A stretch of 64,000 nt of DNA from positions 1,932,501 through 1,996,500 of the forward strand of contig CP016269.1 of assembly GCA_001880285.1 (NCBI GenBank). Reading direction: 5' to 3'. How positions within the stretch are numbered: the first letter of the stretch is position 1; every line of letters begins with the position of its first letter. Positions 1-64,000 of the stretch are shown piece after piece. This DNA is from Flavobacteriaceae bacterium UJ101. GTDB lineage: Bacteria; Bacteroidota; Bacteroidia; Flavobacteriales; UJ101. The translations under genes were made by a program, and so were the position numbers. The notes beneath the pieces are model-generated. The model had not been told where the DNA came from. It was given only the letters and a program-made list of their open reading frames with translations, and did not search any database.

Positions 1-1036
1 TGGCATCACCATACGAATAGAATTTGTATTTTTCTTTTAATGCTTCAGCATAGGCTTCTTTCATTAAATCGTGTCCCATAAAAGCAGAAATCATCATTAA
101 TAAAGTAGATTTAGGAGTATGGAAATTAGTAATCATACAATTCGCAATACTAAAATCATAAGGAGGATAAATAAATTTATTACTCCACCCTTCAAAAGGA
201 TTTAATTCTCCTGCAGCAGAAACAGAACTTTCAATGGAACGCATAGAAGTTGTTCCTACCGCACACACTCTTCTCTTATTCTTTTTCCCTGCATTGACAA
301 TATCAGCCGTTTCTTGCGAAATGAAAATTTGCTCTGAATCCATTTTATGTTTTGAAATATCTTCCACTTCAACAGGTTCAAATGTTCCTAAACCAACGTG
401 TAAAGTTACTTCTGCAAAATCAATTCCTTTAATTTCTAAACGTTTAATTAAATGCTTAGAAAAATGCAATCCTGCTGTTGGTGCAGCAACCGCACCTTCA
501 TGCTTAGCATAGATTGTTTGGTAACGTTCTGCATCTGATTCTTCTGCATCACGTTTAATGTATTTAGGTAAAGGAGTTTTTCCTAATTCATTTAATTTGA
601 TACGAAATTCTTCATAAGATCCATCGTATAAAAATCGTAAGGTTCTTCCACGAGAAGTAGTGTTATCAACAACTTCTGCTACAAGACTTTCATCTTCTCC
701 AAAGTATAATTTATTTCCAATTCTAATTTTACGAGCTGGATCTACCAAAACATCCCAAAGGCGCGTTTCTTTATCAAGTTCTCTTAATAAAAAAACTTCA
801 ATTTTAGCTCCTGTTTTTTCTTTGTTTCCATACATTCTTGCAGGAAAAACTTTGGTGTTGTTACGAATCATGACATCACCTTCGTCAAAATAGTCAATTA
901 AGTCTTTGAAAGCTCTATGTTCAATTTTACCCGTATCACGGTGTATAACCATTAATCGGGCTTCGTCTCGCTCTTCTGACGGATATTCTGCTAATAAATC
1001 TACAGGTAGATCAAAATTAAAATCAGATGTTTTCAT
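1..1036 (-). CDS. queA: S-adenosylmethionine:tRNA ribosyltransferase-isomerase (3' end cut by window edge)
   Basis: QueA transfers the ribosyl part of SAM to preQ1 at tRNA position 34 to make epoxyqueuosine, in the cytoplasm. My minus-strand translation starts [19 protein letters not shown], continues with [33 protein letters not shown] and ends at the window edge in KFYSYGDA, which are all QueA hallmarks. Only the last few residues are missing. The start at 1036 is the first ATG downstream of a good promoter and matches the usual QueA N-terminus. It looks monocistronic at its 5' side. Very confident. Confidence 0.96.
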
Positions 1037-1059
1037 TCTTTGCTTTTTGTTTAGGTCGA

Positions 1060-1091
1060 CAAATATACAACCTCAAGATAGGCGTTGTCAA
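1060..1091 (-). promoter_or_regulatory. Promoter of queA
   Basis: On the minus strand TTG (1089-1091) is followed by a 21-nt spacer and TATATTTG (1060-1067), the Bacteroidota TTTG / TAnnTTTG arrangement. It predicts transcription starting roughly 20 nt upstream of the queA start codon. Confidence 0.7.
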
Positions 1092-1295
1092 GTAAATTGT
1101 GGTTTAAATTTAAAGTTGATGATAAAATATTGAAAATTAATCGTTTATAAGAATTGTGCTGAGGTGTTTATTTACGATTGTAAATCTAAGGTAATCCTTG
1201 AATTAGAAAGCTTTTTTTAGGCAATACGAAGATGTTGAAACCAATTCGTTATAACAATAAATAAGATGTGATGATATTTAAAGTATTATGAGAGT

Positions 1296-2051
1296 TTACA
1301 TTTTTAAATAGAAATCTTTAGTAAGATCGATATAATCTACAGTATAATCATGTCTTGATTTTTCAATAACCAATTCATTGGTTTGAGTTGATGTAGTAGT
1401 GAAGCTAAAGGTTAAAAGACTTCTTTTTAAAGGGGTATGATGACGACCACGAACTCTTAAAATAGTAGTAGGAAAAAGATTTTCTTTTTGAGCTAATTGA
1501 ATGAAATGCTCTTCGGATTGAAAAGGAATGATGACATGCAAAAGCCCTAGTTTTGTTAATAAACGAGCTGATTTTTTTATTAAACATTCATAAGATAAAC
1601 TAGAAGTATGCCTTGCAAGTGTTCTTTTATGATTTGTGGAGAAATGGTGGTTGTCAAAAAAAGGAGGGTTTGAGATGATACAGTCAAAGGAGTGAGTAGG
1701 TTGAAAATCTTCAAATGAAATATGTTCCATTGTAAATCGAGAAGCCCATTTGGAGTTTTGAAAATTGAATAAAGCTTGTTGATAAGCTTTTTCTTCAATT
1801 TCAATTGCTGTAATGGTCGCTTTTTCATTTCGCTGAGCTAACATTAAACTGATCACTCCTGTTCCTGTTCCAATATCTAGGATTGTGGTCGCATTTTTAA
1901 TAGAAGCCCAAGCTCCCAAAAGAACAGCATCGGTTCCTACTTTCATCGTTGCCTGATCTTGATGAACACTAAATTGTTTGAATACAAAAGGTTGCAATGA
2001 TAAGAGTTTAAGAGGGTTTTTTATAAAAAATGGTAAAAGTTGAGCCTTCAT
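1296..2051 (-). CDS. trmN6: tRNA1(Val) (adenine(37)-N6)-methyltransferase family protein
   Basis: A SAM-dependent methyltransferase of the YfiC/TrmN6 type, which makes m6A37 in tRNA-Val in E. coli. Visible features are the family opening FKQFSVHQDQATMKVGTDAVLLGAW, split here as FKQFSVHQDQ and MKVGTDAVLLGAW; the SAM loop ILDIGTGTGVISLML; and the adenine-methylase motif SNPPFF. The start at 2051 overlaps the kinase gene upstream by 44 bp. Family members often begin only a few residues before FKQF, so a TTG start about 20 codons downstream is possible. Length (251 aa) is normal. It probably shares a transcript with the kinase and ribE. Confidence 0.88.
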   Translation of the reverse strand: MKAQLLPFFIKNPLKLLSLQPFVFKQFSVHQDQATMKVGTDAVLLGAWASIKNATTILDIGTGTGVISLMLAQRNEKATITAIEIEEKAYQQALFNFQNSKWASRFTMEHISFEDFQPTHSFDCIISNPPFFDNHHFSTNHKRTLARHTSSLSYECLIKKSARLLTKLGLLHVIIPFQSEEHFIQLAQKENLFPTTILRVRGRHHTPLKRSLLTFSFTTTSTQTNELVIEKSRHDYTVDYIDLTKDFYLKM

Positions 2052-3459
2052 TTAATTGAGATTCAAGCTCAATTGTTGCATTATAATCCGTAACAATTTT
2101 TTTAACCATGGCCAATCCTAATCCCATACCACTATTTTTGGTTGTGAATTTGGGTTCGAATATCTTTTCCCGAAGACCAACAGGAATTCCCACACCATTA
2201 TCTTTAACCGCAATTTTAAGGTCATGTTCACTATCTGTAATTTGAACTCTTATATTGGGTTTTCTACCAGGAGGAATTGCTTGAATGGCATTCTTTACTA
2301 GGTTATTCATCACCCTAGAAAGTTGTGATTTATCCATGTTTAAGGAAATAAAATCCTTGTTATGTTCTAAATGAACGTGTTCAGGATCAAAAATTTCCAA
2401 GGTATTTTTAATAACAGAAACCGCGTTAAATTCTTCATCTTTTCTAGCAGGCATTTTGGCAAAATCAGCAAAAGCGCTAGCAATGTTAGATAAAGTATCA
2501 ATTTGTTGAACCAAAGAGTTGCATAAATTGTTTACTTTTTCTTTTGAATCAACATCAGAAGGATCGTAGCGCATTTGAAAAGCTTGTACTGAAAGACGCA
2601 TAGGAGTTAGAGGGTTTTTAATTTCATGAGCCACTTGACGCGCCATTTTTTTCCATGCCTCCTCTCGTTCTATTTTGGCTAAAGCTTGGGTAGATTCTTC
2701 TAATTGAACGACCATTTTATTGTAGGAATCTACAATGCCTCGAAGTTCATCTTTCCCTTCGTATTCAATCGTTTGAAGATTGGATGTAATATCAGTCTCT
2801 TTAATTTTATCAGAGATGGCTTTTACACGATCTGAAATGTTTCTTGAGAAAAAATAAATTAATCCTAATGCAAAAAGAAAGACGAAGAAAAATGTAATAA
2901 CAATATTTCGAATAAGGTTGTCTCGTTCTTCTTCTAAAAAAGTATTGTCTGCAATATAGGGTATTTCAATGATACCGATTTTTTCATTACTCCCATTTCG
3001 AATATAACTAAAAGAAGAACGTAATTTGTTTTTATGACGAACCAATACACTTTCTCCTAAAGGAATTTTGGAAATTTTATTTAAAATGGAATCATGAATG
3101 AGTTGCGAATTTTCATTTTGCTTATCAAGAGTAGGGTTTACATCAAAAAGTAATTGCCCCTCTAAGTCATAAAGCCTTGTTTCAACAGCATCTGTATCTT
3201 TTAATTCATACATTTTAGGGGTTACAACATCAACAAGATTGGTCTTATCAATGTATTCAGAATGCAGACTGATTGCATAATCAATAGTCGTTCGGATTCG
3301 TTCTTCTTTTCTAAAAAGTCGTGTAATATTATATTGTTTAACAGTACGATCAGATTGAACAATTGCTGTAACAACAAAGGCAATTGAAGCTAATGATAAC
3401 ACTAAGACAATTGCTAAGAAAATTTGTTGGAAAAGAGAAAGCCGATTCAAAAAATTCAT
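2008..3459 (-). CDS. Sensor histidine kinase, NtrY-like, membrane-bound
   Basis: An inner-membrane sensor kinase of 483 aa. TM1 spans about residues 12-34, an extracytoplasmic sensor follows (about 35-185), then TM2 (about 186-204), a HAMP-like linker (205-260), the H-box QVAHEIKNPLTP with the phospho-acceptor at H278, and the ATPase boxes NNLVKNAIQAI, VKDNGVGIP and GMGLGLAMVKK. The H-box with PLTPMRLS resembles NtrY-type kinases. No response regulator gene is adjacent, so the partner is elsewhere. Its start lies 1 nt after the ribE stop, so the two are surely co-transcribed. The signal sensed is unknown. Confidence 0.9.
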   Translation of the reverse strand: MNFLNRLSLFQQIFLAIVLVLSLASIAFVVTAIVQSDRTVKQYNITRLFRKEERIRTTIDYAISLHSEYIDKTNLVDVVTPKMYELKDTDAVETRLYDLEGQLLFDVNPTLDKQNENSQLIHDSILNKISKIPLGESVLVRHKNKLRSSFSYIRNGSNEKIGIIEIPYIADNTFLEEERDNLIRNIVITFFFVFLFALGLIYFFSRNISDRVKAISDKIKETDITSNLQTIEYEGKDELRGIVDSYNKMVVQLEESTQALAKIEREEAWKKMARQVAHEIKNPLTPMRLSVQAFQMRYDPSDVDSKEKVNNLCNSLVQQIDTLSNIASAFADFAKMPARKDEEFNAVSVIKNTLEIFDPEHVHLEHNKDFISLNMDKSQLSRVMNNLVKNAIQAIPPGRKPNIRVQITDSEHDLKIAVKDNGVGIPVGLREKIFEPKFTTKNSGMGLGLAMVKKIVTDYNATIELESQLNEGSTFTIFYKKPS

Positions 3460-3460
3460 C

Positions 3461-4042
3461 TTATTTATGCATTAATTTAGCAATGTATTTTCCTAAAATA
3501 TCAAATTCTATATTAACTAAATCTCCAACTTTGATATGTTTTAAATTGGTATGTTCGATAGTATAAGGTATAATAGCTACAGAAAACTGGTTTTGGGTTG
3601 AATTGATAACGGTTAAACTAATTCCGTTTACACAAACAGAACCTTTTTCAACTGTAGTATTTCCTTGAGGAACATATTCAAAAGTGAAGAAAGTACTTCC
3701 ATTAGCATCTTCGATTTTAACACAAGTAGCCGTTTGGTCTACATGACCTTGAACCATATGTCCATCAAGTCTACCACCCACTTTTAAACATCGTTCCAAA
3801 TTAATTTCATCACCTGTCTTTAATGAATTTAAATTGGTTTTTTCTAAGGTTTCTTTAATTGCGGTTACAGTATATTCATCGTTTTTTATATCGATGACAG
3901 TTAAACAAACCCCATTATGTGCAATACTTTGGTCAATTTTTATTTCTTCCGTAAAGGAAGATTGAACTGTGATATGTAAATTGTCCTGATCTTTCGCTAG
4001 ATGTGTTACTTTTCCTAAATCTTCAATAATACCTGTAAACAT
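3461..4042 (-). CDS. ribE: Riboflavin synthase, alpha chain
   Basis: It makes riboflavin and a pyrimidinedione by dismutation of two 6,7-dimethyl-8-ribityllumazine molecules. The 193-aa protein starts MFTGIIEDLGKV and contains two homologous lumazine-binding halves: NGVCLTV with MVQGHVDQT in the first, and VNGISLTV with the conserved tail in the second. No FMN riboswitch was recognised in the short leader. It heads the minus-strand group ribE, kinase, methyltransferase and diverges from pdxA over 64 bp. Confidence 0.97.
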   Translation of the reverse strand: MFTGIIEDLGKVTHLAKDQDNLHITVQSSFTEEIKIDQSIAHNGVCLTVIDIKNDEYTVTAIKETLEKTNLNSLKTGDEINLERCLKVGGRLDGHMVQGHVDQTATCVKIEDANGSTFFTFEYVPQGNTTVEKGSVCVNGISLTVINSTQNQFSVAIIPYTIEHTNLKHIKVGDLVNIEFDILGKYIAKLMHK

Positions 4043-4059
4043 GGCTCGTTTATTTTTTA

Positions 4060-4067
4060 TAACTTTG
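4060..4067 (+). promoter_or_regulatory. -7 element upstream of pdxA
   Basis: TAACTTTG fits TAnnTTTG and lies 39 nt before the pdxA ATG. No clear TTTG -33 element is seen at the normal distance, so this is a partial match. Confidence 0.5.
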
Positions 4068-4106
4068 TAAAAATAAGAAGTTTTTATATAACGTAGGATT
4101 TATTGA

Positions 4107-5219
4107 ATGAAAAATCATAAAAATAAAATAAGAGTGGGGATTAGTGTTGGTGATACCAACGGAATAGGGCCAGAAATCATTTTAAAAACATTACAGAAAA
4201 AAGGGTTGTTAGAGTTTTTTACACCGGTTATTTTTGGATCGACTAAGCTGTTTTCTTATTATAAAAATACATTGAAAATTACAACCAATGTCAACGGTGT
4301 TCGTAGTGCTGATGATATAGTTGATAATAAAATAAATGTAGTAAATATCTGGAAAGATAATTTGGCAATAGAAATGGGAGTTCCAACAGAAATGTCTGGG
4401 AAATATGCTTTTGAATCACTTCAAGCAGCGACTAATGCTCTAAAAGAAGAGAAAGTAGATATTTTGGTTACAGCACCTATTAATAAGGAGAATATCCAAT
4501 CAGAACAATTTTCTTTCCCAGGTCATACAGAATATTTGGAAAATGAATTAGAAGGAAATTCATTAATGTTTATGGTTCATGATGAAATTAAAGTAGGGTT
4601 GGTAACGAACCATATTCCTGTGCATGAAGTATCTGCAGCTATTTCTAGAAAGAAAATTCAAAAGAAAGCCCGATTAATACATAAATCTTTAGTACAGGAT
4701 TTTCAGATTTCAAAACCTAAAATAGCTGTTTTAGGACTTAATCCTCATAATGGTGATGGAGGTTTAATAGGGAATGAAGAAATAGAAAAAATTATTCCGG
4801 CAATTGAGCAATTAACACAAGAAGGTATTTTAGCCTTTGGACCTTTTGCTGCGGATAGCTTTTTTGGATCAGGTGAATATTTAAATTATGATGCTGTTTT
4901 GGCTATGTATCATGATCAAGGATTAATTCCTTTTAAGAATATTACATTTGGGAATGGGGTTAACTTTACAGCGGGGTTAGATAAGATACGAACTTCTCCT
5001 GACCATGGAACAGCTTATGATATTGTAGGACAAAATAAAGCAGAAGAAATTTCGTTTCAACAAGCTATCTTTAAAGGAATAGAATTATTCAAAATTCGTA
5101 CTGAGTTTTTTGAGTTGACAGAGAATCCACTACAAAAACAAGATATGGAGATGAATTACAATCAGTATTCTTCAAATGATAAGGATGTTGATACCGAAGG
5201 TTTAAAAGAATTAGAATAA
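4107..5219 (+). CDS. pdxA: 4-hydroxythreonine-4-phosphate dehydrogenase
   Basis: PdxA oxidises 4-phosphohydroxy-L-threonine in the DXP-independent branch of pyridoxal phosphate synthesis. The 370-aa protein has the family signatures VGDTNGIGPEI near the N-terminus, VTAPINKENI, PGHTEYL, GLNPHNGDGG, AMYHDQGLIPFK and TSPDHGTAYDI. The histidines in GHTE, YHDQ and DHGT are the expected substrate/metal ligands. About 25 acidic, asparagine-rich residues at the C-terminus go beyond the usual end. It probably continues into the DUF177/rpmF region, although that has its own -7 motif. Confidence 0.96.
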   Translation: MKNHKNKIRVGISVGDTNGIGPEIILKTLQKKGLLEFFTPVIFGSTKLFSYYKNTLKITTNVNGVRSADDIVDNKINVVNIWKDNLAIEMGVPTEMSGKYAFESLQAATNALKEEKVDILVTAPINKENIQSEQFSFPGHTEYLENELEGNSLMFMVHDEIKVGLVTNHIPVHEVSAAISRKKIQKKARLIHKSLVQDFQISKPKIAVLGLNPHNGDGGLIGNEEIEKIIPAIEQLTQEGILAFGPFAADSFFGSGEYLNYDAVLAMYHDQGLIPFKNITFGNGVNFTAGLDKIRTSPDHGTAYDIVGQNKAEEISFQQAIFKGIELFKIRTEFFELTENPLQKQDMEMNYNQYSSNDKDVDTEGLKELE

Positions 5220-5244
5220 AGTATAAAATAAATAAAATTTTTAT

Positions 5245-5252
5245 TACCTTTG
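5245..5252 (+). promoter_or_regulatory. -7 element upstream of the DUF177-rpmF pair
   Basis: TACCTTTG matches TAnnTTTG and sits 20 nt before the DUF177 start codon. The -33 side is AT-rich without a clear TTTG. Confidence 0.5.
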
Positions 5253-5271
5253 CCAACCCATTTATGAGAAA

Positions 5272-5808
5272 ATGGATAAATTAAAAAATTATGATGTTTC
5301 GTTCGTTGGGTTAAAAAACGGAGTGCATCGATATGATTTTAAGATAAATAAAGAGTTCTTTGATCTTTTTGAATTTGATGAAGAATTTGAAAATCCACTG
5401 TTGGAAGTTTCTCTATTGTTTGAGAAAAAAGATACAATGTTAGATTTCAATTTCAACATGAAAGGTGATGTAACGTTTCATTGTGATGTAACAGCCATCC
5501 CTTTTCAATATCCTTTGGATTCTGATTTTCACATAATTGTAAAATTTGGTGAAGATTATTTAGATGAAGGAGATGAGATTGTAATAGTGCCTCATGCTGA
5601 ACATACAGTTAATGTCGCACATTGGATTTATGAAAATTTTATGTTGTCATTACCTACTAAAAGAGTACATCCAAAAGTGTTAAGTGGGGAATTGAAAACA
5701 GAAGAACTTTCAAAGTTAGAAGAGTTACAACCTCAAGAAAAAGATGAAATTCAAAATGAAGAAGAACATGACCCTAGATGGGATAAATTAAAAGATTTAT
5801 TAAAATAA
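5272..5808 (+). CDS. DUF177/YceD family protein
   Basis: A 178-aa cytoplasmic protein of the DUF177 (YceD) family. That family is linked to 23S rRNA accumulation and large-subunit assembly and is normally encoded just upstream of rpmF, as here (18-bp gap). The sequence has the acidic first half, a MKGDVTFHCDVT strand with one cysteine, and the terminal DPRWDKLKDLL motif typical of the family. Most members have more cysteines in the middle; here only one is present. Biochemical function is not established for this lineage. Confidence 0.88.
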   Translation: MDKLKNYDVSFVGLKNGVHRYDFKINKEFFDLFEFDEEFENPLLEVSLLFEKKDTMLDFNFNMKGDVTFHCDVTAIPFQYPLDSDFHIIVKFGEDYLDEGDEIVIVPHAEHTVNVAHWIYENFMLSLPTKRVHPKVLSGELKTEELSKLEELQPQEKDEIQNEEEHDPRWDKLKDLLK

Positions 5809-5826
5809 GAACAAAAAAATAGAAAA

Positions 5827-6027
5827 ATGGCGCATCCTAAACGAAAAATCTCGAAAACGAGAAGAGATAAACGAAGAACGCACTATAAAGCAGAAACACC
5901 AACTTTATCAACATGTTCAGAAACTGGTGAAATTCATTTAAGACACCGTGCTCACTGGCATGAAGGAAAACTTTACTACAGAGGAAAAGTAGTAATGGAA
6001 AAAGAAGTTGCTGAAATAGAAGATTAA
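5827..6027 (+). CDS. rpmF: 50S ribosomal protein L32
   Basis: A 66-aa basic protein starting [19 protein letters not shown], with [14 protein letters not shown] and YYRGKVV. It is a component of the large ribosomal subunit. The zinc-ribbon cysteine pairs of the C+ form of L32 are absent (a single cysteine), so this is the zinc-free form, as in E. coli. The acidic tail (EIED) is slightly longer than in E. coli. A hairpin terminator follows, separating it from fabH. Confidence 0.97.
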
Positions 6028-6108
6028 AATGCAATTTAACTATTGTGTGAAAATAATTTGTAAAGTTATAGAACATAATAGATTAGAAAATAATAATTAT
6101 GCAAGCAT

Positions 6109-6146
6109 AACAACTCATCCTTTTTTTAGGAAGAGTTGTTTTTTAT
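6109..6146 (+). terminator. Intrinsic terminator after rpmF
   Basis: AACAACTC (6109-6116) pairs with GAGTTGTT (6133-6140), extended by TCC/GGA around a T-rich loop, and is followed by TTTTATT. It separates rpmF from fabH. Confidence 0.75.
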
Positions 6147-6164
6147 TATAAGTAATTTTAAAAA

Positions 6165-7145
6165 ATGATGAAAGCTGCAATAACGGCAATTGGGGGGTAT
6201 GTGCCAGAAGACATTCTGTCAAATACAGATTTAGAAAAAATAGTCGAAACGAATGATGAATGGATCAGAACAAGAACAGGTATTGAAGAAAGAAGGATTT
6301 TAAAAGATCCGGCAAAGCCTACTTCTTATATGGCCATTAAAGCTGTTCAAGAGATAATAGAAAAGAAAAAGGTAGATCCTAAAACAATTGATGCGGTTAT
6401 TTTAGGAACCATTACTTCAGATTATGGAGTAGCGGCCACAGCAGCTCATGTTGCAACTCAAATTGGAGCTGTCAACGCCTTTGCTTATGATCTTGTGGCA
6501 GCATGTTCTGGTTTTGTTTATTCATACTCTATGGGAACATCTCTAATACAATCAGGACGCTATAGGAAAGTATTGGTTGTATGCGCTGATAAGATGTCTA
6601 GTATTGTTAATTACGAAGATCGAAATACGTGTATTATTTTTGGAGATGGAGCTGGAGCTGTTTTATTGGAGCCAGGAGAAGAGTTTGGATTTGAAAGTGA
6701 AATTCTTCGTTCCGATGGAGATGGAGCTGATTTTCTAAAAAGTGAATATGGAGGATCAATGAATCCAATAACAGTTGAAGCTGTAGAAAATAGATTACAC
6801 TATTTTAAACAAGAAGGAAGGCAAGTCTTTAAAAATGCTGTTTCAAGAATGTCAGAAGTATTTAATGAATTATTAAAGAAGAATAATTTAACGGCAGAAG
6901 ATATTGACTGGGTCTTACCACATCAGGCGAATAAACGAATTATTGAAGCCGTTGCGAACCATGGTTCCATACCAATGGAAAAAGTTTTAGTAAATATTCA
7001 ACGATATGGAAACACCACCAATGCTACCATTCCTTTATTATTATGGGATTTTGAATCTAAATTTAAGAAGGGAGATAAAATTATTTTTGTTACTTTTGGG
7101 GGAGGTTTCACTTGGGGAGCCACATTATTAACTTGGTCATATTAA
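6165..7145 (+). CDS. fabH: 3-oxoacyl-ACP synthase III (beta-ketoacyl-ACP synthase III)
   Basis: FabH starts fatty-acid synthesis by condensing an acyl-CoA with malonyl-ACP. The 326-aa protein has the Cys-His-Asn triad: C114 in VAACSGF, the histidine in LPHQANKRI and the asparagine in YGNTTNAT. The glycine-rich end is FVTFGGGFTWGA. Two consecutive ATGs occur; the second (6168) is an equally good start. accB begins 12 bp after the stop, so the two form an operon that supplies and uses malonyl units. Confidence 0.96.
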   Translation: MMKAAITAIGGYVPEDILSNTDLEKIVETNDEWIRTRTGIEERRILKDPAKPTSYMAIKAVQEIIEKKKVDPKTIDAVILGTITSDYGVAATAAHVATQIGAVNAFAYDLVAACSGFVYSYSMGTSLIQSGRYRKVLVVCADKMSSIVNYEDRNTCIIFGDGAGAVLLEPGEEFGFESEILRSDGDGADFLKSEYGGSMNPITVEAVENRLHYFKQEGRQVFKNAVSRMSEVFNELLKKNNLTAEDIDWVLPHQANKRIIEAVANHGSIPMEKVLVNIQRYGNTTNATIPLLLWDFESKFKKGDKIIFVTFGGGFTWGATLLTWSY

Positions 7146-7157
7146 AAAATATACAGT

Positions 7158-7649
7158 ATGGAACTTAAAGATATACATAATCTAATCAAATTTGTTTCTA
7201 AATCAGGTGTAAAAGAAGTTGATTTAGAATTTGAAGATGTTAAAATTAAAATTAAGAACGAATCTGAAAAAACAGTTTATCAGCAAGTACCGGTGCAACA
7301 ACCAGTAGCACCAGTTCAACAACCAGTAGCAGTAGCACCAGCTGTTGCACCTGAAGTAGCACCAGCTACACCGGTTGCAGAAAAAGAATCTACGTCAGAA
7401 AATAATAATTATATAGAAATCAAATCACCTATGATCGGTACATTCTACCGTAAACCAGGTCCTGAAAAAGAACCATTTGTTAAAGTAGGGGATGAAATTT
7501 CAGAAAATTCTGTTGTATGTATGATTGAAGCTATGAAATTGTTTAATGATATTGAAGCTGAGGTTTCAGGTAAAGTTGTTAAAGTTTTAGTAGACGATGC
7601 TACACCAGTTGAATACGATCAACCTTTATTTTTAATAGATCCTTCGTAA
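7158..7649 (+). CDS. accB: Biotin carboxyl carrier protein of acetyl-CoA carboxylase
   Basis: AccB carries CO2 on biotin between biotin carboxylase and carboxyltransferase. The 163-aa protein has an N-terminal AccB-specific region (about 1-40), a Pro/Ala/Val/Gln-rich linker (about 41-78) and a biotinyl domain (about 86-161). The domain contains SPMIGTFYRKP and the biotinylation motif EAMKLFN, with the acceptor at K127. It lies between fabH and accC, as in other flavobacteria. Confidence 0.97.
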   Translation: MELKDIHNLIKFVSKSGVKEVDLEFEDVKIKIKNESEKTVYQQVPVQQPVAPVQQPVAVAPAVAPEVAPATPVAEKESTSENNNYIEIKSPMIGTFYRKPGPEKEPFVKVGDEISENSVVCMIEAMKLFNDIEAEVSGKVVKVLVDDATPVEYDQPLFLIDPS

Positions 7650-7664
7650 GAAATTTTAAATGAT

Positions 7665-7689
7665 GATGATCTAATCTATTATGATCATC
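7665..7689. repeat. Short inverted repeat between accB and accC
   Basis: GATGATC (7665-7671) and GATCATC (7683-7689) can form a 7-bp stem in the 80-bp accB-accC gap. No T-tract follows, so it is unlikely to terminate; an mRNA processing or stability role is only a guess. Confidence 0.35.
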
Positions 7690-7729
7690 GTAAAATGTAA
7701 AAATGTAAGAATTTAAAATTTTAAGAAAG

Positions 7730-9076
7730 ATGTTTAAAAAAATATTAATAGCCAATAGAGGAGAGATTGCACTTCGTATTATTCGTACGGCAAAAGAAAT
7801 GGGAATAAAAACGGTTGCTGTATATTCAACAGCAGATGTTGAAAGTTTACATGTTCGATTTGCAGACGAGGCGGTTTGTATAGGTCCTGCTGCTGGTTCA
7901 GAATCTTATTTAAAAATTCCTAATATTATTGCTGCTGCTGAAATTACGAATGCAGATGCTATCCACCCAGGATACGGTTTTCTTTCAGAAAATGCTCATT
8001 TTTCTAAGATGTGTGAAAATCATGGAATTAAATTTATTGGAGCATCTCCTGAAATGATTGAGAAAATGGGAGATAAAGCTACAGCTAAGGCTACAATGAT
8101 TGAGGCTGGAGTACCTTGTGTTCCTGGTTCTGAAGGAATTATTGAATCTGTTGAACAAGCAAAAAAGTTAGCTAGTGAAATGGGGTACCCAGTAATGATT
8201 AAAGCAACTGCTGGGGGAGGTGGAAAAGGAATGCGTGCTATATTTTCTGAAGAGGAAATGGATAAGTCATGGGAATCTGCTGTTCAAGAGGCATCAGCTG
8301 CTTTTGGTAACGGAGATATGTACATGGAAAAATTAATTCTGGAACCACGCCATATTGAAATTCAAATTGCTGGAGATCAAAATGGAAAAGCATGCCACTT
8401 ATCAGAAAGAGATTGTTCGGTTCAACGACGTCATCAAAAATTAGTAGAAGAAACACCTTCTCCTTTTATGACAGATGAACTTCGTGAGAGAATGGGACAA
8501 GCAGCAGTTTTAGCTGCAGAATATATAAAATATGAAGGAGTAGGTACGGTTGAATTCTTAGTAGATAAAGATCGTAACTTCTACTTTATGGAAATGAATA
8601 CACGTATTCAAGTAGAGCACCCTATTACAGAACAAGTGGTAGATTATGACTTAATTCGTGAACAAATTAAATTAGCTGCAGGAGAACCTATTTCAGGAGA
8701 AGATTATTACCCTAAATTACATTCAATAGAATGTCGTATTAATGCAGAAGATCCTTTTAATGATTTTAGACCTTCGCCAGGGAAAATAACACATTTACAC
8801 TTGCCAGGAGGTCATGGAATACGTATTGATACACACGTTTATGCAGGATATACGATTTCTCCTTATTATGATTCTATGATAGCGAAGTTAATTGTGACAG
8901 CTCAAACACGTGAAGAATGCATTACAAAAATGAAGCGTGCTTTAGAAGAATTTGTTATTGAGGGAATTAAAACAACCATTCCGTTCCATTTGCAATTAAT
9001 GGATAATGAAGATTTTATAAGTGGAAACTATACCACAAAATTCATGGAAGATTTTGTTTTAGAAAAGGAAGTTTAA
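7730..9076 (+). CDS. accC: Biotin carboxylase subunit of acetyl-CoA carboxylase
   Basis: AccC carboxylates biotin on AccB using ATP and bicarbonate. The 448-aa protein shows the biotin-carboxylase N-domain ([13 protein letters not shown]), [11 protein letters not shown], the ATP-grasp glycine-rich loop [25 protein letters not shown] and the C-domain RINAEDP. All expected catalytic motifs are intact and the length is normal. The purine-rich AAGAAAG just before the ATG is one of the few Shine-Dalgarno-like stretches here. It ends the fatty-acid operon at a strong terminator. Confidence 0.97.
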
Positions 9077-9090
9077 GAATTCTATAATAA

Positions 9091-9125
9091 AAAATCCTAA
9101 TCTTAATTGATTAGGATTTTCTTTT
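9091..9125. terminator. Bidirectional terminator between accC and the metal repressor
   Basis: A perfect 12-bp stem, AAAATCCTAATC (9091-9102) with GATTAGGATTTT (9109-9120), has a TTAATT loop and T-runs on both strands. It serves accC (+) and the convergent dtxR-family gene (-). Confidence 0.85.
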
Positions 9126-9814
9126 TATTTTGAAATTAATTCTACAAAAACATTTTCTGCAAATTTCTGAGAAACGGTTTCTACTTTCCCATCGAAGGCA
9201 ATTTGTAGTGTGTGATCAAATTTAAAAACATCTTGAACTGTAATTTCTGAACTTAAGATTAATCCTAGTTTAGATACATATTGTAAAAAAGCGATGGAAT
9301 TATCATTTACAGCTACTATTCTACAAGTGTCATGTATCTGTAATTCGGAGAGTTTTAATTTTTTTAGCGTTGCATAATCTCCATCTTGCCCAGGAATAAT
9401 ATCACCATGAGGATCTTTTTTAGGATATCCCATAAAGCGATCCAATTCATCAATTAATTTTTGAGATTTCACATGTTCTAATTGTTCTGCCACTTCATGA
9501 ACTTCGTCCCATGTAAAATTCATGTATTTATATAAAAAAGTTTCCCAAAGACGGTGTTTACGAATAAGGTTTAATGCAATGGCTCTTCCTTCAGTTGTTA
9601 ACTCTAATTTTCCGTAGCGCTCACTTAAAACCCATTGTTTGCTCTTCAATTTTTTAACCATATTATTTACCGAAGCTGGAGATAAAGATAAAAAATCGGC
9701 TAATTGATTGTTCCCAACCTTGTTGTTTAAGTCGCTAGAAGTAAGATGAAATAAGGCTTTTAAATAATCTTCTTCACTTTTTGTTATGTTTGTAGTATTT
9801 AATTTGTTAGTCAT
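9125..9814 (-). CDS. DtxR/MntR-family metal-dependent transcriptional repressor
   Basis: A 229-aa metalloregulator. It has an N-terminal winged helix (about 10-80; LADFLSLSPASVNNMVKKL is the recognition region), a metal-binding/dimerisation domain (about 81-150) and a C-terminal SH3/FeoA-like domain (about 155-229). Candidate ligands are D16, H87, E110, E113 and H114, resembling the MntR set. An in-frame start 60 nt further upstream exists, but it would lie close to the gene's own -7 element, so I chose 9814, giving MTNKLNTTNITKSEEDY. It diverges from the transporter genes and very likely represses them when metal is plentiful; Mn versus Fe specificity is inferred. Confidence 0.9.
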   Translation of the reverse strand: MTNKLNTTNITKSEEDYLKALFHLTSSDLNNKVGNNQLADFLSLSPASVNNMVKKLKSKQWVLSERYGKLELTTEGRAIALNLIRKHRLWETFLYKYMNFTWDEVHEVAEQLEHVKSQKLIDELDRFMGYPKKDPHGDIIPGQDGDYATLKKLKLSELQIHDTCRIVAVNDNSIAFLQYVSKLGLILSSEITVQDVFKFDHTLQIAFDGKVETVSQKFAENVFVELISK

Positions 9815-9834
9815 AACTAACTTTATTATTTTTG
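9803..9834 (+). promoter_or_regulatory. Promoter and putative metal-repressor operator of the ABC-transporter operon
   Basis: TTTG (9803-9806), a 20-nt spacer and TATTTTTG (9827-9834) form an excellent Bacteroidota promoter. The spacer is occupied by the dyad GTTAGT-CATA-ACTAAC (9806-9821), a perfect 6-bp inverted repeat. The same dyad covers the start codon of the divergent repressor gene (9812-9814). Its symmetry and position suit a DtxR/MntR-type operator; that the adjacent repressor binds it is inferred. Confidence 0.7.
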
Positions 9835-9853
9835 TGTCATTAAAATTTAACAA

Positions 9854-9861
9854 CAAATATA
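9854..9861 (-). promoter_or_regulatory. -7 element of the metal-repressor gene
   Basis: The plus-strand CAAATATA reads TATATTTG on the minus strand, placing transcription about 30-35 nt upstream of the repressor ATG at 9814. The operator dyad would then lie inside the transcribed leader and start codon. Confidence 0.55.
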
Positions 9862-9878
9862 CAAAACAAAACAAAAAA

Positions 9879-10670
9879 ATGAGAACTCACTTGGTGAAAG
9901 GTTTATTAATTAGCGTATCAATGTTTTCTATGTATGTAAAAGGACAGGAATATGAGGGATATGGAACTATCATTACAGATCGTCCAGATCAGACGGAATC
10001 TCCTAGTATAGTACCAAAAGGATTTCTTCAAGTAGAAACAGGAGCTTTTTATACGGAAAATGAAGAAGAAGGAGTAAAAAATGAAATCATGACTTATAAT
10101 ACAACGTTGTTGCGTTATGGGATCTCGAAAAATATGGAGTTAAGGCTGGGATTAAATTATGATGAAGATAAAACGAAGTTTAATGGAAGAGAAATAGCGA
10201 AGTCAAGTGGCTTTTCTCCATTGTACGCAGGTTTTAAAATACATGTAGTAGAAGAAAAAGGAATTGTACCACAAATTGGTTTCTTAGGAGGACTAATCCT
10301 TCCTTTTACAGCAGCAGAAGCTTTTAAACCTGAAAAAACAGGATTTACAGGACGTTTTGCATTTACTCATACGCTAAGTGATCGATCTAGTTTATCGTAT
10401 AATTTAGGAGCAGAATGGAATGGAGATGAGACAGGAGCAACCTATCAATATACAGCGGTTTATGGGTATAGTTTTACAGATAAATGGGGTGGATTTGTTG
10501 AAGTGTATGGAGATCTACCAGAAGATAGAACAGCTACTCATTATTGGGATTGTGGTGTAACCTATCTTTTAAAAGATAATATACAATTGGATGTTTCGGG
10601 TGGAACTGGATTTGGAAATGAACAAAATGTATATATAAGTGGAGGTGTAAGTTTTAGATTACCAAAATAA
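9879..10670 (+). CDS. Outer-membrane beta-barrel protein (phenol-degradation MetA-like family), first gene of the metal-uptake operon
   Basis: A 263-aa predicted outer-membrane protein with an N-terminal signal peptide (VKGLLISVSMFSMYVKGQ) and then ITDRPDQTESPSIVPKGFLQVETG. That opening is typical of the barrel family often annotated as MetA-pathway phenol degradation or simply 'transporter'. Alternating hydrophobic/polar strands rich in Tyr, Phe and Gly run to the C-terminal ISGGVSFRL. I chose 9879 because earlier in-frame starts overlap the promoter. It lies 7 bp before the substrate-binding protein gene and under the putative metal operator, so a role as an outer-membrane metal channel is plausible but inferred. 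Confidence 0.8.
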   Translation: MRTHLVKGLLISVSMFSMYVKGQEYEGYGTIITDRPDQTESPSIVPKGFLQVETGAFYTENEEEGVKNEIMTYNTTLLRYGISKNMELRLGLNYDEDKTKFNGREIAKSSGFSPLYAGFKIHVVEEKGIVPQIGFLGGLILPFTAAEAFKPEKTGFTGRFAFTHTLSDRSSLSYNLGAEWNGDETGATYQYTAVYGYSFTDKWGGFVEVYGDLPEDRTATHYWDCGVTYLLKDNIQLDVSGGTGFGNEQNVYISGGVSFRLPK

Positions 10671-10677
10671 TAAAAAG

Positions 10678-11592
10678 ATGAAAAAGTATATTCTATTAGG
10701 AGTAATGAGTTTATTTTTAGCAAGTTGTCAAAATAAGCAGCAATCAAATTCAGGGAAATTGAACGTCGTAACGACGACAACTATGTTAACTGATTTAGTA
10801 AAAAATATAGGAGGTGATGTTATTTCTGTTGAAGGATTGATGGGAAGTGGAGTAGATCCACATTTGTATAAAGCAAGTGAAGGGGATGTTACCAAATTAT
10901 TTAATGCAGATGTTGTATTTTACAACGGATTGCATTTAGAAGGGAAATTGGAAGATGTTTTTGAAAAAATGAAACATCAAAACAAAATAACCATTCCGGT
11001 AAGTGATACAATCAATAAAAAAGAATTAATTTCTTCAGAGGCATTTGCTTCAAATTATGATCCACATATTTGGTTTAACATTGAAAATTGGAAACAAATT
11101 ACACAATATGTAGTTAATCAATTGAAAAAAGAAGATCCTAAGAATGCTTCTGTTTTTGAAGAAAATGGTAAGAAATACTTAAAAAAATTAGAAGAATTAG
11201 AGGGAGAGATTCGAACAGAGATTAATAAATTACCAGAAGAACAACGTATTTTAGTTACAGCGCATGATGCCTTTAATTATTTTGGGAAAGCATATCATTT
11301 TAATGTTGTAGGTTTGCAAGGTTTATCAACGGCCACAGAAGCAGGGGTTCGTGATGTACAAAAATTATCAGACTTTATTATAAAAAATAAGGTGAAAGCC
11401 ATTTTTGTAGAAAGTTCAGTTCCTAAAAGAACAATAGAAGCATTGCAAAAAGCAGTTGAATCAAAAGGGAATAAAGTAGCTATAGGAGGAACTTTATATT
11501 CAGATGCTTTAGGAGATTCAGGTACTATTGAAGGGACGTATTTAGGAATGTATCGATATAACACTAAAACAATTGTAGAGGCATTAAAATAA
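10678..11592 (+). CDS. Manganese/zinc-type ABC transporter substrate-binding lipoprotein
   Basis: A cluster A-I (ZnuA/TroA/PsaA-like) metal-binding protein of 304 aa. The lipobox LFLASC puts the lipidated cysteine at C17, so it is anchored facing the periplasm. Candidate metal ligands are H62 (VDPHLYK), H130 (YDPHIWF), E245 (VESSVP) and D276 (LYSDAL). This His-His-Glu-Asp set, and the lack of the His-rich loop seen in ZnuA, favour manganese over zinc. It is second in the five-gene operon after the barrel gene and is followed 30 bp later by the ATPase. Confidence 0.92.
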   Translation: MKKYILLGVMSLFLASCQNKQQSNSGKLNVVTTTTMLTDLVKNIGGDVISVEGLMGSGVDPHLYKASEGDVTKLFNADVVFYNGLHLEGKLEDVFEKMKHQNKITIPVSDTINKKELISSEAFASNYDPHIWFNIENWKQITQYVVNQLKKEDPKNASVFEENGKKYLKKLEELEGEIRTEINKLPEEQRILVTAHDAFNYFGKAYHFNVVGLQGLSTATEAGVRDVQKLSDFIIKNKVKAIFVESSVPKRTIEALQKAVESKGNKVAIGGTLYSDALGDSGTIEGTYLGMYRYNTKTIVEALK

Positions 11593-11622
11593 CATTAAAA
11601 TACAATAATATATCATTAAATA

Positions 11623-12363
11623 ATGACTCAAGAAAAAATAGCCATACAAGTAGATGATTTAACTGTTGCGTATAAATACAAACCTGTTTTATGGGATATT
11701 GATTTGAGAATTCCTGAAGGTGTGTTGATGGCCATTGTAGGACCAAACGGGGCAGGAAAATCCACTTTGATTAAATCTATATTAGGTATTATAACACCTA
11801 TTGCAGGTAGTGTGAAAATATACGATAAATCGTATAAAGAACAGCGAAAGTTAGTAGCTTACGTTCCACAAAAGGGAAGTGTTGATTGGGATTTTCCTAC
11901 AACCGCTTTAGATGTAGTTATGATGGGTACATATGGTTCTTTAGGGTGGATTAAAAGACCGGGTCAAAAAGAGAAAAAAATAGCATTGGAAGCATTAGAA
12001 AAAGTAGGAATGTTACCTTTCAAGAATAGACAAATTAGTCAATTGTCAGGAGGACAGCAACAGCGTATTTTTTTAGCAAGAGCCTTGGTGCAAAATGCTT
12101 CAATCTACTTTATGGATGAGCCTTTTCAAGGAGTTGATGCTACTACAGAAAAAGCTATAATTAACATTTTAAAAGAATTACGTAAAGCTGGGAAAACAGT
12201 AATTGTTGTACATCATGATTTACAAACAGTGCCTGAATACTTTGATTGGGTTACCTTTTTGAATGTTAAAAAAATAGCTACGGGACCTGTAGCGACTATT
12301 TTTAATGATGATAATTTAACCAAAACCTATGGTATTAATTATAAGGTGAGTATCCAACAATAA
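11623..12363 (+). CDS. Metal ABC transporter ATP-binding protein
   Basis: The 246-aa cytoplasmic ATPase of the metal importer. It has Walker [10 protein letters not shown], the Q-loop in [13 protein letters not shown], the ABC signature LSGGQQQR, Walker B SIYFMDEP and the switch histidine in VVHHDL. The VDWDFP segment after the Q-loop is typical of the Mn/Zn/Fe chelate (MntB/TroB/ZnuC) branch. It lies between the substrate-binding protein and two permeases with short gaps, so the operon is complete. Confidence 0.94.
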
Positions 12364-12392
12364 GAATACTAAATACTTAATTTTAAATTAGC

Positions 12393-13523
12393 ATGTCCAT
12401 AACCGATTATATAGAATTAATTTTTACCGATTATACTTTACGGACGATAACATTAGGAACAGCTGTGTTAGGAGCCATTTGTGGAATGTTAGGAAGTTTT
12501 GCTGTATTGCGTAAACAAAGCTTATTAGGTGATGCTATTTCCCATGCAGCATTACCAGGTATAGCCATTGCTTTTTTAGTTACAGGAACCAAAAATGGAA
12601 ATGTATTATTGGTAGGTGCTTTAATTAGTGGCTTAGTAGGCGCCTTTTGGATTCGTGGAATTACACGAAATACCCATCTTAAATCGGATACCGCTTTAGG
12701 GATTATTTTGTCTGTGTTTTTTGGGTTTGGGATGTTACTCTTAACGTTTATTCAAAAACAACCCAATGCCAATCAAGCAGGATTGGATAAATATCTTTTT
12801 GGACAAGCAGCAACACTGATGGAAAAAGATGTGATGATGATGAGTATTGTCATGGGAATATGTTTGATTGTTCTTTTTGTTTTTTGGAAAGAATTTAAAC
12901 TATTGCTTTTTGATGCTGATTATACCAAAACATTAGGCTTTAATATTCAATTTTTAGATATTTTAATTACGTCATTTATTGTGTTGGCTATTGTATTAGG
13001 TTTACAAACAGTAGGTGTCGTGTTAATGAGTGCGATGTTATTAGCTCCGGCAGCAGCAGCTCGACAATGGACGAATAGCTTAGGGATGATGGTTTTTCTA
13101 GCAGCTATTTTTGGTGCTTTTTCAGGTGTTTTTGGAACATGGATTAGTGCAAGTTCCAATCATCTATCAACAGGGCCTGTAATCGTTTTAGTAGCATCTG
13201 TTTTTGTATTGTTTTCCTTTGTTTTTTCACCGAGTAGAGGTTTATTATTTAGAGAGATTCGCTTTATTCAAAATCGTAATGATTTAGAATTACATAAAAC
13301 GTTAACCTTTATGTATCATATAGCAATGGATCATGAAAATCGATCGCATCCACATGCTATAAAAATTTTAAATAATTTTCATGGATTTTCAAGAAAATCA
13401 TTAAGAAAATTAGAAAATAAAGATTGGGTGAAAGTAGAAGGCCAAATGTGGTCTCTAACGGAAAAAGGATATTATGAAGCAGAAAATTTATATAATCAAT
13501 TAAATCAAAACCAAGATGACTAA
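12393..13523 (+). CDS. Metal ABC transporter permease with C-terminal winged-helix-like tail
   Basis: A 376-aa ABC-3 family (ZnuB/TroC-like) permease. The first 285 or so residues contain about eight to nine hydrophobic segments with the family motifs LGDAISHAALPGIAIAF and LMSAMLLAPAAAARQW. Beyond the usual end, residues about 292-376 form a soluble tail (SRKSLRKLENKDWVKVEG, then WSLTEKGYYEAENL). This looks like the helix-turn-helix and wing of DtxR-type regulators and resembles the neighbouring repressor's N-terminus. It overlaps the next permease gene by 8 bp, suggesting translational coupling. Confidence 0.9.
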   Translation: MSITDYIELIFTDYTLRTITLGTAVLGAICGMLGSFAVLRKQSLLGDAISHAALPGIAIAFLVTGTKNGNVLLVGALISGLVGAFWIRGITRNTHLKSDTALGIILSVFFGFGMLLLTFIQKQPNANQAGLDKYLFGQAATLMEKDVMMMSIVMGICLIVLFVFWKEFKLLLFDADYTKTLGFNIQFLDILITSFIVLAIVLGLQTVGVVLMSAMLLAPAAAARQWTNSLGMMVFLAAIFGAFSGVFGTWISASSNHLSTGPVIVLVASVFVLFSFVFSPSRGLLFREIRFIQNRNDLELHKTLTFMYHIAMDHENRSHPHAIKILNNFHGFSRKSLRKLENKDWVKVEGQMWSLTEKGYYEAENLYNQLNQNQDD

Positions 13524-14676
13524 TGCTCAAATTGAAATACAATTAGTGGCTAGTTTAGTAGCAATTGCTTGTGCTATACCAGGAACTTTCTTGGTTTTAA
13601 GAAAAATGGCATTAATTAGTGATGCGATTAGTCATTCTATTTTACCAGGAATTGTAATAGGTTTTTTTCTAACTCATGATTTAAATTCTCCATGGCTTAT
13701 TATTTTTGCGGCTCTTTTTGGAGTCATAACTGTAGTATTGGTTGAGTTTATTCAAAAAACAGGGTTAGTTAAGGAAGATACGGCTATAGGATTGGTTTTT
13801 CCTGCTTTATTTAGTATTGGGGTTATTATGATTGCTAAAAATGCCAATGATGTTCATTTAGATGTAGATGCTGTTCTATTGGGAGAATTGGCCTTTACAC
13901 CTTTTGATCGATTGATTATGAATGAAGTAGATTTAGGACCTAAATCGTTATGGGTTGTAGGAAGTATTTTAATGATGACACTTATTTTATTAATTACGTT
14001 TTTTAAAGAATTGAAACTAAGCACATTTGATGTTGGTTTATCTTCTGCTTTAGGTTTTTCACCTGTAGTGATTCATTATGGTTTGATGACCGTGGCTTCT
14101 GTAACAACTGTTGGAGCATTTGATTCTGTTGGAGCTATTTTAGTGGTTGCTTTAATGATTGCACCTGCTGCAACGGCTTATTTGTTAACAGATAATTTGA
14201 AGAAAATGATTGTTTTAGCAATACTTTTTGGAGTATTTTCTGCTATTTCAGGTTATTGGATGGCCCATTTTTTAGATGCTTCCATTGCAGGATCTATGAC
14301 TACCGTTTTAGGAATCCTTTTTTTACTGGTATATTTATTGGCTCCCAATAGAGGACTATTTTCTGTTTTATACCGTCAAAAACAACAACGTATTGAAGTC
14401 TCGATGTTAACTTTTTTATTGCATTTATCTAATCATAATGAAGAAGAAGAACGGCATGTAAACCACTTAAGAGAACATATCAATTGGCAAAAGGTTCAAG
14501 CACAATCTGTATTAGATTTAGCATTAAAAAACAATATGATATCGATTGATAACGAGGTAGTTTCATTAACAAGAAAAGGAAAAGAATTTACAGCAGAAGC
14601 CATTGATTATATTTTAGATGATAAAAAAGCAGCTATTGAAACGATGAAATCACGATTCTTTTTATTTAGAGGTTAA
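13516..14676 (+). CDS. Second metal ABC transporter permease, also with a winged-helix-like tail
   Basis: A 386-aa ABC-3 family permease with the motifs LISDAISHSILPGIVIGF and VALMIAPAATAYLL; it presumably pairs with the preceding permease as a heterodimer. Residues about 288-386 form a second soluble tail. It runs through MLTFLLHLSNHNEEEERHV, QSVLDLALKNNMISIDN and VSLTRKGKEFTAEAI, again fitting a helix-rich segment followed by a wing and LTxKG motif. It ends the operon, its last 15 bp overlapping the convergent gene on the minus strand. No terminator was seen between them. Confidence 0.9.
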   Translation: MTNAQIEIQLVASLVAIACAIPGTFLVLRKMALISDAISHSILPGIVIGFFLTHDLNSPWLIIFAALFGVITVVLVEFIQKTGLVKEDTAIGLVFPALFSIGVIMIAKNANDVHLDVDAVLLGELAFTPFDRLIMNEVDLGPKSLWVVGSILMMTLILLITFFKELKLSTFDVGLSSALGFSPVVIHYGLMTVASVTTVGAFDSVGAILVVALMIAPAATAYLLTDNLKKMIVLAILFGVFSAISGYWMAHFLDASIAGSMTTVLGILFLLVYLLAPNRGLFSVLYRQKQQRIEVSMLTFLLHLSNHNEEEERHVNHLREHINWQKVQAQSVLDLALKNNMISIDNEVVSLTRKGKEFTAEAIDYILDDKKAAIETMKSRFFLFRG

Positions 14677-14991
14677 TATATTTTTATATTTCAAATAGAA
14701 ATCAATTGAAAAAGGAGTTAGCACCCCTAAAAAAATAGTCCAACTTAATGTGTCAATTTTCACATAAGAAAATACAGTGCTTAAAACATAAATGGTCAAG
14801 AGAATTAAAAAACCAATGATAGAATACCAAACAATAGGTTTAAAAATATCATGATAAACCCTTTGTTGAGCGATATTTTGAGTAGTGTTTTGTGAAATTT
14901 GCTGCATGATTTTTTGATCCAAGTCGCTAGGTTTCGGATTAATTTCTTGAAATAATGCTTTTATTTTTTGTTCTTGATCTAAATGTTTCAT
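14662..14991 (-). CDS. Small membrane protein paired with an ECF sigma factor (putative anti-sigma or accessory)
   Basis: I do not recognise a named family. The 109-aa product has a charged, cytoplasmic-looking N-terminus (about 1-50) and two hydrophobic segments (about 53-72 and 82-98) near the C-terminus. It starts 1 nt after the stop of the sigma-factor gene. In flavobacteria such genes often encode anti-sigma-like partners, but there is no zinc-finger or RsgI-type motif here. The function is inferred from position only. Confidence 0.7.
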   Translation of the reverse strand: MKHLDQEQKIKALFQEINPKPSDLDQKIMQQISQNTTQNIAQQRVYHDIFKPIVWYSIIGFLILLTIYVLSTVFSYVKIDTLSWTIFLGVLTPFSIDFYLKYKNILTSK

Positions 14992-14992
14992 T

Positions 14993-15556
14993 TTACCATA
15001 AATTTTTCACTTCATGCTTAAGTAATCGGTTCATTTCTACTGCTAAATGATTTTTTGCACGATGTAATTTAACTTTAACATTGGATAATGAAAAGCCTGT
15101 AATTTCGACAATTTCATTATACGATAACTCATCTAAATAAAATAAGGTTAATAATAGGCTTTCATCTGTTTTCAAATTATTTAATGCTTTTTTTAAATAA
15201 TGTTGTTGCTCTTTTTTGATTAAATTAAAATAACCATCATGTATTTGTTTCGTTTCTACAACAGATTCTTGAATTTCCTGATGAAAATGTTTTTTTTCTT
15301 TTTTGATAAAATTTAAGCTCGTATTATAACAAACACGATATAAAAAAGTAGAAAACTTGGATTCACCACGGTATTTACTCAAGTTTTGATAAACTTTTAT
15401 AAAGGTCTCTTGTGTAATTTCTGCTGCGTCAGACTCATTTTTCACAATAGAAATGGCCAATTTATATACCTGATCAGAATAACGATGAACCAAAACGCTG
15501 TAGCGATTGGTATCTCCTTTAATAATTTTTTGAATTAAAGCGTTTTCCTTCTCCAT
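14993..15556 (-). CDS. ECF-type RNA polymerase sigma factor
   Basis: A 187-aa sigma-70 family protein with regions 2 and 4 only. Region 2 contains YSDQVYKLAISIVKN and DAAEITQETFIKVYQNL, followed by FSTFLYRVCYNTSLNFI. Region 4 contains LTLFYLDELSYNEI and the helix-turn-helix SLSNVKVKLHRAKNHL. The start fits the usual ECF N-terminus. Its upstream region carries an ECF-like promoter (-35 TGTAACC, -10 GTC) identical in design to the one facing the other way, so it probably autoregulates. The regulon beyond the divergent gene is unknown. Confidence 0.92.
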   Translation of the reverse strand: MEKENALIQKIIKGDTNRYSVLVHRYSDQVYKLAISIVKNESDAAEITQETFIKVYQNLSKYRGESKFSTFLYRVCYNTSLNFIKKEKKHFHQEIQESVVETKQIHDGYFNLIKKEQQHYLKKALNNLKTDESLLLTLFYLDELSYNEIVEITGFSLSNVKVKLHRAKNHLAVEMNRLLKHEVKNLW

Positions 15557-15565
15557 TTATCCTTT

Positions 15566-15652
15566 GACAATTCTTTCGATAGAAAGGTTACACTGAATAT
15601 ATAAAAAATAAAAAAATATTTTTTTTGTAACCTTTTTATAAGATGAATGGTC
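15566..15652. promoter_or_regulatory. Divergent pair of ECF-type promoters as a mirror image
   Basis: AAAGGTTACA (15583-15592) and TGTAACCTTT (15626-15635) are perfect inverted copies 33 bp apart. Read outward in each direction, TGTAACCTTTyTAT is followed at the same distance by GAATnGTC: GTC at 15650-15652 on plus and 15566-15568 on minus. About 21 of 27 positions agree by eye. An AAC-type -35 with a GTC-type -10 is the classical ECF pattern. No TAnnTTTG element is present between the genes. Confidence 0.72.
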
Positions 15653-15681
15653 TTAAAAGTGAAATAAAAAAGAATATAGAT

Positions 15682-16050
15682 ATGAACATGACATTAGTAG
15701 AGATTTTTGGAACAATGGTACCTATAGTATTATTTATAAGTATAGCATGGGTAATCAATATGATTATAGATAGAAGAGCATTACATAAAGAAAGAATGCT
15801 TTTGATAGAAAAAGGAGGTGATTCTAATTTATTAATAGAATCTAAAAAGGAGAAACATTTTTTTGAAAATGGTTCATTGAAATACGGTTTGGTTTTAGTG
15901 GGAATTTCGTTAGGTGTTATTACAGGTGCTATTTTTGATCGTATTGAATTGTTTGAAAGTGCAGAAATAGGTTATTTCTTTGGGGTGTTTTTGTTTTCAG
16001 GCATAGGATTAATTTTGAGTTACTATTTAAATAAAAAGGAAGATCAATAG
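15682..16050 (+). CDS. Small membrane protein, DUF6249-like, divergent from the ECF sigma factor
   Basis: A 122-aa protein with one hydrophobic segment at the N-terminus (about 8-27), a charged cytoplasmic stretch (ALHKERMLLIEKGGD) and two more hydrophobic segments near the C-terminus. This layout resembles the DUF6249 family common in Bacteroidota. I chose ATG 15682 because an in-frame ATG at 15643 lies between the putative -35 and -10 of its ECF promoter and could not be in the transcript. Control by the neighbouring sigma factor is inferred from the mirrored promoters. Function unknown. Confidence 0.75.
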   Translation: MNMTLVEIFGTMVPIVLFISIAWVINMIIDRRALHKERMLLIEKGGDSNLLIESKKEKHFFENGSLKYGLVLVGISLGVITGAIFDRIELFESAEIGYFFGVFLFSGIGLILSYYLNKKEDQ

Positions 16051-16117
16051 AAATTAAAATACTTTTTATTGTAATGAAAAGGGAAATAGAACGTCTATAT
16101 AGAACAAATTAGAAGCA

Positions 16118-16714
16118 ATGAAGAAAAGTATTTTATTTTTAACATTTTTAGTTAGCGTTATAAGTTTTGCCCAAGTAGCAGAAAAAGCAGAAGCAATTAG
16201 CCCATTATTAATTGGTGAAGAAATTCCAGAAAGTAGTTTAATAAACCTTCAAGGAGAAAAAGAAAATACATCTACTATTTTTGATGACAAAAAAACTATT
16301 TTGATTGTGTACAGAGGAGGATGGTGTCCGTTTTGTAATGCACAATTAAGTGACTTAGGAGCTATTCAACAGCAATTTGTAGACTTAGGATATCAAATTA
16401 TTGCAATAAGTCCTGATTCTTTCGAAAGTGAAGCAAAAACATTTGATAAAAATGAATTGAGTTATCAACTGTTTTCGGACAATTCTACTGAATTTATTCA
16501 AAAATTAGGAATTGCTTTTCAAGCTCCTAAAAAATATGGGAAGATGTTATTAAAAAGTTCAGATGGTAAAAATGAAAAAGTTTTACCCGCTCCTTCAGTA
16601 TTTATTGTTGATGAAAATAAAACCATTCTTTTTGAATATATAAGTCCAAATTATAAAAATAGAATGGATGGAACATTGTTGTTAACCGTTGCGCAACATT
16701 TTGCAAAAAAATAA
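16118..16714 (+). CDS. Secreted AhpC/TSA-type thioredoxin-fold protein
   Basis: A 198-aa protein with a cleavable signal peptide (MKKSILFLTFLVSVISFAQ) and a peroxiredoxin/redoxin fold. The active-site motif is YRGGWCPFCNAQL, a CxxC as in thiol oxidoreductases and the one-domain redoxins, and PAPSVFIVDEN supplies the cis-proline region. It should act in the periplasm on peroxides or protein thiols. It lies 67 bp after the DUF6249-like gene and may share its transcript. Exact substrate unknown. Confidence 0.86.
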   Translation: MKKSILFLTFLVSVISFAQVAEKAEAISPLLIGEEIPESSLINLQGEKENTSTIFDDKKTILIVYRGGWCPFCNAQLSDLGAIQQQFVDLGYQIIAISPDSFESEAKTFDKNELSYQLFSDNSTEFIQKLGIAFQAPKKYGKMLLKSSDGKNEKVLPAPSVFIVDENKTILFEYISPNYKNRMDGTLLLTVAQHFAKK

Positions 16715-16740
16715 TCAATTTAATATTGTAAAGTATAAAA

Positions 16741-16768
16741 AGTCATCTAGAAAAGATGGCTTTTTTTA
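16741..16768 (+). terminator. Intrinsic terminator after the redoxin gene
   Basis: AGTCATCT (16741-16748) pairs with AGATGGCT (16754-16761, one G-T pair), followed by seven T residues. Confidence 0.8.
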
Positions 16769-16796
16769 TGTCCCATAAACATTGTATTTTTACTAT

Positions 16797-18905
16797 ATGA
16801 TATCAGAGTCTACCTTATTAAAAAGCTTGAAAAACCATTTCGGATTTGAAAAATTCCGTCCCAATCAATTGCAAATAATTCAATCTATTTTAAGTGGAAA
16901 AGATAATTTAGTTATTATGCCTACTGGAGGTGGAAAATCTATTTGTTTTCAATTACCAGCTTTGCATTTAGAAGGTGTAACTTTAGTTATTTCTCCCTTG
17001 ATTGCTTTAATGAAAGATCAAGTAGATGCTTTAAAAGGAAATGGTATAGCAGCTGCATATTATAATAGTTCCCAAACCAGTGAAGAACAAAGGGTGATTT
17101 TCGAGCAAGTCATTCAAAAACAATTAAAATTATTGTACGTAGCTCCCGAAAGTTTACCACTCTTAGATAATCTTTTAAATGAAAATTACCTTTCTTTAAT
17201 TGCTATTGATGAGGCGCACTGTATTTCAGCATGGGGACATGATTTTCGCCCTAGTTATACTCAATTAAACTTTTTAAAAGAGACATTACCTACTATCCCG
17301 ATTGTAGCCTTGACAGCAACAGCTGATAAAGCTACACGAGAAGATATTTGTACACAATTGAAATTACAAAATCCCGTTAAAAATATTACTTCTTTTGATC
17401 GAAAGAATTTGAGCTTAGAAGTTCGACCGGCAAATGATCGAGTTAATCAAATTGTGCGTTTTATTGAAAATAGATCGGATGAATCGGGTATTATTTATTG
17501 TTTAAGTAGAAAGACTACAGAACAATTAGCCAATAAATTAAATCAAAAAGGATTTGAAGCAGTTGCTTATCATGCTGGCTTATCATATGAAGAAAGAAGT
17601 AAATCTCAAGAAGATTTTATTTACGATCGTACAAAAATAGTGTGTGCAACTATTGCTTTTGGAATGGGGATTGATAAATCGAATGTTCGTTGGGTAATTC
17701 ATTATAACTTACCAAAAAATATAGAAGGATATTATCAAGAAATTGGACGTGCGGGACGTGATGGATTAGAATCGGATACGCTGCTTTTTTATAGTTATGC
17801 TGATGTGGTTCAATTACAAAAATTTAGTGAAGGAGCAAGTAATCAAGAAGTACAAATTGCGAAGCTAAATCGTATGCGACAGTATGCAGAAGCTACAAGT
17901 TGTCGTAGAAAAATATTGTTGAGTTATTTTGGAGAATTAATTGAAGAAAATTGTGGGAATTGTGATGTTTGTCAAAATCCACCACAATTTCTCGATGGAA
18001 CCGTTATTGCACAAAAAGCATTATCTGCAGTATATCGTTTAAAAGAAAAAGAAGCAATGGGAACTGTAGTAGATGTATTAAGAGGAGCTCGAAATGCAGT
18101 AGTTTTAGATAAAGGTTATACTCAATTAAAAACCTATGGAGTAGGACAAGAGATTTCATGGCAAAACTGGCAACATTATATCATTCAGTTAATTAATCAA
18201 GGGTATTTAGAAATTGCGTTTCATGAAAATAATATATTAAAACTAACAGATTTTTCGAAAAAAGTGTTATTTGAGAAAGAGCACGTACAATTATCTCAAG
18301 CAATTTCTTACAAAGAGAAGACTAAAACCACAAAGGCTAAAGTTGAAAAGAAAAAATCCAAAACAGATTTATATGAACGATTACGTTTGTTACGTTTGAA
18401 AATAGCCAAAGAAGAAGATGTACCTGCTTATATTGTTTTTAATGATGCAACATTGAAAGATATGGAACAAAAACGCCCAATGACAGATGAAGCATTTTTA
18501 GAAGTGGAAGGTATTGGAAAACATAAATTGGAAAAATATGGTTATGACTTTATTACAGAAATCATTGCTTTTCATAAAGAAAAAAAAGGAACTAGGAAGA
18601 AAGCTGGTGATACTGTTTTAAAAACATACGAATTGTATCAAAAAGGTTTTTCAATGGAGGATATTTCAGTTGAAAGAGGACTAAGTATACCTACAATATT
18701 TTCTCATATTATAAAATTATATCAGGAGAGTAAAAAGATTGAGGTACATGATTTTATTTCAGAATATGAACTTGAAGAAATTAAAAAAGCTAAAAAAGAA
18801 TTAAAAAATCCAAGGCAATTAAAACCTTATTTTGAATATTTTAATGAACAAATGGATTATTTCACTATTCGATTTGGATTAGAAGTTTTAAAGAAGAATT
18901 ATTGA
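16797..18905 (+). CDS. recQ: ATP-dependent DNA helicase RecQ
   Basis: A 3'-5' DNA helicase for recombination and repair, 702 aa from this start. Visible are motif I MPTGGGKS (K48), DEAH in AIDEAHCISAWGHDFR, TATAD, ARG-rich motif VI QEIGRAGRDG, and the zinc site CRRKILLSYFGE plus CGNCDVC. An RQC winged helix, an HRDC domain (about 535-605) and a C-terminal HTH_40-like segment (SMEDISVERGLSIPTIFSHI) follow. An upstream in-frame TTG (16782) is a less likely start. Its last 7 bp overlap the convergent anti-sigma-like gene. Confidence 0.97.
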   Translation: MISESTLLKSLKNHFGFEKFRPNQLQIIQSILSGKDNLVIMPTGGGKSICFQLPALHLEGVTLVISPLIALMKDQVDALKGNGIAAAYYNSSQTSEEQRVIFEQVIQKQLKLLYVAPESLPLLDNLLNENYLSLIAIDEAHCISAWGHDFRPSYTQLNFLKETLPTIPIVALTATADKATREDICTQLKLQNPVKNITSFDRKNLSLEVRPANDRVNQIVRFIENRSDESGIIYCLSRKTTEQLANKLNQKGFEAVAYHAGLSYEERSKSQEDFIYDRTKIVCATIAFGMGIDKSNVRWVIHYNLPKNIEGYYQEIGRAGRDGLESDTLLFYSYADVVQLQKFSEGASNQEVQIAKLNRMRQYAEATSCRRKILLSYFGELIEENCGNCDVCQNPPQFLDGTVIAQKALSAVYRLKEKEAMGTVVDVLRGARNAVVLDKGYTQLKTYGVGQEISWQNWQHYIIQLINQGYLEIAFHENNILKLTDFSKKVLFEKEHVQLSQAISYKEKTKTTKAKVEKKKSKTDLYERLRLLRLKIAKEEDVPAYIVFNDATLKDMEQKRPMTDEAFLEVEGIGKHKLEKYGYDFITEIIAFHKEKKGTRKKAGDTVLKTYELYQKGFSMEDISVERGLSIPTIFSHIIKLYQESKKIEVHDFISEYELEEIKKAKKELKNPRQLKPYFEYFNEQMDYFTIRFGLEVLKKNY

Positions 18906-19147
18906 TCTTTTAGTGATTTTTTAATCTCTGTTTTCTTTTGTTGAGAAAGTGTATGATTTGTTTCTTTTTTGGTTAAAGCAGTAATGACCTTGTTATGGTC
19001 TTCCCATTCTTGACAAGGAGGACAGACAATGTTATGATATTTCAGTCGAATACGATCCCAAAGAGAAATTTTTGTGTACTCGGCTTTTGTGATAAGCATA
19101 GTTGCTTCATCACAATCCATAGCAAATTTGGTTAAAATTTTTATCAT
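18899..19147 (-). CDS. Small zinc-finger-like anti-sigma factor candidate
   Basis: An 82-aa soluble protein with the pattern CDEATMLITKAEY, then YHNIVCPPCQEW. These are one Cys, a His and a CxxC pair spaced as in zinc-binding anti-sigma (ZAS/zf-HC2) domains. It has no transmembrane segment, unlike many anti-sigmas. The start codon overlaps the sigma gene's stop by 4 bp (ATGA), so the two are translationally coupled. That it binds the adjacent sigma factor is inferred from domain and position. Confidence 0.78.
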   Translation of the reverse strand: MIKILTKFAMDCDEATMLITKAEYTKISLWDRIRLKYHNIVCPPCQEWEDHNKVITALTKKETNHTLSQQKKTEIKKSLKDQ

Positions 19148-19719
19148 CTTTCTGTTGTTTTATGGTACCAGTTTGTCTCTAAACAATCTCTTAAATTTAA
19201 ACGAGCTCTGTGTAACATTACCCATAAATTAGACGTTGAAATATTTAAAATCTTACAAATTTCTTTAGAATCAACATCATCAAGTGTTTTCATTTTGAAA
19301 GGTTGATACAATTTTTCAGGTAATTTATCTAAACAATGCTCTAGTGTTTGTCCTAATTCTTGGTTTTCAATTAATTGATCTATGCTTTTTCCCCAATTTT
19401 GAGGTGTTTTTGAATCAACCCAAACCCCTACTTTATTCCCTTCTTGATTAAAAAAGGAATCCATTTCAGTAAAAGAATAAGTCTTTTTTGAGCTATTTTT
19501 TCGGTAATAGTCAATAATTTTTCTTTTTAGGATAGAAGTTAACCACGTTTTTTCTGAAGCATTTCCTTTAAATCCATCTTTTGCTTTATAAGCAGCTAGA
19601 AATGTATCTTGAACGAGTTCTTCAGCATCTAATTTATGAGAAATACGATTTCTTGTATAAGAGAAAAGATAATCTCCGTATAACTCTACCCACTGATCTG
19701 GTTTTAAACTATGTTTCAT
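19144..19719 (-). CDS. ECF-type RNA polymerase sigma factor
   Basis: A 191-aa sigma factor with region 2 (YLFSYTRNRI, DAEELVQDTFLAAYKAKDGF, EKTWLTSILKRKIIDYYRK) and region 4 (LDDVDSKEICKILNISTSNLWVMLHRARLNLRDCL). The long acidic linker and the NLWVMLHRAR motif resemble the sigma subfamily I know as TIGR02943, which is paired with a short zinc-finger partner as here. Upstream, TATCTTTC is one base off the vegetative -7 element. It is unrelated in detail to the sigma factor at 14993. Regulon unknown. Confidence 0.9.
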   Translation of the reverse strand: MKHSLKPDQWVELYGDYLFSYTRNRISHKLDAEELVQDTFLAAYKAKDGFKGNASEKTWLTSILKRKIIDYYRKNSSKKTYSFTEMDSFFNQEGNKVGVWVDSKTPQNWGKSIDQLIENQELGQTLEHCLDKLPEKLYQPFKMKTLDDVDSKEICKILNISTSNLWVMLHRARLNLRDCLETNWYHKTTER

Positions 19720-19777
19720 TCTCTAACCTGAATTGTTAATTTTTAGCGAAAGATAGCGAGAAAAAATGGTATATCTT

Positions 19778-19785
19778 TATATTTG
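19778..19785 (+). promoter_or_regulatory. -7 element of glsA
   Basis: TATATTTG matches TAnnTTTG exactly, 14 nt before the glsA ATG, predicting a very short leader. No obvious -33 TTTG. Confidence 0.5.
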
Positions 19786-19799
19786 GATAAAATTTTAAA

Positions 19800-20708
19800 A
19801 TGGAAAAAGAATTTTTTAAATCACTTTATCAAGATATTTTACATTTTCATGACGAAGGGAAAGTGGCATCTTATATTCCTGAATTAAAGAAAGTTAATGC
19901 AAACAAGTATGGAGTAAGTTTTCAACCAGTAGAAGGTAAGAGTACTACTATTTTTGATGGAAATGAAAAGTTTTCCATTCAGTCTATTTCCAAAGTGTTT
20001 ACATTAACGATGGTATATAAAGAACTAGGAGCTGACTTATGGAAAAGAATGGGGGTAGAGCCTTCGGGAACGGCTTTTAATTCATTAGTTCAGTTAGAGT
20101 ATGAAAATGGAATCCCAAGAAATCCTTTTATTAATGCGGGAGCTATCGTTTTAGCAGATCTGATGTTAGATATTTATGAAGATCCGAAACAAGAATTATT
20201 GGAATTTGTAAGCAAACTGGTTGGAAGAACTATTCAATATGATTTGGATGTTGCCCAATCTGAAAAAGCTACAGGTTTTAAAAACTATGCTCTAGCAAAT
20301 TTGATTAAATCATATGGGAATTTACACAATCCGGTTGATAAAGTATTAGATTTATATTTTCATCAATGTTCGATTGAAATGACTTGTGAAGAATTGGCAA
20401 AAGCCTTTTTATTATATGCAAATCATGGAACAATTCCACATTGTGAAGAACGAATTTTATCGATAAGTCAAACAAAACGTATTAATTCTGTTATGCAAAT
20501 GTGTGGATTTTATGATGAAGCGGGTGAATTTACTTTTAGAGTAGGGCTACCTGGAAAAAGTGGAGTAGGAGGAGGTATTGTAGCGGTCTATCCAAGTAAA
20601 TTTTCAATAGCGGTTTGGAGCCCTCGTTTAAATGATCATGGAAATTCAGTAATGGGATTAAAAACATTAGAAGCCTTTACAGATAAGACGGGTTGGTCTA
20701 TTTTTTAA
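19800..20708 (+). CDS. glsA: Glutaminase
   Basis: A serine-dependent beta-lactamase-fold glutaminase of 302 aa that hydrolyses glutamine to glutamate and ammonia. The catalytic SxxK is S62-K65 in FSIQSISKVF. Other family motifs are PRNPFINAGAI, LYFHQCSIEM, the PGKSGVGGGI loop near the C-terminus and FSIAVWSPRL. Length and motifs are standard. It is a single-gene unit ending at a strong terminator shared with the convergent mscS gene. Confidence 0.96.
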   Translation: MEKEFFKSLYQDILHFHDEGKVASYIPELKKVNANKYGVSFQPVEGKSTTIFDGNEKFSIQSISKVFTLTMVYKELGADLWKRMGVEPSGTAFNSLVQLEYENGIPRNPFINAGAIVLADLMLDIYEDPKQELLEFVSKLVGRTIQYDLDVAQSEKATGFKNYALANLIKSYGNLHNPVDKVLDLYFHQCSIEMTCEELAKAFLLYANHGTIPHCEERILSISQTKRINSVMQMCGFYDEAGEFTFRVGLPGKSGVGGGIVAVYPSKFSIAVWSPRLNDHGNSVMGLKTLEAFTDKTGWSIF

Positions 20709-20712
20709 TAAA

Positions 20713-20738
20713 AAAACTCTCCTATTATGGAGAGTTTT
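20713..20738. terminator. Terminator between glsA and mscS-like gene
   Basis: AAAACTCTCC (20713-20722) and GGAGAGTTTT (20729-20738) form a perfect 10-bp stem with a TATTAT loop. It is flanked by A/T tracts so it can work in both directions. Confidence 0.82.
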
Positions 20739-20764
20739 ATATATATATGATAAATAGGTTTTTT

Positions 20765-21625
20765 TTAAGAATTTTTCATGGTAACAACACGTTGAGGTAG
20801 TGGAGCTTCATAACCAGCAGCACCTAAAGCCTCTACAATTTTTTGGCGTGTGTCCCAATAAACATCCCAATAATCGTCAGGAGTTGAGTAAGGTAAAGCC
20901 AATAATTCTACTCCATTTTCTCCTAAATTGTTAACTGCAACTCTTGGAGCTGGATTTTGTAAAACATTGGAATCATTTTTTAAAACATCCATTACAATTT
21001 CTTTTGCCTTTTTAATGTCTCCTTCATAACGAATTCCAAATGGCATATCAACACGTAAATTTCCTTTTACAGAATAGTTGATTATTTTGTTTGACATAAT
21101 GGTATTGTTTGGAATGATAGAAGTTTTGTTTTGGAATGTTTCTAAAACAGTTACAAAAACAGAAATTTCTTTTACAAAACCTAGCTCACCATCAGATTCA
21201 ATTAAATCACCTACTTTAAAAGGTTTAAATAATAAAATCATGATTCCAGAAGCAAGGTGTCCTAAAGAACCGTTAAATGCAGCACCAATTGCTACACCAA
21301 TACCACCTAGTAAGACAGCAAATGAAGCCATAGGAATTCCTATGATTTGAGCAATTGAAATAAATAATAACAATTTAAGTCCGAAACTGATAAGTGTTAT
21401 TAAAAAGGGTTTTAAGGAAGAATCAATATCCGCTTTATTGAAAGCTTTTTTAATTGCTTTCATAATCATACCGATAATCCAAAGTCCAATGATTAGGGCA
21501 AATAATGCTCCAATAATACTAGGAACCCACTGTCCCACGCTATCCATTAATGAGCTTAAAAAATCTTTGACTGGATTTATTGCGGATTCAGTCATTCCCG
21601 CTTGTAAAAGCGATAGTAAATTCAT
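20765..21625 (-). CDS. Small-conductance mechanosensitive ion channel (MscS family)
   Basis: A 286-aa inner-membrane channel that releases solutes on osmotic downshock. Three hydrophobic helices (about 34-55, 74-98 and 101-135) precede the pore helix VLLGGIGVAIGAAFNGSLGHLASGIMILL, with the MscS TM3 pattern of Gly and Ala. Next comes PFKVGDLIE and a beta-rich C-terminal vestibule (SIIPNNTIMSNKIINYS). Its promoter-like -7 element lies between it and the peptidase gene, so it is probably transcribed separately. Confidence 0.92.
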   Translation of the reverse strand: MNLLSLLQAGMTESAINPVKDFLSSLMDSVGQWVPSIIGALFALIIGLWIIGMIMKAIKKAFNKADIDSSLKPFLITLISFGLKLLLFISIAQIIGIPMASFAVLLGGIGVAIGAAFNGSLGHLASGIMILLFKPFKVGDLIESDGELGFVKEISVFVTVLETFQNKTSIIPNNTIMSNKIINYSVKGNLRVDMPFGIRYEGDIKKAKEIVMDVLKNDSNVLQNPAPRVAVNNLGENGVELLALPYSTPDDYWDVYWDTRQKIVEALGAAGYEAPLPQRVVTMKNS

Positions 21626-21682
21626 TTTTTCTTTTTTTTAATTAAACGTTTTTTAACATTTTTTTAGTATCAAATACTATAC

Positions 21683-21690
21683 CAAATGTA
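21683..21690 (-). promoter_or_regulatory. -7 element of the mscS-like gene
   Basis: Minus-strand TACATTTG, fitting TAnnTTTG, about 58 nt upstream of the start codon. The -33 element is not clear. Confidence 0.4.
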
Positions 21691-21700
21691 AGTTTATTTA

Positions 21701-23725
21701 TTACAAAAGTCCAGCTCTTTCGATCAAATGCTTTTCAGAAGGCTCTTTTCCGCGGAATTTTTTATATAAATCCATCGGGTTCTCAGTTCCTCCTTTTTCT
21801 AGAATGTTCTGTTTTAATTTAGTGGCTGTTTCCTGATTGAAAATACCTGTTTCTTTAAAATAAGCAAAAGCATCTGCGTCTAAAACTTCTGCCCACTTAT
21901 ATGAATAGTATCCAGAAGAATATCCTCCTTGGAAAATATGTGAAAAAGAAGTACTCATAAGGGTTTTTTCTATTTCGGGATATAATTCAGTTGGAGCAAA
22001 AGCTTCTTTTTCAAAAGTTTTAACTGATTGGATCATCTCAGGGTTTTGTCCATGCCAAGCCATATCCAATAATCCAAAACTTACTTGCCTAACGGTCTGA
22101 TAACCTTCCATGAACGCTTTTAAGTTTTTTATTTTATCAATATATTCTTGTGGAATAGTTTCACCTGTTTTATAATGTTTTGCAAAAAGATCTAATGCTT
22201 CTTTTTCATAACACCAGTTTTCAAGTAATTGAGAAGGTAATTCTACAAAATCCCAATAAACATTTGTTCCTGATAAACTTTCGTAAGTAGTATTGGCTAA
22301 CATACCATGTAGCCCATGACCAAATTCGTGAAATAGGGTAGTAACTTCGTTAAAAGTTAATAAAGAAGGTGTGTCTTGAGTTGAAGGTGTAAAGTTACAA
22401 ACATTAGAAATGTGAGGTCTTTGTTGGTTCCCGTCGAGATTAGATTGACCTTTATAAGAAGTCATCCAAGCACCTCCTCTTTTTCCTTTTCTAGGATGGA
22501 AGTCAGCATAGAAAAGAGAAACAAAATTTCCATCATGATCGGTTACTTTATATGTTTTTACCTCTGGATGGTATTTTTCTACATCAAAGATTTCTTCAAA
22601 ATGTAATCCAAATAATAAATTAGAAACTTTAAAAACACCATCAATTACATTTTCTAGTTTAAAATAAGGTTTTAAAATTTCGTCATTAAAATTGTATTTT
22701 TCTTGTTTTAATTTTTCAGCATAATAAGCATGATCCCAACGTTGTAAGGTTTCAATACCATCTTTTTTAGCAATTTCTTGTAATTCTTTAATTTCTTTTT
22801 CAGCAAATGGTTTTGCACGATCTAGCAAATTGTGTAGGAAAGAATTTACTTTTTCAGGTGTTTTAGCCATTCGTTCTTCTAAAACAAAATTAGCATGGGT
22901 ATTATAACCTAATAAATTAGCTTTTTGATGACGTAAATTCACAATTCTCAATACAATATTTTCATTGTTGAATTCATTTTGCTTATATCCTTTTGAACCA
23001 AATGCTTTAAATAACTTTTCTCGTAAACTACGATTTTTTGCATAAGTCATAAAAGGAATATAACTAGGATATTGTAAAGTGAAAATCCACCCTTTTTTAT
23101 TTTGATTTTTGGCTAGTTGAAATGCAGCATCTTGAGTATGCTGAGGTAACCCTTCTAAATCATTTTTATTTTCTAAGAAAAGTTCATATTGATTGGTTTC
23201 AGCCAAAACATTTTCCCCAAATTGTAATGAAAGTTGGGCTAATTCTTCGTTGATTTTTCTCAATTGTTCTTTTTGATTATCATCTAAAAGAGCTCCATTT
23301 CGGCTAAAACTTTTATACGTTTTAGTTAGTAACATCTGTTGTTCTGGTGTTAAAGTACTTTCTGGAGTGTTTTGATAAACAAAATCGATCTTTTTAAAGA
23401 GCTCTTGATTAAGGATAATATCGTTACTATGTTGTGTTAATATAGGTGATATTTCCTGTGCTAATTGTTGAATTTCTTCATTAGTTTCAGCAGAATTTAA
23501 ATTAAAGAAAGTGCTTGAAATAGTTCCCAGTAATTTTCCAGAGATTTCTAATGCAATAATTGTATTTTCAAAAGAAGGTGTTTCTTCATTATTAATAATA
23601 ACTTGGATTTCTTCTTTTGCTTTTTGTATAGCTTCTAAAAAAGCAGGTTTATAATGAGAAGTTTCTATTTTTTCAAAAGGTATACTATGGTATGGTGTAT
23701 TAAATTCTTTTAGTAATGGATTCAT
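21701..23725 (-). CDS. M3 family metallopeptidase (oligopeptidase A / dipeptidyl carboxypeptidase type)
   Basis: A zinc-dependent cytoplasmic peptidase of 674 aa that degrades small peptides. The HEFGHGLHGML zinc site is near residue 465, with the third ligand expected about 25 residues later in WDFVELPSQLLENW. The N-terminus MNPLLKEFNTPYHSIPFEKIE and the C-terminal GYYSYKWAEVLDADAF region are typical of the Dcp/PrlC branch. I moved the start from 23755 to 23725 because the former overlaps the -7 element. There is no signal peptide. Whether Dcp-like or OpdA-like specificity applies cannot be decided from sequence alone. Confidence 0.93.
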   Translation of the reverse strand: MNPLLKEFNTPYHSIPFEKIETSHYKPAFLEAIQKAKEEIQVIINNEETPSFENTIIALEISGKLLGTISSTFFNLNSAETNEEIQQLAQEISPILTQHSNDIILNQELFKKIDFVYQNTPESTLTPEQQMLLTKTYKSFSRNGALLDDNQKEQLRKINEELAQLSLQFGENVLAETNQYELFLENKNDLEGLPQHTQDAAFQLAKNQNKKGWIFTLQYPSYIPFMTYAKNRSLREKLFKAFGSKGYKQNEFNNENIVLRIVNLRHQKANLLGYNTHANFVLEERMAKTPEKVNSFLHNLLDRAKPFAEKEIKELQEIAKKDGIETLQRWDHAYYAEKLKQEKYNFNDEILKPYFKLENVIDGVFKVSNLLFGLHFEEIFDVEKYHPEVKTYKVTDHDGNFVSLFYADFHPRKGKRGGAWMTSYKGQSNLDGNQQRPHISNVCNFTPSTQDTPSLLTFNEVTTLFHEFGHGLHGMLANTTYESLSGTNVYWDFVELPSQLLENWCYEKEALDLFAKHYKTGETIPQEYIDKIKNLKAFMEGYQTVRQVSFGLLDMAWHGQNPEMIQSVKTFEKEAFAPTELYPEIEKTLMSTSFSHIFQGGYSSGYYSYKWAEVLDADAFAYFKETGIFNQETATKLKQNILEKGGTENPMDLYKKFRGKEPSEKHLIERAGLL

Positions 23726-23752
23726 ACTATAATTTTTAATTATTTGATTATT

Positions 23753-23760
23753 CAAAAGTA
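23753..23760 (-). promoter_or_regulatory. -7 element of the M3 peptidase gene
   Basis: Plus-strand CAAAAGTA reads TACTTTTG on minus, fitting TAnnTTTG. It predicts a leader of roughly 20 nt before the ATG at 23725. Confidence 0.5.
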
Positions 23761-23877
23761 CAATTTTTAGTAAAGTGAAAAGAAGAAAGGTTCCTATGAA
23801 TTATAATTCTCTAGTTTTATTTGACAGAGCTTCATATTTAAGAAATGATTTATACAACAAGGTTATAGAGATTTTCT

Positions 23878-23885
23878 TATCTTTG
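23878..23885 (+). promoter_or_regulatory. -7 element of the membrane-anchored hypothetical gene
   Basis: TATCTTTG, exact TAnnTTTG, 16 nt before ATG 23901. It rules against the longer in-frame start at 23775. Confidence 0.5.
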
Positions 23886-23900
23886 AAAAAAAATAAGAAG

Positions 23901-24449
23901 ATGAGTAAAAATCCAATGATAACAGGCTTTGTGATCGCTATTATAGTTGTTATTTTTTCATATGGAGTTTCACAATTAATGAATCAAAAAGAATTGGAAT
24001 TTATTATTGATAACCCAACCAATGAAAAAATTCAAGTTCAAATTGATGATCAAGAATACGAAGTAGATGCCAATTCATTTAAAATAATAAAATTAGAATT
24101 GGGGGATCATGTTTTAAATGGTCAACACAAGTTTACATATGATTATATTCATCATGGAGTGATTAATCCTACAAAATCAACGTATTATGTGTATAAACGT
24201 TATTATGGTAGTGTAGCAAAAAAAGACTCTATTTTTCAAAATGCTCCCACATTAAATATAGATGGGGAAAAATATCAATTTACCGATACAATTTCAGATT
24301 ATTTTATACAAGACTTTTATTATAACTTAAATGAAGATTTTCCAAGTTGGACGAATTCTCAAAAAGATAGTTTGAAAATAGATGCTCGAAAGAAAATATT
24401 TAGAAAAGTGGCTTTTGAAGATTTTTATGAAAAAGAAGAAACTGAGTAA
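23901..24449 (+). CDS. Membrane-anchored hypothetical protein coupled to GSCFA gene
   Basis: I do not recognise the family. From ATG 23901 the 182-aa product begins MSKNPMITGFV with one N-terminal transmembrane helix (about 5-24). A beta-rich extracytoplasmic domain of about 150 residues follows, rich in Tyr, Asp and Lys (EFIIDNPTNEKIQVQIDDQE). No cysteines or catalytic motif stand out. The last base of its stop is the first base of the next start (TAATG), so it is tightly coupled to the GSCFA protein gene. Confidence 0.8.
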   Translation: MSKNPMITGFVIAIIVVIFSYGVSQLMNQKELEFIIDNPTNEKIQVQIDDQEYEVDANSFKIIKLELGDHVLNGQHKFTYDYIHHGVINPTKSTYYVYKRYYGSVAKKDSIFQNAPTLNIDGEKYQFTDTISDYFIQDFYYNLNEDFPSWTNSQKDSLKIDARKKIFRKVAFEDFYEKEETE

Positions 24450-25396
24450 TGAAATTTAGAACAGAACTTTCTATTCCAAAAGAATCTTTTGAATTCAATT
24501 ATTCTAGTAAACTATTTTTTATTGGTTCCTGTTTTTCGATCACTATGTATGATGAATTAAGAAAAAGAGGTTTTAAATATTTATCAGGAAATCCTTTTGG
24601 TGTTTTGTTTAACCCTATTTCAATTGCCAATGCTTTAGATAACGTTATCCATCTTGAAAAAATTAAAAAAGAATCTTTTTTTGAAAATCAAGGCGTTTTT
24701 CGTCATTGGGATTATGGTTCTCAAATTTTTGAAAAAGATTTAGAAACGACAGTTAATCAATTAAATAAACAAATAGAAGTTCAACATGATTTTTTAATAA
24801 AAACAGATGCTATTTTTATTACTTTGGGTACTGCGTGGGTTTATGAGTTGGTTGATAATAAAAAAGTAGTGGCCAATTGTCACAAGATGAAAGCTTCGTT
24901 ATTTAAAAAACGGTTGTTAAATATAACTGAGATATATGAAGGATTACTAATGTTGATAAACAATCTTCAAAAAATAAATCCACAAATCAAAATCATTTTT
25001 ACCATAAGTCCTGTTCGCCATATAAAAGATGGAATAATAGAAAATCAAAGGAGTAAATCATTTTTATTTGCTGCTATTCATGAAATCATTGAGAGTAGGG
25101 AAAATGTATTGTATTTTCCATCATATGAATTGATGATGGACGATTTGAGAGATTATCGATATTATAAAAAAGATATGTTACATCCGAATGAGCAAGCGAT
25201 AGAATATATATGGGAAAAGTTCAAAAACAGATACTTTTCAGAGAGTGTTCATGAAGAGATGAAACAAGTTGAAAAGATTAAAAAAGCTTTGAATCATCGA
25301 TTTATAGGTGTTGATTCAGTTGAAAATCAATTATTTAATAAAAAAATTAAAAATCAGATAGAGAAACTTAAACGAAGTATAGATTTTGAGCTTTAA
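24449..25396 (+). CDS. GSCFA domain-containing protein
   Basis: A 315-aa cytoplasmic protein of the GSCFA family, named after its motif, here GSCFSITM near residue 27. Other conserved patches are GNPFGVLFNPISIANAL, FITLGTAWVY, HKMKASLFKKRLL, FTISPVRHIKDGI and DMLHPNEQAIEYIW. This layout (GSCF, a GTAWVY block, SPVRH and a DxxHPN block) resembles SGNH/GDSL hydrolases, with Ser in GSCF and Asp-His in DMLHP as a plausible catalytic set. The substrate is unknown; I infer a hydrolase or transferase. Translationally coupled to the preceding membrane protein. Confidence 0.88.
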   Translation: MKFRTELSIPKESFEFNYSSKLFFIGSCFSITMYDELRKRGFKYLSGNPFGVLFNPISIANALDNVIHLEKIKKESFFENQGVFRHWDYGSQIFEKDLETTVNQLNKQIEVQHDFLIKTDAIFITLGTAWVYELVDNKKVVANCHKMKASLFKKRLLNITEIYEGLLMLINNLQKINPQIKIIFTISPVRHIKDGIIENQRSKSFLFAAIHEIIESRENVLYFPSYELMMDDLRDYRYYKKDMLHPNEQAIEYIWEKFKNRYFSESVHEEMKQVEKIKKALNHRFIGVDSVENQLFNKKIKNQIEKLKRSIDFEL

Positions 25397-25481
25397 AAGA
25401 ATAATCGTAGATTTGAAAAAATTTCTAAATAACTACTATTGAAATGTTGCACAGTTGTTCTTTTAAATTAGAAAAAGACGA

Positions 25482-27167
25482 ATGAATAAGAATATATTTC
25501 GAGCAACCTTTATATTACTAACGTTAAGTATAGTATCACTCCTTTATTTAGTTTTGAATGGTTTAATAACCCGAAACGATGAGAAATCTGCTGATCAATT
25601 ACGATTGGAGAAGGAAATCAATTTATCTAGGTTATTTAATCATTCAGAAATTTTAAAACGATCTACGTTGCTTTATGTAGCAAGTAGTGATGAAAAATGG
25701 AAAACTAGATACGACCGATATATTGATACCATAAAATTAGATTTACGAACTTTAAAATCTTCAATAGGAGGTAGTCTTTATCAATATGAAATTTTAGATG
25801 ATGAATTCAAGCGTTTAAGAGAAATTGAAAATAAAGCTTTTTATTTACTGAAAGATTCAGGAAATGAAGAAGCTTATAATTATTTGATAGATGATGATGA
25901 TTCTGAGGCAGCTTACATAGAATTGGTTGATATATTTTATAATAAAGTTTTTGGTTTTTCTGCAGTGAATAAAGAAATTGAATTGATTCGTTTGAAAGGA
26001 AGTATTCTTATGGCAGACGAAATTCTAACTTCATCAACTTACATGGCTGTATACACAAATGATGATCGTTGGATCAAACAATATAGTCAAACAGAAAGAA
26101 AATTAGATAAATACCTAGCAGAAGCTGTTAGTGAAGACAAAAATATTCAAGAAGCCATTCAAGCAAATGAAGTATTGGTTTTAATGGAGAAACGTGCACA
26201 AGATTTCATTAAAAGTGGGCAAAAACAAGAAGGTTTAGGTATTTTAGAAAGTGATCAATACACTGGAAATAAGAAGGTTTTTAGTGATGTAATGCAAAAA
26301 TTTAGAGAAACTATTAATGAAAATGCATTTGCTATTGTTAAAGACCGATTTGAGAAGTTTATTCAAGAAATGGTGGTAAGCTTAGGATTAATTGTAATAT
26401 TAATGCTCTTAGCGTTGTTTTTATTTAGTTATCAGAATAGTTTAGATAATACAAATTCTAAATTGAAGAAACTGAATAAACAATTGAATCAAAAAAATGC
26501 TCAGTTAAATAATTTTGCTCATATTATTTCGCATGATTTAAAAGCTCCATTACGTCATATGACGTTTTATTTAGAAGAAATAGGATATAATGAAATTTTA
26601 CAGCATGGTGGATGTGAAAAAACAGAACAAGTTTTAGCCGATATTGAGAGTGCCAAAGAACAATCGTATTATATGTATGGAATGATTGATGAAATGTTAG
26701 AGTTTTCAAAAATTTCAACACATCAAATACAAATGAAATATATAGATACAGATGCTGCAATAACCCAGATACTTTCAAATATTTCGATTCCTGAAAATAT
26801 TAAAGTGATTCGTGATGTAAAATTACCTACCGTACTTTCTGATGAAGTGAGTTTAAATCAAATTTTTAGAAACTTGATTACCAATGCTATAAAATATAAT
26901 GATAAAGAAAATGGTTATATTGAGTTTGGATGTAAAGAGACCAATCGATCGTTTATTTTTTCAGTGAAAGATAACGGGATTGGAATTCCAGATGTAGAAA
27001 GAGAAAAAGTCTTTAATCTATTCTATAAAACAAAAGATAATAAAGAAAGTCATGGGGTTGGATTAAGTATTGTGAAAAAGAGTGCTGAAATTATAGGAGG
27101 TGAGATTTCGTTAGATTCTGAAGTAGGAAAAGGAACTATTTTTTACGTAGAAATCCCAAAAGAATAA
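25482..27167 (+). CDS. Sensor histidine kinase with duplicated extracytoplasmic sensor
   Basis: A 561-aa membrane kinase. TM1 (about 8-30), an extracytoplasmic helical sensor (about 45-290), TM2 (about 298-317), a coiled coil (about 320-345), then HisKA with IISHDLKAPLRH (phospho-acceptor H351). The ATPase boxes are RNLITNAIKYN, VKDNGIGIP, HGVGLSIVKK. Two parts of the sensor look alike (HSEILKRSTLLYVASSDEKW versus ADEILTSSTYMAVYTNDDRW), so the sensor is probably a tandem duplication of a helical-bundle unit. No response regulator gene is adjacent. No vegetative promoter motif was found in the 85-bp gap upstream. Confidence 0.9.
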   Translation: MNKNIFRATFILLTLSIVSLLYLVLNGLITRNDEKSADQLRLEKEINLSRLFNHSEILKRSTLLYVASSDEKWKTRYDRYIDTIKLDLRTLKSSIGGSLYQYEILDDEFKRLREIENKAFYLLKDSGNEEAYNYLIDDDDSEAAYIELVDIFYNKVFGFSAVNKEIELIRLKGSILMADEILTSSTYMAVYTNDDRWIKQYSQTERKLDKYLAEAVSEDKNIQEAIQANEVLVLMEKRAQDFIKSGQKQEGLGILESDQYTGNKKVFSDVMQKFRETINENAFAIVKDRFEKFIQEMVVSLGLIVILMLLALFLFSYQNSLDNTNSKLKKLNKQLNQKNAQLNNFAHIISHDLKAPLRHMTFYLEEIGYNEILQHGGCEKTEQVLADIESAKEQSYYMYGMIDEMLEFSKISTHQIQMKYIDTDAAITQILSNISIPENIKVIRDVKLPTVLSDEVSLNQIFRNLITNAIKYNDKENGYIEFGCKETNRSFIFSVKDNGIGIPDVEREKVFNLFYKTKDNKESHGVGLSIVKKSAEIIGGEISLDSEVGKGTIFYVEIPKE

Positions 27168-27208
27168 AGAATATTATAATCGTTAATATTTAATACATCA
27201 CAAAAAAC

Positions 27209-27216
27209 TATCTTTG
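27209..27216 (+). promoter_or_regulatory. -7 element of tatD
   Basis: TATCTTTG, exact TAnnTTTG, 15 nt before ATG 27232. An in-frame TTG at 27214 lies inside this element and so cannot be the real start. Confidence 0.55.
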
Positions 27217-27231
27217 TCGAAATTTTTCAGT

Positions 27232-28011
27232 ATGAAATTTATTGACACACATGCACATCTTTATTCCGATCAGTTTAATGAAGATCGAAATGAAATGCTT
27301 CAACGTGCTTTTGAAGCGAAAATAGATCGAATTTATTTACCGTCGATTGATAGTTCGTATTATCAATCAATGGTAGAATTAGAACAGCAATATCCTCAAA
27401 ATTTAAAATTAATGATGGGTTTACACCCTTGTGATGTAAAACCTGAAAATTATAAAGAAGAGCTTCAATTCGTAAAAGAACAACTCTCAAAACGTCCATT
27501 TGCTGCGGTAGGTGAAATTGGAATCGATTTGTATTGGGATACTTCTACTCTAAAAATTCAACAAGAAGCTTTTCGTAGTCAAATTGAATGGGCGAAAGAA
27601 TTAGGATTGCCGATTAATATTCATTGTAGAGATGCTTTTGAAGAAACGCTAGAAATTTTAGAAGAATTAAATGATGAAAAGTTATATGGAATTTTTCATT
27701 GTTTCTCGGGAACCAGAGAGCATGCTGAAAGAGCTATTGCTTGTGGAATGAAATTGGGGATTGGTGGTGTAGTAACATTTAAAAATGGCAAAATAGATCA
27801 ATTTTTACATGAAATTGAATTGAAACATATTGTATTAGAAACAGATGCACCTTATTTAGCTCCAACACCTTTTAGAGGAAAGCGGAACGAAAGTGCATAT
27901 GTGATTAATGTTGCTGAAAAACTAGCTACGATCTATCAAAAAGGATTAGATGAAATTGCTGAAATTACTACTCAGAATGCTTTAGAAATTTATAAAGAAT
28001 ACGAATTGTAA
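27232..28011 (+). CDS. tatD: TatD family metal-dependent deoxyribonuclease
   Basis: A 259-aa TIM-barrel hydrolase with 3'-5' DNA exonuclease activity in characterised members. Metal-binding residues are visible in FIDTHAHLYS (HxH), AVGEIGIDLYWD (Glu), INIHCRDAF (His), FHCFSGTREHA (His) and LETDAPYLAP (Asp). All five ligand positions are intact. The start follows the -7 element directly. The next gene begins 50 bp later after a short palindrome. Confidence 0.94.
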   Translation: MKFIDTHAHLYSDQFNEDRNEMLQRAFEAKIDRIYLPSIDSSYYQSMVELEQQYPQNLKLMMGLHPCDVKPENYKEELQFVKEQLSKRPFAAVGEIGIDLYWDTSTLKIQQEAFRSQIEWAKELGLPINIHCRDAFEETLEILEELNDEKLYGIFHCFSGTREHAERAIACGMKLGIGGVVTFKNGKIDQFLHEIELKHIVLETDAPYLAPTPFRGKRNESAYVINVAEKLATIYQKGLDEIAEITTQNALEIYKEYEL

Positions 28012-28020
28012 AATATTTCG

Positions 28021-28038
28021 TAATTTACTTGTAAATTA
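28021..28038. repeat. Palindrome between tatD and the SRPBCC gene
   Basis: TAATTTAC-TT-GTAAATTA is a perfect 8-bp inverted repeat with a 2-nt spacer, 24 nt before the next ATG. It has no T-tract. It could be an operator for the downstream gene, but no bound protein is suggested by context. Confidence 0.4.
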
Positions 28039-28061
28039 TTAACACTAAAAACATAACAAAT

Positions 28062-29114
28062 ATGAAATGGTTAGTTCGAATTTTTGGGGTAATGGGAGTT
28101 CTTTTTTTGTTATTCTTAATTGCTCAAATTTTTATGCCGAGCCAAATGGATGTAACAGTTGAAAGAGAATACGACCATCCTGCTGAACAAGTTTATAAAG
28201 CATTTGCTAATACTAAAATATTCAATTCTTTTAATGCGTGGATGCGAATTGATCCAGATAATACCAAAGTGACATACTCTGATAAAAAAGAAGGAAAAGG
28301 AGCACATTATAAATGGTCTAATACATTTAATGTTAATGAAGTAGGGTCGGGTAGTTTAGATATTGTAGAAGCAAACCCAAATGCTTTAGTTAAATATGAA
28401 ATGCGTTTTGGAGAAGATCCAGCACCAGGGATTGGAATCATAAATATTTCAGAAAAAGAAGGGAAAACAAAGGTGAGCTGGAATTTCTTAGGAGCAAAAA
28501 CACCTTTCCTATTTCGGTTTTTTAATAAGGTTTTTTATGGGGTTGTATTTGATAATATGAATCAATCTTTAGAAAACTTAGAAGAAACATTAAAAAATAA
28601 TACACCTATGCCAGAAGAAATTATTGAAATTAATAAGGAAACCGCTTTAACGGAGTTTTCTGAAGCAAAAAAAGTAATCGCCTTTTTTCAAGAAACCTCA
28701 ACGGATGATAAACAAGAAATAGCAATGGCTTTTCAAGAATCAATGGGAATGCTTTATAGTTATTTAGTAGATAATCAAGGATTGGAAGCAGGGAAAGATT
28801 TTTCTTATCCAGTTGGAATCTATGAATCATGGGATGAGGAAAATAAAATCGCCAAGTTTTATGTAGGATTTATTATCGATAAAGATGTTCCATTAGGAGA
28901 AGGTATGGAGATTATTACTATTCCAGTTTCCAAAGTAATTAAAAAAGTTTACCAAGGACCATATGAAGGAACAGGAGATGTACATAAGGCAATTAATGAG
29001 TTTATAGAAAAAGAAAAAATACAAATTATAGGTAGTCCTTTTGAAATATATAAAAGTGCACCTTCAGTTCCAAATAGTCAAAAAATTACGGAGGTTTATT
29101 ACCCGGTAAAATAA
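28062..29114 (+). CDS. SRPBCC-domain plus GyrI-like ligand-binding domain protein
   Basis: A 350-aa protein with an N-terminal hydrophobic anchor (about 5-25), a polyketide-cyclase/SRPBCC domain (about 30-185) starting TVEREYDHPAEQVYKAFANT and containing KEGKGAHYKWSN, and a C-terminal GyrI/AraC effector-binding-like domain (about 200-350). The latter contains YPVGIYESWDEENKI and VYQGPYEGTGDVHKAI. The combination suggests a hydrophobic-ligand binding or stress role, but the substrate is unknown. It stands alone after tatD with a palindrome upstream and ends at a strong terminator. Confidence 0.85.
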   Translation: MKWLVRIFGVMGVLFLLFLIAQIFMPSQMDVTVEREYDHPAEQVYKAFANTKIFNSFNAWMRIDPDNTKVTYSDKKEGKGAHYKWSNTFNVNEVGSGSLDIVEANPNALVKYEMRFGEDPAPGIGIINISEKEGKTKVSWNFLGAKTPFLFRFFNKVFYGVVFDNMNQSLENLEETLKNNTPMPEEIIEINKETALTEFSEAKKVIAFFQETSTDDKQEIAMAFQESMGMLYSYLVDNQGLEAGKDFSYPVGIYESWDEENKIAKFYVGFIIDKDVPLGEGMEIITIPVSKVIKKVYQGPYEGTGDVHKAINEFIEKEKIQIIGSPFEIYKSAPSVPNSQKITEVYYPVK

Positions 29115-29131
29115 GGTTATTATAAAAGGAA

Positions 29132-29168
29132 AAATCTCTCATAAATTGATTGTTTTTATGAGAGATTT
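29132..29168. terminator. Bidirectional terminator
   Basis: A perfect 14-bp stem, AAATCTCTCATAAA (29132-29145) and TTTATGAGAGATTT (29155-29168), lies between the convergent SRPBCC-GyrI and amidohydrolase genes with T-runs on both sides. Confidence 0.85.
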
Positions 29169-29181
29169 ATTTTTTACTATA

Positions 29182-30963
29182 TTATTTCTTTTTATAATAA
29201 GAACCAAAAAGTGTTAAAGGTGACCAGCTAGGTTGAAGTTCAGGTGCTTTTGGTGCTAATTTTGTAAATTCTTCAGCTCCATAAACAGGTTTCCCATCTA
29301 CAACTGTTAAAACAGATTCAATTGTTGTAATGTCATCTTCAGGAATTGTCATGTAATCTTCAGAAAGAATAACAAAATCGGCATATTGTCCTTTTTTTAA
29401 CCTTCCTTTTACATCTTCTTCTTGAGAAAACCACGCGCTTCCAATAGTGTGTACTCTTAAAGCCTCTTCACGGGTTAGAACATTATCTTTATCATATATT
29501 TTTCTACCACTTGCTGTCTTTCCAGTGATCATATAATGAAGAGATACAAATGGATTGAAACTACCACCTCGAGTTCCATCTGTTCCCATTCCTACAGGAA
29601 TACCTTTATTATAAATATAACGTAAAGGAGGGCTATATTTACCTGCTTCAGCTCCATAGCGTTCTATAAAGTCATCTCCTAAAAAGACCATACGATCTTG
29701 TAAGGCTAAACCACCACCTAAAGCAGCTATGCGATCTACCGTTTCAGGAGTAATCGTTTCTCCATGCTCAATTGACCAACGTAATCCATTTAAAGGTTTT
29801 TCTTTAGCTACTTTTTCAATAACATCTAATATTTTTTGAATGGATTCATTATAAGTAGAGTGAATTTTAAAAGGCCAACGTCTTTCAATTAATAATTTTA
29901 AAATGGGTTCTAAATTTTTTCCCATTGTGTCAGGAAGTTCAGGACGTTCCCAACGGAAATTTTCATAATCTGCTGCTTCCCATAGAATGTATTCGCCAGC
30001 ACCGTCTAATTCAAATCCATGCTCTTTATGAGGATCTGTGTTTTTTCCAGCTTTATTAGCGCTACTCCAGGCATCAAAATCTTGTAATTCTCTTTTAGGT
30101 TTTTGTGCAAATAAATAAAAAGAAGTACGGATGGGTAATTTTCCATCTGCAGCTAATTGTTCTGCAGTATTGTATTCTTGAGGGTAATTAAAACCTCCAC
30201 CACCTGCATCTATAACACCAGTTAGTCCATATCGAGCTAATTCTCTGAACATATGAATGGTTGAATTTTCTTCAATAGCTTTTGTCGCTCCTGGTAAAGC
30301 AGCAATTTTTCCATAAAAAATTCCTGGATGAGGTTCAGCTAACATTAAACCAGTTGGGTTTCCTTGTGCATCACGTTCAAATCGACCTTCAAATGGATCA
30401 GGGGTATCTTTTGTTATTCCTAAGACTTCTAATCCTTTTTTGTTAACAATTCCTGCACTATAAAAATATTGCATGTATACAGGTCTATTAGGAGATGCTT
30501 CAGTTAACTCTTGTGGGGTTGGTAATCTTTGTTCTTTAAATTGCCAAGGTGTCCAACCACCTATAACACGTACCCATTCTCCTTCAGGTGTTATTTCAGC
30601 TGCTTTTCTAATCATTTCTAAACCTTCCTTTAATGTAGGTACACCATCCCAACGAAGTTCGCGTGTGTATGTTAAGCCACTTCTTAAGAAATGTGAATGG
30701 GAGTCAATTAATCCAGGAATGATTCTCCTACCTTGTGCATCAATAATTTGTGTGGAGTCATTTTTTAATTTTAGCATTTCTTTGGAAGTTCCAGTAGCTA
30801 AAATTATTCCATCTTTTACAGCTAGTGCCTCTATATTAGGCTTATTTTCATTTAAAGTTGTAATATTAGCATTGTATACAACCATATCGGCTGTATTGAT
30901 TTCTTTCTTGGTGCTACAACTTATTGCTAGCACACTTGTAATGAATAAGATTGTTTTTTTCAT
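29182..30963 (-). CDS. Amidohydrolase-family lipoprotein (YtcJ-like)
   Basis: A 593-aa metal-dependent hydrolase with a lipoprotein signal (VLAISC, lipidated C16). The amidohydrolase fold shows DSHSHFL (HxH at 89/91), a later His cluster (IHSTYNES, SIEHGETI) and VGMGTDGTRGG near the C-terminus. This arrangement is that of the YtcJ/amidohydrolase-3 group acting on C-N bonds in ring or amide substrates. It is last in a minus-strand cluster with a DoxX protein, an MBL-fold lipoprotein and a MarR regulator. Substrate unknown. Confidence 0.9.
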   Translation of the reverse strand: MKKTILFITSVLAISCSTKKEINTADMVVYNANITTLNENKPNIEALAVKDGIILATGTSKEMLKLKNDSTQIIDAQGRRIIPGLIDSHSHFLRSGLTYTRELRWDGVPTLKEGLEMIRKAAEITPEGEWVRVIGGWTPWQFKEQRLPTPQELTEASPNRPVYMQYFYSAGIVNKKGLEVLGITKDTPDPFEGRFERDAQGNPTGLMLAEPHPGIFYGKIAALPGATKAIEENSTIHMFRELARYGLTGVIDAGGGGFNYPQEYNTAEQLAADGKLPIRTSFYLFAQKPKRELQDFDAWSSANKAGKNTDPHKEHGFELDGAGEYILWEAADYENFRWERPELPDTMGKNLEPILKLLIERRWPFKIHSTYNESIQKILDVIEKVAKEKPLNGLRWSIEHGETITPETVDRIAALGGGLALQDRMVFLGDDFIERYGAEAGKYSPPLRYIYNKGIPVGMGTDGTRGGSFNPFVSLHYMITGKTASGRKIYDKDNVLTREEALRVHTIGSAWFSQEEDVKGRLKKGQYADFVILSEDYMTIPEDDITTIESVLTVVDGKPVYGAEEFTKLAPKAPELQPSWSPLTLFGSYYKKK

Positions 30964-30991
30964 ATTCTTGTTCTCTTTTTTAATTTTCTAT

Positions 30992-31366
30992 TTAAGCCTT
31001 AAAAAGTTCTTGATATCGATCTTTACTTGTATACATTAAAAAGATATTCATTGCTACTGCGAATACAGCTGGAAGAGCATTAACAGGATCTAAAAATACA
31101 TGAAATAATAGTGCATTTAGCAGAACTGGGAATAAAATAACTAAAGCTAATGCCCTGTATTTATTAATAACAATAAGTATACCCGTTATAATTTCAACTA
31201 ATGCTACAATGGTCATCATATAACCAGTCTTTATTAATGCTCCCATAAATTCCATTCCAGAGGTAGCTAACTCCATAGGAGGCATAAAATTTAAAAATTT
31301 GTTTAATCCAAATACGATTAATATAATACCAAGTAATATACTAATAATTGTTGTTGCTTTTTTCAT
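30992..31366 (-). CDS. DoxX-like membrane protein
   Basis: A 124-aa integral membrane protein with four hydrophobic segments, beginning TTIISILLGIILIVFGLNKF, the DoxX family hallmark (GLNKF followed by a polar loop). DoxX proteins occur in oxidoreductase or thiol-stress loci but have no settled biochemical role. It lies 28 bp before the amidohydrolase gene and 67 bp after the MBL gene, probably in one transcription unit. Confidence 0.82.
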   Translation of the reverse strand: MKKATTIISILLGIILIVFGLNKFLNFMPPMELATSGMEFMGALIKTGYMMTIVALVEIITGILIVINKYRALALVILFPVLLNALLFHVFLDPVNALPAVFAVAMNIFLMYTSKDRYQELFKA

Positions 31367-31387
31367 TTTATTAAATTTAAAATTGGA

Positions 31388-31417
31388 GCAAGTAATCCAA
31401 TGAATTAGATTACTTGC
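31388..31417 (-). terminator. Hairpin between MBL and DoxX genes
   Basis: GCAAGTAATC (31388-31397) and GATTACTTGC (31408-31417) make a perfect 10-bp stem. The minus-strand T-tract after it is weak (CCAATTTT), so partial termination or 3'-end protection within the operon is more likely than a full stop. Confidence 0.5.
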
Positions 31418-31433
31418 AAAATAGTTGTAATTT

Positions 31434-33086
31434 TTATCTTGTAGCTAAATCACGTACTGTTTGAAAATCGTGGTCTTGTGTAATAAACCCGTGTGTACAA
31501 TAATAAGTTGTAACATCTAAATTATTTGAATCAACAAAATCTACCACTTCTTTTGCCATTTCAACGGTTCTTGTTTTATCTTCTGGACTGAAGATGTCGA
31601 ACATGAAAACAAAACCAGGGTTTACCAAATCATTAAAAAATAAGGTTTTAGTAGAAGGTTTATAAATAATAACATAATCCTCTTCTTCGGCATGTTCTGT
31701 TGTGATGATATGTAATTGAAGTTCTTCATCTCCTGAACCTATAGTCATTGGAGTTGATAATCCAATTACATTAATAGATTTTCCTTCAATAGGGTTGGAT
31801 ACGACAGTACTAGGTCTGTTTAAAATTTCTTGCATAAAAGCTTGTGAACCTGCTCCTACAATTAAATCACCCCCTTCGGCTAAATTACCACGTGTACCAC
31901 CAATATGATCAAAATGATTATGTGAGTTTACCACATATTCAATAGGATCTGTACTAAAATCTTTTCTAATTTTTTCTAAAACAATAGCTGATCTTCGGTC
32001 ATTAATAGGAGAATCATATAATACTAAATTCCCATCAACTTTAAAAGCATAAGTATAGTGTGATTGAGCGTCACCAGCTACTACATAAGCATTTGGATCA
32101 TTAGGTAATACTTCTGAATTAATACCATTTTGAGAGTCCACAAATTCTACTGGGAAATCTAATGGGAAGGTTTGCATGATTGTTCTAAAATGCAATTGAG
32201 AAGATAAATAACCATATTCAGCTTGGGTAGCATCATAAGGATAAGAATCTGTTACAGTTAATTCAGAAGAATCAAATGTTGGATTAATACTTATGTTTGT
32301 TAATGATTCTGTTCTGATTGTGTTTCCATCTAATATATGTTCTAATGTTTGAGGAACTTGTAAGCCATCAATAGTTGTCCAATTACTATAAATGACTTCG
32401 TATAGTACATCACCTAAAAGAGGATCGTTTTCGAGTGTTTGTGCTTTAGAGGGTAATTTGGTATTGGTGTCAATTACTAACTGAATATCGGGAGTATTCT
32501 CTCCGAAACCTAAAGAAGAAGTGTTGTATTGTATATCGATTGTTCCATAAGTACTACCAGTTACATTTGTGTTTTTATCAATTAATTTCATGATAGCAAT
32601 AGGGGAGGACATCATTAAAGTTTTTTGACGAGAAGCTAGTTTTGTTGAATACATAGGATCTCCTGTTACACCAAAGCTTTCAAAATATACGGAGAAAGTA
32701 CCTGTTTTTCCTACTGAATTTGCTTTAGTCCCATCTATTGTTTCTGTAAATGAAAAATCGGTAGCATAAGCATAATCTGCATTAACATCCCAAGCTTGTC
32801 TAGATTGTGAACCATCAAGATTGTATAAAAGTGAGTAGTCAAAATCAGCTACTTTTCCTCCTATAGGTTCAGGGTTTTCTTGAAATTCGTAAGCAATTCC
32901 TACACTCTCATAGCTTAGAAATGAAGCGGAATTTAATAAGGTTGAACCTCCTATTGTGGTTTGAACTTCTTGGAAAAGTTCTGAGTTATCGACAATATTG
33001 ACTGTATTGTCATCATCATCGTTACAACTAAATGATGTAATGGCTGCTATTGTCACTATAGACAATGTTTTAAATTTTACTTTCAT
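31434..33086 (-). CDS. MBL-fold metallo-hydrolase lipoprotein
   Basis: A 550-aa lipoprotein (AITSFSC, lipidated C21, followed by an acidic linker). The N-terminal half (about 30-300) is an unassigned beta-rich region. The C-terminal half is a metallo-beta-lactamase fold with HNHFDHIGG near residue 385, then TTEHAEEED, FFNDLVNP and YCTHGF, all expected zinc/iron ligands. It should act at the cell surface or periplasm. It follows the marR gene by 60 bp, and the fold does not tell the substrate. Confidence 0.88.
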   Translation of the reverse strand: MKVKFKTLSIVTIAAITSFSCNDDDDNTVNIVDNSELFQEVQTTIGGSTLLNSASFLSYESVGIAYEFQENPEPIGGKVADFDYSLLYNLDGSQSRQAWDVNADYAYATDFSFTETIDGTKANSVGKTGTFSVYFESFGVTGDPMYSTKLASRQKTLMMSSPIAIMKLIDKNTNVTGSTYGTIDIQYNTSSLGFGENTPDIQLVIDTNTKLPSKAQTLENDPLLGDVLYEVIYSNWTTIDGLQVPQTLEHILDGNTIRTESLTNISINPTFDSSELTVTDSYPYDATQAEYGYLSSQLHFRTIMQTFPLDFPVEFVDSQNGINSEVLPNDPNAYVVAGDAQSHYTYAFKVDGNLVLYDSPINDRRSAIVLEKIRKDFSTDPIEYVVNSHNHFDHIGGTRGNLAEGGDLIVGAGSQAFMQEILNRPSTVVSNPIEGKSINVIGLSTPMTIGSGDEELQLHIITTEHAEEEDYVIIYKPSTKTLFFNDLVNPGFVFMFDIFSPEDKTRTVEMAKEVVDFVDSNNLDVTTYYCTHGFITQDHDFQTVRDLATR

Positions 33087-33146
33087 ATTTCATTATTTAT
33101 TGTTTATAACTTAATTTGTTTAGAACAAATATGTGTTCAAAAAAAT

Positions 33147-33590
33147 TTATATATTGATTTTACTTAAAATTTTGTAAAGAGTTCTAGCTTCTTCTTCTGT
33201 AAGATCTTCAGAAAAATAATTTTTTGTTACTTGTTTGGCGTGTTTATGAGCTTTTTTATAAGTTTCAATACCTTTAGGATTTATTACTATGTTGACTTCT
33301 CTTCTATTGGTTGGACAAGTATATCTCTCTACTAATTCCTTTTTTACTAATCTGTCAATTAATCGGGTTAAATCAGGGCTAGAAGAAATGATTAAATTGT
33401 TTTTTATAAAATTAGAATTTACAGGATTTGGATATTCTTGTTCTAAAATGCTTAATATATTTAATTGAGTATGTGTTATCCCACAAGAAGATTTCAACGC
33501 TTTTTTTATTGCTTGTTCGATCTCGTTGGCTTTCTTTATAAAAGAATAATAGCATTTAGAATATATTAAATTCATATTTGTTGTAAACAT
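33147..33590 (-). CDS. MarR family transcriptional regulator
   Basis: A 147-aa winged-helix regulator. The core is THTQLNILSILEQEYPNPVNSNFIKNNL, then SSPDLTRLIDRLVKKELVERYTCPTNRREVNIVI, the MarR recognition helix and wing. It heads the MBL-DoxX-amidohydrolase group and is a natural candidate for its regulator, responding to a small molecule. An alternative start (MNLIYSK) 15 nt downstream is possible. Ligand unknown. Confidence 0.9.
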   Translation of the reverse strand: MFTTNMNLIYSKCYYSFIKKANEIEQAIKKALKSSCGITHTQLNILSILEQEYPNPVNSNFIKNNLIISSSPDLTRLIDRLVKKELVERYTCPTNRREVNIVINPKGIETYKKAHKHAKQVTKNYFSEDLTEEEARTLYKILSKINI

Positions 33591-33606
33591 TAATTGTTTT
33601 CAACTG

Positions 33607-33614
33607 CAAATCTA
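33607..33614 (-). promoter_or_regulatory. -7 element of the marR operon
   Basis: Plus-strand CAAATCTA is TAGATTTG on minus, matching TAnnTTTG, 17 nt upstream of the marR start. Confidence 0.5.
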
Positions 33615-33660
33615 TGTATTTTTTTGAATATGAATATAATTTTATTAATTTTTTTTAAAT

Positions 33661-33692
33661 AAAAAGGAAACTCAAAATAGAGTTTCCCTTTT
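33661..33692 (-). terminator. Terminator of the TonB-receptor gene
   Basis: GGAAACTC (33666-33673) and GAGTTTCC (33680-33687) form an 8-bp stem. On the minus strand it is followed by a T-run (33661-33665 read as A on plus), so it ends the receptor transcript. Confidence 0.8.
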
Positions 33693-33714
33693 TAATCAAG
33701 AATTTTTAATAATG

Positions 33715-35925
33715 TTATAAACTAAATCCTAAACCAAAATTAACAGTGAAAGGCATTCCTGGACGTAATCCATATGGAGAACGTGCTACCTCATAATCAT
33801 TGTCTAATAGATTGGTGATACTAGAACGAAGAGTAAAGTTTTTGTTGATATGATATTGTGCTCCTAAATCTAAAGTAAAATAGGCTCCTATTTTTTCATC
33901 TGTAGGAATAGCTCCTTGTCCTGCTTGGGTACGCATTTCACTTTGGTATTTTCCACTAATACTTAATTCATATTTAGGGTGTTTTAAAGTTGAAATTACA
34001 CCTAATTGATGTTCAGCAATATAAGGTACTTCATCACCAGGATTTACTTCTCCCCAAGTATCAGTATCTACATGATTTTTAAATTCGGTATCTGTATAAG
34101 TATAGCTTACCATTACAGGTAAATTAAATTTAGAATTAGAACTGTGTAAGAAATCATAAGTAGTTAAGAATTCAATACCCGTAGCATTCATGTCTCCTGC
34201 GTTGTATTGATCTCCAGTTCCAGCACCTCCACCAGCAGCTAAGTCAGAACCAAGTAAATTGTTATAATTATTATGGAAGCTGATTAATTCAGCAGTAAAT
34301 CCTTTTGCTTGTGTACGAATACCAAATTCGTAATTTAAACTGTTTTCATCATCAACACCAGGAGTGTTTCCTGCTGGAGCAAATCCTTTATGTAATCCTC
34401 CAAAAACATTTAAATGGCGGTTTACATCATATTGAATACTTAAACCAGGTAAAAATACTGTCGTATTATTTTTTCTAAATGAAGGGTCTTCACGATCAGG
34501 GTCTCCTGCACTATAATTCTTCCTTCTTTGATTGATATCTTCATAACGAAGTCCTGGAGAAACTGTTAAATCATTCCATTTCATGTCGTATTGAGCAAAT
34601 AATGCAACGGCTTCAGATTCTTCAACACGATTTCCCGCATCTCCTTTAACTCCAGGAGTTGTCATGGCCATTCTACCATCGATCATTGCATATTCATCTT
34701 GCCATTGGAAGCGATCGATTTGATCATAGTGATAACGCCCTCCAACTGAGAAATGATGTTTAAATTGATTCCCTTTTATGTCCCAGTTTAATTCAGTTTG
34801 TACACCACGTACTTCATAATTACGGTTGTTGGCTTTAACACGTAATACGTCTGTGGTTGTGTTTCCTCCTGTTAAAACATCATAAGCATTTGCATTGGTT
34901 GTTGGGTCTGCAAGAATAGAGCTTAAACTTATTTTATCTCCATTCGTATCTAAATAATCAGCTAATTTATACCAGTTTCTATGAAATTTTGTAATGTAAC
35001 CTGTTGTTACGATATCAACATTGTGTGCTGGTTTAATATTATGTGTTAAACTATATACTTGATGATCGGTTACCATTTCGTCAACTTGACTGGCAGCATA
35101 ACGACGGTAAGGAGTTGCTGCGAAATCAGCATCAGTTAACCCTAAATAGGTTTCATCTGAAGTTTCATCAGAGTATTGTAATTTCAATAATAAGGATTGA
35201 AATACTTTGGCATCATCATCTGTTTTTAACATAAATTTAGCCATGTAGTCTGTTTTATCAAATCCAGTATCACCTCCATTATCTAAATCTTTGAATCCAT
35301 CAGAAGCATAATCAAAAGCTTCTACTAAGTAACCAAAGTTTTTACCAGTGTTACCTGCATTAGCATGAATAACACGTGTGTTATAAGTTCCCCAAGAAGC
35401 ATCTACTTTAGCTGTTAATTCTTCAGGAATTGGGGTAGAGATCATGTTAATTGCACCTCCTGTTGTTTGAGGACCGTATTTGATTTGTGAGCTTCCTTTT
35501 AAGACTTCAATTGCATGCATTCTTCCTGCAGTAGGAAAATAATAAGCAGCTGGAGCAGAGTATGGAGCAGGTGCAATTAAAACACCATCTTCCATTAAAG
35601 TGATTTTAGAAGAACGTTCAGGTGAGACACCTCTTAAACTAATGTTTGGACGAAGTCCAAAACCATCTTCTTGCTGAAGATTAACTCCAGGAATTTGTTT
35701 TAATTGTTGGTTTACATCAGTATAATTAAATAATTCTAACTCTTCTGATGATAAGTAGTAACCTGAACCAGGTGTTTCTCTTTGGTTTTGTTTACTACCA
35801 AAAATAGCTTGACCAGGATTAACAGTTACAGCATCAATACTGTTTTCAAGACTATCAACAACTTCTTGTCCCTTGACTTCAAGAATACACGCCAAAATAA
35901 AGGCGGAAACTAAAATTTTTTTCAT
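33715..35925 (-). CDS. TonB-dependent outer-membrane receptor, FecA-like
   Basis: A 736-aa receptor with a signal peptide (MKKILVSAFILACILEVKGQ) and no SusC-type carboxypeptidase-like domain. The plug contains QLKQIPGVNLQQEDGFGLRPNISLRGVSPERSSKITLMEDG and GSSQIKYGPQTTGGAINMIS, in shorter pieces the FecA signatures NISLRGVSPERS and TTGGAINMIS. A C-terminal barrel ends in PFTVNFGLGFSL. FecA relatives import ferric citrate or similar chelates, so this is inferred iron uptake. The energy would come from a TonB/ExbBD complex such as that at 40.9-42.9 kb. Confidence 0.91.
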   Translation of the reverse strand: MKKILVSAFILACILEVKGQEVVDSLENSIDAVTVNPGQAIFGSKQNQRETPGSGYYLSSEELELFNYTDVNQQLKQIPGVNLQQEDGFGLRPNISLRGVSPERSSKITLMEDGVLIAPAPYSAPAAYYFPTAGRMHAIEVLKGSSQIKYGPQTTGGAINMISTPIPEELTAKVDASWGTYNTRVIHANAGNTGKNFGYLVEAFDYASDGFKDLDNGGDTGFDKTDYMAKFMLKTDDDAKVFQSLLLKLQYSDETSDETYLGLTDADFAATPYRRYAASQVDEMVTDHQVYSLTHNIKPAHNVDIVTTGYITKFHRNWYKLADYLDTNGDKISLSSILADPTTNANAYDVLTGGNTTTDVLRVKANNRNYEVRGVQTELNWDIKGNQFKHHFSVGGRYHYDQIDRFQWQDEYAMIDGRMAMTTPGVKGDAGNRVEESEAVALFAQYDMKWNDLTVSPGLRYEDINQRRKNYSAGDPDREDPSFRKNNTTVFLPGLSIQYDVNRHLNVFGGLHKGFAPAGNTPGVDDENSLNYEFGIRTQAKGFTAELISFHNNYNNLLGSDLAAGGGAGTGDQYNAGDMNATGIEFLTTYDFLHSSNSKFNLPVMVSYTYTDTEFKNHVDTDTWGEVNPGDEVPYIAEHQLGVISTLKHPKYELSISGKYQSEMRTQAGQGAIPTDEKIGAYFTLDLGAQYHINKNFTLRSSITNLLDNDYEVARSPYGLRPGMPFTVNFGLGFSL

Positions 35926-35959
35926 TACTTTTTATTTAGAGTAAATTTAAATAGTAAAG

Positions 35960-35989
35960 CAAATATACAAGTAAATTTATCTTTATCAA
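35960..35989 (-). promoter_or_regulatory. Promoter of the FecA-like receptor gene
   Basis: On minus, TTG (35987-35989), a 19-nt spacer and TATATTTG (35960-35967) fit the Bacteroidota consensus. No Fur-box-like palindrome was recognised. Confidence 0.65.
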
Positions 35990-36135
35990 GAATAATTATA
36001 AATAAATTTTATGATATCATTAGTTTTTTCTTAACTCGTTCATATTTTAATTAGAGACATTTATAAATTGTGAAAAGAAGTGCTTAAATAGTAAGTAAGT
36101 GTATCTTTTTAACATATTCATATTATTTTATTGTA

Positions 36136-36143
36136 TATTTTTG
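36136..36143 (+). promoter_or_regulatory. -7 element of the DUF2520-kdsC pair
   Basis: TATTTTTG matches TAnnTTTG 20 nt before the ATG at 36164. The rest of the 238-bp gap back to the divergent receptor gene is AT-rich and shows nothing else I recognise. Confidence 0.5.
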
Positions 36144-36163
36144 CTTTTAAAATTATATAATAT

Positions 36164-36928
36164 ATGAAAGTTGTCATTTTAGGAGCGGGGAATGTTGCAT
36201 CACATTTGACGAGAGCATTATTAGATAGTACCGTTCAGGTAGCTCAAATATACAATCGGACGCTTGAAAAAGCAGAAGCTATTGCAAAACCTTATAATTT
36301 AGCTTATACTGATAAAATTTCTGAGCTCCAAAAAGCTGATTTATATATTATTTCTACTTCGGATGATGCAGTTGAAGAAGTTTCGTATCATATTCCTTTT
36401 GAAAATGCTTTGGTAGTTCATACAGCAGGAAGTTTAGGAATTGATTCTTTGAAGGGACGTTATAGAAAAGGTGTTTTATATCCTTTACAAACACTCTCAA
36501 TAGATAAAGGGATACGTTATGAAAAAGTACCTTTTTTTATTGAAGCTGAAAAAGATGAAGATTTTAAGGAGTTAGAAAAATTGATGTTAAAAGTTTCTGA
36601 AAAAGTACATAGAATAACAGCAGAACAACGAGCTAAATTGCATCTTAGTGCTGTATTTGTATGTAATTTTGTGAATTATATGTATTCAATTGGAGATAAA
36701 TTAGTACAAGAAGCAGGCTTGCCTTTTGAAACTTTAATTCCATTGATTGATGAGACATGTCAAAAAATACATGAAATGACTCCGTTAGAAGCACAAACAG
36801 GCCCTGCAAAACGAAACGATCAATTGATTATTGATAAGCATTTAGAAATGCTAAAAGATCATAATGATTTAGCCCGATTGTATACCGTAATGACAAAAGG
36901 AATTTTAAAACAACAAGATGAATTATAA
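36164..36928 (+). CDS. Rossmann-like and DUF2520 domain protein
   Basis: A 254-aa oxidoreductase-like protein with an N-terminal nucleotide-binding fold (VVILGAGNVASHLTRAL) and a C-terminal helical DUF2520 domain (about 125-250). The latter contains HLSAVFVCNFVNYMYSIGD and PLEAQTGPAKRND. It is structurally akin to pyrroline-5-carboxylate and F420-type reductases, but the substrate is unknown. It overlaps the next gene by 11 bp. Confidence 0.85.
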   Translation: MKVVILGAGNVASHLTRALLDSTVQVAQIYNRTLEKAEAIAKPYNLAYTDKISELQKADLYIISTSDDAVEEVSYHIPFENALVVHTAGSLGIDSLKGRYRKGVLYPLQTLSIDKGIRYEKVPFFIEAEKDEDFKELEKLMLKVSEKVHRITAEQRAKLHLSAVFVCNFVNYMYSIGDKLVQEAGLPFETLIPLIDETCQKIHEMTPLEAQTGPAKRNDQLIIDKHLEMLKDHNDLARLYTVMTKGILKQQDEL

Positions 36929-37445
36929 AGAAAAACTAAAAGAAATAAAAGCATTAGTATTCGATTGTGATGGTGTTTTCACCGATGGAACATTCTTTTT
37001 ACATGCAGATGGTTATTTATCACGTCGATTTAATGCAAAAGATGGATTTGCACTGCAACTAGCAATGAAAAAAGGTTTACAGGTAGCCATTATTACAGGG
37101 GGAACTGATGAAGCAATTAAAACTCGTTTTCGTAATTTAGGTGTAACCGATGTTTTCTTAAATGCACGTGATAAAGCCCAGGTTTTTGATGAATTTTCAG
37201 AGCAGTACGATATCAATCCTGATGAAGTTTTGTATATGGGAGATGACTTACCTGATTTACCTTTGTTGAAAATTGTTGGAATGCCATGTTGCCCTAATGA
37301 TGCGGTAATTGAAGTGAAAAATGCTTCTCAATATATTTCAAATATTAAAGGAGGTGAAGGTTGTGTTCGTGATGTAATTGAACAGACTTTAAAGGTACAA
37401 AATAAGTGGATGGATAAAGAAGATGTTATTATCCCTTCTAGATAA
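36918..37445 (+). CDS. kdsC: 3-deoxy-D-manno-octulosonate 8-phosphate phosphatase-like HAD protein
   Basis: A 175-aa HAD hydrolase, capless class C0, which removes phosphate from KDO-8-P in lipopolysaccharide synthesis. Motif I is VFDCDGVFTDG, motif II IITGG, motif III/IV GDDLPDLPLL. The GYLSRRFNAKDGFALQLA region is the expected KdsC specificity loop. The 11-bp overlap with the DUF2520 gene indicates translational coupling, as in other flavobacteria. Confidence 0.9.
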   Translation: MNYKEKLKEIKALVFDCDGVFTDGTFFLHADGYLSRRFNAKDGFALQLAMKKGLQVAIITGGTDEAIKTRFRNLGVTDVFLNARDKAQVFDEFSEQYDINPDEVLYMGDDLPDLPLLKIVGMPCCPNDAVIEVKNASQYISNIKGGEGCVRDVIEQTLKVQNKWMDKEDVIIPSR

Positions 37446-37541
37446 TAAAGAATTAAAATAGAAAATCTAAAAGTTGTTTATATTCTTTTTGATGAATAAG
37501 TAACAAAGTTGATTCATTTAATTCATAATTTGTAACTTAAA

Positions 37542-38132
37542 ATGCTACAACAAAAATTACAAAACCGAAATGTTATTTTGGCTTCGCAATCTCCCAGAAG
37601 GCAAGAGCTTATTAAAGGATTGGGGATTGATTTTGAAGTTGAAGTAAAATCAGTTGAAGAAAACTATTCAAAAGATTTAAAAAGAGAGGAAATCACAAAT
37701 TATTTAGCCAAATTAAAAGCATCCGCTTTTTCAAATTTGAATAAAGAAGATATTCTAATTACTTCAGATACGATTGTGTGGTTTGAAAATGAACCTTTAG
37801 AAAAACCAAAAAATAAAGAGGAAGCATTGAAAATGTTACAAAAACTTTCTGGTAAAAGACATGAAGTTGTAACATCAATCTGTTTAACTTCTTTAGAAAA
37901 ACAAAAGGTAGCATATGATGTGACTCAAGTGTTTTTTAAAGAATTTTCATTAGAAGAATTAATGTTTTACATTGAACAATTCAAACCTTTTGATAAAGCA
38001 GGGTCATATGGAATTCAAGAATGGTTAGGTTATGTTGGAGTAGAAAAAATAGAAGGATCTTATGTGAATGTTATGGGATTGCCTACTCATTTGTTATACA
38101 GAATGCTGAATCAATTTGTAGAAGGTAAATGA
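37542..38132 (+). CDS. maf: Maf-like nucleoside triphosphate pyrophosphatase
   Basis: A 196-aa Maf family protein that hydrolyses non-canonical or selected NTPs to monophosphates. Motifs are VILASQSPRRQELIKGLG at the N-terminus, SDTIVWFE, KRHEVVTSI, and DKAGSYGIQEW in the C-terminal half. It shares a 4-bp overlap with anmK. Confidence 0.93.
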   Translation: MLQQKLQNRNVILASQSPRRQELIKGLGIDFEVEVKSVEENYSKDLKREEITNYLAKLKASAFSNLNKEDILITSDTIVWFENEPLEKPKNKEEALKMLQKLSGKRHEVVTSICLTSLEKQKVAYDVTQVFFKEFSLEELMFYIEQFKPFDKAGSYGIQEWLGYVGVEKIEGSYVNVMGLPTHLLYRMLNQFVEGK

Positions 38133-39238
38133 TAGAATCAAGAATGAATTCTATGAATCAAAAAGAGAAAATACAAGATGAATATGGAAAGGCCTATTAT
38201 ACCATAGGTTTAATGTCAGGAACTTCTCTGGATGGTCTGGATATATGTTATGCAAAATTTACCTTGCAAGAAAAATGGTCATTTGAAATAATAGAAGCCG
38301 AAACTATTGATTACGATAGATTTTGGAAAGAAAAATTAAAGAATTCCATTCATATTTCAAGTGAAGATTTATTATCATTAGATGTAGAATTTGCTCAGTT
38401 TTTAGGGAATCAAACACAGCAATTTATAGAAAAATATCAAATTCAGAAACTTGATTTAATTGCTTCACATGGGCATACCGTTTTTCATCAACCTGATAAA
38501 GGGTTTACATTACAAATAGGAGATGGGCGATGGATATCAAAAATTACCCAATACCCAGTTGTATATGATTTTCGCTCACAAGATGTAATTTTGGGAGGTC
38601 AAGGAGCACCTCTTGTTCCAATTGGAGATGAATTATTGTTTTCAGAATACGACTATTGTTTAAATTTAGGAGGATTTTCTAATATATCATATAAAGAAGA
38701 AGGAAAGAGAATTGCTTATGATATTGCTCCAGTAAATAGTGTATTAAATCAATTAGCCCTAAAGAAAGGGTTGGATTATGATATTGATGGAAAATTGGCT
38801 GGAAAAGGTCAAATCAGTACGGATTTATTAAATAAATTGAATAATTTATCATTTTATTCTAAAAAACAACCAAAATCATTAGGCGTAGAATGGGTGAGAA
38901 AAGAAATTAATCCAATTTTACAAAACGATTTTAATTCAATTGAAGATCAAATGGCCACTTTTGTAGAGCATAGTGCTTTTCAAATAGGTCAAAATGTTCA
39001 AAAGAATAAAAAAATATTATGCACAGGAGGAGGTGCATTAAATTCTTTTTTGATGGAAAGAATCTATTTTTATTGTGGAAATAAAGTAGAAATTCCTTCA
39101 AAATCTTTAATAAATTATAAAGAAGCCCTGATTTTTGCTTTTTTAGGAGTTTTAAGAAAAGAAGGCAAAATAAACGTTCTAAAAACAGTTACGGGTGCTA
39201 ATAAAAATCATTCATCAGGAATAGTGCAAAATTGTTAA
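38129..39238 (+). CDS. anmK: Anhydro-N-acetylmuramic acid kinase
   Basis: AnmK phosphorylates and opens 1,6-anhydro-MurNAc in cell-wall recycling. The 369-aa protein has GLMSGTSLDGLDI, SHGHTVFHQP, GDGRWISKI, the phosphate loop LNLGGFSNIS and CTGGGALNSFL, all diagnostic. The first ATG (38129) overlaps maf; later in-frame Mets at residues 6 and 9 are possible starts, since the recognisable domain begins at YYTIGLM about residue 24. Confidence 0.95.
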   Translation: MIESRMNSMNQKEKIQDEYGKAYYTIGLMSGTSLDGLDICYAKFTLQEKWSFEIIEAETIDYDRFWKEKLKNSIHISSEDLLSLDVEFAQFLGNQTQQFIEKYQIQKLDLIASHGHTVFHQPDKGFTLQIGDGRWISKITQYPVVYDFRSQDVILGGQGAPLVPIGDELLFSEYDYCLNLGGFSNISYKEEGKRIAYDIAPVNSVLNQLALKKGLDYDIDGKLAGKGQISTDLLNKLNNLSFYSKKQPKSLGVEWVRKEINPILQNDFNSIEDQMATFVEHSAFQIGQNVQKNKKILCTGGGALNSFLMERIYFYCGNKVEIPSKSLINYKEALIFAFLGVLRKEGKINVLKTVTGANKNHSSGIVQNC

Positions 39239-39315
39239 AAATGTTATATTTTCGAGAAATGATTTTTTAAAAAAAATTAAATTAAATCAGTTCAGTTAAG
39301 AACTACTAAAAATAA

Positions 39316-40812
39316 ATGAATATGTTAAAATATTTCTTGGGAAATAGTCCGAAATGGTTTAAAATGGCCATGATTGGGTTTTTAATTATGAATATAGTTT
39401 TATACTATGGTTTACCGATGATCATGGATACACATCAAGCTCATATGATCGTAGCATGGTTGTTCATTGGAGAATTTATTTTCACATTAGCCATGGCATT
39501 GAATTGTTATCCATTACAATCAGGAGGATTATTAGCCATACAAGCATTAGCATTAGGTTTAACAACACCCGAAAATGCGTATCATGAAGTAGATTCAAAT
39601 TTAGAAGTCATCTTACTTTTAATGTTTATGGTGGCGGGTATTTATTTCATGAAACCTTTGTTGATGTATATTTTCAGTAAAGTTTTTACTAAAATAAAAT
39701 CTAAACTAGTATTATCCCTTTTATTTGTTGCAATAGCGGCTGTTTTATCAGCATTCTTAGATGCTTTAACTGTAACGGCAGTATTAATTAGTGTTGCTGT
39801 TGGTTTTTATGGAGTTTATCATAAAATTCACTCTAGTGATTCAGATTACGATGAAAGTGGAGAGTTAGACCGTAAAGAATTAAGTGGTGAAACATTAGAA
39901 CAATTTAGAAGCTTTTTACGAAGTTTAATTATGCACGGAGCAGTTGGTACTGCTTTAGGAGGAGTTTGTACATTAGTAGGAGAGCCTCAAAATTTATTGA
40001 TTGGAGAAAAAATGGGTTGGGATTTTATTGAATTCTTCCAACGAATGGCTCATGTGACATTACCTGTATTTTTCTGTGGATTATTAACAACGGTTGTTTT
40101 AGAAACAACAGGATGGTTTGGATTTGGAGCTAAATTACCAGAAGTAGCTCGTAAAATAATTGAAAACTATACCAAAGAAGAAGATGATAAACGTACTGAT
40201 AAAGAAAATTATGGTTTAATTATTCAAGGAATCGCAGCTATATTGTTAATTATAGGATTAGCAACACATATTGCTCCTGTTGGATTTATAGGATTAGCTT
40301 TAATTATTTTCCAAACAGCGTTTATGGGAATTATCGAAGAACATCAGCTAGGAAAGGCGTTTGAAGAAGCCTTACCGTTTACAGGATTATTAGTCGTTTT
40401 CTTTGTGATTGTGGCGATGATTCATGATCAACATTTATTTAAACCGATCATTGATTGGGCATTAGCATTGCCAGAAAGTCAACAACCAGGTGTGTTTTAT
40501 TTAGCAAATGGTGCTTTATCAGCTATTTCAGATAATGTATTTGTAGCAACGGTTTACATTGGAGAAGTTAAAGCAGCTGCTGATGCTGGTACAATTACTC
40601 AAGAACATTTAGAAGAATTAGCTGTGGCTATCAATACAGGAACTAATTTACCGTCTGTAGCAACACCAAATGGACAGGCAGCTTTCTTATTTTTATTAAC
40701 ATCAGCGTTAGCTCCTTTAATTGATCTTTCGTATGGAAGAATGGTAAAAATGGCTTTGCCTTATACTATTGTTTTAGGGGTTATGGGACTGATTGGAGTA
40801 TTATACTTTTAA
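39316..40812 (+). CDS. nhaB: Sodium/proton antiporter NhaB
   Basis: A 498-aa polytopic inner-membrane antiporter. Blocks shared with E. coli NhaB include GNSPKWFKMA, FIFTLAMALNCYPLQSGG, LEVILLLMFMVAGIYFMK, SAFLDALTVTAVLISVAVGFYG, VGTALGGVCTLVGEPQN, and NTGTNLPSVATPNGQAAFLFLLTSALAPLI (given here in pieces). It should extrude sodium using the proton gradient. It ends at a strong UUCG terminator. Confidence 0.95.
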   Translation: MNMLKYFLGNSPKWFKMAMIGFLIMNIVLYYGLPMIMDTHQAHMIVAWLFIGEFIFTLAMALNCYPLQSGGLLAIQALALGLTTPENAYHEVDSNLEVILLLMFMVAGIYFMKPLLMYIFSKVFTKIKSKLVLSLLFVAIAAVLSAFLDALTVTAVLISVAVGFYGVYHKIHSSDSDYDESGELDRKELSGETLEQFRSFLRSLIMHGAVGTALGGVCTLVGEPQNLLIGEKMGWDFIEFFQRMAHVTLPVFFCGLLTTVVLETTGWFGFGAKLPEVARKIIENYTKEEDDKRTDKENYGLIIQGIAAILLIIGLATHIAPVGFIGLALIIFQTAFMGIIEEHQLGKAFEEALPFTGLLVVFFVIVAMIHDQHLFKPIIDWALALPESQQPGVFYLANGALSAISDNVFVATVYIGEVKAAADAGTITQEHLEELAVAINTGTNLPSVATPNGQAAFLFLLTSALAPLIDLSYGRMVKMALPYTIVLGVMGLIGVLYF

Positions 40813-40836
40813 AGAATTATAGATAAAATAAACAAT

Positions 40837-40862
40837 AAAAACGATCTTCGGATCGTTTTTTT
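40837..40862 (+). terminator. Terminator of nhaB with UUCG tetraloop
   Basis: AAAAACGATC (40837-40846), loop TTCG, GATCGTTTTT (40851-40860) form a perfect 10-bp stem closed by C-G, the hyperstable C(UUCG)G tetraloop, followed by a T-run. Confidence 0.88.
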
Positions 40863-40884
40863 ATGGAGAAAAGTGACTTTTTAC

Positions 40885-40892
40885 TACCTTTG
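40885..40892 (+). promoter_or_regulatory. -7 element of the exbB-exbD-tonB operon
   Basis: TACCTTTG matches TAnnTTTG and lies 24 nt before the exbB start codon. Confidence 0.5.
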
Positions 40893-40915
40893 AACCATTA
40901 AAACAAAGAAATCGA

Positions 40916-41611
40916 ATGAACGATACAGTTGATACATTACAAACCGTTAATGAAATAGCAAAAGGACCAGTTGTTAAAGAGTTATCCATTTGGGAAATGC
41001 TTTTTGGAGGAGAAATAGCCGGAACCATTATCATGGCCATTCTTTTTGTTCTTTTTGTTCTTACTATATACATCTTTTTTGAACGTTATTTTATTATAAA
41101 AAAAGCATCTAAAGTAGATACTAATTTTATGAATACAATTCGGGATTTTGTATATGATGGAAAAATTGAATCTGGATTGGATTTATGTAAGTCAACCAAT
41201 TCACCTGAAGCACGAATGATTGAAAAAGGATTGACACGTATCGGTCGACCATTAGAAGATATTTCTCAAGCTATTGAGAATACAGCAAAATTAGAAGTAT
41301 ATCAATTAGAAAAAAGATTGAATACGATGGCGACAATTGCGGGAGCAGCACCTATGCTAGGTTTCTTAGGAACTGTAGTAGGAGTGATTATTGTCTTTTT
41401 TAATATTACCCATGCATCAGGAGGGAATATTAACCCACAAGATTTAGCAGGAGGATTGTTTACTGCTATGGGAACTACTGCTGTAGGTTTGATTGTAGGA
41501 ATTACTGCTTATATTGGATACAATTATTTGGTTTCAAAAGTAGATAATACCGTATATCAATTACAAGCTTCAGCTGTTAATTTCTTAGATGTTATTAATA
41601 AACCTGTATAA
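40916..41611 (+). CDS. MotA/TolQ/ExbB proton channel protein
   Basis: A 231-aa inner-membrane subunit of the TonB (or Tol) motor. Three hydrophobic segments are visible: about 34-56, 148-168 (LGFLGTVVGVIIVFF) and 185-210. The stretch GAAPMLGFLGTVVGVI is the ExbB/TolQ signature. It forms a proton channel with the ExbD/TolR-like protein encoded 3 bp later. The operon context with a TonB-like protein favours the ExbB role over TolQ, but that is an inference. Confidence 0.9.
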   Translation: MNDTVDTLQTVNEIAKGPVVKELSIWEMLFGGEIAGTIIMAILFVLFVLTIYIFFERYFIIKKASKVDTNFMNTIRDFVYDGKIESGLDLCKSTNSPEARMIEKGLTRIGRPLEDISQAIENTAKLEVYQLEKRLNTMATIAGAAPMLGFLGTVVGVIIVFFNITHASGGNINPQDLAGGLFTAMGTTAVGLIVGITAYIGYNYLVSKVDNTVYQLQASAVNFLDVINKPV

Positions 41612-41613
41612 AC

Positions 41614-42018
41614 ATGGATATTCGAGGAAGGAATAAAGTTAATCCGAATTTCAATATGTCGTCCATGACGGATATTGTATTTCTATTGTTGATCTTTTTT
41701 ATTATAACATCATCATTTGTTTCCCCTCATGCAATTGATTTATTGTTACCTAAAGGAGAAGGACAAGTAATTCAGGGGGGAGAACCTATTTCAGTAAGTA
41801 TTTCAGCTGATGGACGGTATTATATTAATGAAACAGAAATTACTTCAGAAGAAGTTGAAGAAGCCTTATTCTTGAAATTTCAAAATACAGCAGAAGAAGA
41901 TAGAACTTTAACTATTAGAGCAGAACAAGGAGTTCCTATTGAAAAAGTTGTAACAGTGTTATCTATTGCAAATAAGAATAAGTACAAAACGGTTTTGGCA
42001 ACACAACCAGTTGAATAA
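41614..42018 (+). CDS. ExbD/TolR-type biopolymer transport protein
   Basis: A 134-aa protein with a single N-terminal transmembrane helix (about 19-39, MTDIVFLLLIFFIITSSF) and a periplasmic domain. D20 corresponds to the proton-carrying aspartate of ExbD/TolR. It starts 3 bp after exbB and ends 6 bp before the TonB-like gene. Confidence 0.9.
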   Translation: MDIRGRNKVNPNFNMSSMTDIVFLLLIFFIITSSFVSPHAIDLLLPKGEGQVIQGGEPISVSISADGRYYINETEITSEEVEEALFLKFQNTAEEDRTLTIRAEQGVPIEKVVTVLSIANKNKYKTVLATQPVE

Positions 42019-42023
42019 ATATA

Positions 42024-42902
42024 ATGATGAATAGACGAACAGAACAAAAAGCAAAAAAGAAAAGTGCTGCTATAACACTTATTATTTCAGTAATTGTTTT
42101 GTGTGGTCTGTTTTTTTTGAGTTTTAAATACTATGATCCTCCTATTGAGAATGCTATAGCAATTAATTTTGGATATGATGAAGAAGGAATGGGAGAGGAA
42201 GAACCAGCCCCTACTGAAGGTGTTGCGCAAGATGATCAAGCTTCCGCTTCAGAAGTAAAGAAAACACAAGCTTCTAAAGTAGAACCTGTTAAAGAGAAAA
42301 TTGTAACACAAGAAAAAGAGTCACCAGTAGTTAAACCAAAAGCTGAAAAAGTTCAACCAAAGAAAAAAATTGATACAAAACAAGTAAATAAAACTACTGA
42401 GCAAACCAATAAAACAACCCAAGAACCAAAACCTGAAACTCAAGATATTAATAAAGCAACGGGAGAATCTGATAAACCTAAGTTAGACGGTCGATTAGGT
42501 GGTTTAAGAGGCTCTTTAGGAGGAAAAGGTAAAACAGCATCTTCAGGTGATGGAGATGGATCTAAGAAGGGAAATCAGGGTGTTTTAGAAGGGGATCCTA
42601 GTGCAAAAAACTATGATGGTTCTATTGCTAAAGGAACCCGGAAACTGGTTACAAGACCTGCTGCACCTGATTTTAACCAATGCCCTAATAATGAATATGG
42701 TAAACTGGTAGTTACTTATAAAGTAAATGCATCAGGTAAGGTTATATCAAACACCATTGGTTTTAATGGGAAAGGAACTAATATAACCGTGAACACTTGT
42801 ATCAAAAATATTTTAAAAGACTATTTATCAAAATTTAAATATACAGCAAGTAGTAAAGCTTCAGAAGCAACTTCTCAAACATTTAATTTAAAACCACAGT
42901 AA
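42024..42902 (+). CDS. TonB-like energy transducer
   Basis: A 292-aa protein with an N-terminal anchor (about 16-36), a long charged Lys/Pro/Gln/Thr-rich periplasmic linker (about 55-150), a Gly/Asp-rich stretch (LGGLRGSLGGKG), and a C-terminal TonB-C-like domain (about 205-292). The latter has GKLVVTYKVNASGKV and two cysteines (FNQC and VNTC) that could form a disulfide. With the ExbB/ExbD pair it would energise TonB receptors such as the FecA-like one at 33.7 kb. Confidence 0.86.
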   Translation: MMNRRTEQKAKKKSAAITLIISVIVLCGLFFLSFKYYDPPIENAIAINFGYDEEGMGEEEPAPTEGVAQDDQASASEVKKTQASKVEPVKEKIVTQEKESPVVKPKAEKVQPKKKIDTKQVNKTTEQTNKTTQEPKPETQDINKATGESDKPKLDGRLGGLRGSLGGKGKTASSGDGDGSKKGNQGVLEGDPSAKNYDGSIAKGTRKLVTRPAAPDFNQCPNNEYGKLVVTYKVNASGKVISNTIGFNGKGTNITVNTCIKNILKDYLSKFKYTASSKASEATSQTFNLKPQ

Positions 42903-42971
42903 ATAAAAATATTGTTATGGGTTGTAATTTTGTTATTTTCTGATGGAATGACAAAAGTTATGGTAAAGTGG

Positions 42972-43634
42972 CTATGTCTTAGTAATTAAGACTCTGTTAA
43001 GTGTTTCATTAACTGCTTTAGCACGTTGCATAATCATAATATGAGAACCTTTAGTTATCATTTCAACTTTTCCTTCTAGTTTTTTGTGAGGAAACACAAT
43101 ATCTTGATCTCCGTGAATATGGTATAAGTTTTCAATTTTTAGGGTAGGTTTCCAATTTACAATTTGATGGATAGACCAACGCAAGTACTGAGGGTCACGA
43201 TGTGTGAAAAAACTATAAAAATCAGGTGCTTTTTCTTTGATATAATAGATGTTTCTGAAAAAACCATAGGATAAGAAATGATCATTAGTGAAAAAACGTA
43301 TTGGTATAAGTTTATGGGCAGCTATTTTGGAAGAAAATTTAAATAAACGTGGCATTTCTTTTCTTGATTTAATACTGGAAATCAAAATAGTTTTCTCGGG
43401 ATGAATAAATCGGTTCATTTCCTGTGCTACAATTCCTCCAAAAGACAATCCAATTAAAATAAAAGGCTTTGAGGTATCTACTTCTTTTGTCATACGTTTT
43501 GTATATTCTTGAAGCGTTTCATTTTTTAAAGGTTGTTTCCAATCAATAAAATAAGAAGTAAAACCTTCTGGTAAAGAAAGATACTGAAATGCTTTCTGAT
43601 TTGCTCCTAATCCACTGATAAAATATACATTCAT
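42972..43634 (-). CDS. Alpha/beta hydrolase
   Basis: A 220-aa cytoplasmic hydrolase with the nucleophile elbow GLSFGG (Ser), the acid in HGDQDIVFP and the histidine in KGSHIMIMQ, which completes the triad. The N-terminus VYFISGLGANQKAF is a typical alpha/beta-hydrolase oxyanion region. It lies 6 bp after the mtaB stop on the same strand, so probably co-transcribed. Substrate unknown. Confidence 0.86.
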   Translation of the reverse strand: MNVYFISGLGANQKAFQYLSLPEGFTSYFIDWKQPLKNETLQEYTKRMTKEVDTSKPFILIGLSFGGIVAQEMNRFIHPEKTILISSIKSRKEMPRLFKFSSKIAAHKLIPIRFFTNDHFLSYGFFRNIYYIKEKAPDFYSFFTHRDPQYLRWSIHQIVNWKPTLKIENLYHIHGDQDIVFPHKKLEGKVEMITKGSHIMIMQRAKAVNETLNRVLITKT

Positions 43635-43640
43635 ACTTAT

Positions 43641-44957
43641 TTATATAAACTCCACAGCGACATTACCTGCTTCATCAATTTGTGTCAGTTGAACATCCAT
43701 CATAGTATTCATTAAAGCTGGATTGTATTTTGTGCGGACACGTACATAGTTTTCTGTAAATCCATGAATAAAATTGTCTTTATTTTCACTTTCCCACAAT
43801 ACTTTTCGAGTGGTTCCTATTTGAGTTTCATAAAAAGCACGTCGTTTTTTAGCAGACAAACCTCGAAGCATTTTACTACGCTTATGGCGTACATTTTGAG
43901 GGACAACATTTCCCATTTCGATTGCTTCAGTATTCGGTCTTTCTGAATAAGAGAATACATGAAGGTAGGATATATCTAAATCGGCTAGAAAATTATATGT
44001 TTCCAAGAAGATTTCATCTGTTTCTCCTGGAAAACCTACAATTACATCCACTCCAATACAAGCATGTGGCATCCATTCTTTTATTTTTTGAATTCGATCT
44101 ACATATAATTCTTTTAAATAACGACGTTTCATCGCTTTTAAAATAGTATTACTTCCACTTTGCAGGGGCACATGAAAATGTGGAACAAAGTAATTGGATT
44201 GTGCACAAAATTCAATGGTTTCATCTTTAAGTAAATTAGGTTCTATGGAAGAGATTCGTAAACGCTCAATTCCTTCAACCTGATCTAATGCTTTAACCAA
44301 ATCTAAAAAAGTATGTTCATGTTTTTTATTCCCAAATTCTCCTTTACCATAATCCCCGATATTAACACCTGTTAGAACAATTTCTTTAACCCCTTGTTTA
44401 GAAATTTCTTGTGCATTTTTTAATACATTTTCTAATGTGTCAGATCGAGAAATACCTCTAGCTAATGGAATCGTACAATAAGTACATTTATAATCACAAC
44501 CATCTTGTACTTTTAAAAAAGCACGTGTTCGATCTCCTAAAGAATACGATCCTACGTAAAAATTAGCATCTTCAATTTCACAAGAATGGACTTCTCCTAA
44601 TTCTTTTTTAGAAAGATCATTCAAGTAATCTGTAATTTTAAACTTTTCTGTAGCCCCTAAAACTAAGTCTACTCCATCTACTTCAGCAATTTCTTCTGGT
44701 TTTAATTGTGCATAGCAACCTACTGCGATCACAAAAGCCTGATCATTTTGCTTCAAACATGATTTTACTGTTGTTTTAAAACGTTTATCAGCATTATCAG
44801 TAACCGAGCAAGTATTAATTACATAGATATCAGCAAATGAATCAAATGAAACTCGTTCAAATCCTTTTTGTTCAAAATCTCGTGCTATGGTTGAGGTTTC
44901 TGCAAAGTTTAATTTACATCCCAACGTATGAAAAGCGACTTTACTTCTTTCTTGCAT
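43641..44957 (-). CDS. mtaB: tRNA t6A37 methylthiotransferase MtaB
   Basis: A radical-SAM enzyme that turns t6A37 into ms2t6A37 in tRNA. From Met 44957 the 438-aa protein begins MQERSKVAFHTLGCKLNFAE. The UPF0004 domain holds three cysteines of the first cluster (HTLGCKLN, INTCSVT, VGCYAQL), the radical-SAM site is DGCDYKCTYCTIPLARG and a TRAM-like C-terminus follows. Longer starts at 44963 and 44978 sit on or upstream of the promoter -7 element, so 44957 fits best. Divergent from the peptide-binding lipoprotein. Confidence 0.95.
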   Translation of the reverse strand: MQERSKVAFHTLGCKLNFAETSTIARDFEQKGFERVSFDSFADIYVINTCSVTDNADKRFKTTVKSCLKQNDQAFVIAVGCYAQLKPEEIAEVDGVDLVLGATEKFKITDYLNDLSKKELGEVHSCEIEDANFYVGSYSLGDRTRAFLKVQDGCDYKCTYCTIPLARGISRSDTLENVLKNAQEISKQGVKEIVLTGVNIGDYGKGEFGNKKHEHTFLDLVKALDQVEGIERLRISSIEPNLLKDETIEFCAQSNYFVPHFHVPLQSGSNTILKAMKRRYLKELYVDRIQKIKEWMPHACIGVDVIVGFPGETDEIFLETYNFLADLDISYLHVFSYSERPNTEAIEMGNVVPQNVRHKRSKMLRGLSAKKRRAFYETQIGTTRKVLWESENKDNFIHGFTENYVRVRTKYNPALMNTMMDVQLTQIDEAGNVAVEFI

Positions 44958-44967
44958 AATCATCTCG

Positions 44968-44975
44968 CAAAGATA
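44968..44975 (-). promoter_or_regulatory. -7 element of mtaB
   Basis: Plus-strand CAAAGATA is TATCTTTG on minus, matching TAnnTTTG. It predicts a start close to the mtaB ATG (near-leaderless mRNA). Confidence 0.55.
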
Positions 44976-44984
44976 CAATCGTTT

Positions 44985-45016
44985 TTTGAGTTGTACGAAT
45001 ATTTGGAATATCTTTG
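44985..45016 (+). promoter_or_regulatory. Promoter of the peptide-binding lipoprotein gene
   Basis: TTTG (44985-44988), a 20-nt spacer and TATCTTTG (45009-45016) form a full Bacteroidota promoter. It predicts a leader of about 47 nt before ATG 45069. Confidence 0.65.
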
Positions 45017-45034
45017 TGTTATGATAGTAAAAAG

Positions 45035-45120
45035 TGAAAAACGAAAAGTGAATAGTGAAAAGAAAGAAATGATGTTTTTTTTAAAAATAGCACTATTCAC
45101 TATTCACTTTTCGTTTTTCA
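45035..45120. repeat. 25-bp perfect inverted repeat spanning the leader and signal-peptide codons
   Basis: The arms at 45035-45059 (TGAAAAACGAAAAGTGAATA...) and 45096-45120 are perfect inverted copies, separated by 36 bp. The loop contains the candidate start codons 45069 and 45072, and the right arm encodes the signal-peptide residues TIHFSFF. It looks like a mobile-type or REP-like palindromic insertion; no transposase is nearby. Confidence 0.8.
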
Positions 45121-46670
45121 TTATTCTTTATTCTTGTGGCGATTCAATAAAAATTGATGATTCAAAAGTTTTTCGTTTAAATCGTTATGATGGAGTAAGT
45201 TCTTTAGATCCTGCTTTTGCTAAGACGCAAAGTAATATTTGGATGACTAATCAGCTATTTAATGGATTGGTTCAACTAGATAATCAACTTCATGTAAAAC
45301 CTTCCATTGCCAAACGATGGGATATTTCAGAAGATGGTAAAACCTATCGTTTTACATTGAGAAAAGATGTTTTTTTTCATAAAAACAAAGTATTTAAATC
45401 TAAAGAAACTCGAAAGGTAATAGCAAATGATTTTGTTTATAGTTTTAATCGATTATTAGATAAACAAACTGCTTCCCCTGGAGGTTGGGTCTTAGCAAAT
45501 GTCAAAGATTTTAAAGCCTTAAATGATACAGTTTTTGAAATCAATTTAAAAGAAGCTTTTCCACCGTTTTTAGGGTTGTTAAGCATGCAGTATTGTGCAG
45601 TTGTACCAAAAGAAGCGGTTGTATTTTATGGCTCTGATTTTAGATCAAATCCCGTAGGTACAGGACCTTTTCAATTTAAAATTTGGGAAGAAAATGTAAA
45701 ATTAGTTTTACGTAAAAACCCCTTGTATTTTGAAAAGGATTCTAAGGGAGAATCATTACCTTATTTGGAAGCTGTTGCGGTAACTTTTTTACCTGATAAG
45801 CACAGCGAATTTTTACAACTAATTCAAGGAAACTTAGATTTTATATCAGGGCTAGATCCTAGTTATAAAGATGAATTAATATCCGTTTCAGGAGAATTAA
45901 ATACAAAATATCAAGGGAAACTCCACTTAGAAAAACAGTCTTATTTAAATACAGAATACTTATGTTTTTATTTAGATAATGAAAATGCTGTAGATAAACG
46001 CCTTCGTCAAGCCATTAACTATGGTTTTGACCGTAGAAAAGTGATTCAATATTTACGTAATAATATAGGGACACCCGCTACAGGTGGTATGATCCCTGAT
46101 GGATTACCTTCTTATTTTGAAAAAGGTTATCATTACCAACCTAAAAAAGCCAAAAAATTAATAGAAGCTTATAAAAAAGAAGAAGGAAGTGTTCCTGAAA
46201 TAGAATTAACCACCACTTCTGATTATTTAAATATTTGCGAATATTTACAAGCTGAACTTAACAAATTAGGTCTTAAAATTCAAATTAACGTTACCCCTGG
46301 TTCTACTTTAAGAGAAGGTAAAGCAAATGGGAAATTTCCTTTTTTTCGCGTAAGCTGGATTGCAGATTATCCTGATGGAGAAAATTATTTATCATTATTT
46401 TACTCAAAAAATCATGCTCCAAATGGGCCTAATTATTCACATTTCAAAAATGCACAATTTGATCAATGGTATGAAGCTGCGTTAAAAGAAACATCTGATC
46501 TTAAAAGGCGTATTTTATACCAGAAAATGGATAGTTTAATGTTGTCAGAAGCACCTATTGTTCCATTATATTACGATGAAGTAACGGTTTTTATTAATCA
46601 AAAAGTACAAAACTTTAAAAGTAATCCAATTAATCTGTTGAATTTAAAGGAAGTATGGAAGAAAAAGTAA
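45069..46670 (+). CDS. ABC transporter substrate-binding lipoprotein, peptide/SBP family 5
   Basis: A 533-aa lipoprotein (FFIILYSC, lipidated C23) of the oligopeptide-binding family SBP_bac_5. Typical features are VSSLDPAFAKTQSNIWMTNQLFNGL, the KRWDISEDGKTYRFTLRKDVFFH strand, FRSNPVGTGPFQF and INYGFDRRKVIQYL (quoted in pieces under 20 residues each where long). No permease genes are adjacent. The start was chosen at the ATG pair 45069/45072, which directly gives a hydrophobic signal sequence. A start at 45021 would be nearly leaderless. Confidence 0.88.
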   Translation: MMFFLKIALFTIHFSFFIILYSCGDSIKIDDSKVFRLNRYDGVSSLDPAFAKTQSNIWMTNQLFNGLVQLDNQLHVKPSIAKRWDISEDGKTYRFTLRKDVFFHKNKVFKSKETRKVIANDFVYSFNRLLDKQTASPGGWVLANVKDFKALNDTVFEINLKEAFPPFLGLLSMQYCAVVPKEAVVFYGSDFRSNPVGTGPFQFKIWEENVKLVLRKNPLYFEKDSKGESLPYLEAVAVTFLPDKHSEFLQLIQGNLDFISGLDPSYKDELISVSGELNTKYQGKLHLEKQSYLNTEYLCFYLDNENAVDKRLRQAINYGFDRRKVIQYLRNNIGTPATGGMIPDGLPSYFEKGYHYQPKKAKKLIEAYKKEEGSVPEIELTTTSDYLNICEYLQAELNKLGLKIQINVTPGSTLREGKANGKFPFFRVSWIADYPDGENYLSLFYSKNHAPNGPNYSHFKNAQFDQWYEAALKETSDLKRRILYQKMDSLMLSEAPIVPLYYDEVTVFINQKVQNFKSNPINLLNLKEVWKKK

Positions 46671-46675
46671 AAAGC

Positions 46676-46714
46676 CATTAACCAAAGCTCCTTTTTAAAG
46701 AACTTTGATTAATG
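46676..46714 (+). terminator. Imperfect hairpin after the peptide-binding lipoprotein gene
   Basis: CATTAACCAAAG (46676-46687) pairs with CTTTGATTAATG (46703-46714) apart from one mismatch; the following CTCTCTTTCTATTTTT is T-rich. Termination is likely but not certain. Confidence 0.5.
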
Positions 46715-46742
46715 ACTCTCTTTCTATTTTTTTATTCTAGAT

Positions 46743-46940
46743 TTATTGAATCTCTTCTAAACAAACTTCTAACTGTGGCTTTTGAACCACCATTTGCTTA
46801 ATAAAAATTAATAATTCTTGAAATTCTTCTTTTGATAATGTTCGAAAAGCTTTTTTTACTTCTCTAGAGAACAGTTCTACACTAAAGCTTACTTTTTCTA
46901 ATATTTCTTTAGTATAATTTAATACAGTTTTATCCTCCAT
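46743..46940 (-). CDS. Small hypothetical protein (65 aa)
   Basis: I recognise no named family. From ATG 46940 it begins MEDKTVLNYTKEILEKVSFS and is predicted all-helical, with alternating acidic and basic residues. The length, compositional balance and fully open frame argue that it is real, but support is modest. It stands between convergent neighbours with no clear partner. Confidence 0.55.
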   Translation of the reverse strand: MEDKTVLNYTKEILEKVSFSVELFSREVKKAFRTLSKEEFQELLIFIKQMVVQKPQLEVCLEEIQ

Positions 46941-47028
46941 AATCATTATATTATGTTTATCTACTATTATTAGTACGTAAAAATTACCAATTTAGTATAT
47001 AATAAGATAAAAAAATTCGCCAAAAGGG

Positions 47029-48375
47029 TTAAAAGATCATATGAGCGACAAACGTTATAATAGGTAAACTAATTAGTGTTCTTAGTAGAAAAATAATCAA
47101 TAACTGCCCTATATTAACAGGTATTTTTGTCCCTAAAATTAATCCACCTACCTCAGACATATAGATAAGTTGTGATACTGAAAGGCAAGCTATTACAAAA
47201 CGGGTTAAATCAGACTCTATAGAAGCTCCTATTACCGAAGGTAAAAACATATCAGCAAAACCAACCATAATGGTTTTAGACATGGCTTCTGCCTCTGGTA
47301 TTTGTAATAATTCAAGTAGAGGAATAAACGGCATTCCTAAATATTCAAAAATAGGTGTATATTCTGCTATAATCAAAGCAATGGTTCCCATTGCCATTAC
47401 AATAGGTAAAACACCCATCCACATATCTAAAATGTTTTTTATTCCATCTGTAATAAACTTTTTAAAATCAGAACTAGCATCAGCTCTTTCAACCGCCTTT
47501 TTTACACCAAAACTAAAAGGTGTTTCACCTTCTGGAATCATTTCGGTATGTTGTTCATTTTTTTTATAATATGTATCGGATATTCTAGATAAAGGTGGGA
47601 TTTTAGGAATAATAATAGCGCAAATAATTCCTGCTAGTGCAACTGTTCCTATCATTGGTAAAAAGAGATGATCTAGTTTTACCTGAGAAATGACCACCAA
47701 ACAAAATGTAATTGAAACAGCTGAGAAACTAGTAGCAATAACAGCGGCTTCTCGTTTTGAATAAAATCCTTCTTCATATTGCTTATTGGTTAATAAAACA
47801 CCTATCGTTCCATCTCCTAACCAAGAGGTTATACAGTCTACAGAGGATCTTCCTGGTAATGAAAATAGTGGCCGCATAATTTTACTTAACAACATTCCGA
47901 AAAACTCTAATAAACCAAAATCCAATACCAAGGGTAATAATAAACCTGCTAAAAAGAAAACAACAAATAAAATAGGCATTAAATCATGTAACAATAATCC
48001 TCCAGTATTTTCTGAATATACTTCTTCTAATCCTACTTGAAAAAATGTCATGATAATGAATATACCTCCTAAAAAACGAATAATCACCCAAATCCAAGAA
48101 ACATCTAATAATTCTTTTATGAATTTATTTTCTAGTACTATTTTAGGTTGAAATAACTTTACTACTAATGTCAAAATAACGGTTAAGATTACACAAAATG
48201 TAATGAGAATCGATAAATATTCATTCGTCCATTCTCCAATTTTTTTTGATAACACCGCTACAGGAATAGAAAAACCATTTTCATTTGGAATAGGTGTCAT
48301 AAACAATAAAATACCAATTAAAGAGGGTATAAAAAATTTTAGAAATTGAGTAGTAGAAAAATGAAACTTTGACAT
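47029..48375 (-). CDS. YjiH-type nucleoside-recognition (gate) membrane protein
   Basis: A 448-aa polytopic inner-membrane protein of the YjiH/nucleoside-recognition family (also spore-maturation-like). About 10 hydrophobic segments are visible. Characteristic parts are PSLIGILLFMTPIP near the N-terminus, RSSVDCITSWLGDGTIGVLL in the middle, and MSKTIMVGFADMFLPSVIG. Transport function is inferred from fold only. It stands alone, divergent from uvrA. Confidence 0.86.
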   Translation of the reverse strand: MSKFHFSTTQFLKFFIPSLIGILLFMTPIPNENGFSIPVAVLSKKIGEWTNEYLSILITFCVILTVILTLVVKLFQPKIVLENKFIKELLDVSWIWVIIRFLGGIFIIMTFFQVGLEEVYSENTGGLLLHDLMPILFVVFFLAGLLLPLVLDFGLLEFFGMLLSKIMRPLFSLPGRSSVDCITSWLGDGTIGVLLTNKQYEEGFYSKREAAVIATSFSAVSITFCLVVISQVKLDHLFLPMIGTVALAGIICAIIIPKIPPLSRISDTYYKKNEQHTEMIPEGETPFSFGVKKAVERADASSDFKKFITDGIKNILDMWMGVLPIVMAMGTIALIIAEYTPIFEYLGMPFIPLLELLQIPEAEAMSKTIMVGFADMFLPSVIGASIESDLTRFVIACLSVSQLIYMSEVGGLILGTKIPVNIGQLLIIFLLRTLISLPIITFVAHMIF

Positions 48376-48502
48376 GAAATTCTTTTAATAATGATCGTAA
48401 AAATACAATTAAATTCCAAATAGAACCCTTTAACCATCATTTGTAGAATAAATATACTTTAAATACCCTTGATTCTACTTTAATTCTTTTTGATAAAATC
48501 TG

Positions 48503-48510
48503 TATCTTTG
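48503..48510 (+). promoter_or_regulatory. -7 element of uvrA
   Basis: TATCTTTG, exact TAnnTTTG, 21 nt before ATG 48532; the -33 side (TTTA near 48479) is weak. An in-frame start at 48490 lies upstream of this element. Confidence 0.55.
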
Positions 48511-48531
48511 AGGTTTCAATTTTTTGATTCA

Positions 48532-51357
48532 ATGAAAAAAGAAACCATTCAAATATTTGGTGCGCGAGAGCATAATTTAAAGGATATTGACTTAGAAATA
48601 CCTCGTAAAGAGTTAGTTGTAATTACTGGTTTAAGTGGAAGTGGAAAATCTTCTTTAGCTTTTGATACGATTTATGCAGAAGGTCAGCGTCGTTATATCG
48701 AAACGTTCTCAGCTTATGCTCGCCAATTTTTAGGTGGTTTAGAACGTCCTGATGTTGATAAAATTGATGGACTTTCACCCGTGATTGCCATTGAACAAAA
48801 AACCACTTCAAAAAATCCACGTTCTACTGTTGGTACTATTACTGAAATTTATGATTTCTTACGTCTATTATATGCCCGTGCTTCAACTGCATATTCGTAT
48901 AATACAGATGAAAAAATGGTACAATATTCTGATGATCAAATTAAAGAATTGATTATCAGGGAATATGAAAACAAACGCGTTTTGATATTAGCTCCCATTA
49001 TACGATCTAGAAAAGGACATTATCGCGAATTATTTGAACAAATTAATAAACAAGGTTTTGTAAAAGTTCGTACAGATGGAAAGATTCAAGAAATTGTTAA
49101 AAACATGAAGCTGGATCGTTACAAAACACATGATATTGAAATTGTAATAGACCAATTAAAAATCAATTTAGAAGAAAATAACGTAAAACGATTAGAAGAA
49201 AGCATTCGAACCGCTATGCATCACGGAGAGAATACTATGATGATATTGGATTATGATTCAAATGAAGTTCGTTATTTTAGTCGTAATTTAATGTGTCCTA
49301 CTACTGGAATTTCGTACGCTTTGCCAGAGCCCAACACATTTTCATTCAATTCTCCCAAAGGAGCTTGTAAAAAATGTAACGGATTAGGCAAAATGTCTGA
49401 AATAGATCTTAACAAACTCATCCCAGATGCTAAGCTTTCCATTAAAAAGGGAGGGATTACAGCTCTAGGAGAATACAAAAACACATGGATTTTTCAGCAA
49501 ATTGAAATTATAGGGAAAAAATATAATTTTACTTTAGAAACGCCTATTCAAAAAATTCCTGAGAAAGCAATAGAGGCTATTTTATATGGTATTCAAGAAG
49601 AATTTGAAATCGAATCTAAAACTTTAGGAATCAAACGAAAATACAAGTTAGATTTTGAAGGAGTAGCTCAGTTTATTGAAAGTCAATTTAAAGAAAATAG
49701 TTCCGCAAAAATCACCCGTTGGGCAAAAGATTTTATGGAAGAAAAAGTCTGTTCTGAATGTCAAGGAACTCGTTTAAAGAAAGAATCATTGTATTTTAAA
49801 ATAGATGGTAAAAATATTGGGGAAGCTTCTGGGATGGATCTGGAAAACTTGTGGCAATGGATGCATGATATTGAAGACCGTTTAGAAGATAAGCAACGAA
49901 CAATTGGAGCAGAAATTTTAAAAGAATTGCGAGAGCGGTTACAATTTCTTTTAGATGTTGGATTAAATTACTTAACCCTTAACCGTTCTTCAAAAACGCT
50001 TTCAGGTGGAGAAGCACAACGTATACGACTCGCTACACAAATTGGTTCTCAACTGGTTAATGTTTTATATATTTTAGATGAACCCAGTATTGGATTACAT
50101 CAACGAGATAACGTAAAACTTATTGAGTCTTTAAAAAACCTTCGAGATATTGGAAACTCTATTTTAGTTGTCGAACATGATAAAGACATGATTGAACAAG
50201 CTGATTATGTTGTTGATATAGGACCTGGAGCAGGTAAAAATGGTGGGGAAATTGTTTCAAAAGGAACACCTGATGAAATTTTAAAAACCCATACATTAAC
50301 GGCTTCTTACCTTAATCATGAACGTAAGATTGATGTTCCTAAAACCCGTCGTAAAGGCCATGGTTTTTCATTAAAATTGAAAGGTGCTACGGGAAATAAT
50401 TTACAGAATGTAAATTTAGAGCTTCCTTTAGGGAAAATGGTATGTATTACAGGGGTGTCTGGAAGTGGGAAATCTTCTTTGATTAATGGAACACTTTACC
50501 CCATCTTAAATAATCATTTTTATAAGAATGGTGTTATGGAAGCACTTCCTTATAAAAAAGTAGACGGGCTGGATCATATTGATAAAGTGATTGATATTGA
50601 TCAGTCTCCTATTGGAAGAACCCCACGTTCTAATCCTGCTACTTACACAGGTGTTTTTAGTGAAATACGTACTCTTTTTGCTAAAACTCCTGAAGCTAAA
50701 ATCAGGGGGTATAAAGCTGGACGTTTTTCATTTAATGTAAAAGGAGGACGATGTGAAACCTGTCAAGGTTCTGGAATGCGTGTAATTGAAATGAATTTTT
50801 TGCCTGATATTCATGTTCATTGTGAAACCTGTCAAGGAAAACGATTTAATAGAGAAACGTTAGAAGTTCGTTATAAAGAAAAATCCATTTATGATGTTTT
50901 AGAAATGACCATTGACGAGGCTGTTCAGTTTTTTGAACCTATTCCTAAAATCTATCGAAAAATTAAAACGTTACAAGATGTTGGTTTAGGGTATATTACA
51001 TTAGGACAACCTTCTACTACACTTTCAGGTGGAGAAGCACAACGTGTGAAATTAGCAACCGAATTATCTAAAATATCAACAGGAAAAACATTATATATTT
51101 TAGATGAGCCTACCACAGGACTTCATTTTGAAGATATTCGAGTACTTTTAGGTGTTTTACAACAATTAGTTGATAAAGGTAATTCCATCGTGATTATTGA
51201 ACATAATTTAGATGTTATTAAAGTGGCAGATTGGATTATAGATATAGGACCTGATGGCGGTTCAAAAGGAGGTCAAATTATAGCTAAAGGAACACCTGAA
51301 CAAATTGCCAAAAATAAGAAAAGTATTACAGGAACTTTTCTAAAGAAAGAACTATAG
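48532..51357 (+). CDS. uvrA: Excinuclease ABC subunit A
   Basis: UvrA recognises DNA lesions for nucleotide-excision repair. The 941-aa protein begins MKKETIQIFGAREHNLKDI. The two ATPase units show Walker A GLSGSGKSSLAFD and GVSGSGKSSLING, and signatures LSGGEAQRIRLATQIGS and LSGGEAQRVKLATELS. Zinc-finger cysteines appear in KGACKKCNG, VCSECQG, GRCETCQGSG and HCETCQGKR. Complete and standard in length. It is followed by a hairpin terminator. Confidence 0.98.
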   Translation: MKKETIQIFGAREHNLKDIDLEIPRKELVVITGLSGSGKSSLAFDTIYAEGQRRYIETFSAYARQFLGGLERPDVDKIDGLSPVIAIEQKTTSKNPRSTVGTITEIYDFLRLLYARASTAYSYNTDEKMVQYSDDQIKELIIREYENKRVLILAPIIRSRKGHYRELFEQINKQGFVKVRTDGKIQEIVKNMKLDRYKTHDIEIVIDQLKINLEENNVKRLEESIRTAMHHGENTMMILDYDSNEVRYFSRNLMCPTTGISYALPEPNTFSFNSPKGACKKCNGLGKMSEIDLNKLIPDAKLSIKKGGITALGEYKNTWIFQQIEIIGKKYNFTLETPIQKIPEKAIEAILYGIQEEFEIESKTLGIKRKYKLDFEGVAQFIESQFKENSSAKITRWAKDFMEEKVCSECQGTRLKKESLYFKIDGKNIGEASGMDLENLWQWMHDIEDRLEDKQRTIGAEILKELRERLQFLLDVGLNYLTLNRSSKTLSGGEAQRIRLATQIGSQLVNVLYILDEPSIGLHQRDNVKLIESLKNLRDIGNSILVVEHDKDMIEQADYVVDIGPGAGKNGGEIVSKGTPDEILKTHTLTASYLNHERKIDVPKTRRKGHGFSLKLKGATGNNLQNVNLELPLGKMVCITGVSGSGKSSLINGTLYPILNNHFYKNGVMEALPYKKVDGLDHIDKVIDIDQSPIGRTPRSNPATYTGVFSEIRTLFAKTPEAKIRGYKAGRFSFNVKGGRCETCQGSGMRVIEMNFLPDIHVHCETCQGKRFNRETLEVRYKEKSIYDVLEMTIDEAVQFFEPIPKIYRKIKTLQDVGLGYITLGQPSTTLSGGEAQRVKLATELSKISTGKTLYILDEPTTGLHFEDIRVLLGVLQQLVDKGNSIVIIEHNLDVIKVADWIIDIGPDGGSKGGQIIAKGTPEQIAKNKKSITGTFLKKEL

Positions 51358-51367
51358 TAGTTCATAT

Positions 51368-51400
51368 AATTAAGGTAAGAATATAAATCTTACCTTAATT
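51368..51400. terminator. Terminator between uvrA and the QVGIG secreted-protein gene
   Basis: AATTAAGGTAAGA (51368-51380) and TCTTACCTTAATT (51388-51400) form a perfect 13-bp stem with a 7-nt loop; neither side has a strong T-run, so termination is plausible. Confidence 0.65.
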
Positions 51401-51441
51401 TAAAATCAAAAAGATTATTTATACAAATTCAATTTATTTGA

Positions 51442-52044
51442 TTATTCATTTACTACTACCACAAAAGTAATAGGTCTATCAGCAGTAACGCCTTTGTCAT
51501 CACCGGTTGTATAATCAAAATGAGTATTAGTAATAGTTCTAAAAACAACATTATCCAAAGAATTCCAATTTGTACCAGAACTACCTGAATAAACATTTGC
51601 AGCTACTGAGGGAACTTTAGTAAAAGGGTCATTAAATGTTATTCTAAATACACCCGTAGAGATTTTTCGTGAAGTAAATCCTGAACCCCCTAATGTACTT
51701 CCATCACTATCAATTAACCCAGAAATTCCTTTAAGAGGTGGAGATTTCAATTGCTTAGTATCCAGCAAACAATCCGACCAAGTTTTATCATTTCTCATAT
51801 ATCGGATACATCCTAAAGAAGTATCATAAAAAATGGTTCCTGCAATATCAGAATTTTTACTTGTTTGTGGATTTTTTATTGTGTTGACATCAGATGATGT
51901 AGGTAGAACAATACCCGCACCAGAATTTCCCGTCAAAGAACTGTTAATATCAAGTAAACCTCTAGGATTACTATTGCCTATTCCTACTTGTGCAAAACTA
52001 AAATTTAAAATTAATAATAAGTTAAAAAAAACCATCTTCTTCAT
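51442..52044 (-). CDS. Secreted QVGIG-family protein of unknown function
   Basis: A 200-aa secreted protein with a signal peptide (from MKKMVFFNLLLILNFSFA), then QVGIGNSNPRGLLDINSS, the opening seen in many flavobacterial surface proteins, and GIVLPTSSDV. The C-terminal part (VFRITFNDPFTKVPSVAANV, then TADRPITFVVVVN) resembles an H-type-lectin/C1q-like beta-sandwich, by eye only. Start 52044 was chosen because the in-frame stretch before it (repeated GAAAGAAAAATG blocks) would precede the signal peptide. It shares the QVGIG opening with the tandem genes at 59.1-61.6 kb. Confidence 0.72.
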   Translation of the reverse strand: MKKMVFFNLLLILNFSFAQVGIGNSNPRGLLDINSSLTGNSGAGIVLPTSSDVNTIKNPQTSKNSDIAGTIFYDTSLGCIRYMRNDKTWSDCLLDTKQLKSPPLKGISGLIDSDGSTLGGSGFTSRKISTGVFRITFNDPFTKVPSVAANVYSGSSGTNWNSLDNVVFRTITNTHFDYTTGDDKGVTADRPITFVVVVNE

Positions 52045-52188
52045 AATAAGCATTTTTCTTTCGATCATTTTTCTTTCAATTCTTTTGCTCGCTTTCATTT
52101 TGTAAACCTAATTATATTAAACATTTATTAATATGCAACATTAATAAAATCTATTCAATACAGCTCTATAAAACAACTCTACAAAAAT

Positions 52189-52240
52189 ACTACAAATTTG
52201 TAGTGTATTAAAATATAATAACATACACTATTGTGTAGTG
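52189..52240. promoter_or_regulatory. Cluster of dyads upstream of the efflux operon (putative operators)
   Basis: ACTACAAATTTGTAGT (52189-52204) is a perfect 16-bp palindrome. TAGTGTAT (52201-52208) is repeated inverted as ATACACTA (52223-52230), and CACTA-TTGTG-TAGTG (52226-52240) overlaps it. The motif TGTAGT occurs twice on plus and its complement ACTACA once. Dense dyads 57-108 nt upstream of the -33 element suggest a regulator-binding region. No regulator gene is adjacent. Confidence 0.55.
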
Positions 52241-52296
52241 ACTATAAATTCATAATGATCATCATATATCTTAATTTTTTCAGCAAAAAAACTCAC

Positions 52297-52324
52297 TTTG
52301 CATTAGGTTTTTTCATTATTTTTG
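52297..52324 (+). promoter_or_regulatory. Promoter of the RND efflux operon
   Basis: TTTG (52297-52300), a 16-nt spacer and TATTTTTG (52317-52324) resemble the Bacteroidota promoter (spacer slightly short). The -7 element lies 22 nt before ATG 52346. An in-frame TTG at 52322 lies in the element. Confidence 0.55.
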
Positions 52325-52345
52325 CCAAAATTAATTGTGTGCACG

Positions 52346-54664
52346 ATGAAAAATTTTATTTACATATTCTTTCTGTACTTTATATGTATTCCTTTATTTG
52401 GACAAGAAAAAATCAATATCGATTTAATTGTTGATGATGATAGAGGTTCAGATGATTTTGTTAAACGGTTAAAAAAAGAAACTCGTGATCTATTAGAAAA
52501 CTCGTATACGATTGATTTTAGAATTAAGCGCTCTGAGAATTCTATTCAAAAAGCAACTGAATTAATTAAACAGTCTTATCAAGATAATTCAGATATTGTT
52601 GTTTCTATTGGATTTTTGTCTTCAAGCGCTTTAGCGACACAAATGGGGAATAACTATCCAAAACCTAGTATAGCAGGAATCACTTTACAATATGCAGAAA
52701 ATGAATCTTCTGGAATTCATAATTATACTTATGTTGAAAGTCCTTTTTCAGTTGAAGAAGATATTAAAACATTTAAAAAGATAGTTGATTTTAAGCGATT
52801 GGGTATTTTTGTTGATGCAATTACAGAAAGTGCAATCAAAAACTATTTAAATCAATTCAAGACAGATTTTGAAATAGAATTCATTCCTTTAACTCACAAT
52901 GTAGACCAAGACCTTCAAAATATTCCTACAGACATAGATGCGGTATATCTATTGCCTTATAATTATAGTACTCCGGAAGCAGAAGAAAAATTGATCCATA
53001 AATTAAATGATTTAAAAATACCCACTTTTGCTTTAATAGGTCGTAATGATGTTGAAAAAGGAGCCTTAGCAGGTTTAGCTTCATCAGATTATATTCCTAC
53101 CTATACAAGACGTATTGCTTTAAATATAATGAAAATTGCTGAAGGGAAAGATCCTAAAGATTTTCCAGTTCATATAACAGGAGTTGAAAATGATTTTGTA
53201 ATTAATATGGAAACAGCGAAAAAAATTGGGGTTTACCCTAATTTTGAAGTTCTGTCTGAAGCAACTCTTCTTAACATTGGAACTTCTCAGCAAGGAAGAA
53301 AATTATCATTAGAAGGAGCAGTGTTAGAAGCATTAGAAAACAATTTAGATTTAAAAATATCACAAGCAGATATCAATGTTCAGGAGGCTGTAGTTCGATC
53401 TGCTAAATCAAATTTATACCCTCAACTTTCAGTTAATACTTCTGCAACTTTAATTGATAATACTTCAGCTAACTTACAGCTTGGAACTGTTAGGGATGAG
53501 TTATCTTGGATAGGAAATGCACAACTATCACAAGTTGTTTACTCAGAGCCTACTTATGCTAATATTGCCATTCAAAAACTCTTACAAAATGTTAGAGAAG
53601 CTTCTTTTGAAACATCTAAACTCGATATTTTCCTAAATGTAAGTACGGCTTATTTAAGATATTTACAAGCTAAAGCCAATCTTGAAATTCAAAAGGAAAA
53701 TGTTGATGTAACAAAACGAAATTTAGATTTATCAAAAACCAAAGAAAAAATTGGTCATGCTAGTGCAGCTGATGTTTATCGTTTCGAAACATCTTTAGCA
53801 CAAAATAACATGACTTTAAACGATGCTATTACAAACGTTGAGCAAGCAAAGTTTAGTTTAAATCAATTACTTAATCGTCCTAAAAATGAAGATTTTGTTA
53901 CAGAAGACGTAACATTATCAAGTAATTTATTATTCATAGCTGATCCACAAATCAACGAACATATAAACAATCAATTTGAAGTTAATAAATTTAGTGATTT
54001 TTTAATTGATTATGCTTTTGAACATATTCCGTCTATTGAGCAAGTTAATTTAAATATTCAAGCACAAGAACGTTCTTTAAAATCAAATAGACGTAGTTTA
54101 TACTTACCTCAAGCAAATGTACAAGGTAATGTAAACCAAACCTTTGGTCGGTTTTTAGATCATGTTCCAACAGAACAATTAAAAGCACAAGGATATGATC
54201 CTTATAAAGCAACATGGAACGTAGTGGGAACTATTAGCCTTCCTATCTTTCAAGGATGGGCAAGAAAAGCTGCTATACAACAAGATGAAGCAACTATTGA
54301 TCAATTGTATTTAACAAAATCAAATACAGAACAAGCATTTGAAACGAATATACGAACTACAATTGAGAATGTTGGGAATTCATATGGAGATGTATTGTTA
54401 TCACAAAAAGCTGCAGATGCTTCTAAAAAATATTTACAAATCACTCAAGATTTATATCGTGAAGGGGCTACAAACATTACGACCTTATTAGATGCTCAAA
54501 ACAGTTCTTTAACTGCGAACTTGAATGCGATTAATGCAAGATATCAATTAGTTTTAGATGCTTTAACAGCAGAACGGTATACGGGTCTTGTTTATATGTT
54601 AGCATCGGATGAAGAAAAAGAAGAGTTTATACAATTATTTAATGAATACTTACTAGAAAAATAA
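52346..54664 (+). CDS. TolC-type outer-membrane efflux protein fused to a substrate-binding-like domain
   Basis: A 772-aa protein with a signal peptide (FIYIFFLYFICIPLFGQ). The first 310 or so residues form a two-lobed domain (DLIVDDDRGSDDFVKRL, IVVSIGFLSSSALATQMG, GIFVDAITESAIKNYL, PTFALIGRNDVEKGALAGLA) that looks like the ABC substrate-binding (ABC_sub_bind) fold. Residues about 320-770 are TolC-like: repeated helical segments (KLSLEGAVLEALENNLDLKI, VSTAYLRYLQAKANLEIQK), a second half repeat, and a terminal NLNAINARYQLV. It heads the operon with adaptor and permease. The N-terminal module is unusual for a TolC protein. Confidence 0.87.
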   Translation: MKNFIYIFFLYFICIPLFGQEKINIDLIVDDDRGSDDFVKRLKKETRDLLENSYTIDFRIKRSENSIQKATELIKQSYQDNSDIVVSIGFLSSSALATQMGNNYPKPSIAGITLQYAENESSGIHNYTYVESPFSVEEDIKTFKKIVDFKRLGIFVDAITESAIKNYLNQFKTDFEIEFIPLTHNVDQDLQNIPTDIDAVYLLPYNYSTPEAEEKLIHKLNDLKIPTFALIGRNDVEKGALAGLASSDYIPTYTRRIALNIMKIAEGKDPKDFPVHITGVENDFVINMETAKKIGVYPNFEVLSEATLLNIGTSQQGRKLSLEGAVLEALENNLDLKISQADINVQEAVVRSAKSNLYPQLSVNTSATLIDNTSANLQLGTVRDELSWIGNAQLSQVVYSEPTYANIAIQKLLQNVREASFETSKLDIFLNVSTAYLRYLQAKANLEIQKENVDVTKRNLDLSKTKEKIGHASAADVYRFETSLAQNNMTLNDAITNVEQAKFSLNQLLNRPKNEDFVTEDVTLSSNLLFIADPQINEHINNQFEVNKFSDFLIDYAFEHIPSIEQVNLNIQAQERSLKSNRRSLYLPQANVQGNVNQTFGRFLDHVPTEQLKAQGYDPYKATWNVVGTISLPIFQGWARKAAIQQDEATIDQLYLTKSNTEQAFETNIRTTIENVGNSYGDVLLSQKAADASKKYLQITQDLYREGATNITTLLDAQNSSLTANLNAINARYQLVLDALTAERYTGLVYMLASDEEKEEFIQLFNEYLLEK

Positions 54665-54674
54665 AAGCTTTAAA

Positions 54675-55856
54675 ATGAAAAATCTAAAAATATACAGCTC
54701 AATCTTAACAATAACAACCTTGTTGTTTTCGTGTGGAGAAGAAAAAAAGGAAACAGTTGAAGTGATTCGACCTGTTAAATATGTTGAAATTAAAACTTCA
54801 AACTTAATAGGATCTCATACTTACTCTGGTTTAGCCAAAGCTCAAGAAGAGGCTGCTTTAAGTTTTCGTGTATCAGGAACTATAAATAGACGTTTAGCTA
54901 AAGTTGGAGATCGTGTTAAAAAAGGGCAAACTTTAATTACGTTAGATCCTACTGATTTTCAAGTAAGTTATACACAATCTGCTGCAACAGAAAAAAGTTC
55001 TATTGCACAAATTAAAAATGCAGATGCTAATTTAAAAAGTTCAGAGGCTAACTACCTTGCAGCTAAATCAAACTATATACGTTACGAAAAATTATATGAA
55101 ACCAATAGTGTCTCATTAAACGAATTTGAGCAATCAAAAGCTAATTATGAAGCGGCTTTATCTTCTTATAATGCAGCTAAATCTCAAGTTGTTGCTGCAA
55201 AAGCACAAGCTGCAGCTTCAGGAAGTGCAACTCAATCTGCAGAAAATCAGGTTTCTTATACGCGATTAAAAGCACCTTTTGAAGGAATTATATCAACAGT
55301 GAATGTTGAGCAGAATGAATCAGTCTCACAAGGAAGTACCGTTATGGTACTGTCTTCTGAAAAAAATCCTGAAATTGAAGTAGGAATTCCTGAAATTGGA
55401 ATTGCTCAAGTAAAGAAGGATCAAGAAGTAACGGTACGTTTTTCTGTTATTCCAGATAAAACTTTTATAGGAAAGGTTTTCGAAGTGGGTTATAGTTCTT
55501 CTGGATCTACTTACCCTGTAACTATTCGTTTAGTTGAAACGGATGATCGTATACGTCCAGGAATGCCTGCTGATGTGACTTTTGAATTTTCAGATAGTCA
55601 AAATGCTACTTCAGCTATCGTAGTTCCACCAGGTTCTGTAGGAGAAGATGATAAAGGAAACTTTGTATATGTTTTAAATAAAAAGGGTGATAGTGGTGAC
55701 GTTACTGCAAAACGTACTCCTGTAAAGGTTGGTCCTTTGATGGATAAAGGTTTTGAAGTAAAGGAAGGCTTGCAAACGGGGCAGATTATTGCCGCAGCTG
55801 GACTTAATGTTTTACGTGATGGAATCGTTGTCAAACTATTTCACGAATCTAAATAA
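54675..55856 (+). CDS. RND efflux periplasmic adaptor lipoprotein
   Basis: A 393-aa membrane-fusion protein. The lipobox LLFSC lipidates C20. Next come a barrel-sandwich half (ALSFRVSGTINRRLAKVGDRVKKGQTLITLD), an alanine-rich alpha-hairpin (AAKSNYIRYEKLYETNSVSL, about 105-190), a second sandwich strand (YTRLKAPFEGIIS) and a beta-barrel domain with RPGMPADVTFEF. It connects the permease to the TolC-type protein. It lies 10 bp after the outer-membrane gene and 18 bp before the permease gene. Confidence 0.93.
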   Translation: MKNLKIYSSILTITTLLFSCGEEKKETVEVIRPVKYVEIKTSNLIGSHTYSGLAKAQEEAALSFRVSGTINRRLAKVGDRVKKGQTLITLDPTDFQVSYTQSAATEKSSIAQIKNADANLKSSEANYLAAKSNYIRYEKLYETNSVSLNEFEQSKANYEAALSSYNAAKSQVVAAKAQAAASGSATQSAENQVSYTRLKAPFEGIISTVNVEQNESVSQGSTVMVLSSEKNPEIEVGIPEIGIAQVKKDQEVTVRFSVIPDKTFIGKVFEVGYSSSGSTYPVTIRLVETDDRIRPGMPADVTFEFSDSQNATSAIVVPPGSVGEDDKGNFVYVLNKKGDSGDVTAKRTPVKVGPLMDKGFEVKEGLQTGQIIAAAGLNVLRDGIVVKLFHESK

Positions 55857-55874
55857 TTTATAAATTCCCAGAAT

Positions 55875-58800
55875 ATGAATTTAACAGAATTCGCTATTAA
55901 TAGAAGCCGTGTTGCCATTACAATATTTGTTGTAATTGGTATTATGGGAATTACCATGTACAAAGGCTTACCTCAAGATAGTATGCCTCCCTATACTGTA
56001 CGTGTTGCTACTGTTGTAGCTCAATTTCCAGGAGCTGGTCCTGAGAGGGTAGAAAATCTAGTTACTGAGAAAATAGAAGAGAAAGTACAAGAAATTCCTG
56101 AACTAGATGAATTGAATTCACAATCTCGATCGGGTTTGTCTGTTGTGACCATAACATTGAAAGATGAAGTTGAACCAGGTAAGTTACAAGCTATTTGGGA
56201 TCGTATTCGACGTAAATTGGATGAAATTCAGTTTCCTAGTGGTGTTCAATATCAATTAAAAGATGATGATATCGGTGTAGTATATGGTATTATGTTAGGA
56301 CTAACTTCTGAAAATAATACCATAGGTGGAATGGACTATTCCTATGCTTACATGAAAGACTTAGCAGATGATCTTCGAGATGAATTTATTGCGTTAGAAG
56401 ATGCTGCAAAAGTTGAAATTGGAGGAGATCAAATAGAGCAAATCTTTGTTGAATTTGATAATTCACAATTAGCCAAATACGGTTTAACCGCTTCTCAACT
56501 TCAAGGTATAATTGGAAGTACAAATATCCTTTATTCAGGAGGAGAAATGAACGTTGGGGAAGAACGTATTATTGTAGAACCTACTGGAAACTTTGATAAA
56601 TTAGAAGATTTAAAACGAACCATTATCAAATCAGAAAATGGGCAAGCGCTTTATTTAGAAGATATTGCAACGGTTACTAGAGGTTATCAAACACCTGCTA
56701 CTCAAATTGTGAAAGTAGATGGTAAGCGAGCGATTTCATTATCCGTCTCATTAAAAGAAAATGCTAATATTGTAAATTTAGGAAACGTTATTGATCAAAA
56801 ACTAATTGAAATTAATGCTAAACTTCCTTTAGGACTTCAATTAAAACGTTTATCATCACTTGACTATTATGTTGATGGAGAGGTAGATAATTTTGTAAAC
56901 AATTTAGTTCAGACTATTGTTTTAGTATTGGTTGTGATGCTTATTTTCTTAGGCTTCAGAACCGGATTTATTATTGCTAGTTTAGTCCCAATGGTGATTT
57001 TAGCTACTTTCTTAGTTATGGGAACTATAAATGTAGGAATTAATCAGGTATCACTAGCAGCCTTAATTATGGCACTAGGGATGATGGTAGATAATGGCGT
57101 GGTAGTTTCTGAAACAATTCTAGTTAAAATTGAAGAAGGAAAATCCAAATATGATGCAGCTGTAGAAGCATGTAATGAATTATTCATTCCTTTGTTAATT
57201 TCAACCTTAACGACTTCTGTTGCCTTTCTATCTTTCTATTTGGCAGAATCGGTTATGGGTGATATTGTTGGACCTCTATTTGTTGTAATTTCCATTGCTT
57301 TAATTGCCTCTTGGCTTTTATCTCTTACTATGATTACGCTATTGTGTTTCTTTTTCTTAAAAAGTAATGATGGAGAAGATAAAAAACCAACCTTAGTAGA
57401 TCGAATCATTAACTTCTTAAAAGAGGAGTATAAAAAATTAATCAATATCTGTTTAAGATTCAAAATAGTTACTATTGCAGCTATTTTAGGGGCTTTTGTT
57501 GGATCATTATTCCTATTTGGTCTTATACCGTTCATTTTCTTCCCTGATTCTGAACGTAACCTAATAACGGTTGATATTAATTTACCTCAAGGAACTCGAA
57601 TAGAGAGAACACAAGAAGTTGTAGAAAACATTGAAGGTTTCTTAACTAAAGATTTAAAATTAAATGATTCTAGAACAAGAGGTGTTATCGATTGGTCTGC
57701 TTTTATTGGAGAAGGTCCTGAATCATATGATTTAGGTTACACAGCTGATGAAGCAAATTCTAATTATGCTCATATGTTGGTAAATACTTCTTCTGGTGAT
57801 GACAATGGTTATGTAATTAATAAAATTGATAGTTTTTCTTTTGAAAAATTTCCAAGTGCTGATATTAAAGTAAAACGTCTTGGAAGTGGAGGAGGAGGAA
57901 CTCCTATTGAAGTTAAAGTATCAGGAAAAAATCCAGAAATTTTAGCAAAAATTGCAGAACAGGTTAAAAATAAACTAGACGAACAAGATGGTACTAAAAA
58001 CGTAAAAGATGATTGGGGGCCGAAAATCAAGAAAATTGTAATTGATATTGATCCTATCACTGCACAAAACTCTGGAATAACCAATCAAGATATTGCAATT
58101 TCATTACAAACTGCATTAACCGGTTATGGAACAGGTGACTTTAGAGAAGGTGATAAAAACATTACCATTTTAATGCGTGATCAAAATTATAACAATCTAA
58201 AAGTTGAAGATTTAGAAGGAATCAATATTTACTCACAAAATTCTGGAAAAAATGTTCCATTATCACAGGTTGCTAAAATTAGTATTCAATGGCAGTTTGC
58301 AAAAATTTTGCGTAAAGATTTACAACGAAGTGTTAATATTTCATCTGAAATTACTGAAGGAGGAAACGCTAGTAAAGTAATGTCAGTTGTTAGACCTTGG
58401 TTAGATGAACAAATGGAAACGGAATGGCCTGATGGATACTTTTATGAACTAGGGGGAGATGCTGAAAGTTCAGCAGACTCTATGGGAGCTGTAGCTGAAT
58501 GGTTACCTCTATCGTTCTTTATTATTATCATGCTTTTGATTATTCAATTTAATTCAGTTCGTAAAACTTTTATCGTTTTAATGACTATTCCTTTAGGAAT
58601 TATTGGGGTAATTTTAGGGCTTTTAATTTTACGATCATATTTTGGTTTCTTTGCCTTCCTAGGTGTTATTTCACTTGCCGGTATTGTAATTAATAATGCT
58701 ATTGTATTATTGGATCGAATTGATATGGAGCTAGAAAACGGCTTGCCATTAATAGAAGCAATTAAAGAGGCCTGCTTACAACGTTTTAGACCTATTTTAT

Positions 58801-58991
58801 TAACAACCTTCACAACGGTATTAGGGATGATTCCTTTATACACAGGAGGAGGATTAATGTGGGAGCCTTTAGCTGCTGCTATTATGGTTGGATTATTATT
58901 TGGAACACTAATTACGTTAGTATTCGTTCCTGTTATGTTTGCATTACTATTTAAAAATAGAAAAACAAAAAAAGTCGAAGTTACCTCTTAA
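55875..58991 (+). CDS. RND efflux transporter permease
   Basis: A 1038-aa inner-membrane RND pump with the normal 12-helix layout and two large periplasmic loops. Signature parts: RSRVAITIFVVIGIMGITMY, GLPQDSMPPYT, ALIMALGMMVDNGVVVSE in TM4 and GVISLAGIVINNAIVLLDR in TM10. The proton-relay position has D406-N407 instead of the Asp-Asp pair of E. coli AcrB, and the TM10 Lys is replaced by Asn, as in some RND branches. Drug or lipid substrate unknown. Ends at a strong terminator. Confidence 0.93.
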   Translation: MNLTEFAINRSRVAITIFVVIGIMGITMYKGLPQDSMPPYTVRVATVVAQFPGAGPERVENLVTEKIEEKVQEIPELDELNSQSRSGLSVVTITLKDEVEPGKLQAIWDRIRRKLDEIQFPSGVQYQLKDDDIGVVYGIMLGLTSENNTIGGMDYSYAYMKDLADDLRDEFIALEDAAKVEIGGDQIEQIFVEFDNSQLAKYGLTASQLQGIIGSTNILYSGGEMNVGEERIIVEPTGNFDKLEDLKRTIIKSENGQALYLEDIATVTRGYQTPATQIVKVDGKRAISLSVSLKENANIVNLGNVIDQKLIEINAKLPLGLQLKRLSSLDYYVDGEVDNFVNNLVQTIVLVLVVMLIFLGFRTGFIIASLVPMVILATFLVMGTINVGINQVSLAALIMALGMMVDNGVVVSETILVKIEEGKSKYDAAVEACNELFIPLLISTLTTSVAFLSFYLAESVMGDIVGPLFVVISIALIASWLLSLTMITLLCFFFLKSNDGEDKKPTLVDRIINFLKEEYKKLINICLRFKIVTIAAILGAFVGSLFLFGLIPFIFFPDSERNLITVDINLPQGTRIERTQEVVENIEGFLTKDLKLNDSRTRGVIDWSAFIGEGPESYDLGYTADEANSNYAHMLVNTSSGDDNGYVINKIDSFSFEKFPSADIKVKRLGSGGGGTPIEVKVSGKNPEILAKIAEQVKNKLDEQDGTKNVKDDWGPKIKKIVIDIDPITAQNSGITNQDIAISLQTALTGYGTGDFREGDKNITILMRDQNYNNLKVEDLEGINIYSQNSGKNVPLSQVAKISIQWQFAKILRKDLQRSVNISSEITEGGNASKVMSVVRPWLDEQMETEWPDGYFYELGGDAESSADSMGAVAEWLPLSFFIIIMLLIIQFNSVRKTFIVLMTIPLGIIGVILGLLILRSYFGFFAFLGVISLAGIVINNAIVLLDRIDMELENGLPLIEAIKEACLQRFRPILLTTFTTVLGMIPLYTGGGLMWEPLAAAIMVGLLFGTLITLVFVPVMFALLFKNRKTKKVEVTS

Positions 58992-59010
58992 TACACATAT
59001 AACAATCTAA

Positions 59011-59055
59011 AAAATAGGCTCTTTATACTATTTAGTAAAGAGCCTATTTTTTTAT
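59011..59055 (+). terminator. Terminator of the RND efflux operon
   Basis: AAAATAGGCTCTTTA (59011-59025) and TAAAGAGCCTATTTT (59036-59050) form a perfect 15-bp stem followed by a T-run. Confidence 0.88.
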
Positions 59056-59110
59056 TTAATGATAATTCTTATTTTATGTTTCATTAATTATGCAAATTAA
59101 GTTTTTTTCG

Positions 59111-59118
59111 TATATTTG
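59111..59118 (+). promoter_or_regulatory. -7 element of the three-gene secreted cluster
   Basis: TATATTTG, exact TAnnTTTG, 20 nt before ATG 59138. No clear -33 TTTG. Confidence 0.55.
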
Positions 59119-59137
59119 TAAAAAAATTTAATAAGAC

Positions 59138-59968
59138 ATGCTTAAAAAAGGGGGAAATGTAGAGCATCTTATCACACTATTGCTCTTTATCACAATTAAT
59201 TATTCACATTTTGCACATGCTCAAGTAGGAATTGGAACATCAACCATTGGTAATGATGCTATTTTAGAAGTTTCATCAGCCAATAAAGGTATTTTATTAC
59301 CTAACATTGATATTGATAATATTTCAACTGCTACTCCGGTTGAGACACCTGCAAATTATTTGACGGCTTATAATAAAAATGAGAACCACAAAAGTTTTTA
59401 TTATTGGAATGGAACAGTTTGGAAACCTTTGGTTGATTTAGAAAATGTTGCATCATTGATTAGTCTTACAACAAGTTTTGTAAAAGAAAATTCAGGATTC
59501 TTAGATTTAGATTCTACTACAGGTGCTAACTCTTATCAAAAGAATGATCCACCTGGTACCACTTGGAAAGCTATTCCAAACTTGAAAAGTACCTTTACTG
59601 TTTCAAAAACTTCAAACAATATTAATGTTAATGTAGAAGGTATGATACAAGCCAATAATACTACTATAAGTTCCTCTGGCTTTTCATATTCAGTTGCTAT
59701 TTTCTTAGATAACAGTTTACATAGTGTACGAAACTTTATTGTAACAAGTAATAGTTTCTGTTCTTATGATTTTTATTCAATTAATGCTAATATTAATAAT
59801 TTAACTTTAGGAGAACATACCATTGAAGCATTTGCAACTGTCCGTGTTAATTTTTCAAATGCATCGACATCCAAATGGCGTTTTTCAGGTATATTCAATG
59901 GCTGCACTAATTTGAATAGTGATATGACCGAATCTTTGATGACAATCAAATTGACACAATCTAATTAA
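59138..59968 (+). CDS. Secreted QVGIG-family protein, tandem paralog 1
   Basis: A 276-aa secreted protein with a signal peptide (LITLLLFITINYSHFAHA), then QVGIGTSTIGNDAILEVSS, KGILLPNIDI, SFYYWNGTVWKPL and a C-terminal domain (about 145-276). The latter carries VEGMIQANNT, VAIFLDNSLHSVRNF, CSYDF, LTLGEHTIEAF and a last CTNLN. The same blocks recur in the two following genes. No catalytic motif or C-terminal sorting signal (T9SS type) was seen. Function unknown; surface or extracellular location is inferred. Confidence 0.75.
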   Translation: MLKKGGNVEHLITLLLFITINYSHFAHAQVGIGTSTIGNDAILEVSSANKGILLPNIDIDNISTATPVETPANYLTAYNKNENHKSFYYWNGTVWKPLVDLENVASLISLTTSFVKENSGFLDLDSTTGANSYQKNDPPGTTWKAIPNLKSTFTVSKTSNNINVNVEGMIQANNTTISSSGFSYSVAIFLDNSLHSVRNFIVTSNSFCSYDFYSINANINNLTLGEHTIEAFATVRVNFSNASTSKWRFSGIFNGCTNLNSDMTESLMTIKLTQSN

Positions 59969-59982
59969 AAACCACTATTATC

Positions 59983-60786
59983 ATGAAATATTTATTTTAC
60001 TTTGTATTAGGGGTATACTCTGTTATGGGGTTATCTCAAGTAGGAATCGGAACCAATACACCTCATAAATCTGCTGTATTACATTTAGAAACAAACAATA
60101 AAGGCTTAATGGTTCCTAAAATAAATTTAAATCATTCTAAAGATTTAACGACTATTTCTAACCCTTTAGCTTCTCTATTAGTCTATAATACCAACGATAC
60201 TGAAATTGGAGGAAAAGGGCTCTATTATTGGACAGGAACACAATGGACATTTTTCTTTAATTCTTCTAATCTAAACAGTTTATTAGGAATTACTAAATTT
60301 GAATCAACTCAAGCAACCAATACTTATACTGTAAATCATTTCTCTGGAGAAACCCCATACTCAAATGGATCAGGAACCACAGGATGGACAATGATAGATG
60401 ATATCGATTTTGATATAGAAATTGATCGAGTAGATAATGAATCGGTTATATCTTTTACAGGAATGTTACAGTCAAACAATACAGAGGCTAATGATTTTAC
60501 TGCAGGGTTAGGCATATTTGTAGATGATAAACTGATTGCATCTAAGGCATTAAGTGTTCAAAGTAGTGAATCATGTTCTTTCCGAGAATTTACTATAAAT
60601 GGTACTATCAGTGATTTATCAATAGGAACCCATAATATAAAAGTAGGTGTTCAAAATCGACAATCATACTCTGGGGGAACTTATAGTGTAACCTATGGAG
60701 GAAATGCACCTGATTGTCCTAATCTGAATAGTCATGAAGGCCGAATTAGTACTGTAATATTTATCAATCAACCTTTAAATTTTTAA
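59983..60786 (+). CDS. Secreted QVGIG-family protein, tandem paralog 2
   Basis: A 267-aa secreted protein starting MKYLFYFVLGVYSVMGLSQVGIGTN. It follows the first paralog by 14 bp. Shared blocks: QVGIGTNTP, KGLMVPKI, LYYWTGTQWTFF, GTTGWTMID, FTGMLQSNNTEAND, GIFVDDKLIASK, CSFREFTINGTI, SIGTHNIKVGVQN, YGGNAPDCPNLN. Two cysteines in the C-terminal domain are conserved with the others and may be disulfide-bonded. Function unknown. Confidence 0.75.
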   Translation: MKYLFYFVLGVYSVMGLSQVGIGTNTPHKSAVLHLETNNKGLMVPKINLNHSKDLTTISNPLASLLVYNTNDTEIGGKGLYYWTGTQWTFFFNSSNLNSLLGITKFESTQATNTYTVNHFSGETPYSNGSGTTGWTMIDDIDFDIEIDRVDNESVISFTGMLQSNNTEANDFTAGLGIFVDDKLIASKALSVQSSESCSFREFTINGTISDLSIGTHNIKVGVQNRQSYSGGTYSVTYGGNAPDCPNLNSHEGRISTVIFINQPLNF

Positions 60787-60789
60787 ATC

Positions 60790-61608
60790 ATGAAACATTT
60801 ATACACTACACTATATTTTTGCATTCTGGTATTTAATACATTAAACTCACAAGTTTTAATATCAACTAATCCCTTAGAGCAAAATATTGATAATAATACG
60901 ATGCTAAAATTAGCTTCTAATGATCAAGGAATTTTGTTTCCAAGAATTGCATTGCAATCAACAACAGATATTACTACAATTCCTAATCCTAGGGAGGGTC
61001 TTGTTGTTTTTAATATAAATAATGAAAATAATCTTACATACGGGTTTTATTTTTATGATGGAACTAAATGGACCAATATTTTTAATGATGATAAAGTAAA
61101 GTCTTCTTTTGATTTAATTGAAAACAAAACAAAAGAAACATCTTCAGTAACTGTTATTGATACCTTTCCCACTATTGTAGAAACTTTTAGATTGGGAACA
61201 GGAACTTCAGGGTGGCATAGTATCAATTTAACTGAAACTATAGATCTTGAACGCATTAACAATACGGTTTCCATTTCAGTTGAAGGTATGACACAAATCA
61301 ATAATACTCAAGCCAATACTTATCAATATGCTATTGGAGTTTTTGTTGATGGATCTCTACAAATTGTAAGAAAATTTGCTCAATCACCTTTAGGGAGATG
61401 TTCATGGCATAAATTTAATTTAAACGGATTGGCTAAAGATTTAGCTGTTGGAAATCATGAAATTGAAATCCGTGTACGAAATTTACAGAAAACGACCACT
61501 AACTTTAATGAAGTAGCTTATGGAGGAAATGTAAGTAATTGTTCTAATTTAAATCAATTTGTGGGTAAAATTGTATTGAATACGCAAATTGTTCAACAAA
61601 TCAATTAA
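60790..61608 (+). CDS. Secreted QVGIG-family protein, tandem paralog 3
   Basis: A 272-aa secreted protein, 3 bp after paralog 2, so the three genes form one operon. The signal peptide ends in LNSQ and is followed by VLISTNPLEQN, a drifted form of the QVGIGTN opening. Shared blocks: LKLASNDQGILFPRI, GFYFYDGTKWTNIF, GTSGWHSI, VEGMTQINNTQAN, IGVFVDGSLQIVRKF, CSWHKFNLNG, VGNHEIEIRVRNL and YGGNVSNCSNLN. It is closest to paralog 2. Function unknown. Confidence 0.75.
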   Translation: MKHLYTTLYFCILVFNTLNSQVLISTNPLEQNIDNNTMLKLASNDQGILFPRIALQSTTDITTIPNPREGLVVFNINNENNLTYGFYFYDGTKWTNIFNDDKVKSSFDLIENKTKETSSVTVIDTFPTIVETFRLGTGTSGWHSINLTETIDLERINNTVSISVEGMTQINNTQANTYQYAIGVFVDGSLQIVRKFAQSPLGRCSWHKFNLNGLAKDLAVGNHEIEIRVRNLQKTTTNFNEVAYGGNVSNCSNLNQFVGKIVLNTQIVQQIN

Positions 61609-61717
61609 TTTTTTTAACTTCTTACAGTTCATAAACTCAATATTTTTATACTCGAGACTTTCTAACACAATCTTTATTAGAAAGTTTCAGTATAAAAATT
61701 TACTTTTTTTAGAAGAT

Positions 61718-61771
61718 CTAATAATTGTGCTTATATGCTTTATAATGCAGAATATAAACATAGCAACTCAT
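61718..61771 (-). pseudogene. Remnant of a second GIY-YIG nuclease gene
   Basis: The minus frame from ATG 61771 reads MSCYVYILHYKAYKHNY and stops. The DNA from 61748 leftward to the start is nearly identical to the start of the intact GIY-YIG gene (MSYYVYILYSK). It is the truncated end of a duplicated unit. Confidence 0.7.
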
Positions 61772-61857
61772 AATTGTTAGGTATAAAAAAAATCCATAAC
61801 ACTTTTTAGTATTATGGATTTTATTGGTGGGAAATGAGGGATTCGAACCCCCGACCC
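61748..61857 (-). repeat. Direct repeat copy 1 (tRNA-Val 3' part, terminator, GIY-YIG start)
   Basis: 110 bp nearly identical (about 4 mismatches by eye, no gaps) to 62119-62228, offset exactly 371 bp. It holds the tRNA T-arm and acceptor end, the terminator hairpin and the first GIY-YIG codons. Confidence 0.9.
61783..61820 (-). terminator. Duplicated terminator of copy 1
   Basis: AATCCATAA (61791-61799) and TTATGGATT (61812-61820), identical to the hairpin after the intact tRNA-Val, with an 8-base A-run on plus (T-run on minus). Confidence 0.75.
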
Positions 61858-61876
61858 TCCCGAAGTGAATTCGGGA
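61828..61876 (-). pseudogene. tRNA-Val 3' fragment followed by a hairpin
   Basis: The tRNA T-arm and 3' acceptor strand (61828-61857) are intact and match tRNA-Val. They are then joined to TCCCGAA-GTGAA-TTCGGGA (61858-61876), an inverted repeat that is not part of tRNA-Val. The 5' half is absent, so this is a fragment and not a working tRNA. Confidence 0.78.
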
Positions 61877-61893
61877 TACTCTAAATTCCTTAA

Positions 61894-62142
61894 TTATTTT
61901 TCACTAAGTAAATATTCAATATATTTTCTACTCTTTTTATTTTTAATTTCCTTTTCTCGTTTAATTGCTTCTCTTCGATTTGCAAATACTTCTCTATAAA
62001 GAATAATCCAATCATTAGTTTTTCCTGTAAAACCTTTGTGCTTAGAATTGTGTCTTTTAATTCGCTCCTCTAAATTTTGAGTTTGACCTATATAATAACG
62101 ATCCAATGTTTTAGAATACAGAATATAAACATAGTAACTCAT
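61894..62142 (-). CDS. Small GIY-YIG nuclease family protein
   Basis: An 82-aa single-domain GIY-YIG protein of the UvrC-N/URI type. The GIY-YIG motif reads YVYILYSKTLDRYYIG; the catalytic Arg is in EERIKRHN and the Glu in EAIKREKEIKNKK. The ATG at 62142 follows the terminator of tRNA-Val by 12 nt, and an extended reading frame back through the tRNA is an artefact. It is related to the many short GIY-YIG proteins placed beside tRNA genes in flavobacteria. Targets are unknown. No own promoter was seen. Confidence 0.85.
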   Translation of the reverse strand: MSYYVYILYSKTLDRYYIGQTQNLEERIKRHNSKHKGFTGKTNDWIILYREVFANRREAIKREKEIKNKKSRKYIEYLLSEK

Positions 62143-62228
62143 AATTGTTAGGTATAAAAAAAATCCATAACACTTTTTAGTATTATGGATTCTGTTAGTG
62201 GGAAATGAGGGATTCGAACCCCCGACCC
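62119..62228 (-). repeat. Direct repeat copy 2 (intact unit)
   Basis: Covers the 3' half of tRNA-Val, its terminator and the first GIY-YIG codons; counterpart of 61748-61857. Confidence 0.9.
62154..62191 (-). terminator. Intrinsic terminator between tRNA-Val and the GIY-YIG gene
   Basis: AATCCATAA (62162-62170) with TTATGGATT (62183-62191) and a minus-strand T-run of eight. The GIY-YIG start codon follows it by 12 nt. Confidence 0.8.
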
Positions 62229-62273
62229 CCTCGGTGTAAACGAGGTGCTCTGAACCAACTGAGCTAATTTCCC
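62199..62273 (-). tRNA. tRNA-Val (anticodon TAC)
   Basis: A complete cloverleaf of 75 nt. Acceptor GGGAAAT pairs with ATTTCCC; D-arm GCTC/GAGC; anticodon stem CCTCG/CGAGG with loop TTTACAC (anticodon TAC); T-arm GGGGG-TTCGAAT-CCCTC. The CCA end is not encoded. It is transcribed from a strong promoter at 62287-62317 and reads Val GUA/GUG codons. Confidence 0.95.
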
Positions 62274-62286
62274 TTCGTTGCGGTTG

Positions 62287-62317
62287 CAAATATAGATGAT
62301 TTTTTATTTCAAACAAA
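62287..62317 (-). promoter_or_regulatory. Promoter of tRNA-Val
   Basis: On minus, TTTG (62314-62317), a 19-nt spacer and TATATTTG (62287-62294), a very good match, 14 nt upstream of the tRNA 5' end. Confidence 0.7.
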
Positions 62318-62324
62318 TGTTTTT

Positions 62325-63536
62325 TTATAAAATTTCAGCAACTACAAAGGTACTTCCTCCTACAAAAATCACATCTTCTTTAGTAGCATTATTTTTTGCT
62401 TCTAAAAAAGCGTCTGAAATTTTTGAAAAATAACGTGTATTAGGTTTGTCTACTTGTTTTTTTAGATCTTCAAGTAGCATTTTCCTAGGAATATTAGGTT
62501 CCCCAAAATAATAATAAGCATCATTTGGAAATTCCTTTAATATTTCATCAATTTCTTTATCATTTACAAATCCTAAAACTAAATGTAACTTCCTTTTTTT
62601 TATTGAATTTAATTGTTTGACAATTTCTTGTATTCCTGCTACATTATGACCTGTATCGCAAATAATTTTGGGGTTTTCACCCAACGTTTGCCATCTTCCT
62701 AATAGCGAGGTGTTTTTTATTACATTTTGTAGCCCATTTTTGACATTTTCACTTGTTATCTGGAAGGTTTTTGATAATTCATCTAATGTGACTAAAGCCG
62801 TTCTAATATTTTTTTGTTGGTAAATTCCTTTTAAATCAGATGTGAAATTATGTTTAGGAATTAAATCTTCTGCAAAAATAATAGGGGCATTCTCCTTTTC
62901 TGCTTTTTGAATGAAAACGGTTTCTGTTTCGTCTGTTTTTTCACCAATAATTATAGGGGTATTTTTCTTTATAATTCCTGCTTTTTCAAAAGCTATCGAA
63001 TTTATTGAATTTCCTAACATTTGTACGTGATCTAAACTAATATTGGTAATCACACTTACAATCGGTTGTATAATATTGGTTGAATCTAAACGTCCTCCTA
63101 ATCCTACTTCTATAATAGCAACATCTACTTGTTGTTCTTTAAAATACTGAAAAGCCATTCCAACTGTCATTTCAAAAAATGACAGTTGATTTTTTTCAAA
63201 AAAAGATTGATGCTCTTTTATAAAATTTATAACAAAATCTTTTGAAACAACTTTCCCATTTACTTTAATTCGCTCACGGAAATCTTTTAAATGAGGAGAA
63301 GTATACAACCCTACTTTATAACCTGCTTCTTGTAATACAGATGCCAGCATATGAGAGGTTGATCCTTTTCCATTTGTTCCTCCAACATGAATTGCTTTAA
63401 AGCTGTGTTGAGGATTTTCCAAATATTCTGCTAATAGAATGCTATTAGTTAAATCTTTTTTAAATGCACTTTGTCCTTTACGTTGATACATAGGTAACTG
63501 TGCAAACATCCAATCTAATATTTCTTCGTAGGTCAT
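62325..63536 (-). CDS. folC: Bifunctional folylpolyglutamate synthase / dihydrofolate synthase
   Basis: FolC adds glutamate to dihydropteroate and folates. The 403-aa protein has the Mur-ligase-like P-loop HVGGTNGKGSTSHML, VIEVGLGGRLDSTN, ITNISLDHVQMLG, the KAGIIK lysine and CDTGHNVAG in the C-domain. It seems to have its own -7 element overlapping the neighbouring gene's stop. Length and motifs are normal. Confidence 0.96.
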   Translation of the reverse strand: MTYEEILDWMFAQLPMYQRKGQSAFKKDLTNSILLAEYLENPQHSFKAIHVGGTNGKGSTSHMLASVLQEAGYKVGLYTSPHLKDFRERIKVNGKVVSKDFVINFIKEHQSFFEKNQLSFFEMTVGMAFQYFKEQQVDVAIIEVGLGGRLDSTNIIQPIVSVITNISLDHVQMLGNSINSIAFEKAGIIKKNTPIIIGEKTDETETVFIQKAEKENAPIIFAEDLIPKHNFTSDLKGIYQQKNIRTALVTLDELSKTFQITSENVKNGLQNVIKNTSLLGRWQTLGENPKIICDTGHNVAGIQEIVKQLNSIKKRKLHLVLGFVNDKEIDEILKEFPNDAYYYFGEPNIPRKMLLEDLKKQVDKPNTRYFSKISDAFLEAKNNATKEDVIFVGGSTFVVAEIL

Positions 63537-63560
63537 AGTGAATTATCCATTCTTTACATC

Positions 63561-63568
63561 CAAAAATA
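63561..63568 (-). promoter_or_regulatory. -7 element of folC
   Basis: Plus-strand CAAAAATA is TATTTTTG on minus, matching TAnnTTTG, 25 nt upstream of the folC start codon and directly after the upstream gene's stop. Confidence 0.5.
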
Positions 63569-64000
63569 CTATTTTAAATTGATCTTTCTTCTTTCTTTAA
63601 TTGATTCTTTTTGTCTAGCAGAAGCTTGTGCTAAAGGATATCCTATATTGTTATCGGTATAATCGTATATAGGCCCAGTGTAATTAATTTGAATCTGATC
63701 TCCATTTAAAGATCTAAAATTACCTACAATCGTATATTCTCTATTTCCATTATAAAAAACTTCTAATTCTGCTCGGTCAAAATCTCCAATATAATAATCT
63801 GCAAAAAATTCTCCATTAATAATATCTACATTTTCTGCATAATCTACATATTCAATTTCATTATTGAATTTAGTAAAATTATAATAACCTTCTGGTGTTA
63901 AATAATCTTGATTTGCATGCAATCGTGTTAAAATAAACTGATCTGTATGTGTATTCAAGATGTTTAAAAATCGATCTTGTGTAACGGTTAGGTCAAAAAC
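63569..64000 (-). CDS. Hypothetical protein (5' end outside the window)
   Basis: The minus frame is open to the window edge, so the start lies beyond 64000. The visible 143 residues are rich in Tyr, Asn and Asp and beta-strand-like (EFFADYYIGDFDRAELEVFYNG, in shorter pieces), ending in a basic tail (RQKESIKERRKINLK). I do not recognise a family. Its stop is 8 bp upstream of the folC -7 element. Confidence 0.72.
   Translation of the reverse strand, partial: VFDLTVTQDRFLNILNTHTDQFILTRLHANQDYLTPEGYYNFTKFNNEIEYVDYAENVDIINGEFFADYYIGDFDRAELEVFYNGNREYTIVGNFRSLNGDQIQINYTGPIYDYTDNNIGYPLAQASARQKESIKERRKINLK

What the first reader, a model, noticed from the sequence alone, without database searches (positions are those of the whole stretch)
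9803..9861. Operator dyad placed between -33 and -7 of the metal-uptake promoter and over the repressor start codon
GTTAGT-CATA-ACTAAC (9806-9821) lies exactly in the 20-nt spacer of a TTTG/TATTTTTG promoter for the barrel-ABC operon. It also overlaps the ATG of the divergent DtxR/MntR-type repressor, whose -7 element is about 40 nt further up (9854-9861). One site could therefore block the transporter promoter and act as a roadblock or translational block on the repressor itself. Positions and symmetry are seen in the sequence; binding is inferred. The dyad is shorter than classical DtxR/MntR boxes but has the same TTAG/CTAA character.
Basis: partly seen in the sequence, partly recalled or inferred. 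Interest (0 to 1): 0.62.

Follow-up and report, generated by a model that had tools for sequence, protein, structure and literature searches.

The report
Metal-repressor operator over repressor start codon
A short mirror-image DNA site, very probably where a metal-sensing repressor binds, sits inside the promoter of a metal-uptake operon and also across the start codon of the repressor's own gene, and it is kept almost unchanged in dozens of related bacteria.

Summary
In detail: GTTAGTCATAACTAAC (9806-9821) fills the 20-nt spacer between TTTG (9803-9806) and TATTTTTG (9827-9834) and covers the ATG (9814-9812, minus strand) of a DtxR/MntR-like gene. It is conserved: of 52 Aquimarina orthologues, 51 keep GTTAG-N6-CTAAC at the identical place and one has a single change; 49 of 53 (window included) keep the whole TTTG-N20-TAnnTTTG promoter. 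The constraint is on DNA: Asn3 is AAC in 53 of 53, against 108 of 556 Asn codons further on, and A. intermedia keeps the dyad although its ATG reads TAG. Distant homologues carry TTTAG-N6-CTAAA, the same spacing and the frame of one IdeR/DtxR dimer. So it is a one-dimer DtxR-family operator with GTTAG instead of TTTAG half-sites. Most likely metal-loaded (Mn) repressor shuts the uptake promoter from within its spacer. Control of its own gene is less certain: an elongation roadblock, or the predicted mRNA hairpin with AUG in its loop. The layout has a published analogue in another family (C.Kpn2I). New variant of a known kind; binding is untested.

The parts
9806..9821 (.). Operator dyad GTTAGTCATAACTAAC (core TTAG-N6-CTAA, one-dimer size)
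   Evidence: Sequence; exact core at the same place in 51 of 52 Aquimarina orthologues
9803..9806 (+). -33 box TTTG of the uptake-operon promoter
   Evidence: Sequence; TTTG in 52 of 53 rows; consensus recalled
9827..9834 (+). -7 box TATTTTTG of the uptake-operon promoter
   Evidence: Sequence; TAnnTTTG in 50 of 53 rows, both boxes with 20-nt spacer in 49 of 53
9854..9861 (-). Putative -7 box TATATTTG of the repressor gene; no -33 box seen
   Evidence: TAnnTTTG at -75..-22 in 51 of 53 rows, shuffled rate 0.13; TTG at the -33 spacing in only 1 of 53
9125..9814 (-). DtxR/MntR-like metal-dependent repressor, 229 aa, three domains (HTH, dimerisation/metal, FeoA-like)
   Evidence: Pfam PF01325, PF02742, PF04023; all NCBIfam equivalogs below cut-off
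9879..10670 (+). Outer-membrane barrel-like protein (PF13557), first gene of the operon
10678..11592 (+). Metal-binding lipoprotein of the ABC importer (ZnuA/MntC-like, PF01297)
11623..12363 (+). ATPase of the importer
   Evidence: best NCBIfam matches are Mn/Fe importers, below cut-off
12393..13523 (+). ABC-3 permease
13516..14676 (+). ABC-3 permease

Best explanation
The dyad is the operator of the adjacent DtxR/MntR-family repressor, sized for one dimer (TTAG-N6-CTAA, one half per winged helix). Metal-loaded repressor, most likely with Mn(II), sits between the -33 and -7 boxes of the uptake promoter and shuts out RNA polymerase, so the importer is made only when the metal is scarce. The same dimer lies across the start codon of its own gene, about 27-42 nt after that gene's inferred start of transcription, so it should leave that promoter's core free and act as a brake on elongation (negative feedback). 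Shown: sequence, geometry, DNA-level conservation, spacing shared with homologues. Inferred: binding, the metal, repression, the start sites and the brake.
For: GTTAG-N6-CTAAC at the identical place in 51 of 52 Aquimarina orthologues, 1 of 52 with one change. Uptake promoter with 20-nt spacer in 49 of 53 rows. Asn3 AAC in 53 of 53 against 108 of 556 later Asn codons; neighbouring Asn columns AAC in 1 of 50 and 1 of 52. Dyad kept in L117 (A. intermedia contig) where ATG reads TAG, and in L112 where it reads TTG. Among 98 order-level homologues 62 have an exact TTAG-N6-CTAA upstream. IdeR: 19-bp two-dimer box and proposed 14-bp one-dimer consensus TTAGGNNNNCCTAA (PMC8464063 passages). Repressor residues D16, E110, E113, H114 match the Mn site of B. 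subtilis MntR as listed in PMC4805248. Divergent ABC importer.
Against: No binding data. 36 of 98 order-level homologues have no exact N6 site (19 of these carry an N18 form). Only one exact operator outside an ORF in the genome, so no second target supports it. The repressor's own promoter lacks a -33 box, so its start site and the +27 to +42 position are uncertain. NCBIfam MntR cut-offs are not reached, so the metal is uncertain.
Confidence: 0.85

Rival explanations
1. The dyad acts mainly in RNA: GUUAGU-UAUG-ACUAAC folds with the AUG in its loop and damps translation of the repressor, without any protein on the DNA.
For: Predicted hairpin core probability 0.94 in the window, median 0.70 in 53 rows. 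In F. johnsoniae structure near the start lowers translation and A at -3 and -6 raises it (PMC6847099 passages); the dyad fixes G-3 and U-6.
Against: Probability falls to 0 in some rows. The arms never change together, so no compensatory support. The dyad is kept in L117, which has lost the ATG in the loop. Homologous TTTAG-N6-CTAAA sites lie in the upstream promoter region, not at the start codon. It does not explain the fixed 20-nt promoter spacing. Can act alongside the DNA role.
Confidence: 0.06
2. The operator belongs to another regulator (for example a Fur-family or unknown repressor), not to the adjacent DtxR-like protein.
For: No binding data; the genome may hold other metal regulators, which were not surveyed.
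Against: TTAG-N6-CTAA is the DtxR/IdeR frame; homologous repressors have the same core upstream of their own genes; half-site type follows the repressor's helix type (54 of 54 exact G..C with Asn42, 62 of 62 exact T..A with Thr/Ser42), though on few independent branches.
Confidence: 0.06
3. The conservation only reflects conserved protein sequence Met-Thr-Asn-Lys at the N-terminus.
For: Half of the dyad lies in codons 1-3; Thr2 in 52 of 53, Asn3 in 53 of 53.
Against: The GTTAG arm is outside the gene and as conserved; synonymous AAC is fixed; TAG in L117 removes the coding reason.
Confidence: 0.02

Closest known systems
DtxR/IdeR operators: 19-bp TTAGGTTAGSCTAACCTAA, one-dimer 14-bp TTAGGNNNNCCTAA (PMC8464063, passages read)
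   Same: Same TTAG-N6-CTAA core and dimer spacing
   Different: Single-dimer size only; inner base after TTAG is T/C, not G; outer base pair G..C; lies over the repressor's own start codon
C.Kpn2I controller protein of a restriction-modification system (PMC6237814, abstract read)
   Same: One site inhibits a divergent promoter and lies in the regulator's own coding region, where it stalls RNA polymerase; divergent promoters overlap
   Different: Unrelated protein family and function; there the roadblock was shown by experiment, here it is inferred
MntR/TroR-type repressors with Mn ABC importers (PgMntR PMC4805248 and TroR PMC2628430, passages read)
   Same: DtxR-family repressor controlling a metal importer; Asp/Glu/Glu/His Mn-type ligands; C-terminal FeoA/SH3-like domain
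   Different: PgMntR has Cys at the second ligand and twin FeoA domains, and its paper maps no short operator in the passages read; TroR's 18-bp dyad lies upstream of troA
TTTAG-N6-CTAAA sites upstream of order-level homologues (found here)
   Same: Same core and spacing, same gene family
   Different: Half-site T..A; 57-82 nt before codon 12 in most; upstream of the repressor's -7 box rather than downstream of it

Membership tests
DtxR-family operator | Inverted TTAG/CTAA halves with 6-bp spacing (one-dimer frame) | tested here: met
   frame from PMC8464063
DtxR-family operator | 19-bp two-dimer box | tested here: not met
   Only one TTAG-N6-CTAA copy at the site; not required for a one-dimer site
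DtxR-family operator | Overlaps promoter of a metal-uptake gene | tested here: met
   (promoter by consensus only)
DtxR-family operator | Metal-dependent binding by the repressor | not testable with these tools
   Needs EMSA or footprint
DtxR family (protein) | N-terminal HTH and metal-binding/dimerisation domains | tested here: met
   PF01325 E 1.4e-9, PF02742 E 6.1e-30, PF04023 E 1.8e-11
MntR | Mn-type primary ligands Asp, Glu, Glu, His | tested here: met
   D16, E110, E113, H114; ligand set from PMC4805248; alignment of positions to MntR made by eye
MntR | NCBIfam MntR equivalog cut-offs | tested here: not met
   134.3 against 350 (NF047407), 64.2 against 138 (NF003025), 41.6 against 153 (NF008273); so described as MntR-like, not filed as MntR
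Roadblock autoregulation (as C.Kpn2I) | Site lies in or before the regulator's own coding region, downstream of its start of transcription | tested here: inconclusive
   Site overlaps codons 1-3; start of transcription only inferred from a -7 box

The most novel reading that the evidence does not exclude
One dimer site does several jobs: it shuts an uptake promoter from inside its spacer, stalls transcription of the repressor's own gene from over its start codon, and as RNA holds the start codon in a hairpin loop. It arose in one clade when the repressor's promoter came to lie on the other side of the operator (in 51 of 59 T-type homologues a repressor -7 box lies downstream of the operator, mostly 24-29 nt away; here it lies upstream), together with a switch of half-site from TTTAG to GTTAG and of recognition-helix residue 42 (IdeR-style number) from Thr/Ser to Asn.
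Probability: 0.3. Interest if true: 0.62.

Novelty: new variant of a known kind. Interest (0 to 1): 0.5.

Why it matters
It gives a metal regulator of the Bacteroidota a precise, testable operator; my searches of an open-licence library showed no operator described for this family in flavobacteria. It suggests a half-site code (GTTAG with Asn42, TTTAG with Thr/Ser42) that could help annotate metal regulons across the phylum. It is also a clean natural case in which a gene's start is held by a DNA-binding site: a synonymous codon, the translation context and in one species even the ATG yield to the operator.

Tried and rejected
Genome-wide regulon: GTTAG-N6-CTAAC is at about chance level in the own genome (2, control 3) and in 9 Aquimarina genomes (1 to 5 each, controls 1 to 12); I did not check whether the other copies recur before the same gene. 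The second own copy lies inside an ORF. No regulon is claimed.

Half-site/helix covariation as proof: of 158 homologues, all 54 with an exact G..C N6 site have Asn42 and all 62 with an exact T..A site have Thr/Ser42; 2 have other end letters and 40 no exact N6 site, among them 5 with Asn42 and neither an N6 nor an N18 site (L061, L062, L063, L085, L189) and 16 with Thr/Ser42. On a tree with the helix columns masked both traits change only twice, and there are only 1 (supported) to 2 independent pairs (quick tree of 117 rows, 10 of the 52 Aquimarina rows given). Not significant; kept as a hypothesis. PMC8464063 also reports that Gln43 contacts are not needed for IdeR binding.

Coding-only explanation: rejected. 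Winged-helix reading of the permease tails: no confident match. Same-genus and same-family searches around the window's own genome: it is alone in the held set.

Rows set aside: L028 (39% identity) and the set L017-L027, which overlaps the 52, were not counted in the 53 rows; 14 of 66 genomes of the Aquimarina genus set had no match at E <= 1e-40 and were not followed up; the two paralogues L125 and L126 were counted apart from the 52.

Full report
Observation. The sequence shows all the elements at the stated places. TTTG 9803-9806 and TATTTTTG 9827-9834 are separated by 20 nt, and the dyad GTTAGTCATAACTAAC occupies 9806-9821, sharing its first G with TTTG. On the other strand it covers codons 1-3 of a 229-aa DtxR-family protein. 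A pattern of dyad plus promoter occurs once in the window and never in 100 shuffles at up to 3 mismatches; because that pattern was written from this site and its relatives, it describes rather than tests. The dyad alone is at chance level in window and genome.

Conservation. A scan of genome contigs gave 12 relatives; 11 are 63-67% identical (10 Aquimarina records and one Flavobacteriaceae isolate) and the twelfth 39%. In all 11, GTTAG-N6-CTAAC spans the start region. The genus of the A. litoralis genome gave orthologues in 52 of 66 genomes, and I read all 52 (L073-L124). 51 of 52 have the exact core at the same distance from codon 12; L085 has GTAAG. Over 53 rows with the window, GTTAG is exact in 52 and CTAAC in 53, while the two bases before the ATG vary (position -2: C 32, T 19, G 2; position -1: T 34, C 19). 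The complete uptake promoter TTTG-N20-TAnnTTTG stands in 49 of 53; the exceptions are L075, L103, L112 and L116.

DNA, not protein. Asn3 is AAC in 53 of 53, though Asn is AAC in only 108 of 556 codons further on in the gene; neighbouring Asn columns use AAC in 1 of 50 and 1 of 52. Start codons at the dyad are ATG 51, TTG 1 (L112), TAG 1 (L117, same contig as L024, A. intermedia). In L117 an in-frame ATG follows 18 nt further on. The operator is kept where the start codon is not.

Wider family. Of 148 genomes drawn from the order, 99 (own included) have a homologue at E <= 1e-20. I examined the upstream DNA of the other 98. Exact TTAG-N6-CTAA: 59 of T..A type, 1 A..A, 1 T..T, 1 G..C (L192); none in 36. 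Of those 36, 19 share the helix MPSVN[N/S]M and all 19 carry GTTAG-N18-CTAAC. L167 and L168 have little upstream sequence. In the 59 T-type loci a TAnnTTTG towards the repressor lies downstream of the operator in 51, and a divergent CAAAnnTA lies within 20 nt on the other side in only 16. So in most homologues the operator is upstream of the repressor's -7 box, whereas in the window clade the -7 box lies on the other side and the operator is at the start codon. In two Aquimarina genomes a second paralogue (39% and 46% identity) has a T-type operator (L125, L126), so both kinds can coexist in a cell. The nearest non-Aquimarina relatives (54-55%) give GTTAG-N6-CTAAC in 2 of 5 (L059, L060), upstream of the start, and no exact site in L061, L062 and L063.

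Published frame. In IdeR each subunit reads one CCTAA repeat, two dimers bind the 19-bp box, and binding of a single dimer led the authors to propose TTAGGNNNNCCTAA (PMC8464063, passages read). That frame is TTAG-N6-CTAA, the core found here. The paper also reports that Gln43 base contacts are not needed, a warning against reading the Asn42/Asn43 correlation as direct contact.

Metal. The repressor has D16, H87, E91, H106, E110, E113 and H114. Asp/Glu/Glu/His match the Mn-specific set of B. subtilis MntR as given in PMC4805248 (passages). All 52 Aquimarina orthologues have Asp16; of the other 106 homologues aligned 102 have Asn and 4 Asp. Mn(II) is the best guess, Fe(II) and Zn(II) stay open; the importer's Mn, Fe and Zn models all match below cut-off.

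Mechanism. Inferred start sites (about 7 nt after each -7 box, a recalled rule) are near 9841 for uptake and 9847 for the repressor, pointing through each other, so two polymerases could not sit there together. A dimer on 9806-9821 lies between -33 and -7 of the uptake promoter: a direct block. For the repressor transcript it lies at about +27 to +42, outside the promoter core, so a brake on elongation is the natural reading. C.Kpn2I is a worked example of this logic: it inhibits a divergent promoter, its site lies in its own coding region, and it stalls polymerase (PMC6237814, abstract). The RNA form of the dyad can hold the AUG in a loop (core probability 0.94 in the window, median 0.70, lowest 0), and the dyad fixes G-3 and U-6 where A is favourable in F. 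johnsoniae (PMC6847099, passages). Both would keep repressor synthesis low.

What varies. The operon's first gene is exchangeable in Aquimarina: barrel in 16 of 52, SBP or ATPase without a barrel hit in 20 of 52, none of these within 1.5 kb in 16 of 52. The first genes of L074 and L077, 2 of these 16, are TonB-dependent receptors by Pfam; the other 14 were only looked at by eye in their first 90 residues. Promoter and operator stay while the outer-membrane partner changes.

Limits. The tight evidence comes from one clade plus the window; there are no binding data; start sites are inferred; the Bacteroidota promoter consensus is recalled. Paper searches covered an open-licence library only.

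Noticed in passing
Upstream of the repressor in L058, L128-L130, L134-L136, L144, L146, L148, L150, L155, L164, L166, L168, L180, L182, L187, L188: One clade of homologues (helix MPSVN[N/S]M) carries GTTAG-N18-CTAAC in 19 of 19, that is the same half-sites 12 bp further apart; too wide for one dimer of the usual kind, unexplained.
   Followed up: partly
L074, L077 (Aquimarina) and window 9879-10670: Under the same conserved operator the first uptake gene is a barrel (PF13557), a binding protein, or a TonB-dependent receptor, which hints that the barrel is an outer-membrane metal channel.
   Followed up: partly
L031 659-3644: A T-type homologue sits between a ZIP transporter gene and a divergent TonB-dependent receptor; other T-type loci (e.g. 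L030, L035, L125, L126) also have a receptor-like divergent ORF by eye.
   Followed up: partly
window 13218-13520 and 14353-14673: Both ABC-3 permeases carry about 100-residue C-terminal tails with no confident Pfam or PDB sequence match; the first has only weak winged-helix hits.
   Followed up: partly
L125 and L126 against L119 and L102 (same genomes G416, G421): Two DtxR-family paralogues in one genome, one with a GTTAG and one with a TTTAG operator, suggesting two insulated regulons.
   Followed up: no
G000 (whole genome of the window): The genome is alone in its genus and family in the held set, yet its repressor is far closer to Aquimarina (63-67%) than to the order-level homologues drawn (32-46%, up to 55%); kinship or transfer was not tested.
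   Followed up: no

Follow-up and report, generated by a model that had tools for sequence, protein, structure and literature searches.

Few proteins are known to pass Mn2+ and other free divalent ions through the outer membrane, and to our knowledge the passage of metal ions across this membrane is largely unknown in the bacterial group studied here. MnoP is an OprB-like porin under Mur/Fur-family control. Outer-membrane passage of Mn has been described for MnoP in Bradyrhizobium, OmpU in Vibrio and MnoT in Burkholderia, in a review whose available text does not contain the word stem Bacteroid- (PMC9334652). In the flavobacterium Bizionia argentinensis, loss of MliR lowers the expression of metal ABC transporters as well as cellular Mn, Fe and Zn, and the accessible sections of that study do not mention the barrel considered below (PMC9478572). 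Among the COG4313 channels, Pput2725 (4RL8) has an N-terminus that fills the lumen of its 12-stranded barrel, and it passes ions only above 150 mV and also lets glycine through. Its authors favoured hydrophobic substrates and doubted a role for hydrophilic solutes, and the known or proposed substrates of the COG4313 channels are hydrophobic organic molecules, as stated in the accessible part of the report (PMC4493636). Among titles and abstract openings, chiefly those outside the subscription journals, no paper was found that links a PF13557/COG4313 protein to metal uptake.

We analyzed a 64,000-nucleotide stretch of the genome of Flavobacteriaceae bacterium UJ101 (hereafter the window), in which a gene encoding a PF13557-type barrel is followed by the genes of a metal ABC importer and preceded by a divergent repressor gene. 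The features of this locus, with the basis of each assignment in brackets, are as follows.

9125 to 9814, minus strand: DtxR/MntR-family metal-dependent repressor with a C-terminal FeoA domain, 229 aa (Pfam)
9803 to 9834, plus strand: putative promoter TTTG-N20-TATTTTTG (by eye)
9806 to 9821, no strand assigned: predicted palindromic DtxR/MntR-type operator GTTAGTCATAACTAAC (motif counts and position in relatives)
9879 to 10670, plus strand: PF13557/COG4313-type outer-membrane barrel, 263 aa (Pfam, AlphaFold2 and fold search)
10678 to 11592, plus strand: TroA-type metal-binding lipoprotein of a metal ABC importer (Pfam and structure-sequence alignment)
11623 to 12363, plus strand: ABC ATPase of the metal importer (Pfam)
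12393 to 13523, plus strand: ABC-3 permease with a C-terminal extension of ~100 aa (Pfam)
13516 to 14676, plus strand: second ABC-3 permease, also with a C-terminal extension (Pfam)

The frame of the barrel gene, as read in the window, runs on the plus strand from an ATG at 9879 to a stop codon ending at 10670, and in the ORF list it is also open from an upstream ATG at 9786. Barrel residue numbers (D34 and others) count from the ATG at 9879 and equal the numbering from the upstream ATG minus 31. The gene order described in an earlier note on this DNA was borne out by the ORFs and the Pfam matches, the barrel stop codon lying 7 bp before the ATG (10678) of the gene for the TroA-type binding protein. 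The barrel gene is divergent from that of the DtxR/MntR-type regulator (Fe_dep_repr_C, E 6.1e-30). The binding protein belongs to the ZnuA/TroA family (Pfam, E 1.9e-80), and its gene is followed on the same strand by those of the ABC ATPase and the two ABC-3 permeases. The extensions of these permeases resemble the regulator weakly at best (E 0.022); in one relative (L068, 5656-6918), the extension of the ABC-3 permease matches PF02742 (E 4.9e-24), a metal-binding domain of the DtxR type, which suggests a metal-sensing permease. A search for relatives of the window's binding protein among viral contigs found none.

The palindrome GTTAGTCATAACTAAC at 9806-9821 is a perfect GTTAG-N6-CTAAC, which overlaps the start codon of the repressor gene. 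It lies between TTTG (9803-9806) and TATTTTTG (9827-9834), putative promoter elements for the barrel gene that we take to be a Bacteroidota -33/-7 consensus pair. Within the window's own 3.07 Mb genome, GTTAG-N6-CTAAC occurs in 2 exact copies, the second within an M20 peptidase ORF, compared with 3 for the reversed control pattern, and the shorter TTAG-N6-CTAA gives 156 matches compared with 131 for its reversed control. The motif alone is therefore not beyond chance, and it is the conserved position that constitutes the evidence. Of 90 metal-linked loci, 58 carry TTAG-N6-CTAA upstream of the barrel or the regulator, whereas 50 dinucleotide shuffles gave 1.04 on average and 4 at most. Ten Nramp-barrel rows (9 distinct) without the motif at this position all carry it upstream of Nramp, and when wider regions were considered, in a count without shuffle control, TTAG-N6-CTAA or TTAAG-N4-CTTAA was present in 84 of the 90 loci. 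These 90 rows include the duplicate pairs L034/L116 and L072/L095, so that 88 loci are distinct, and 82 of these have a palindrome. The 10 loci with a regulator of the 'KPG' subtype, defined by KPG within the first 40 residues (L005, L071, L078, L086, L100, L102, L103, L105, L106 and L107), all have the TTAAG-N4-CTTAA form near the regulator or barrel in place of TTAG-N6-CTAA, and the other 80 loci all lack it; judged from these sequences, the operator form and the regulator subtype look to co-vary. As for unlinked barrels, TTAG-N6-CTAA lies upstream of 8 of 58 (7 distinct), leaving 50 without it, and it was found upstream of 0 of 9 control barrels and 0 of 12 MscS/MgtE-linked barrels. Many relatives in which the genes diverge have a TAnnTTTG box within the palindrome, and a complete TTTG-N18-22-TAnnTTTG overlapping the motif was present in only 7 of 77 cases. 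The operon promoter thus carries a palindrome conserved in relatives, as in an MntR/DtxR regulon.

A single-protein search of 296 genomes of the window's order detected a barrel match in 68 at E<=1e-3; the barrel is therefore not obligatory, 228 genomes being without a match at this threshold. In the window's class, 70 of 295 genomes match the profile at 1e-10, and neighborhoods were fetched for part of the 68 and part of the 70 genomes. The order-level count covers all but one (G192) of the 34 genomes that match at E<=1e-15. Among these 33, the barrel neighbors a Tro-type ABC importer in 15, Nramp in 5, ZIP in 3 and MgtE in 1, while an importer is absent within two ORFs in genomes with DtxR only (2) or with neither importer nor MntR (7). 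The Nramp, ZIP, FeoB and MgtE identity of representative neighbors was confirmed by Pfam. In the Nramp loci, the barrel gene comes immediately after Nramp or overlaps it, and in the g61 group it lies between the two permease genes. In G162, which is one of the 15 genomes counted with Tro, the barrel gene (L071, 6976-7781) is broken by stops in an MntR-Tro locus that is otherwise kept, with extra ORFs between the ATPase and permease genes. MgtE was set aside as a partner type, because those barrels fall in another clade with mostly MscS neighbors.

A profile of 22 barrels (alignment A1; L040 left out) retrieved 476 relatives among species genomes, and the best 80 were kept as a named set, which was picked by similarity to the window and is thus biased towards its kin. 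With neighbors labelled by BLAST at 1e-6 using a fixed set of query proteins, 63 of these best 80 have an importer within two ORFs (Tro 33, Nramp 15, ZIP 14 and FeoB 1) and 56 a DtxR/MntR regulator, with DtxR only in 1 and none in 16. Tro genes or, three ORFs off, Nramp genes were also found near the barrel in the Ignavibacteria loci L122, L128 and L138. At L038 (2658-5036), L040 (1-2237) and L101, a TonB-dependent receptor gene adjoins the DtxR regulator, possibly as a second outer-membrane route.

As a control set, we inspected 22 further PF13557 places in 23 barrel-carrying genomes (16 places, 5 weak places and G006:C23, which is L058), and nine of them were the controls for the motif and residue comparisons. 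Near 0 of the 22 was there MntR or an importer of the Tro, Nramp, ZIP or FeoB families, and on this ground metal linkage was rejected as a generic PF13557 pattern. Exceptions of other kinds were G006:C23, which is beside MgtE, and L168, with a generic ABC ATPase ~4 kb away; L166 and L213 have a TonB-receptor match nearby. The two PF13557 paralogues in the window's own genome have no Tro, Nramp, ZIP, FeoB or MntR neighbor.

Phylogenetic analysis was performed on 165 rows by a quick method, which gave several long branches. The tree leaves out L071, in which the barrel is broken, the short L151, L034 and L072, which duplicate L116 and L095, and 7 control loci with barrels that escaped the 22-barrel profile A1, and L141/L175 and L143/L179 are also identical pairs. 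The window's clade (SH-aLRT 100) comprises 43 rows, 34 with Tro, 6 with ZIP, 1 with FeoB, 1 with MntR/DtxR only at a contig edge, and 1 (L111) with none, where the barrel is followed by an integrase-type transposase ORF. Neighbor type changes 32 times on the tree, compared with 86 times when the labels were shuffled. Both the ZIP rows and the single FeoB row branch from within Tro rows, indicating that the importer was exchanged while the barrel and the regulator were retained, and related clades pair the barrel with Nramp or ZIP.

The 40 best places outside the order comprise 3 with Nramp and DtxR, 1 with Tro and DtxR, 6 with MscS and 30 with none, and with 4 of 40 metal-linked the wider family is mostly not metal-linked. 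Wide occurrence of the barrel without a metal transporter, which the earlier note had held to count against its proposal, was thus found beyond the order, where 36 of the 40 best places have no Mn/Zn/Fe importer within two ORFs, but not in the window's clade, where 42 of the 43 rows have retained MntR or a metal importer as a neighbor. In another clade of the family, the barrel lies between MgtE and MscS-type genes at L056 (5486-9355, by Pfam) and at L051, L061 and L062 (by BLAST), and beside MscS with MgtE absent within two ORFs at L187, L190 and L204. Other relatives lie beside genes for GAF-domain proteins (L143, 4859-8612; L117, 7001-9315) or CheR methyltransferases (L143; L144, 7001-8694). 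The ~810-aa neighbor at L197 (4111-6540) is a penicillin amidase, and that at L209 (2616-5057), in the same barrel clade, is a TPR/SpoIIE protein. Barrels of L118, L147, L113 and L146, whose records are titled Bifidobacterium, Bdellovibrio, Rokubacteria and Kuenenia, group with Bacteroidota rows, and these records are probably mislabelled bins.

The barrel matches PF13557 (Phenol_MetA_deg) over positions 1-242 of 242 (E 2.8e-34; 119.7 bits, cut-off 22), which was the only family in a Pfam scan at E<=0.5, with no TonB plug or TonB_dep_Rec domain. A sequence search of solved structures gave weak matches, to designed repeat proteins and two others, so that relatives had to be sought by fold. For the AlphaFold2 model, 75 sequences were aligned, namely the window and 74 of the 80 named loci (L096, L111, L143 and L151 were left out for length, and L115 and L146 by hand). 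The model has a pLDDT of 92.1 and a pTM of 0.82, with a mean pLDDT of 74 for residues 31-40, and shows an N-terminal signal-like helix, a TDRPDQTES segment ahead of strand 1 and 13 strand segments by DSSP. Its top fold match is FapF (5O65, Z 24.1), followed by the COG4313 channel 4RL8 of Pseudomonas putida (Z 23.7) and, at Z ~19, KdgM and autotransporter barrels; superposition on 4rl8_C gave an rmsd of 2.4 over 222 residues, consistent with a 4RL8-like 12-stranded barrel. These data uphold the earlier prediction of an outer-membrane barrel.

The segment that matches the N-terminus of 4RL8 is TDRPDQTES. Residues D34, D37, T39 and E40 in this segment are conserved at 99% in 82 metal-linked rows with g61 set aside (80-100% in g61), at 56-81% in 57 unlinked rows and at 0-33% in 9 controls. 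In the same 82 metal-linked rows, His is enriched at positions 164 (93%) and 221 (89%), and position 138 is His in 93%; however, His164 and His221 are absent from g61 and position 138 is Gly in the window, so no His ligand is claimed.

The closest solved structures of the regulator are 5zr4 (a 'metal-dependent transcriptional regulator'), ScaR and SloR. On alignment, the regulator has Glu, like ScaR and SloR, at the position where DtxR has Cys. The Glu and the likeness to ScaR and SloR point to Mn. The binding protein aligned best to TroA (E 2.4e-81), with His/His/His/Asp at the positions that we take to be the TroA ligands. Sites of this type are known for Zn as well as Mn, and thus both metals are possible for the importer. 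The description of the operon as 'manganese-type' therefore suits the regulator, whereas the binding site fits Zn or Mn.

Other roles for the barrel were weighed against this evidence. The barrel may pass metal complexed with a small organic chelator, metallophore-like or citrate-like, from which the importer would pick up the metal in the periplasm. Its fold matches the COG4313 family, whose known or proposed substrates are organic according to the accessible part of the report (PMC4493636). However, the neighbor maps show no additional recurring gene among those labelled with the fixed query set, which could miss a metallophore gene, and the four partner importer families take free divalent ions as far as these families are known; we consider this role unlikely. 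It is also rather improbable that the barrel is a general porin for small solutes and small ions that is merely co-regulated, raising permeability in metal starvation without selectivity. The relatives beside MscS and MgtE outside the metal clades would fit a generic small-ion role, and Pput2725 passes glycine and, at high voltage, ions, as the available text describes (PMC4493636), but in the window's clade the barrel is strongly retained alongside metal importers and DtxR-type operators, which argues against such a porin, as does the weaker acidic N-terminal motif outside the metal-linked rows.

The rank of FapF as the top fold match and the GAF-domain and CheR genes adjoining other relatives would accord with a barrel that has a structural, secretory or sensing function in the envelope during metal stress and not one in uptake, but importer and regulator genes are the recurring neighbors in the window's clade, and we regard such a function as very unlikely. 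Least probable of all is a channel for the uptake of hydrophobic compounds that lies in the operon for other reasons: it is favored by the Pfam family name and by the view of the Pput2725 authors in the accessible text (PMC4493636), but metal genes recur beside the barrel in several clades, where neighbors are annotated in part and catabolic genes are possible.

Tro, Nramp, ZIP and FeoB importers take free divalent ions, with Mn2+ as the common denominator. Because these partners share free-divalent-ion uptake under an MntR-type switch, an entry pore used when Mn is short is the simplest reading of the barrel, and since the same metal switch is shared with several unrelated importers, the barrel is probably the outer-membrane metal door. 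The gene order, operator motif, conserved linkage, interchangeable importers and barrel fold, all computed here, suggest that the barrel is likely the TonB-independent outer-membrane entry component of an MntR-controlled uptake system for Mn2+-like divalent ions. The proposal of outer-membrane metal entry in the earlier note has thereby gained strong comparative support from the conserved operator, the MntR neighbor and four unrelated importer families that are interchangeable as partners, with metal conduction and the choice of metal being predictions.

In the proposed mechanism, Mn would act through repression: at low cytoplasmic Mn2+ the repressor would leave the operator between the two divergent genes, and the barrel and the TroABCD-type importer would then be made together from one promoter. 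The barrel would insert in the outer membrane as a ~12-stranded, TonB-independent channel, with the N-terminal TDRPDxTE segment in or near the lumen, where it may act as an acidic gate. Mn2+ as the presumed main substrate, and possibly Zn2+ or Fe2+, would diffuse through the barrel to the TroA-like lipoprotein for ABC import. More speculatively, and with considerable doubt, a COG4313-fold family in Bacteroidota and Ignavibacteria might have become a gated, TonB-independent outer-membrane Mn2+ channel whose TDRPDxTE gate in the lumen is metal-responsive and which works with whichever importer (Tro, Nramp, ZIP or FeoB) a lineage has; the sister clades beside MgtE and MscS might do likewise for other ions, making this a general cation-partner family.

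As a small protein retained under a DtxR-type operator through exchanges of its inner-membrane partner, the barrel is a concrete and testable single-gene candidate for metal passage. If the proposed role is true, a family thought to handle hydrophobic molecules would be widened to inorganic ions, and the 'phenol degradation' label of this PF13557 barrel would be misleading and could be corrected.

Compared with known systems, the predicted role of the barrel is akin to that of MnoP of Bradyrhizobium in the import of Mn across the outer membrane, as far as the available text of the review describes it (PMC9334652). MnoT and ZnuD likewise serve in outer-membrane uptake of Mn or Zn (for MnoT, the same available text, PMC9334652), but both are TonB-dependent, whereas the window barrel has 263 aa and no match to a TonB-receptor domain. 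FapF shares the fold of the barrel and, in the accessible part of its description, exports amyloid subunits, whereas the recurring neighbors of the window barrel are metal genes. With the COG4313/PF13557 channels Pput2725 (4RL8), SphA and TcpY, the barrel shares the family, the fold and an N-terminal segment ahead of strand 1. In contrast to these channels, it is partnered by MntR and divalent-metal importers, and its N-terminus carries TDRPDxTE.

Follow-up and report, generated by a model that had tools for sequence, protein, structure and literature searches.

Both permeases of a Mn/Zn/Fe-type ABC importer in Flavobacteriaceae bacterium UJ101 carry a C-terminal tail predicted to fold as a winged helix related to those of DtxR-type repressors. 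The reading we favor, with a probability of about one half, is that these tails sense metal in the cytoplasm and gate the importer accordingly, and that a free MntR-like repressor handles transcription. The window, the whole stretch of DNA analyzed, is 64,000 nucleotides long, and positions below refer to it.

The importer locus and its tailed permeases

The locus consists of a divergently transcribed repressor gene followed by genes for an outer-membrane protein, a substrate-binding lipoprotein, an ATPase, permease 1 and permease 2, in this order:

9128–9814, minus strand: free MntR/DtxR-type repressor with winged helix, Fe_dep_repr_C and FeoA domains (PF02742, E 6e-30; PF01325, E 1.4e-9; PF04023, E 1.8e-11)
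9807–9820, no strand assigned: operator-like palindrome TTAGTCATAACTAA between repressor and operon, of the form TTAG-N6-CTAA
9879–10670, plus strand: outer-membrane protein of the Phenol_MetA_deg family, first gene of the operon (PF13557, E 2.8e-34)
10678–11592, plus strand: substrate-binding lipoprotein of a cluster A-I metal importer (best NCBIfam match AztC, E 2e-64, with MntC/SloC/EfaA similar; all below cut-off)
11623–12363, plus strand: ABC ATPase (best NCBIfam match Mn/Fe ABC ATPase, E 2e-68, under its cut-off)
12393–13523, plus strand: permease 1, 376 aa, ABC-3 transmembrane domain (residues 15–278) and C-terminal tail (PF00950, E 4.4e-75)
13245–13520, plus strand: permease 1 tail, residues 285–376, juxtamembrane helix and predicted winged helix with conserved H314, (H319), H321, W353, T356 and G359 (AlphaFold2, VIA-align, profile, conservation)
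13332–13355, plus strand: permease 1 codons H314 (13332–13334), H319 (13347–13349) and H321 (13353–13355) (aligned-tail conservation)
13516–14676, plus strand: permease 2, 386 aa, ABC-3 transmembrane domain (residues 10–274) and C-terminal tail (PF00950, E 3.4e-51)
14359–14673, plus strand: permease 2 tail, residues 282–386, predicted winged helix with conserved H303, H307, E312, H321, W324, T352 and G355 (AlphaFold2, VIA-align, conservation)
14422–14487, plus strand: candidate metal site of permease 2, codons H303 (14422), H307 (14434), E312 (14449), H321 (14476) and W324 (14485) (aligned-tail conservation)

Both permeases are ABC-3 metal permeases of the TroCD/MntCD/ZnuB type (PF00950, 253 and 174.7 bits against a cut-off of 20.1) and share their operon with the substrate-binding protein and ATPase. 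No other ABC-3 permease was found in the same genome. The nearest relatives of permease 1, at 74–80% identity, come from Flavobacteriaceae and other members of the order. The Phenol_MetA_deg gene is also present in about 15 related metal-importer loci, sometimes between the two permease genes, and its product at 9879–10670 is a possible outer-membrane metal pore.

The ABC-3 domain reaches only to residue 278 of the 376 in permease 1 and to residue 274 of the 386 in permease 2, so the tails (about 92 and 105 residues) are real extensions, in agreement with a first-pass annotation of this DNA that had described soluble C-terminal tails past the ABC-3 fold on both proteins. The solved family members PsaC and ZnuB have 260–290 residues, and their alignment covers the membrane part only. 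The tail motifs WSLTEKGYYEAEN and SLTRKGKEFTAEA and the repressor's ELTTEGRAIAL are present as described in that annotation. Many winged helices have a T..G turn following the wing, so the LTxKG motif by itself is weak evidence.

Fold of the tails and relatedness to DtxR

BLASTP comparisons of single sequences lay near noise (tail 1 versus the repressor, E 0.011; tail 2 versus the repressor, E 0.10; tail versus tail, E 0.006), and a single-sequence PDB search with the tails returned chance matches only. Pfam and NCBIfam gave nothing above cut-off for the single tails, with generic winged-helix names appearing only below threshold. Tail family profiles were built from 109 related loci that we collected. 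In profile-profile comparisons, with E-values quoted for single comparisons, tail 1 matched tail 2 at 1e-8 and the winged helix of permease-DtxR fusions at 4e-15, and the free repressors were matched by tail 1 at 7.5e-7 and by tail 2 at 2.9e-6. Against all PDB sequences, the top match of the tail-1 profile was the DtxR-family metalloregulator ScaR (E 3.4e-4); closest to the tail-2 profile were a MarR protein and then IdeR, neither of them significant.

When supplied with the tail alignments, AlphaFold2 predicted the order helix-helix-helix-strand-strand-helix in both tails (pLDDT 87 and pTM 0.77 for tail 1; pLDDT 77.6 and pTM 0.70 for tail 2). VIA-align matched the tail 1 model to AF1382 (Z 9.9) and to E. 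coli MntR 2h09 (Z 9.1), and the tail 2 model best to MarR/PadR proteins (Z 11.0) and also to E. coli MntR 2h09 (Z 10.1). Foldseek, run on the tail models without alignment refinement, gave probabilities of 0.9–1.0 with E-values above 0.01 (none below 0.001); because these E-values are high, the winged-helix claim rests on the topology, the VIA-align Z-scores and the profiles. A winged-helix fold related to DtxR-type winged helices is well supported by these predictions for both tails. The first-pass annotation had named the lack of such a fold as an outcome that would speak against it, and the AlphaFold2 models of both tails are winged helices; its picture of three related winged-helix modules at one locus (the free repressor and two tails) is borne out by the profile comparisons and models. 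Pfam searches found the Fe_dep_repr_C metal-binding/dimerization domain absent from both tails.

Distribution and layouts across relatives

Related loci differ in which permease is tailed. Type A, in which both permeases bear short tails of about 90–105 residues, was found in Flavobacteriaceae and in sequences titled Chloroflexi, Anaerolineales, Tissierella, Spirochaetes, Calditrichota, Acidobacteriota, Gemmatimonadetes, alpha- and gammaproteobacteria and others, and type A' has a tail on permease 2 only (e.g., Poribacteria). In type B, found in Cyclobacteriaceae, Ekhidna, Pontibacter and others, permease 1 has about 430 residues and ends in a winged helix plus Fe_dep_repr_C, and permease 2 is tail-less. 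This full layout of permease, winged helix and DtxR metal/dimerization domain was found in loci L010–L033, L094, L101–L103 and L113. In the window's tail lineage, which spans about a dozen phyla, permease 2 is always short-tailed and permease 1 usually so. An own-family search returned matches in the window's genome only.

In an unrooted FastTree phylogeny of the membrane domains, for which supports are local only, tailed permease 2 proteins clustered in essentially a single group (76 rows, support 100), with two exceptions that run into contig ends, in one case following an in-frame stop. The permease 1 proteins of types A and A' likewise formed one group (78 rows, support 99), and type B was separate. 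The permease 1 tail was lost several times on the tree, and the permease 2 tail showed no clean loss in its clade. We considered a recent truncation of YtgR as the origin of the window's tail and did not adopt this view, as short-tailed permease 1 proteins and their tail-less kin branch apart from type B.

Several loci depart from these layouts in other ways. An Anoxybacillus permease 1 (447 aa, L099:7980–9320) has a long fused tail that has lost the DtxR metal ligands and gives no Fe_dep_repr_C match. An Anaerolineae locus (L097:1478–3723) has permease-2-type tails on both permeases, and in the second the equivalents of E312 and H321 are replaced. The ATPases of type B loci (L010–L033) are extended at the C terminus (about ...LSKIGDLIAKKDFPLRE...), and those of type A are not.

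Conserved residues, possible roles and known systems

Among aligned permease 2 tails, H303, H307 and W324 were present in 61/61, E312 in 60/61 and H321 in 57/61; the corresponding counts in permease 1 tails were 51/52 for H314, 48/52 for H321 and 39/52 for H319. The most informative columns, in tail numbering, were W43, H26, H22 and H40 in permease 2 (ranks 1–4) and W69, H30 and H37 in permease 1 (ranks 1–3). Besides the histidines and tryptophan, the T..G of the wing was among the most informative columns of the short tails. The histidines are kept though the tails share just 20–30% identity across about a dozen phyla. Type B tails are missing these histidines and keep all DtxR-C metal ligands.

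Metal binding would be the simplest reading of the tail histidines. In the mechanism we propose, each permease of the importer would end, on the cytoplasmic side, in a DtxR-related winged helix that no longer serves as a DNA-reading module. The tails would hang beneath the membrane beside the ATPases, where imported metal may bind their conserved histidines; the metal-bound tails would then change tail-tail or tail-ATPase contacts, and high cytosolic metal would slow the transporter by feedback or trans-inhibition. We infer the metal binding, the identity of the metal and the gating of transport. Type A', with a tail on permease 2 only, shows that the candidate permease 2 site can stand alone. 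Importers with fused regulatory domains are well established, as in the trans-inhibition of MetNI and ModABC (PMC10710835).

Located on the cytoplasmic face of a metal permease, the conserved histidines might instead receive the ion on its exit from the permease and hand it on, with no sensing of its level. A winged helix from a sensor/regulator family would be an odd starting point for such a carrier, however, and we regard this hand-over as quite improbable. It is also rather unlikely, if somewhat easier to entertain, that the tails sense nothing and instead stabilize the importer through contacts of the two winged helices with one another or with the ATPase. Winged helices are common protein-interaction modules, and both partners of an obligate pair are tailed here; same-family permeases without a tail function in other systems (e.g., Streptococcus PsaC, ZnuB), which makes the tail an accessory. 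But an assembly role would leave the histidines and glutamate unexplained as the best-kept residues, and fits poorly with the loss of the permease 1 tail in several lineages where that of permease 2 stays.

The principal alternative is that the tails bind DNA in the manner of YtgR, tethered to the membrane or released by proteolysis, and aid the free repressor at the 9807–9820 operator. The tails have the winged-helix fold and DtxR relatedness that such a role would call for, helix 3 and the wing of permease 1 have a net charge of +3, equal to that of the free repressor, and both cleavage and DNA binding are published for Chlamydia YtgC-YtgR (PMC5599777). The recognition helix points the other way. 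The relative conservation of its DNA-facing N-terminal half was 1.15 in free repressors, 0.79 in permease 1 tails, 0.76 in permease 2 tails and 0.56 in type B, where no stretch of the domain is less conserved, in a comparison that spans sets of unequal diversity (mean identity 0.44 versus 0.34). Permease 1 is moreover four residues shorter immediately before this helix. Because of the poor conservation and the shortening, the conserved function of the tails is not obviously sequence-specific DNA reading. The short tails also lack the metal/dimerization domain, and single winged helices on two separate proteins would need to pair.

The locus, in addition, already has a free repressor and its operator. 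In 52 of 77 related loci, TTAG-N6-CTAA adjoins the start of a repressor, binding-protein or outer-membrane gene; it came first among all 256 four-base half-sites, the runner-up, a low-complexity one, reaching 17. The motif recurs across phyla and is common to types A, A' and B, among them loci with no free repressor gene nearby. The window's copy overlaps the start codon of the repressor and falls inside the interval (9806–9821) that the first-pass annotation had named for a DNA-binding test of the tails. The free repressor plausibly controls transcription here, and because this repressor explains the conserved operator, the operator gives no support to DNA binding by the tails, which we consider unlikely; no observation speaks for their release either. 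Of the roles suggested in that annotation, metal sensing is the best fit, with histidines among the most conserved residues, and action on DNA fares badly for the reasons above; its caveat that the tails might lack DNA-binding residues held in part, in that the recognition helix shows less than average conservation.

The comparison with Chlamydia YtgC-YtgR drawn in the same annotation was apt, as such fusions occur in related, more distant Bacteroidota. In Chlamydia the fused DtxR-related domain binds DNA after cleavage (PMC5599777, PMC6504234), and orthologous permease-DtxR fusions have been reported from 11 phyla (cited in the review PMC5599777). Both systems join a metal ABC permease to a C-terminal DtxR-related winged helix, and the type B fusions of Bacteroidota match the layout of YtgC-YtgR. 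The window's locus differs in having tails on both permeases, no metal/dimerization domain in those tails, a free repressor with an operator, and conserved histidines inside the winged helix. The tails set YtgC-YtgR in a wider context: since the fused winged helix of most relatives fails to conserve the DNA-reading helix even where the metal/dimerization domain is intact, its use as a released repressor in Chlamydia may be an exception.

With DtxR/MntR repressors (PF01325/PF02742) the tails share the winged-helix fold and profile-level relatedness, but they lack PF02742, are fused to a transporter, conserve the recognition helix poorly and, beyond the winged helix, show none of the repressor features tested. 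FeoC is a winged helix. Like the role proposed for the tails, its control of the metal transporter FeoB works through protein contact (PMC10710835), but FeoC is a separate small protein with an iron-sulfur cluster and acts through FtsH proteolysis. In MetNI and ModABC a cytoplasmic domain of the importer has likewise been proposed to sense the imported substrate (PMC10710835). That domain has another fold and, as in known trans-inhibited ABC importers, sits on the ATPase, whereas the window's tails are on the permeases; sensing is demonstrated there and proposed here.

Literature on ZnuBC feedback, TroC/TroD winged helices and tailed metal permeases, mostly non-subscription papers, made no mention of these tails or histidines. 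Permease-DtxR fusions were already known; the new element, for which we found no description, is the paired short tails and their histidines. We tentatively suggest, with somewhat less than even confidence, a widespread and undescribed importer class in which permease winged helices were remade from a repressor-type fold into histidine-based sensors gating transport, beside a free repressor sensing the same metal. If so, one fold would serve both arms of metal homeostasis within one operon. Little is known about how Mn/Zn/Fe ABC importers are stopped at the protein level, and the tails offer a short list of residues to mutate. The tail domain is kept in about a dozen phyla, yet no Pfam family covers it.

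In other Bacteroidota families the tail-2 profile gave weak matches that proved to be something else, namely a membrane-anchored DtxR-FeoA protein beside FeoB. Two such proteins (L122:1227–2240, minus strand; L123:1850–2872, plus strand) have one N-terminal transmembrane segment, a winged helix, Fe_dep_repr_C and two FeoA domains, and adjoin a short gene for a FeoB GTPase domain (263–265 aa). They are a second example of a membrane-tethered DtxR module next to a metal transporter.
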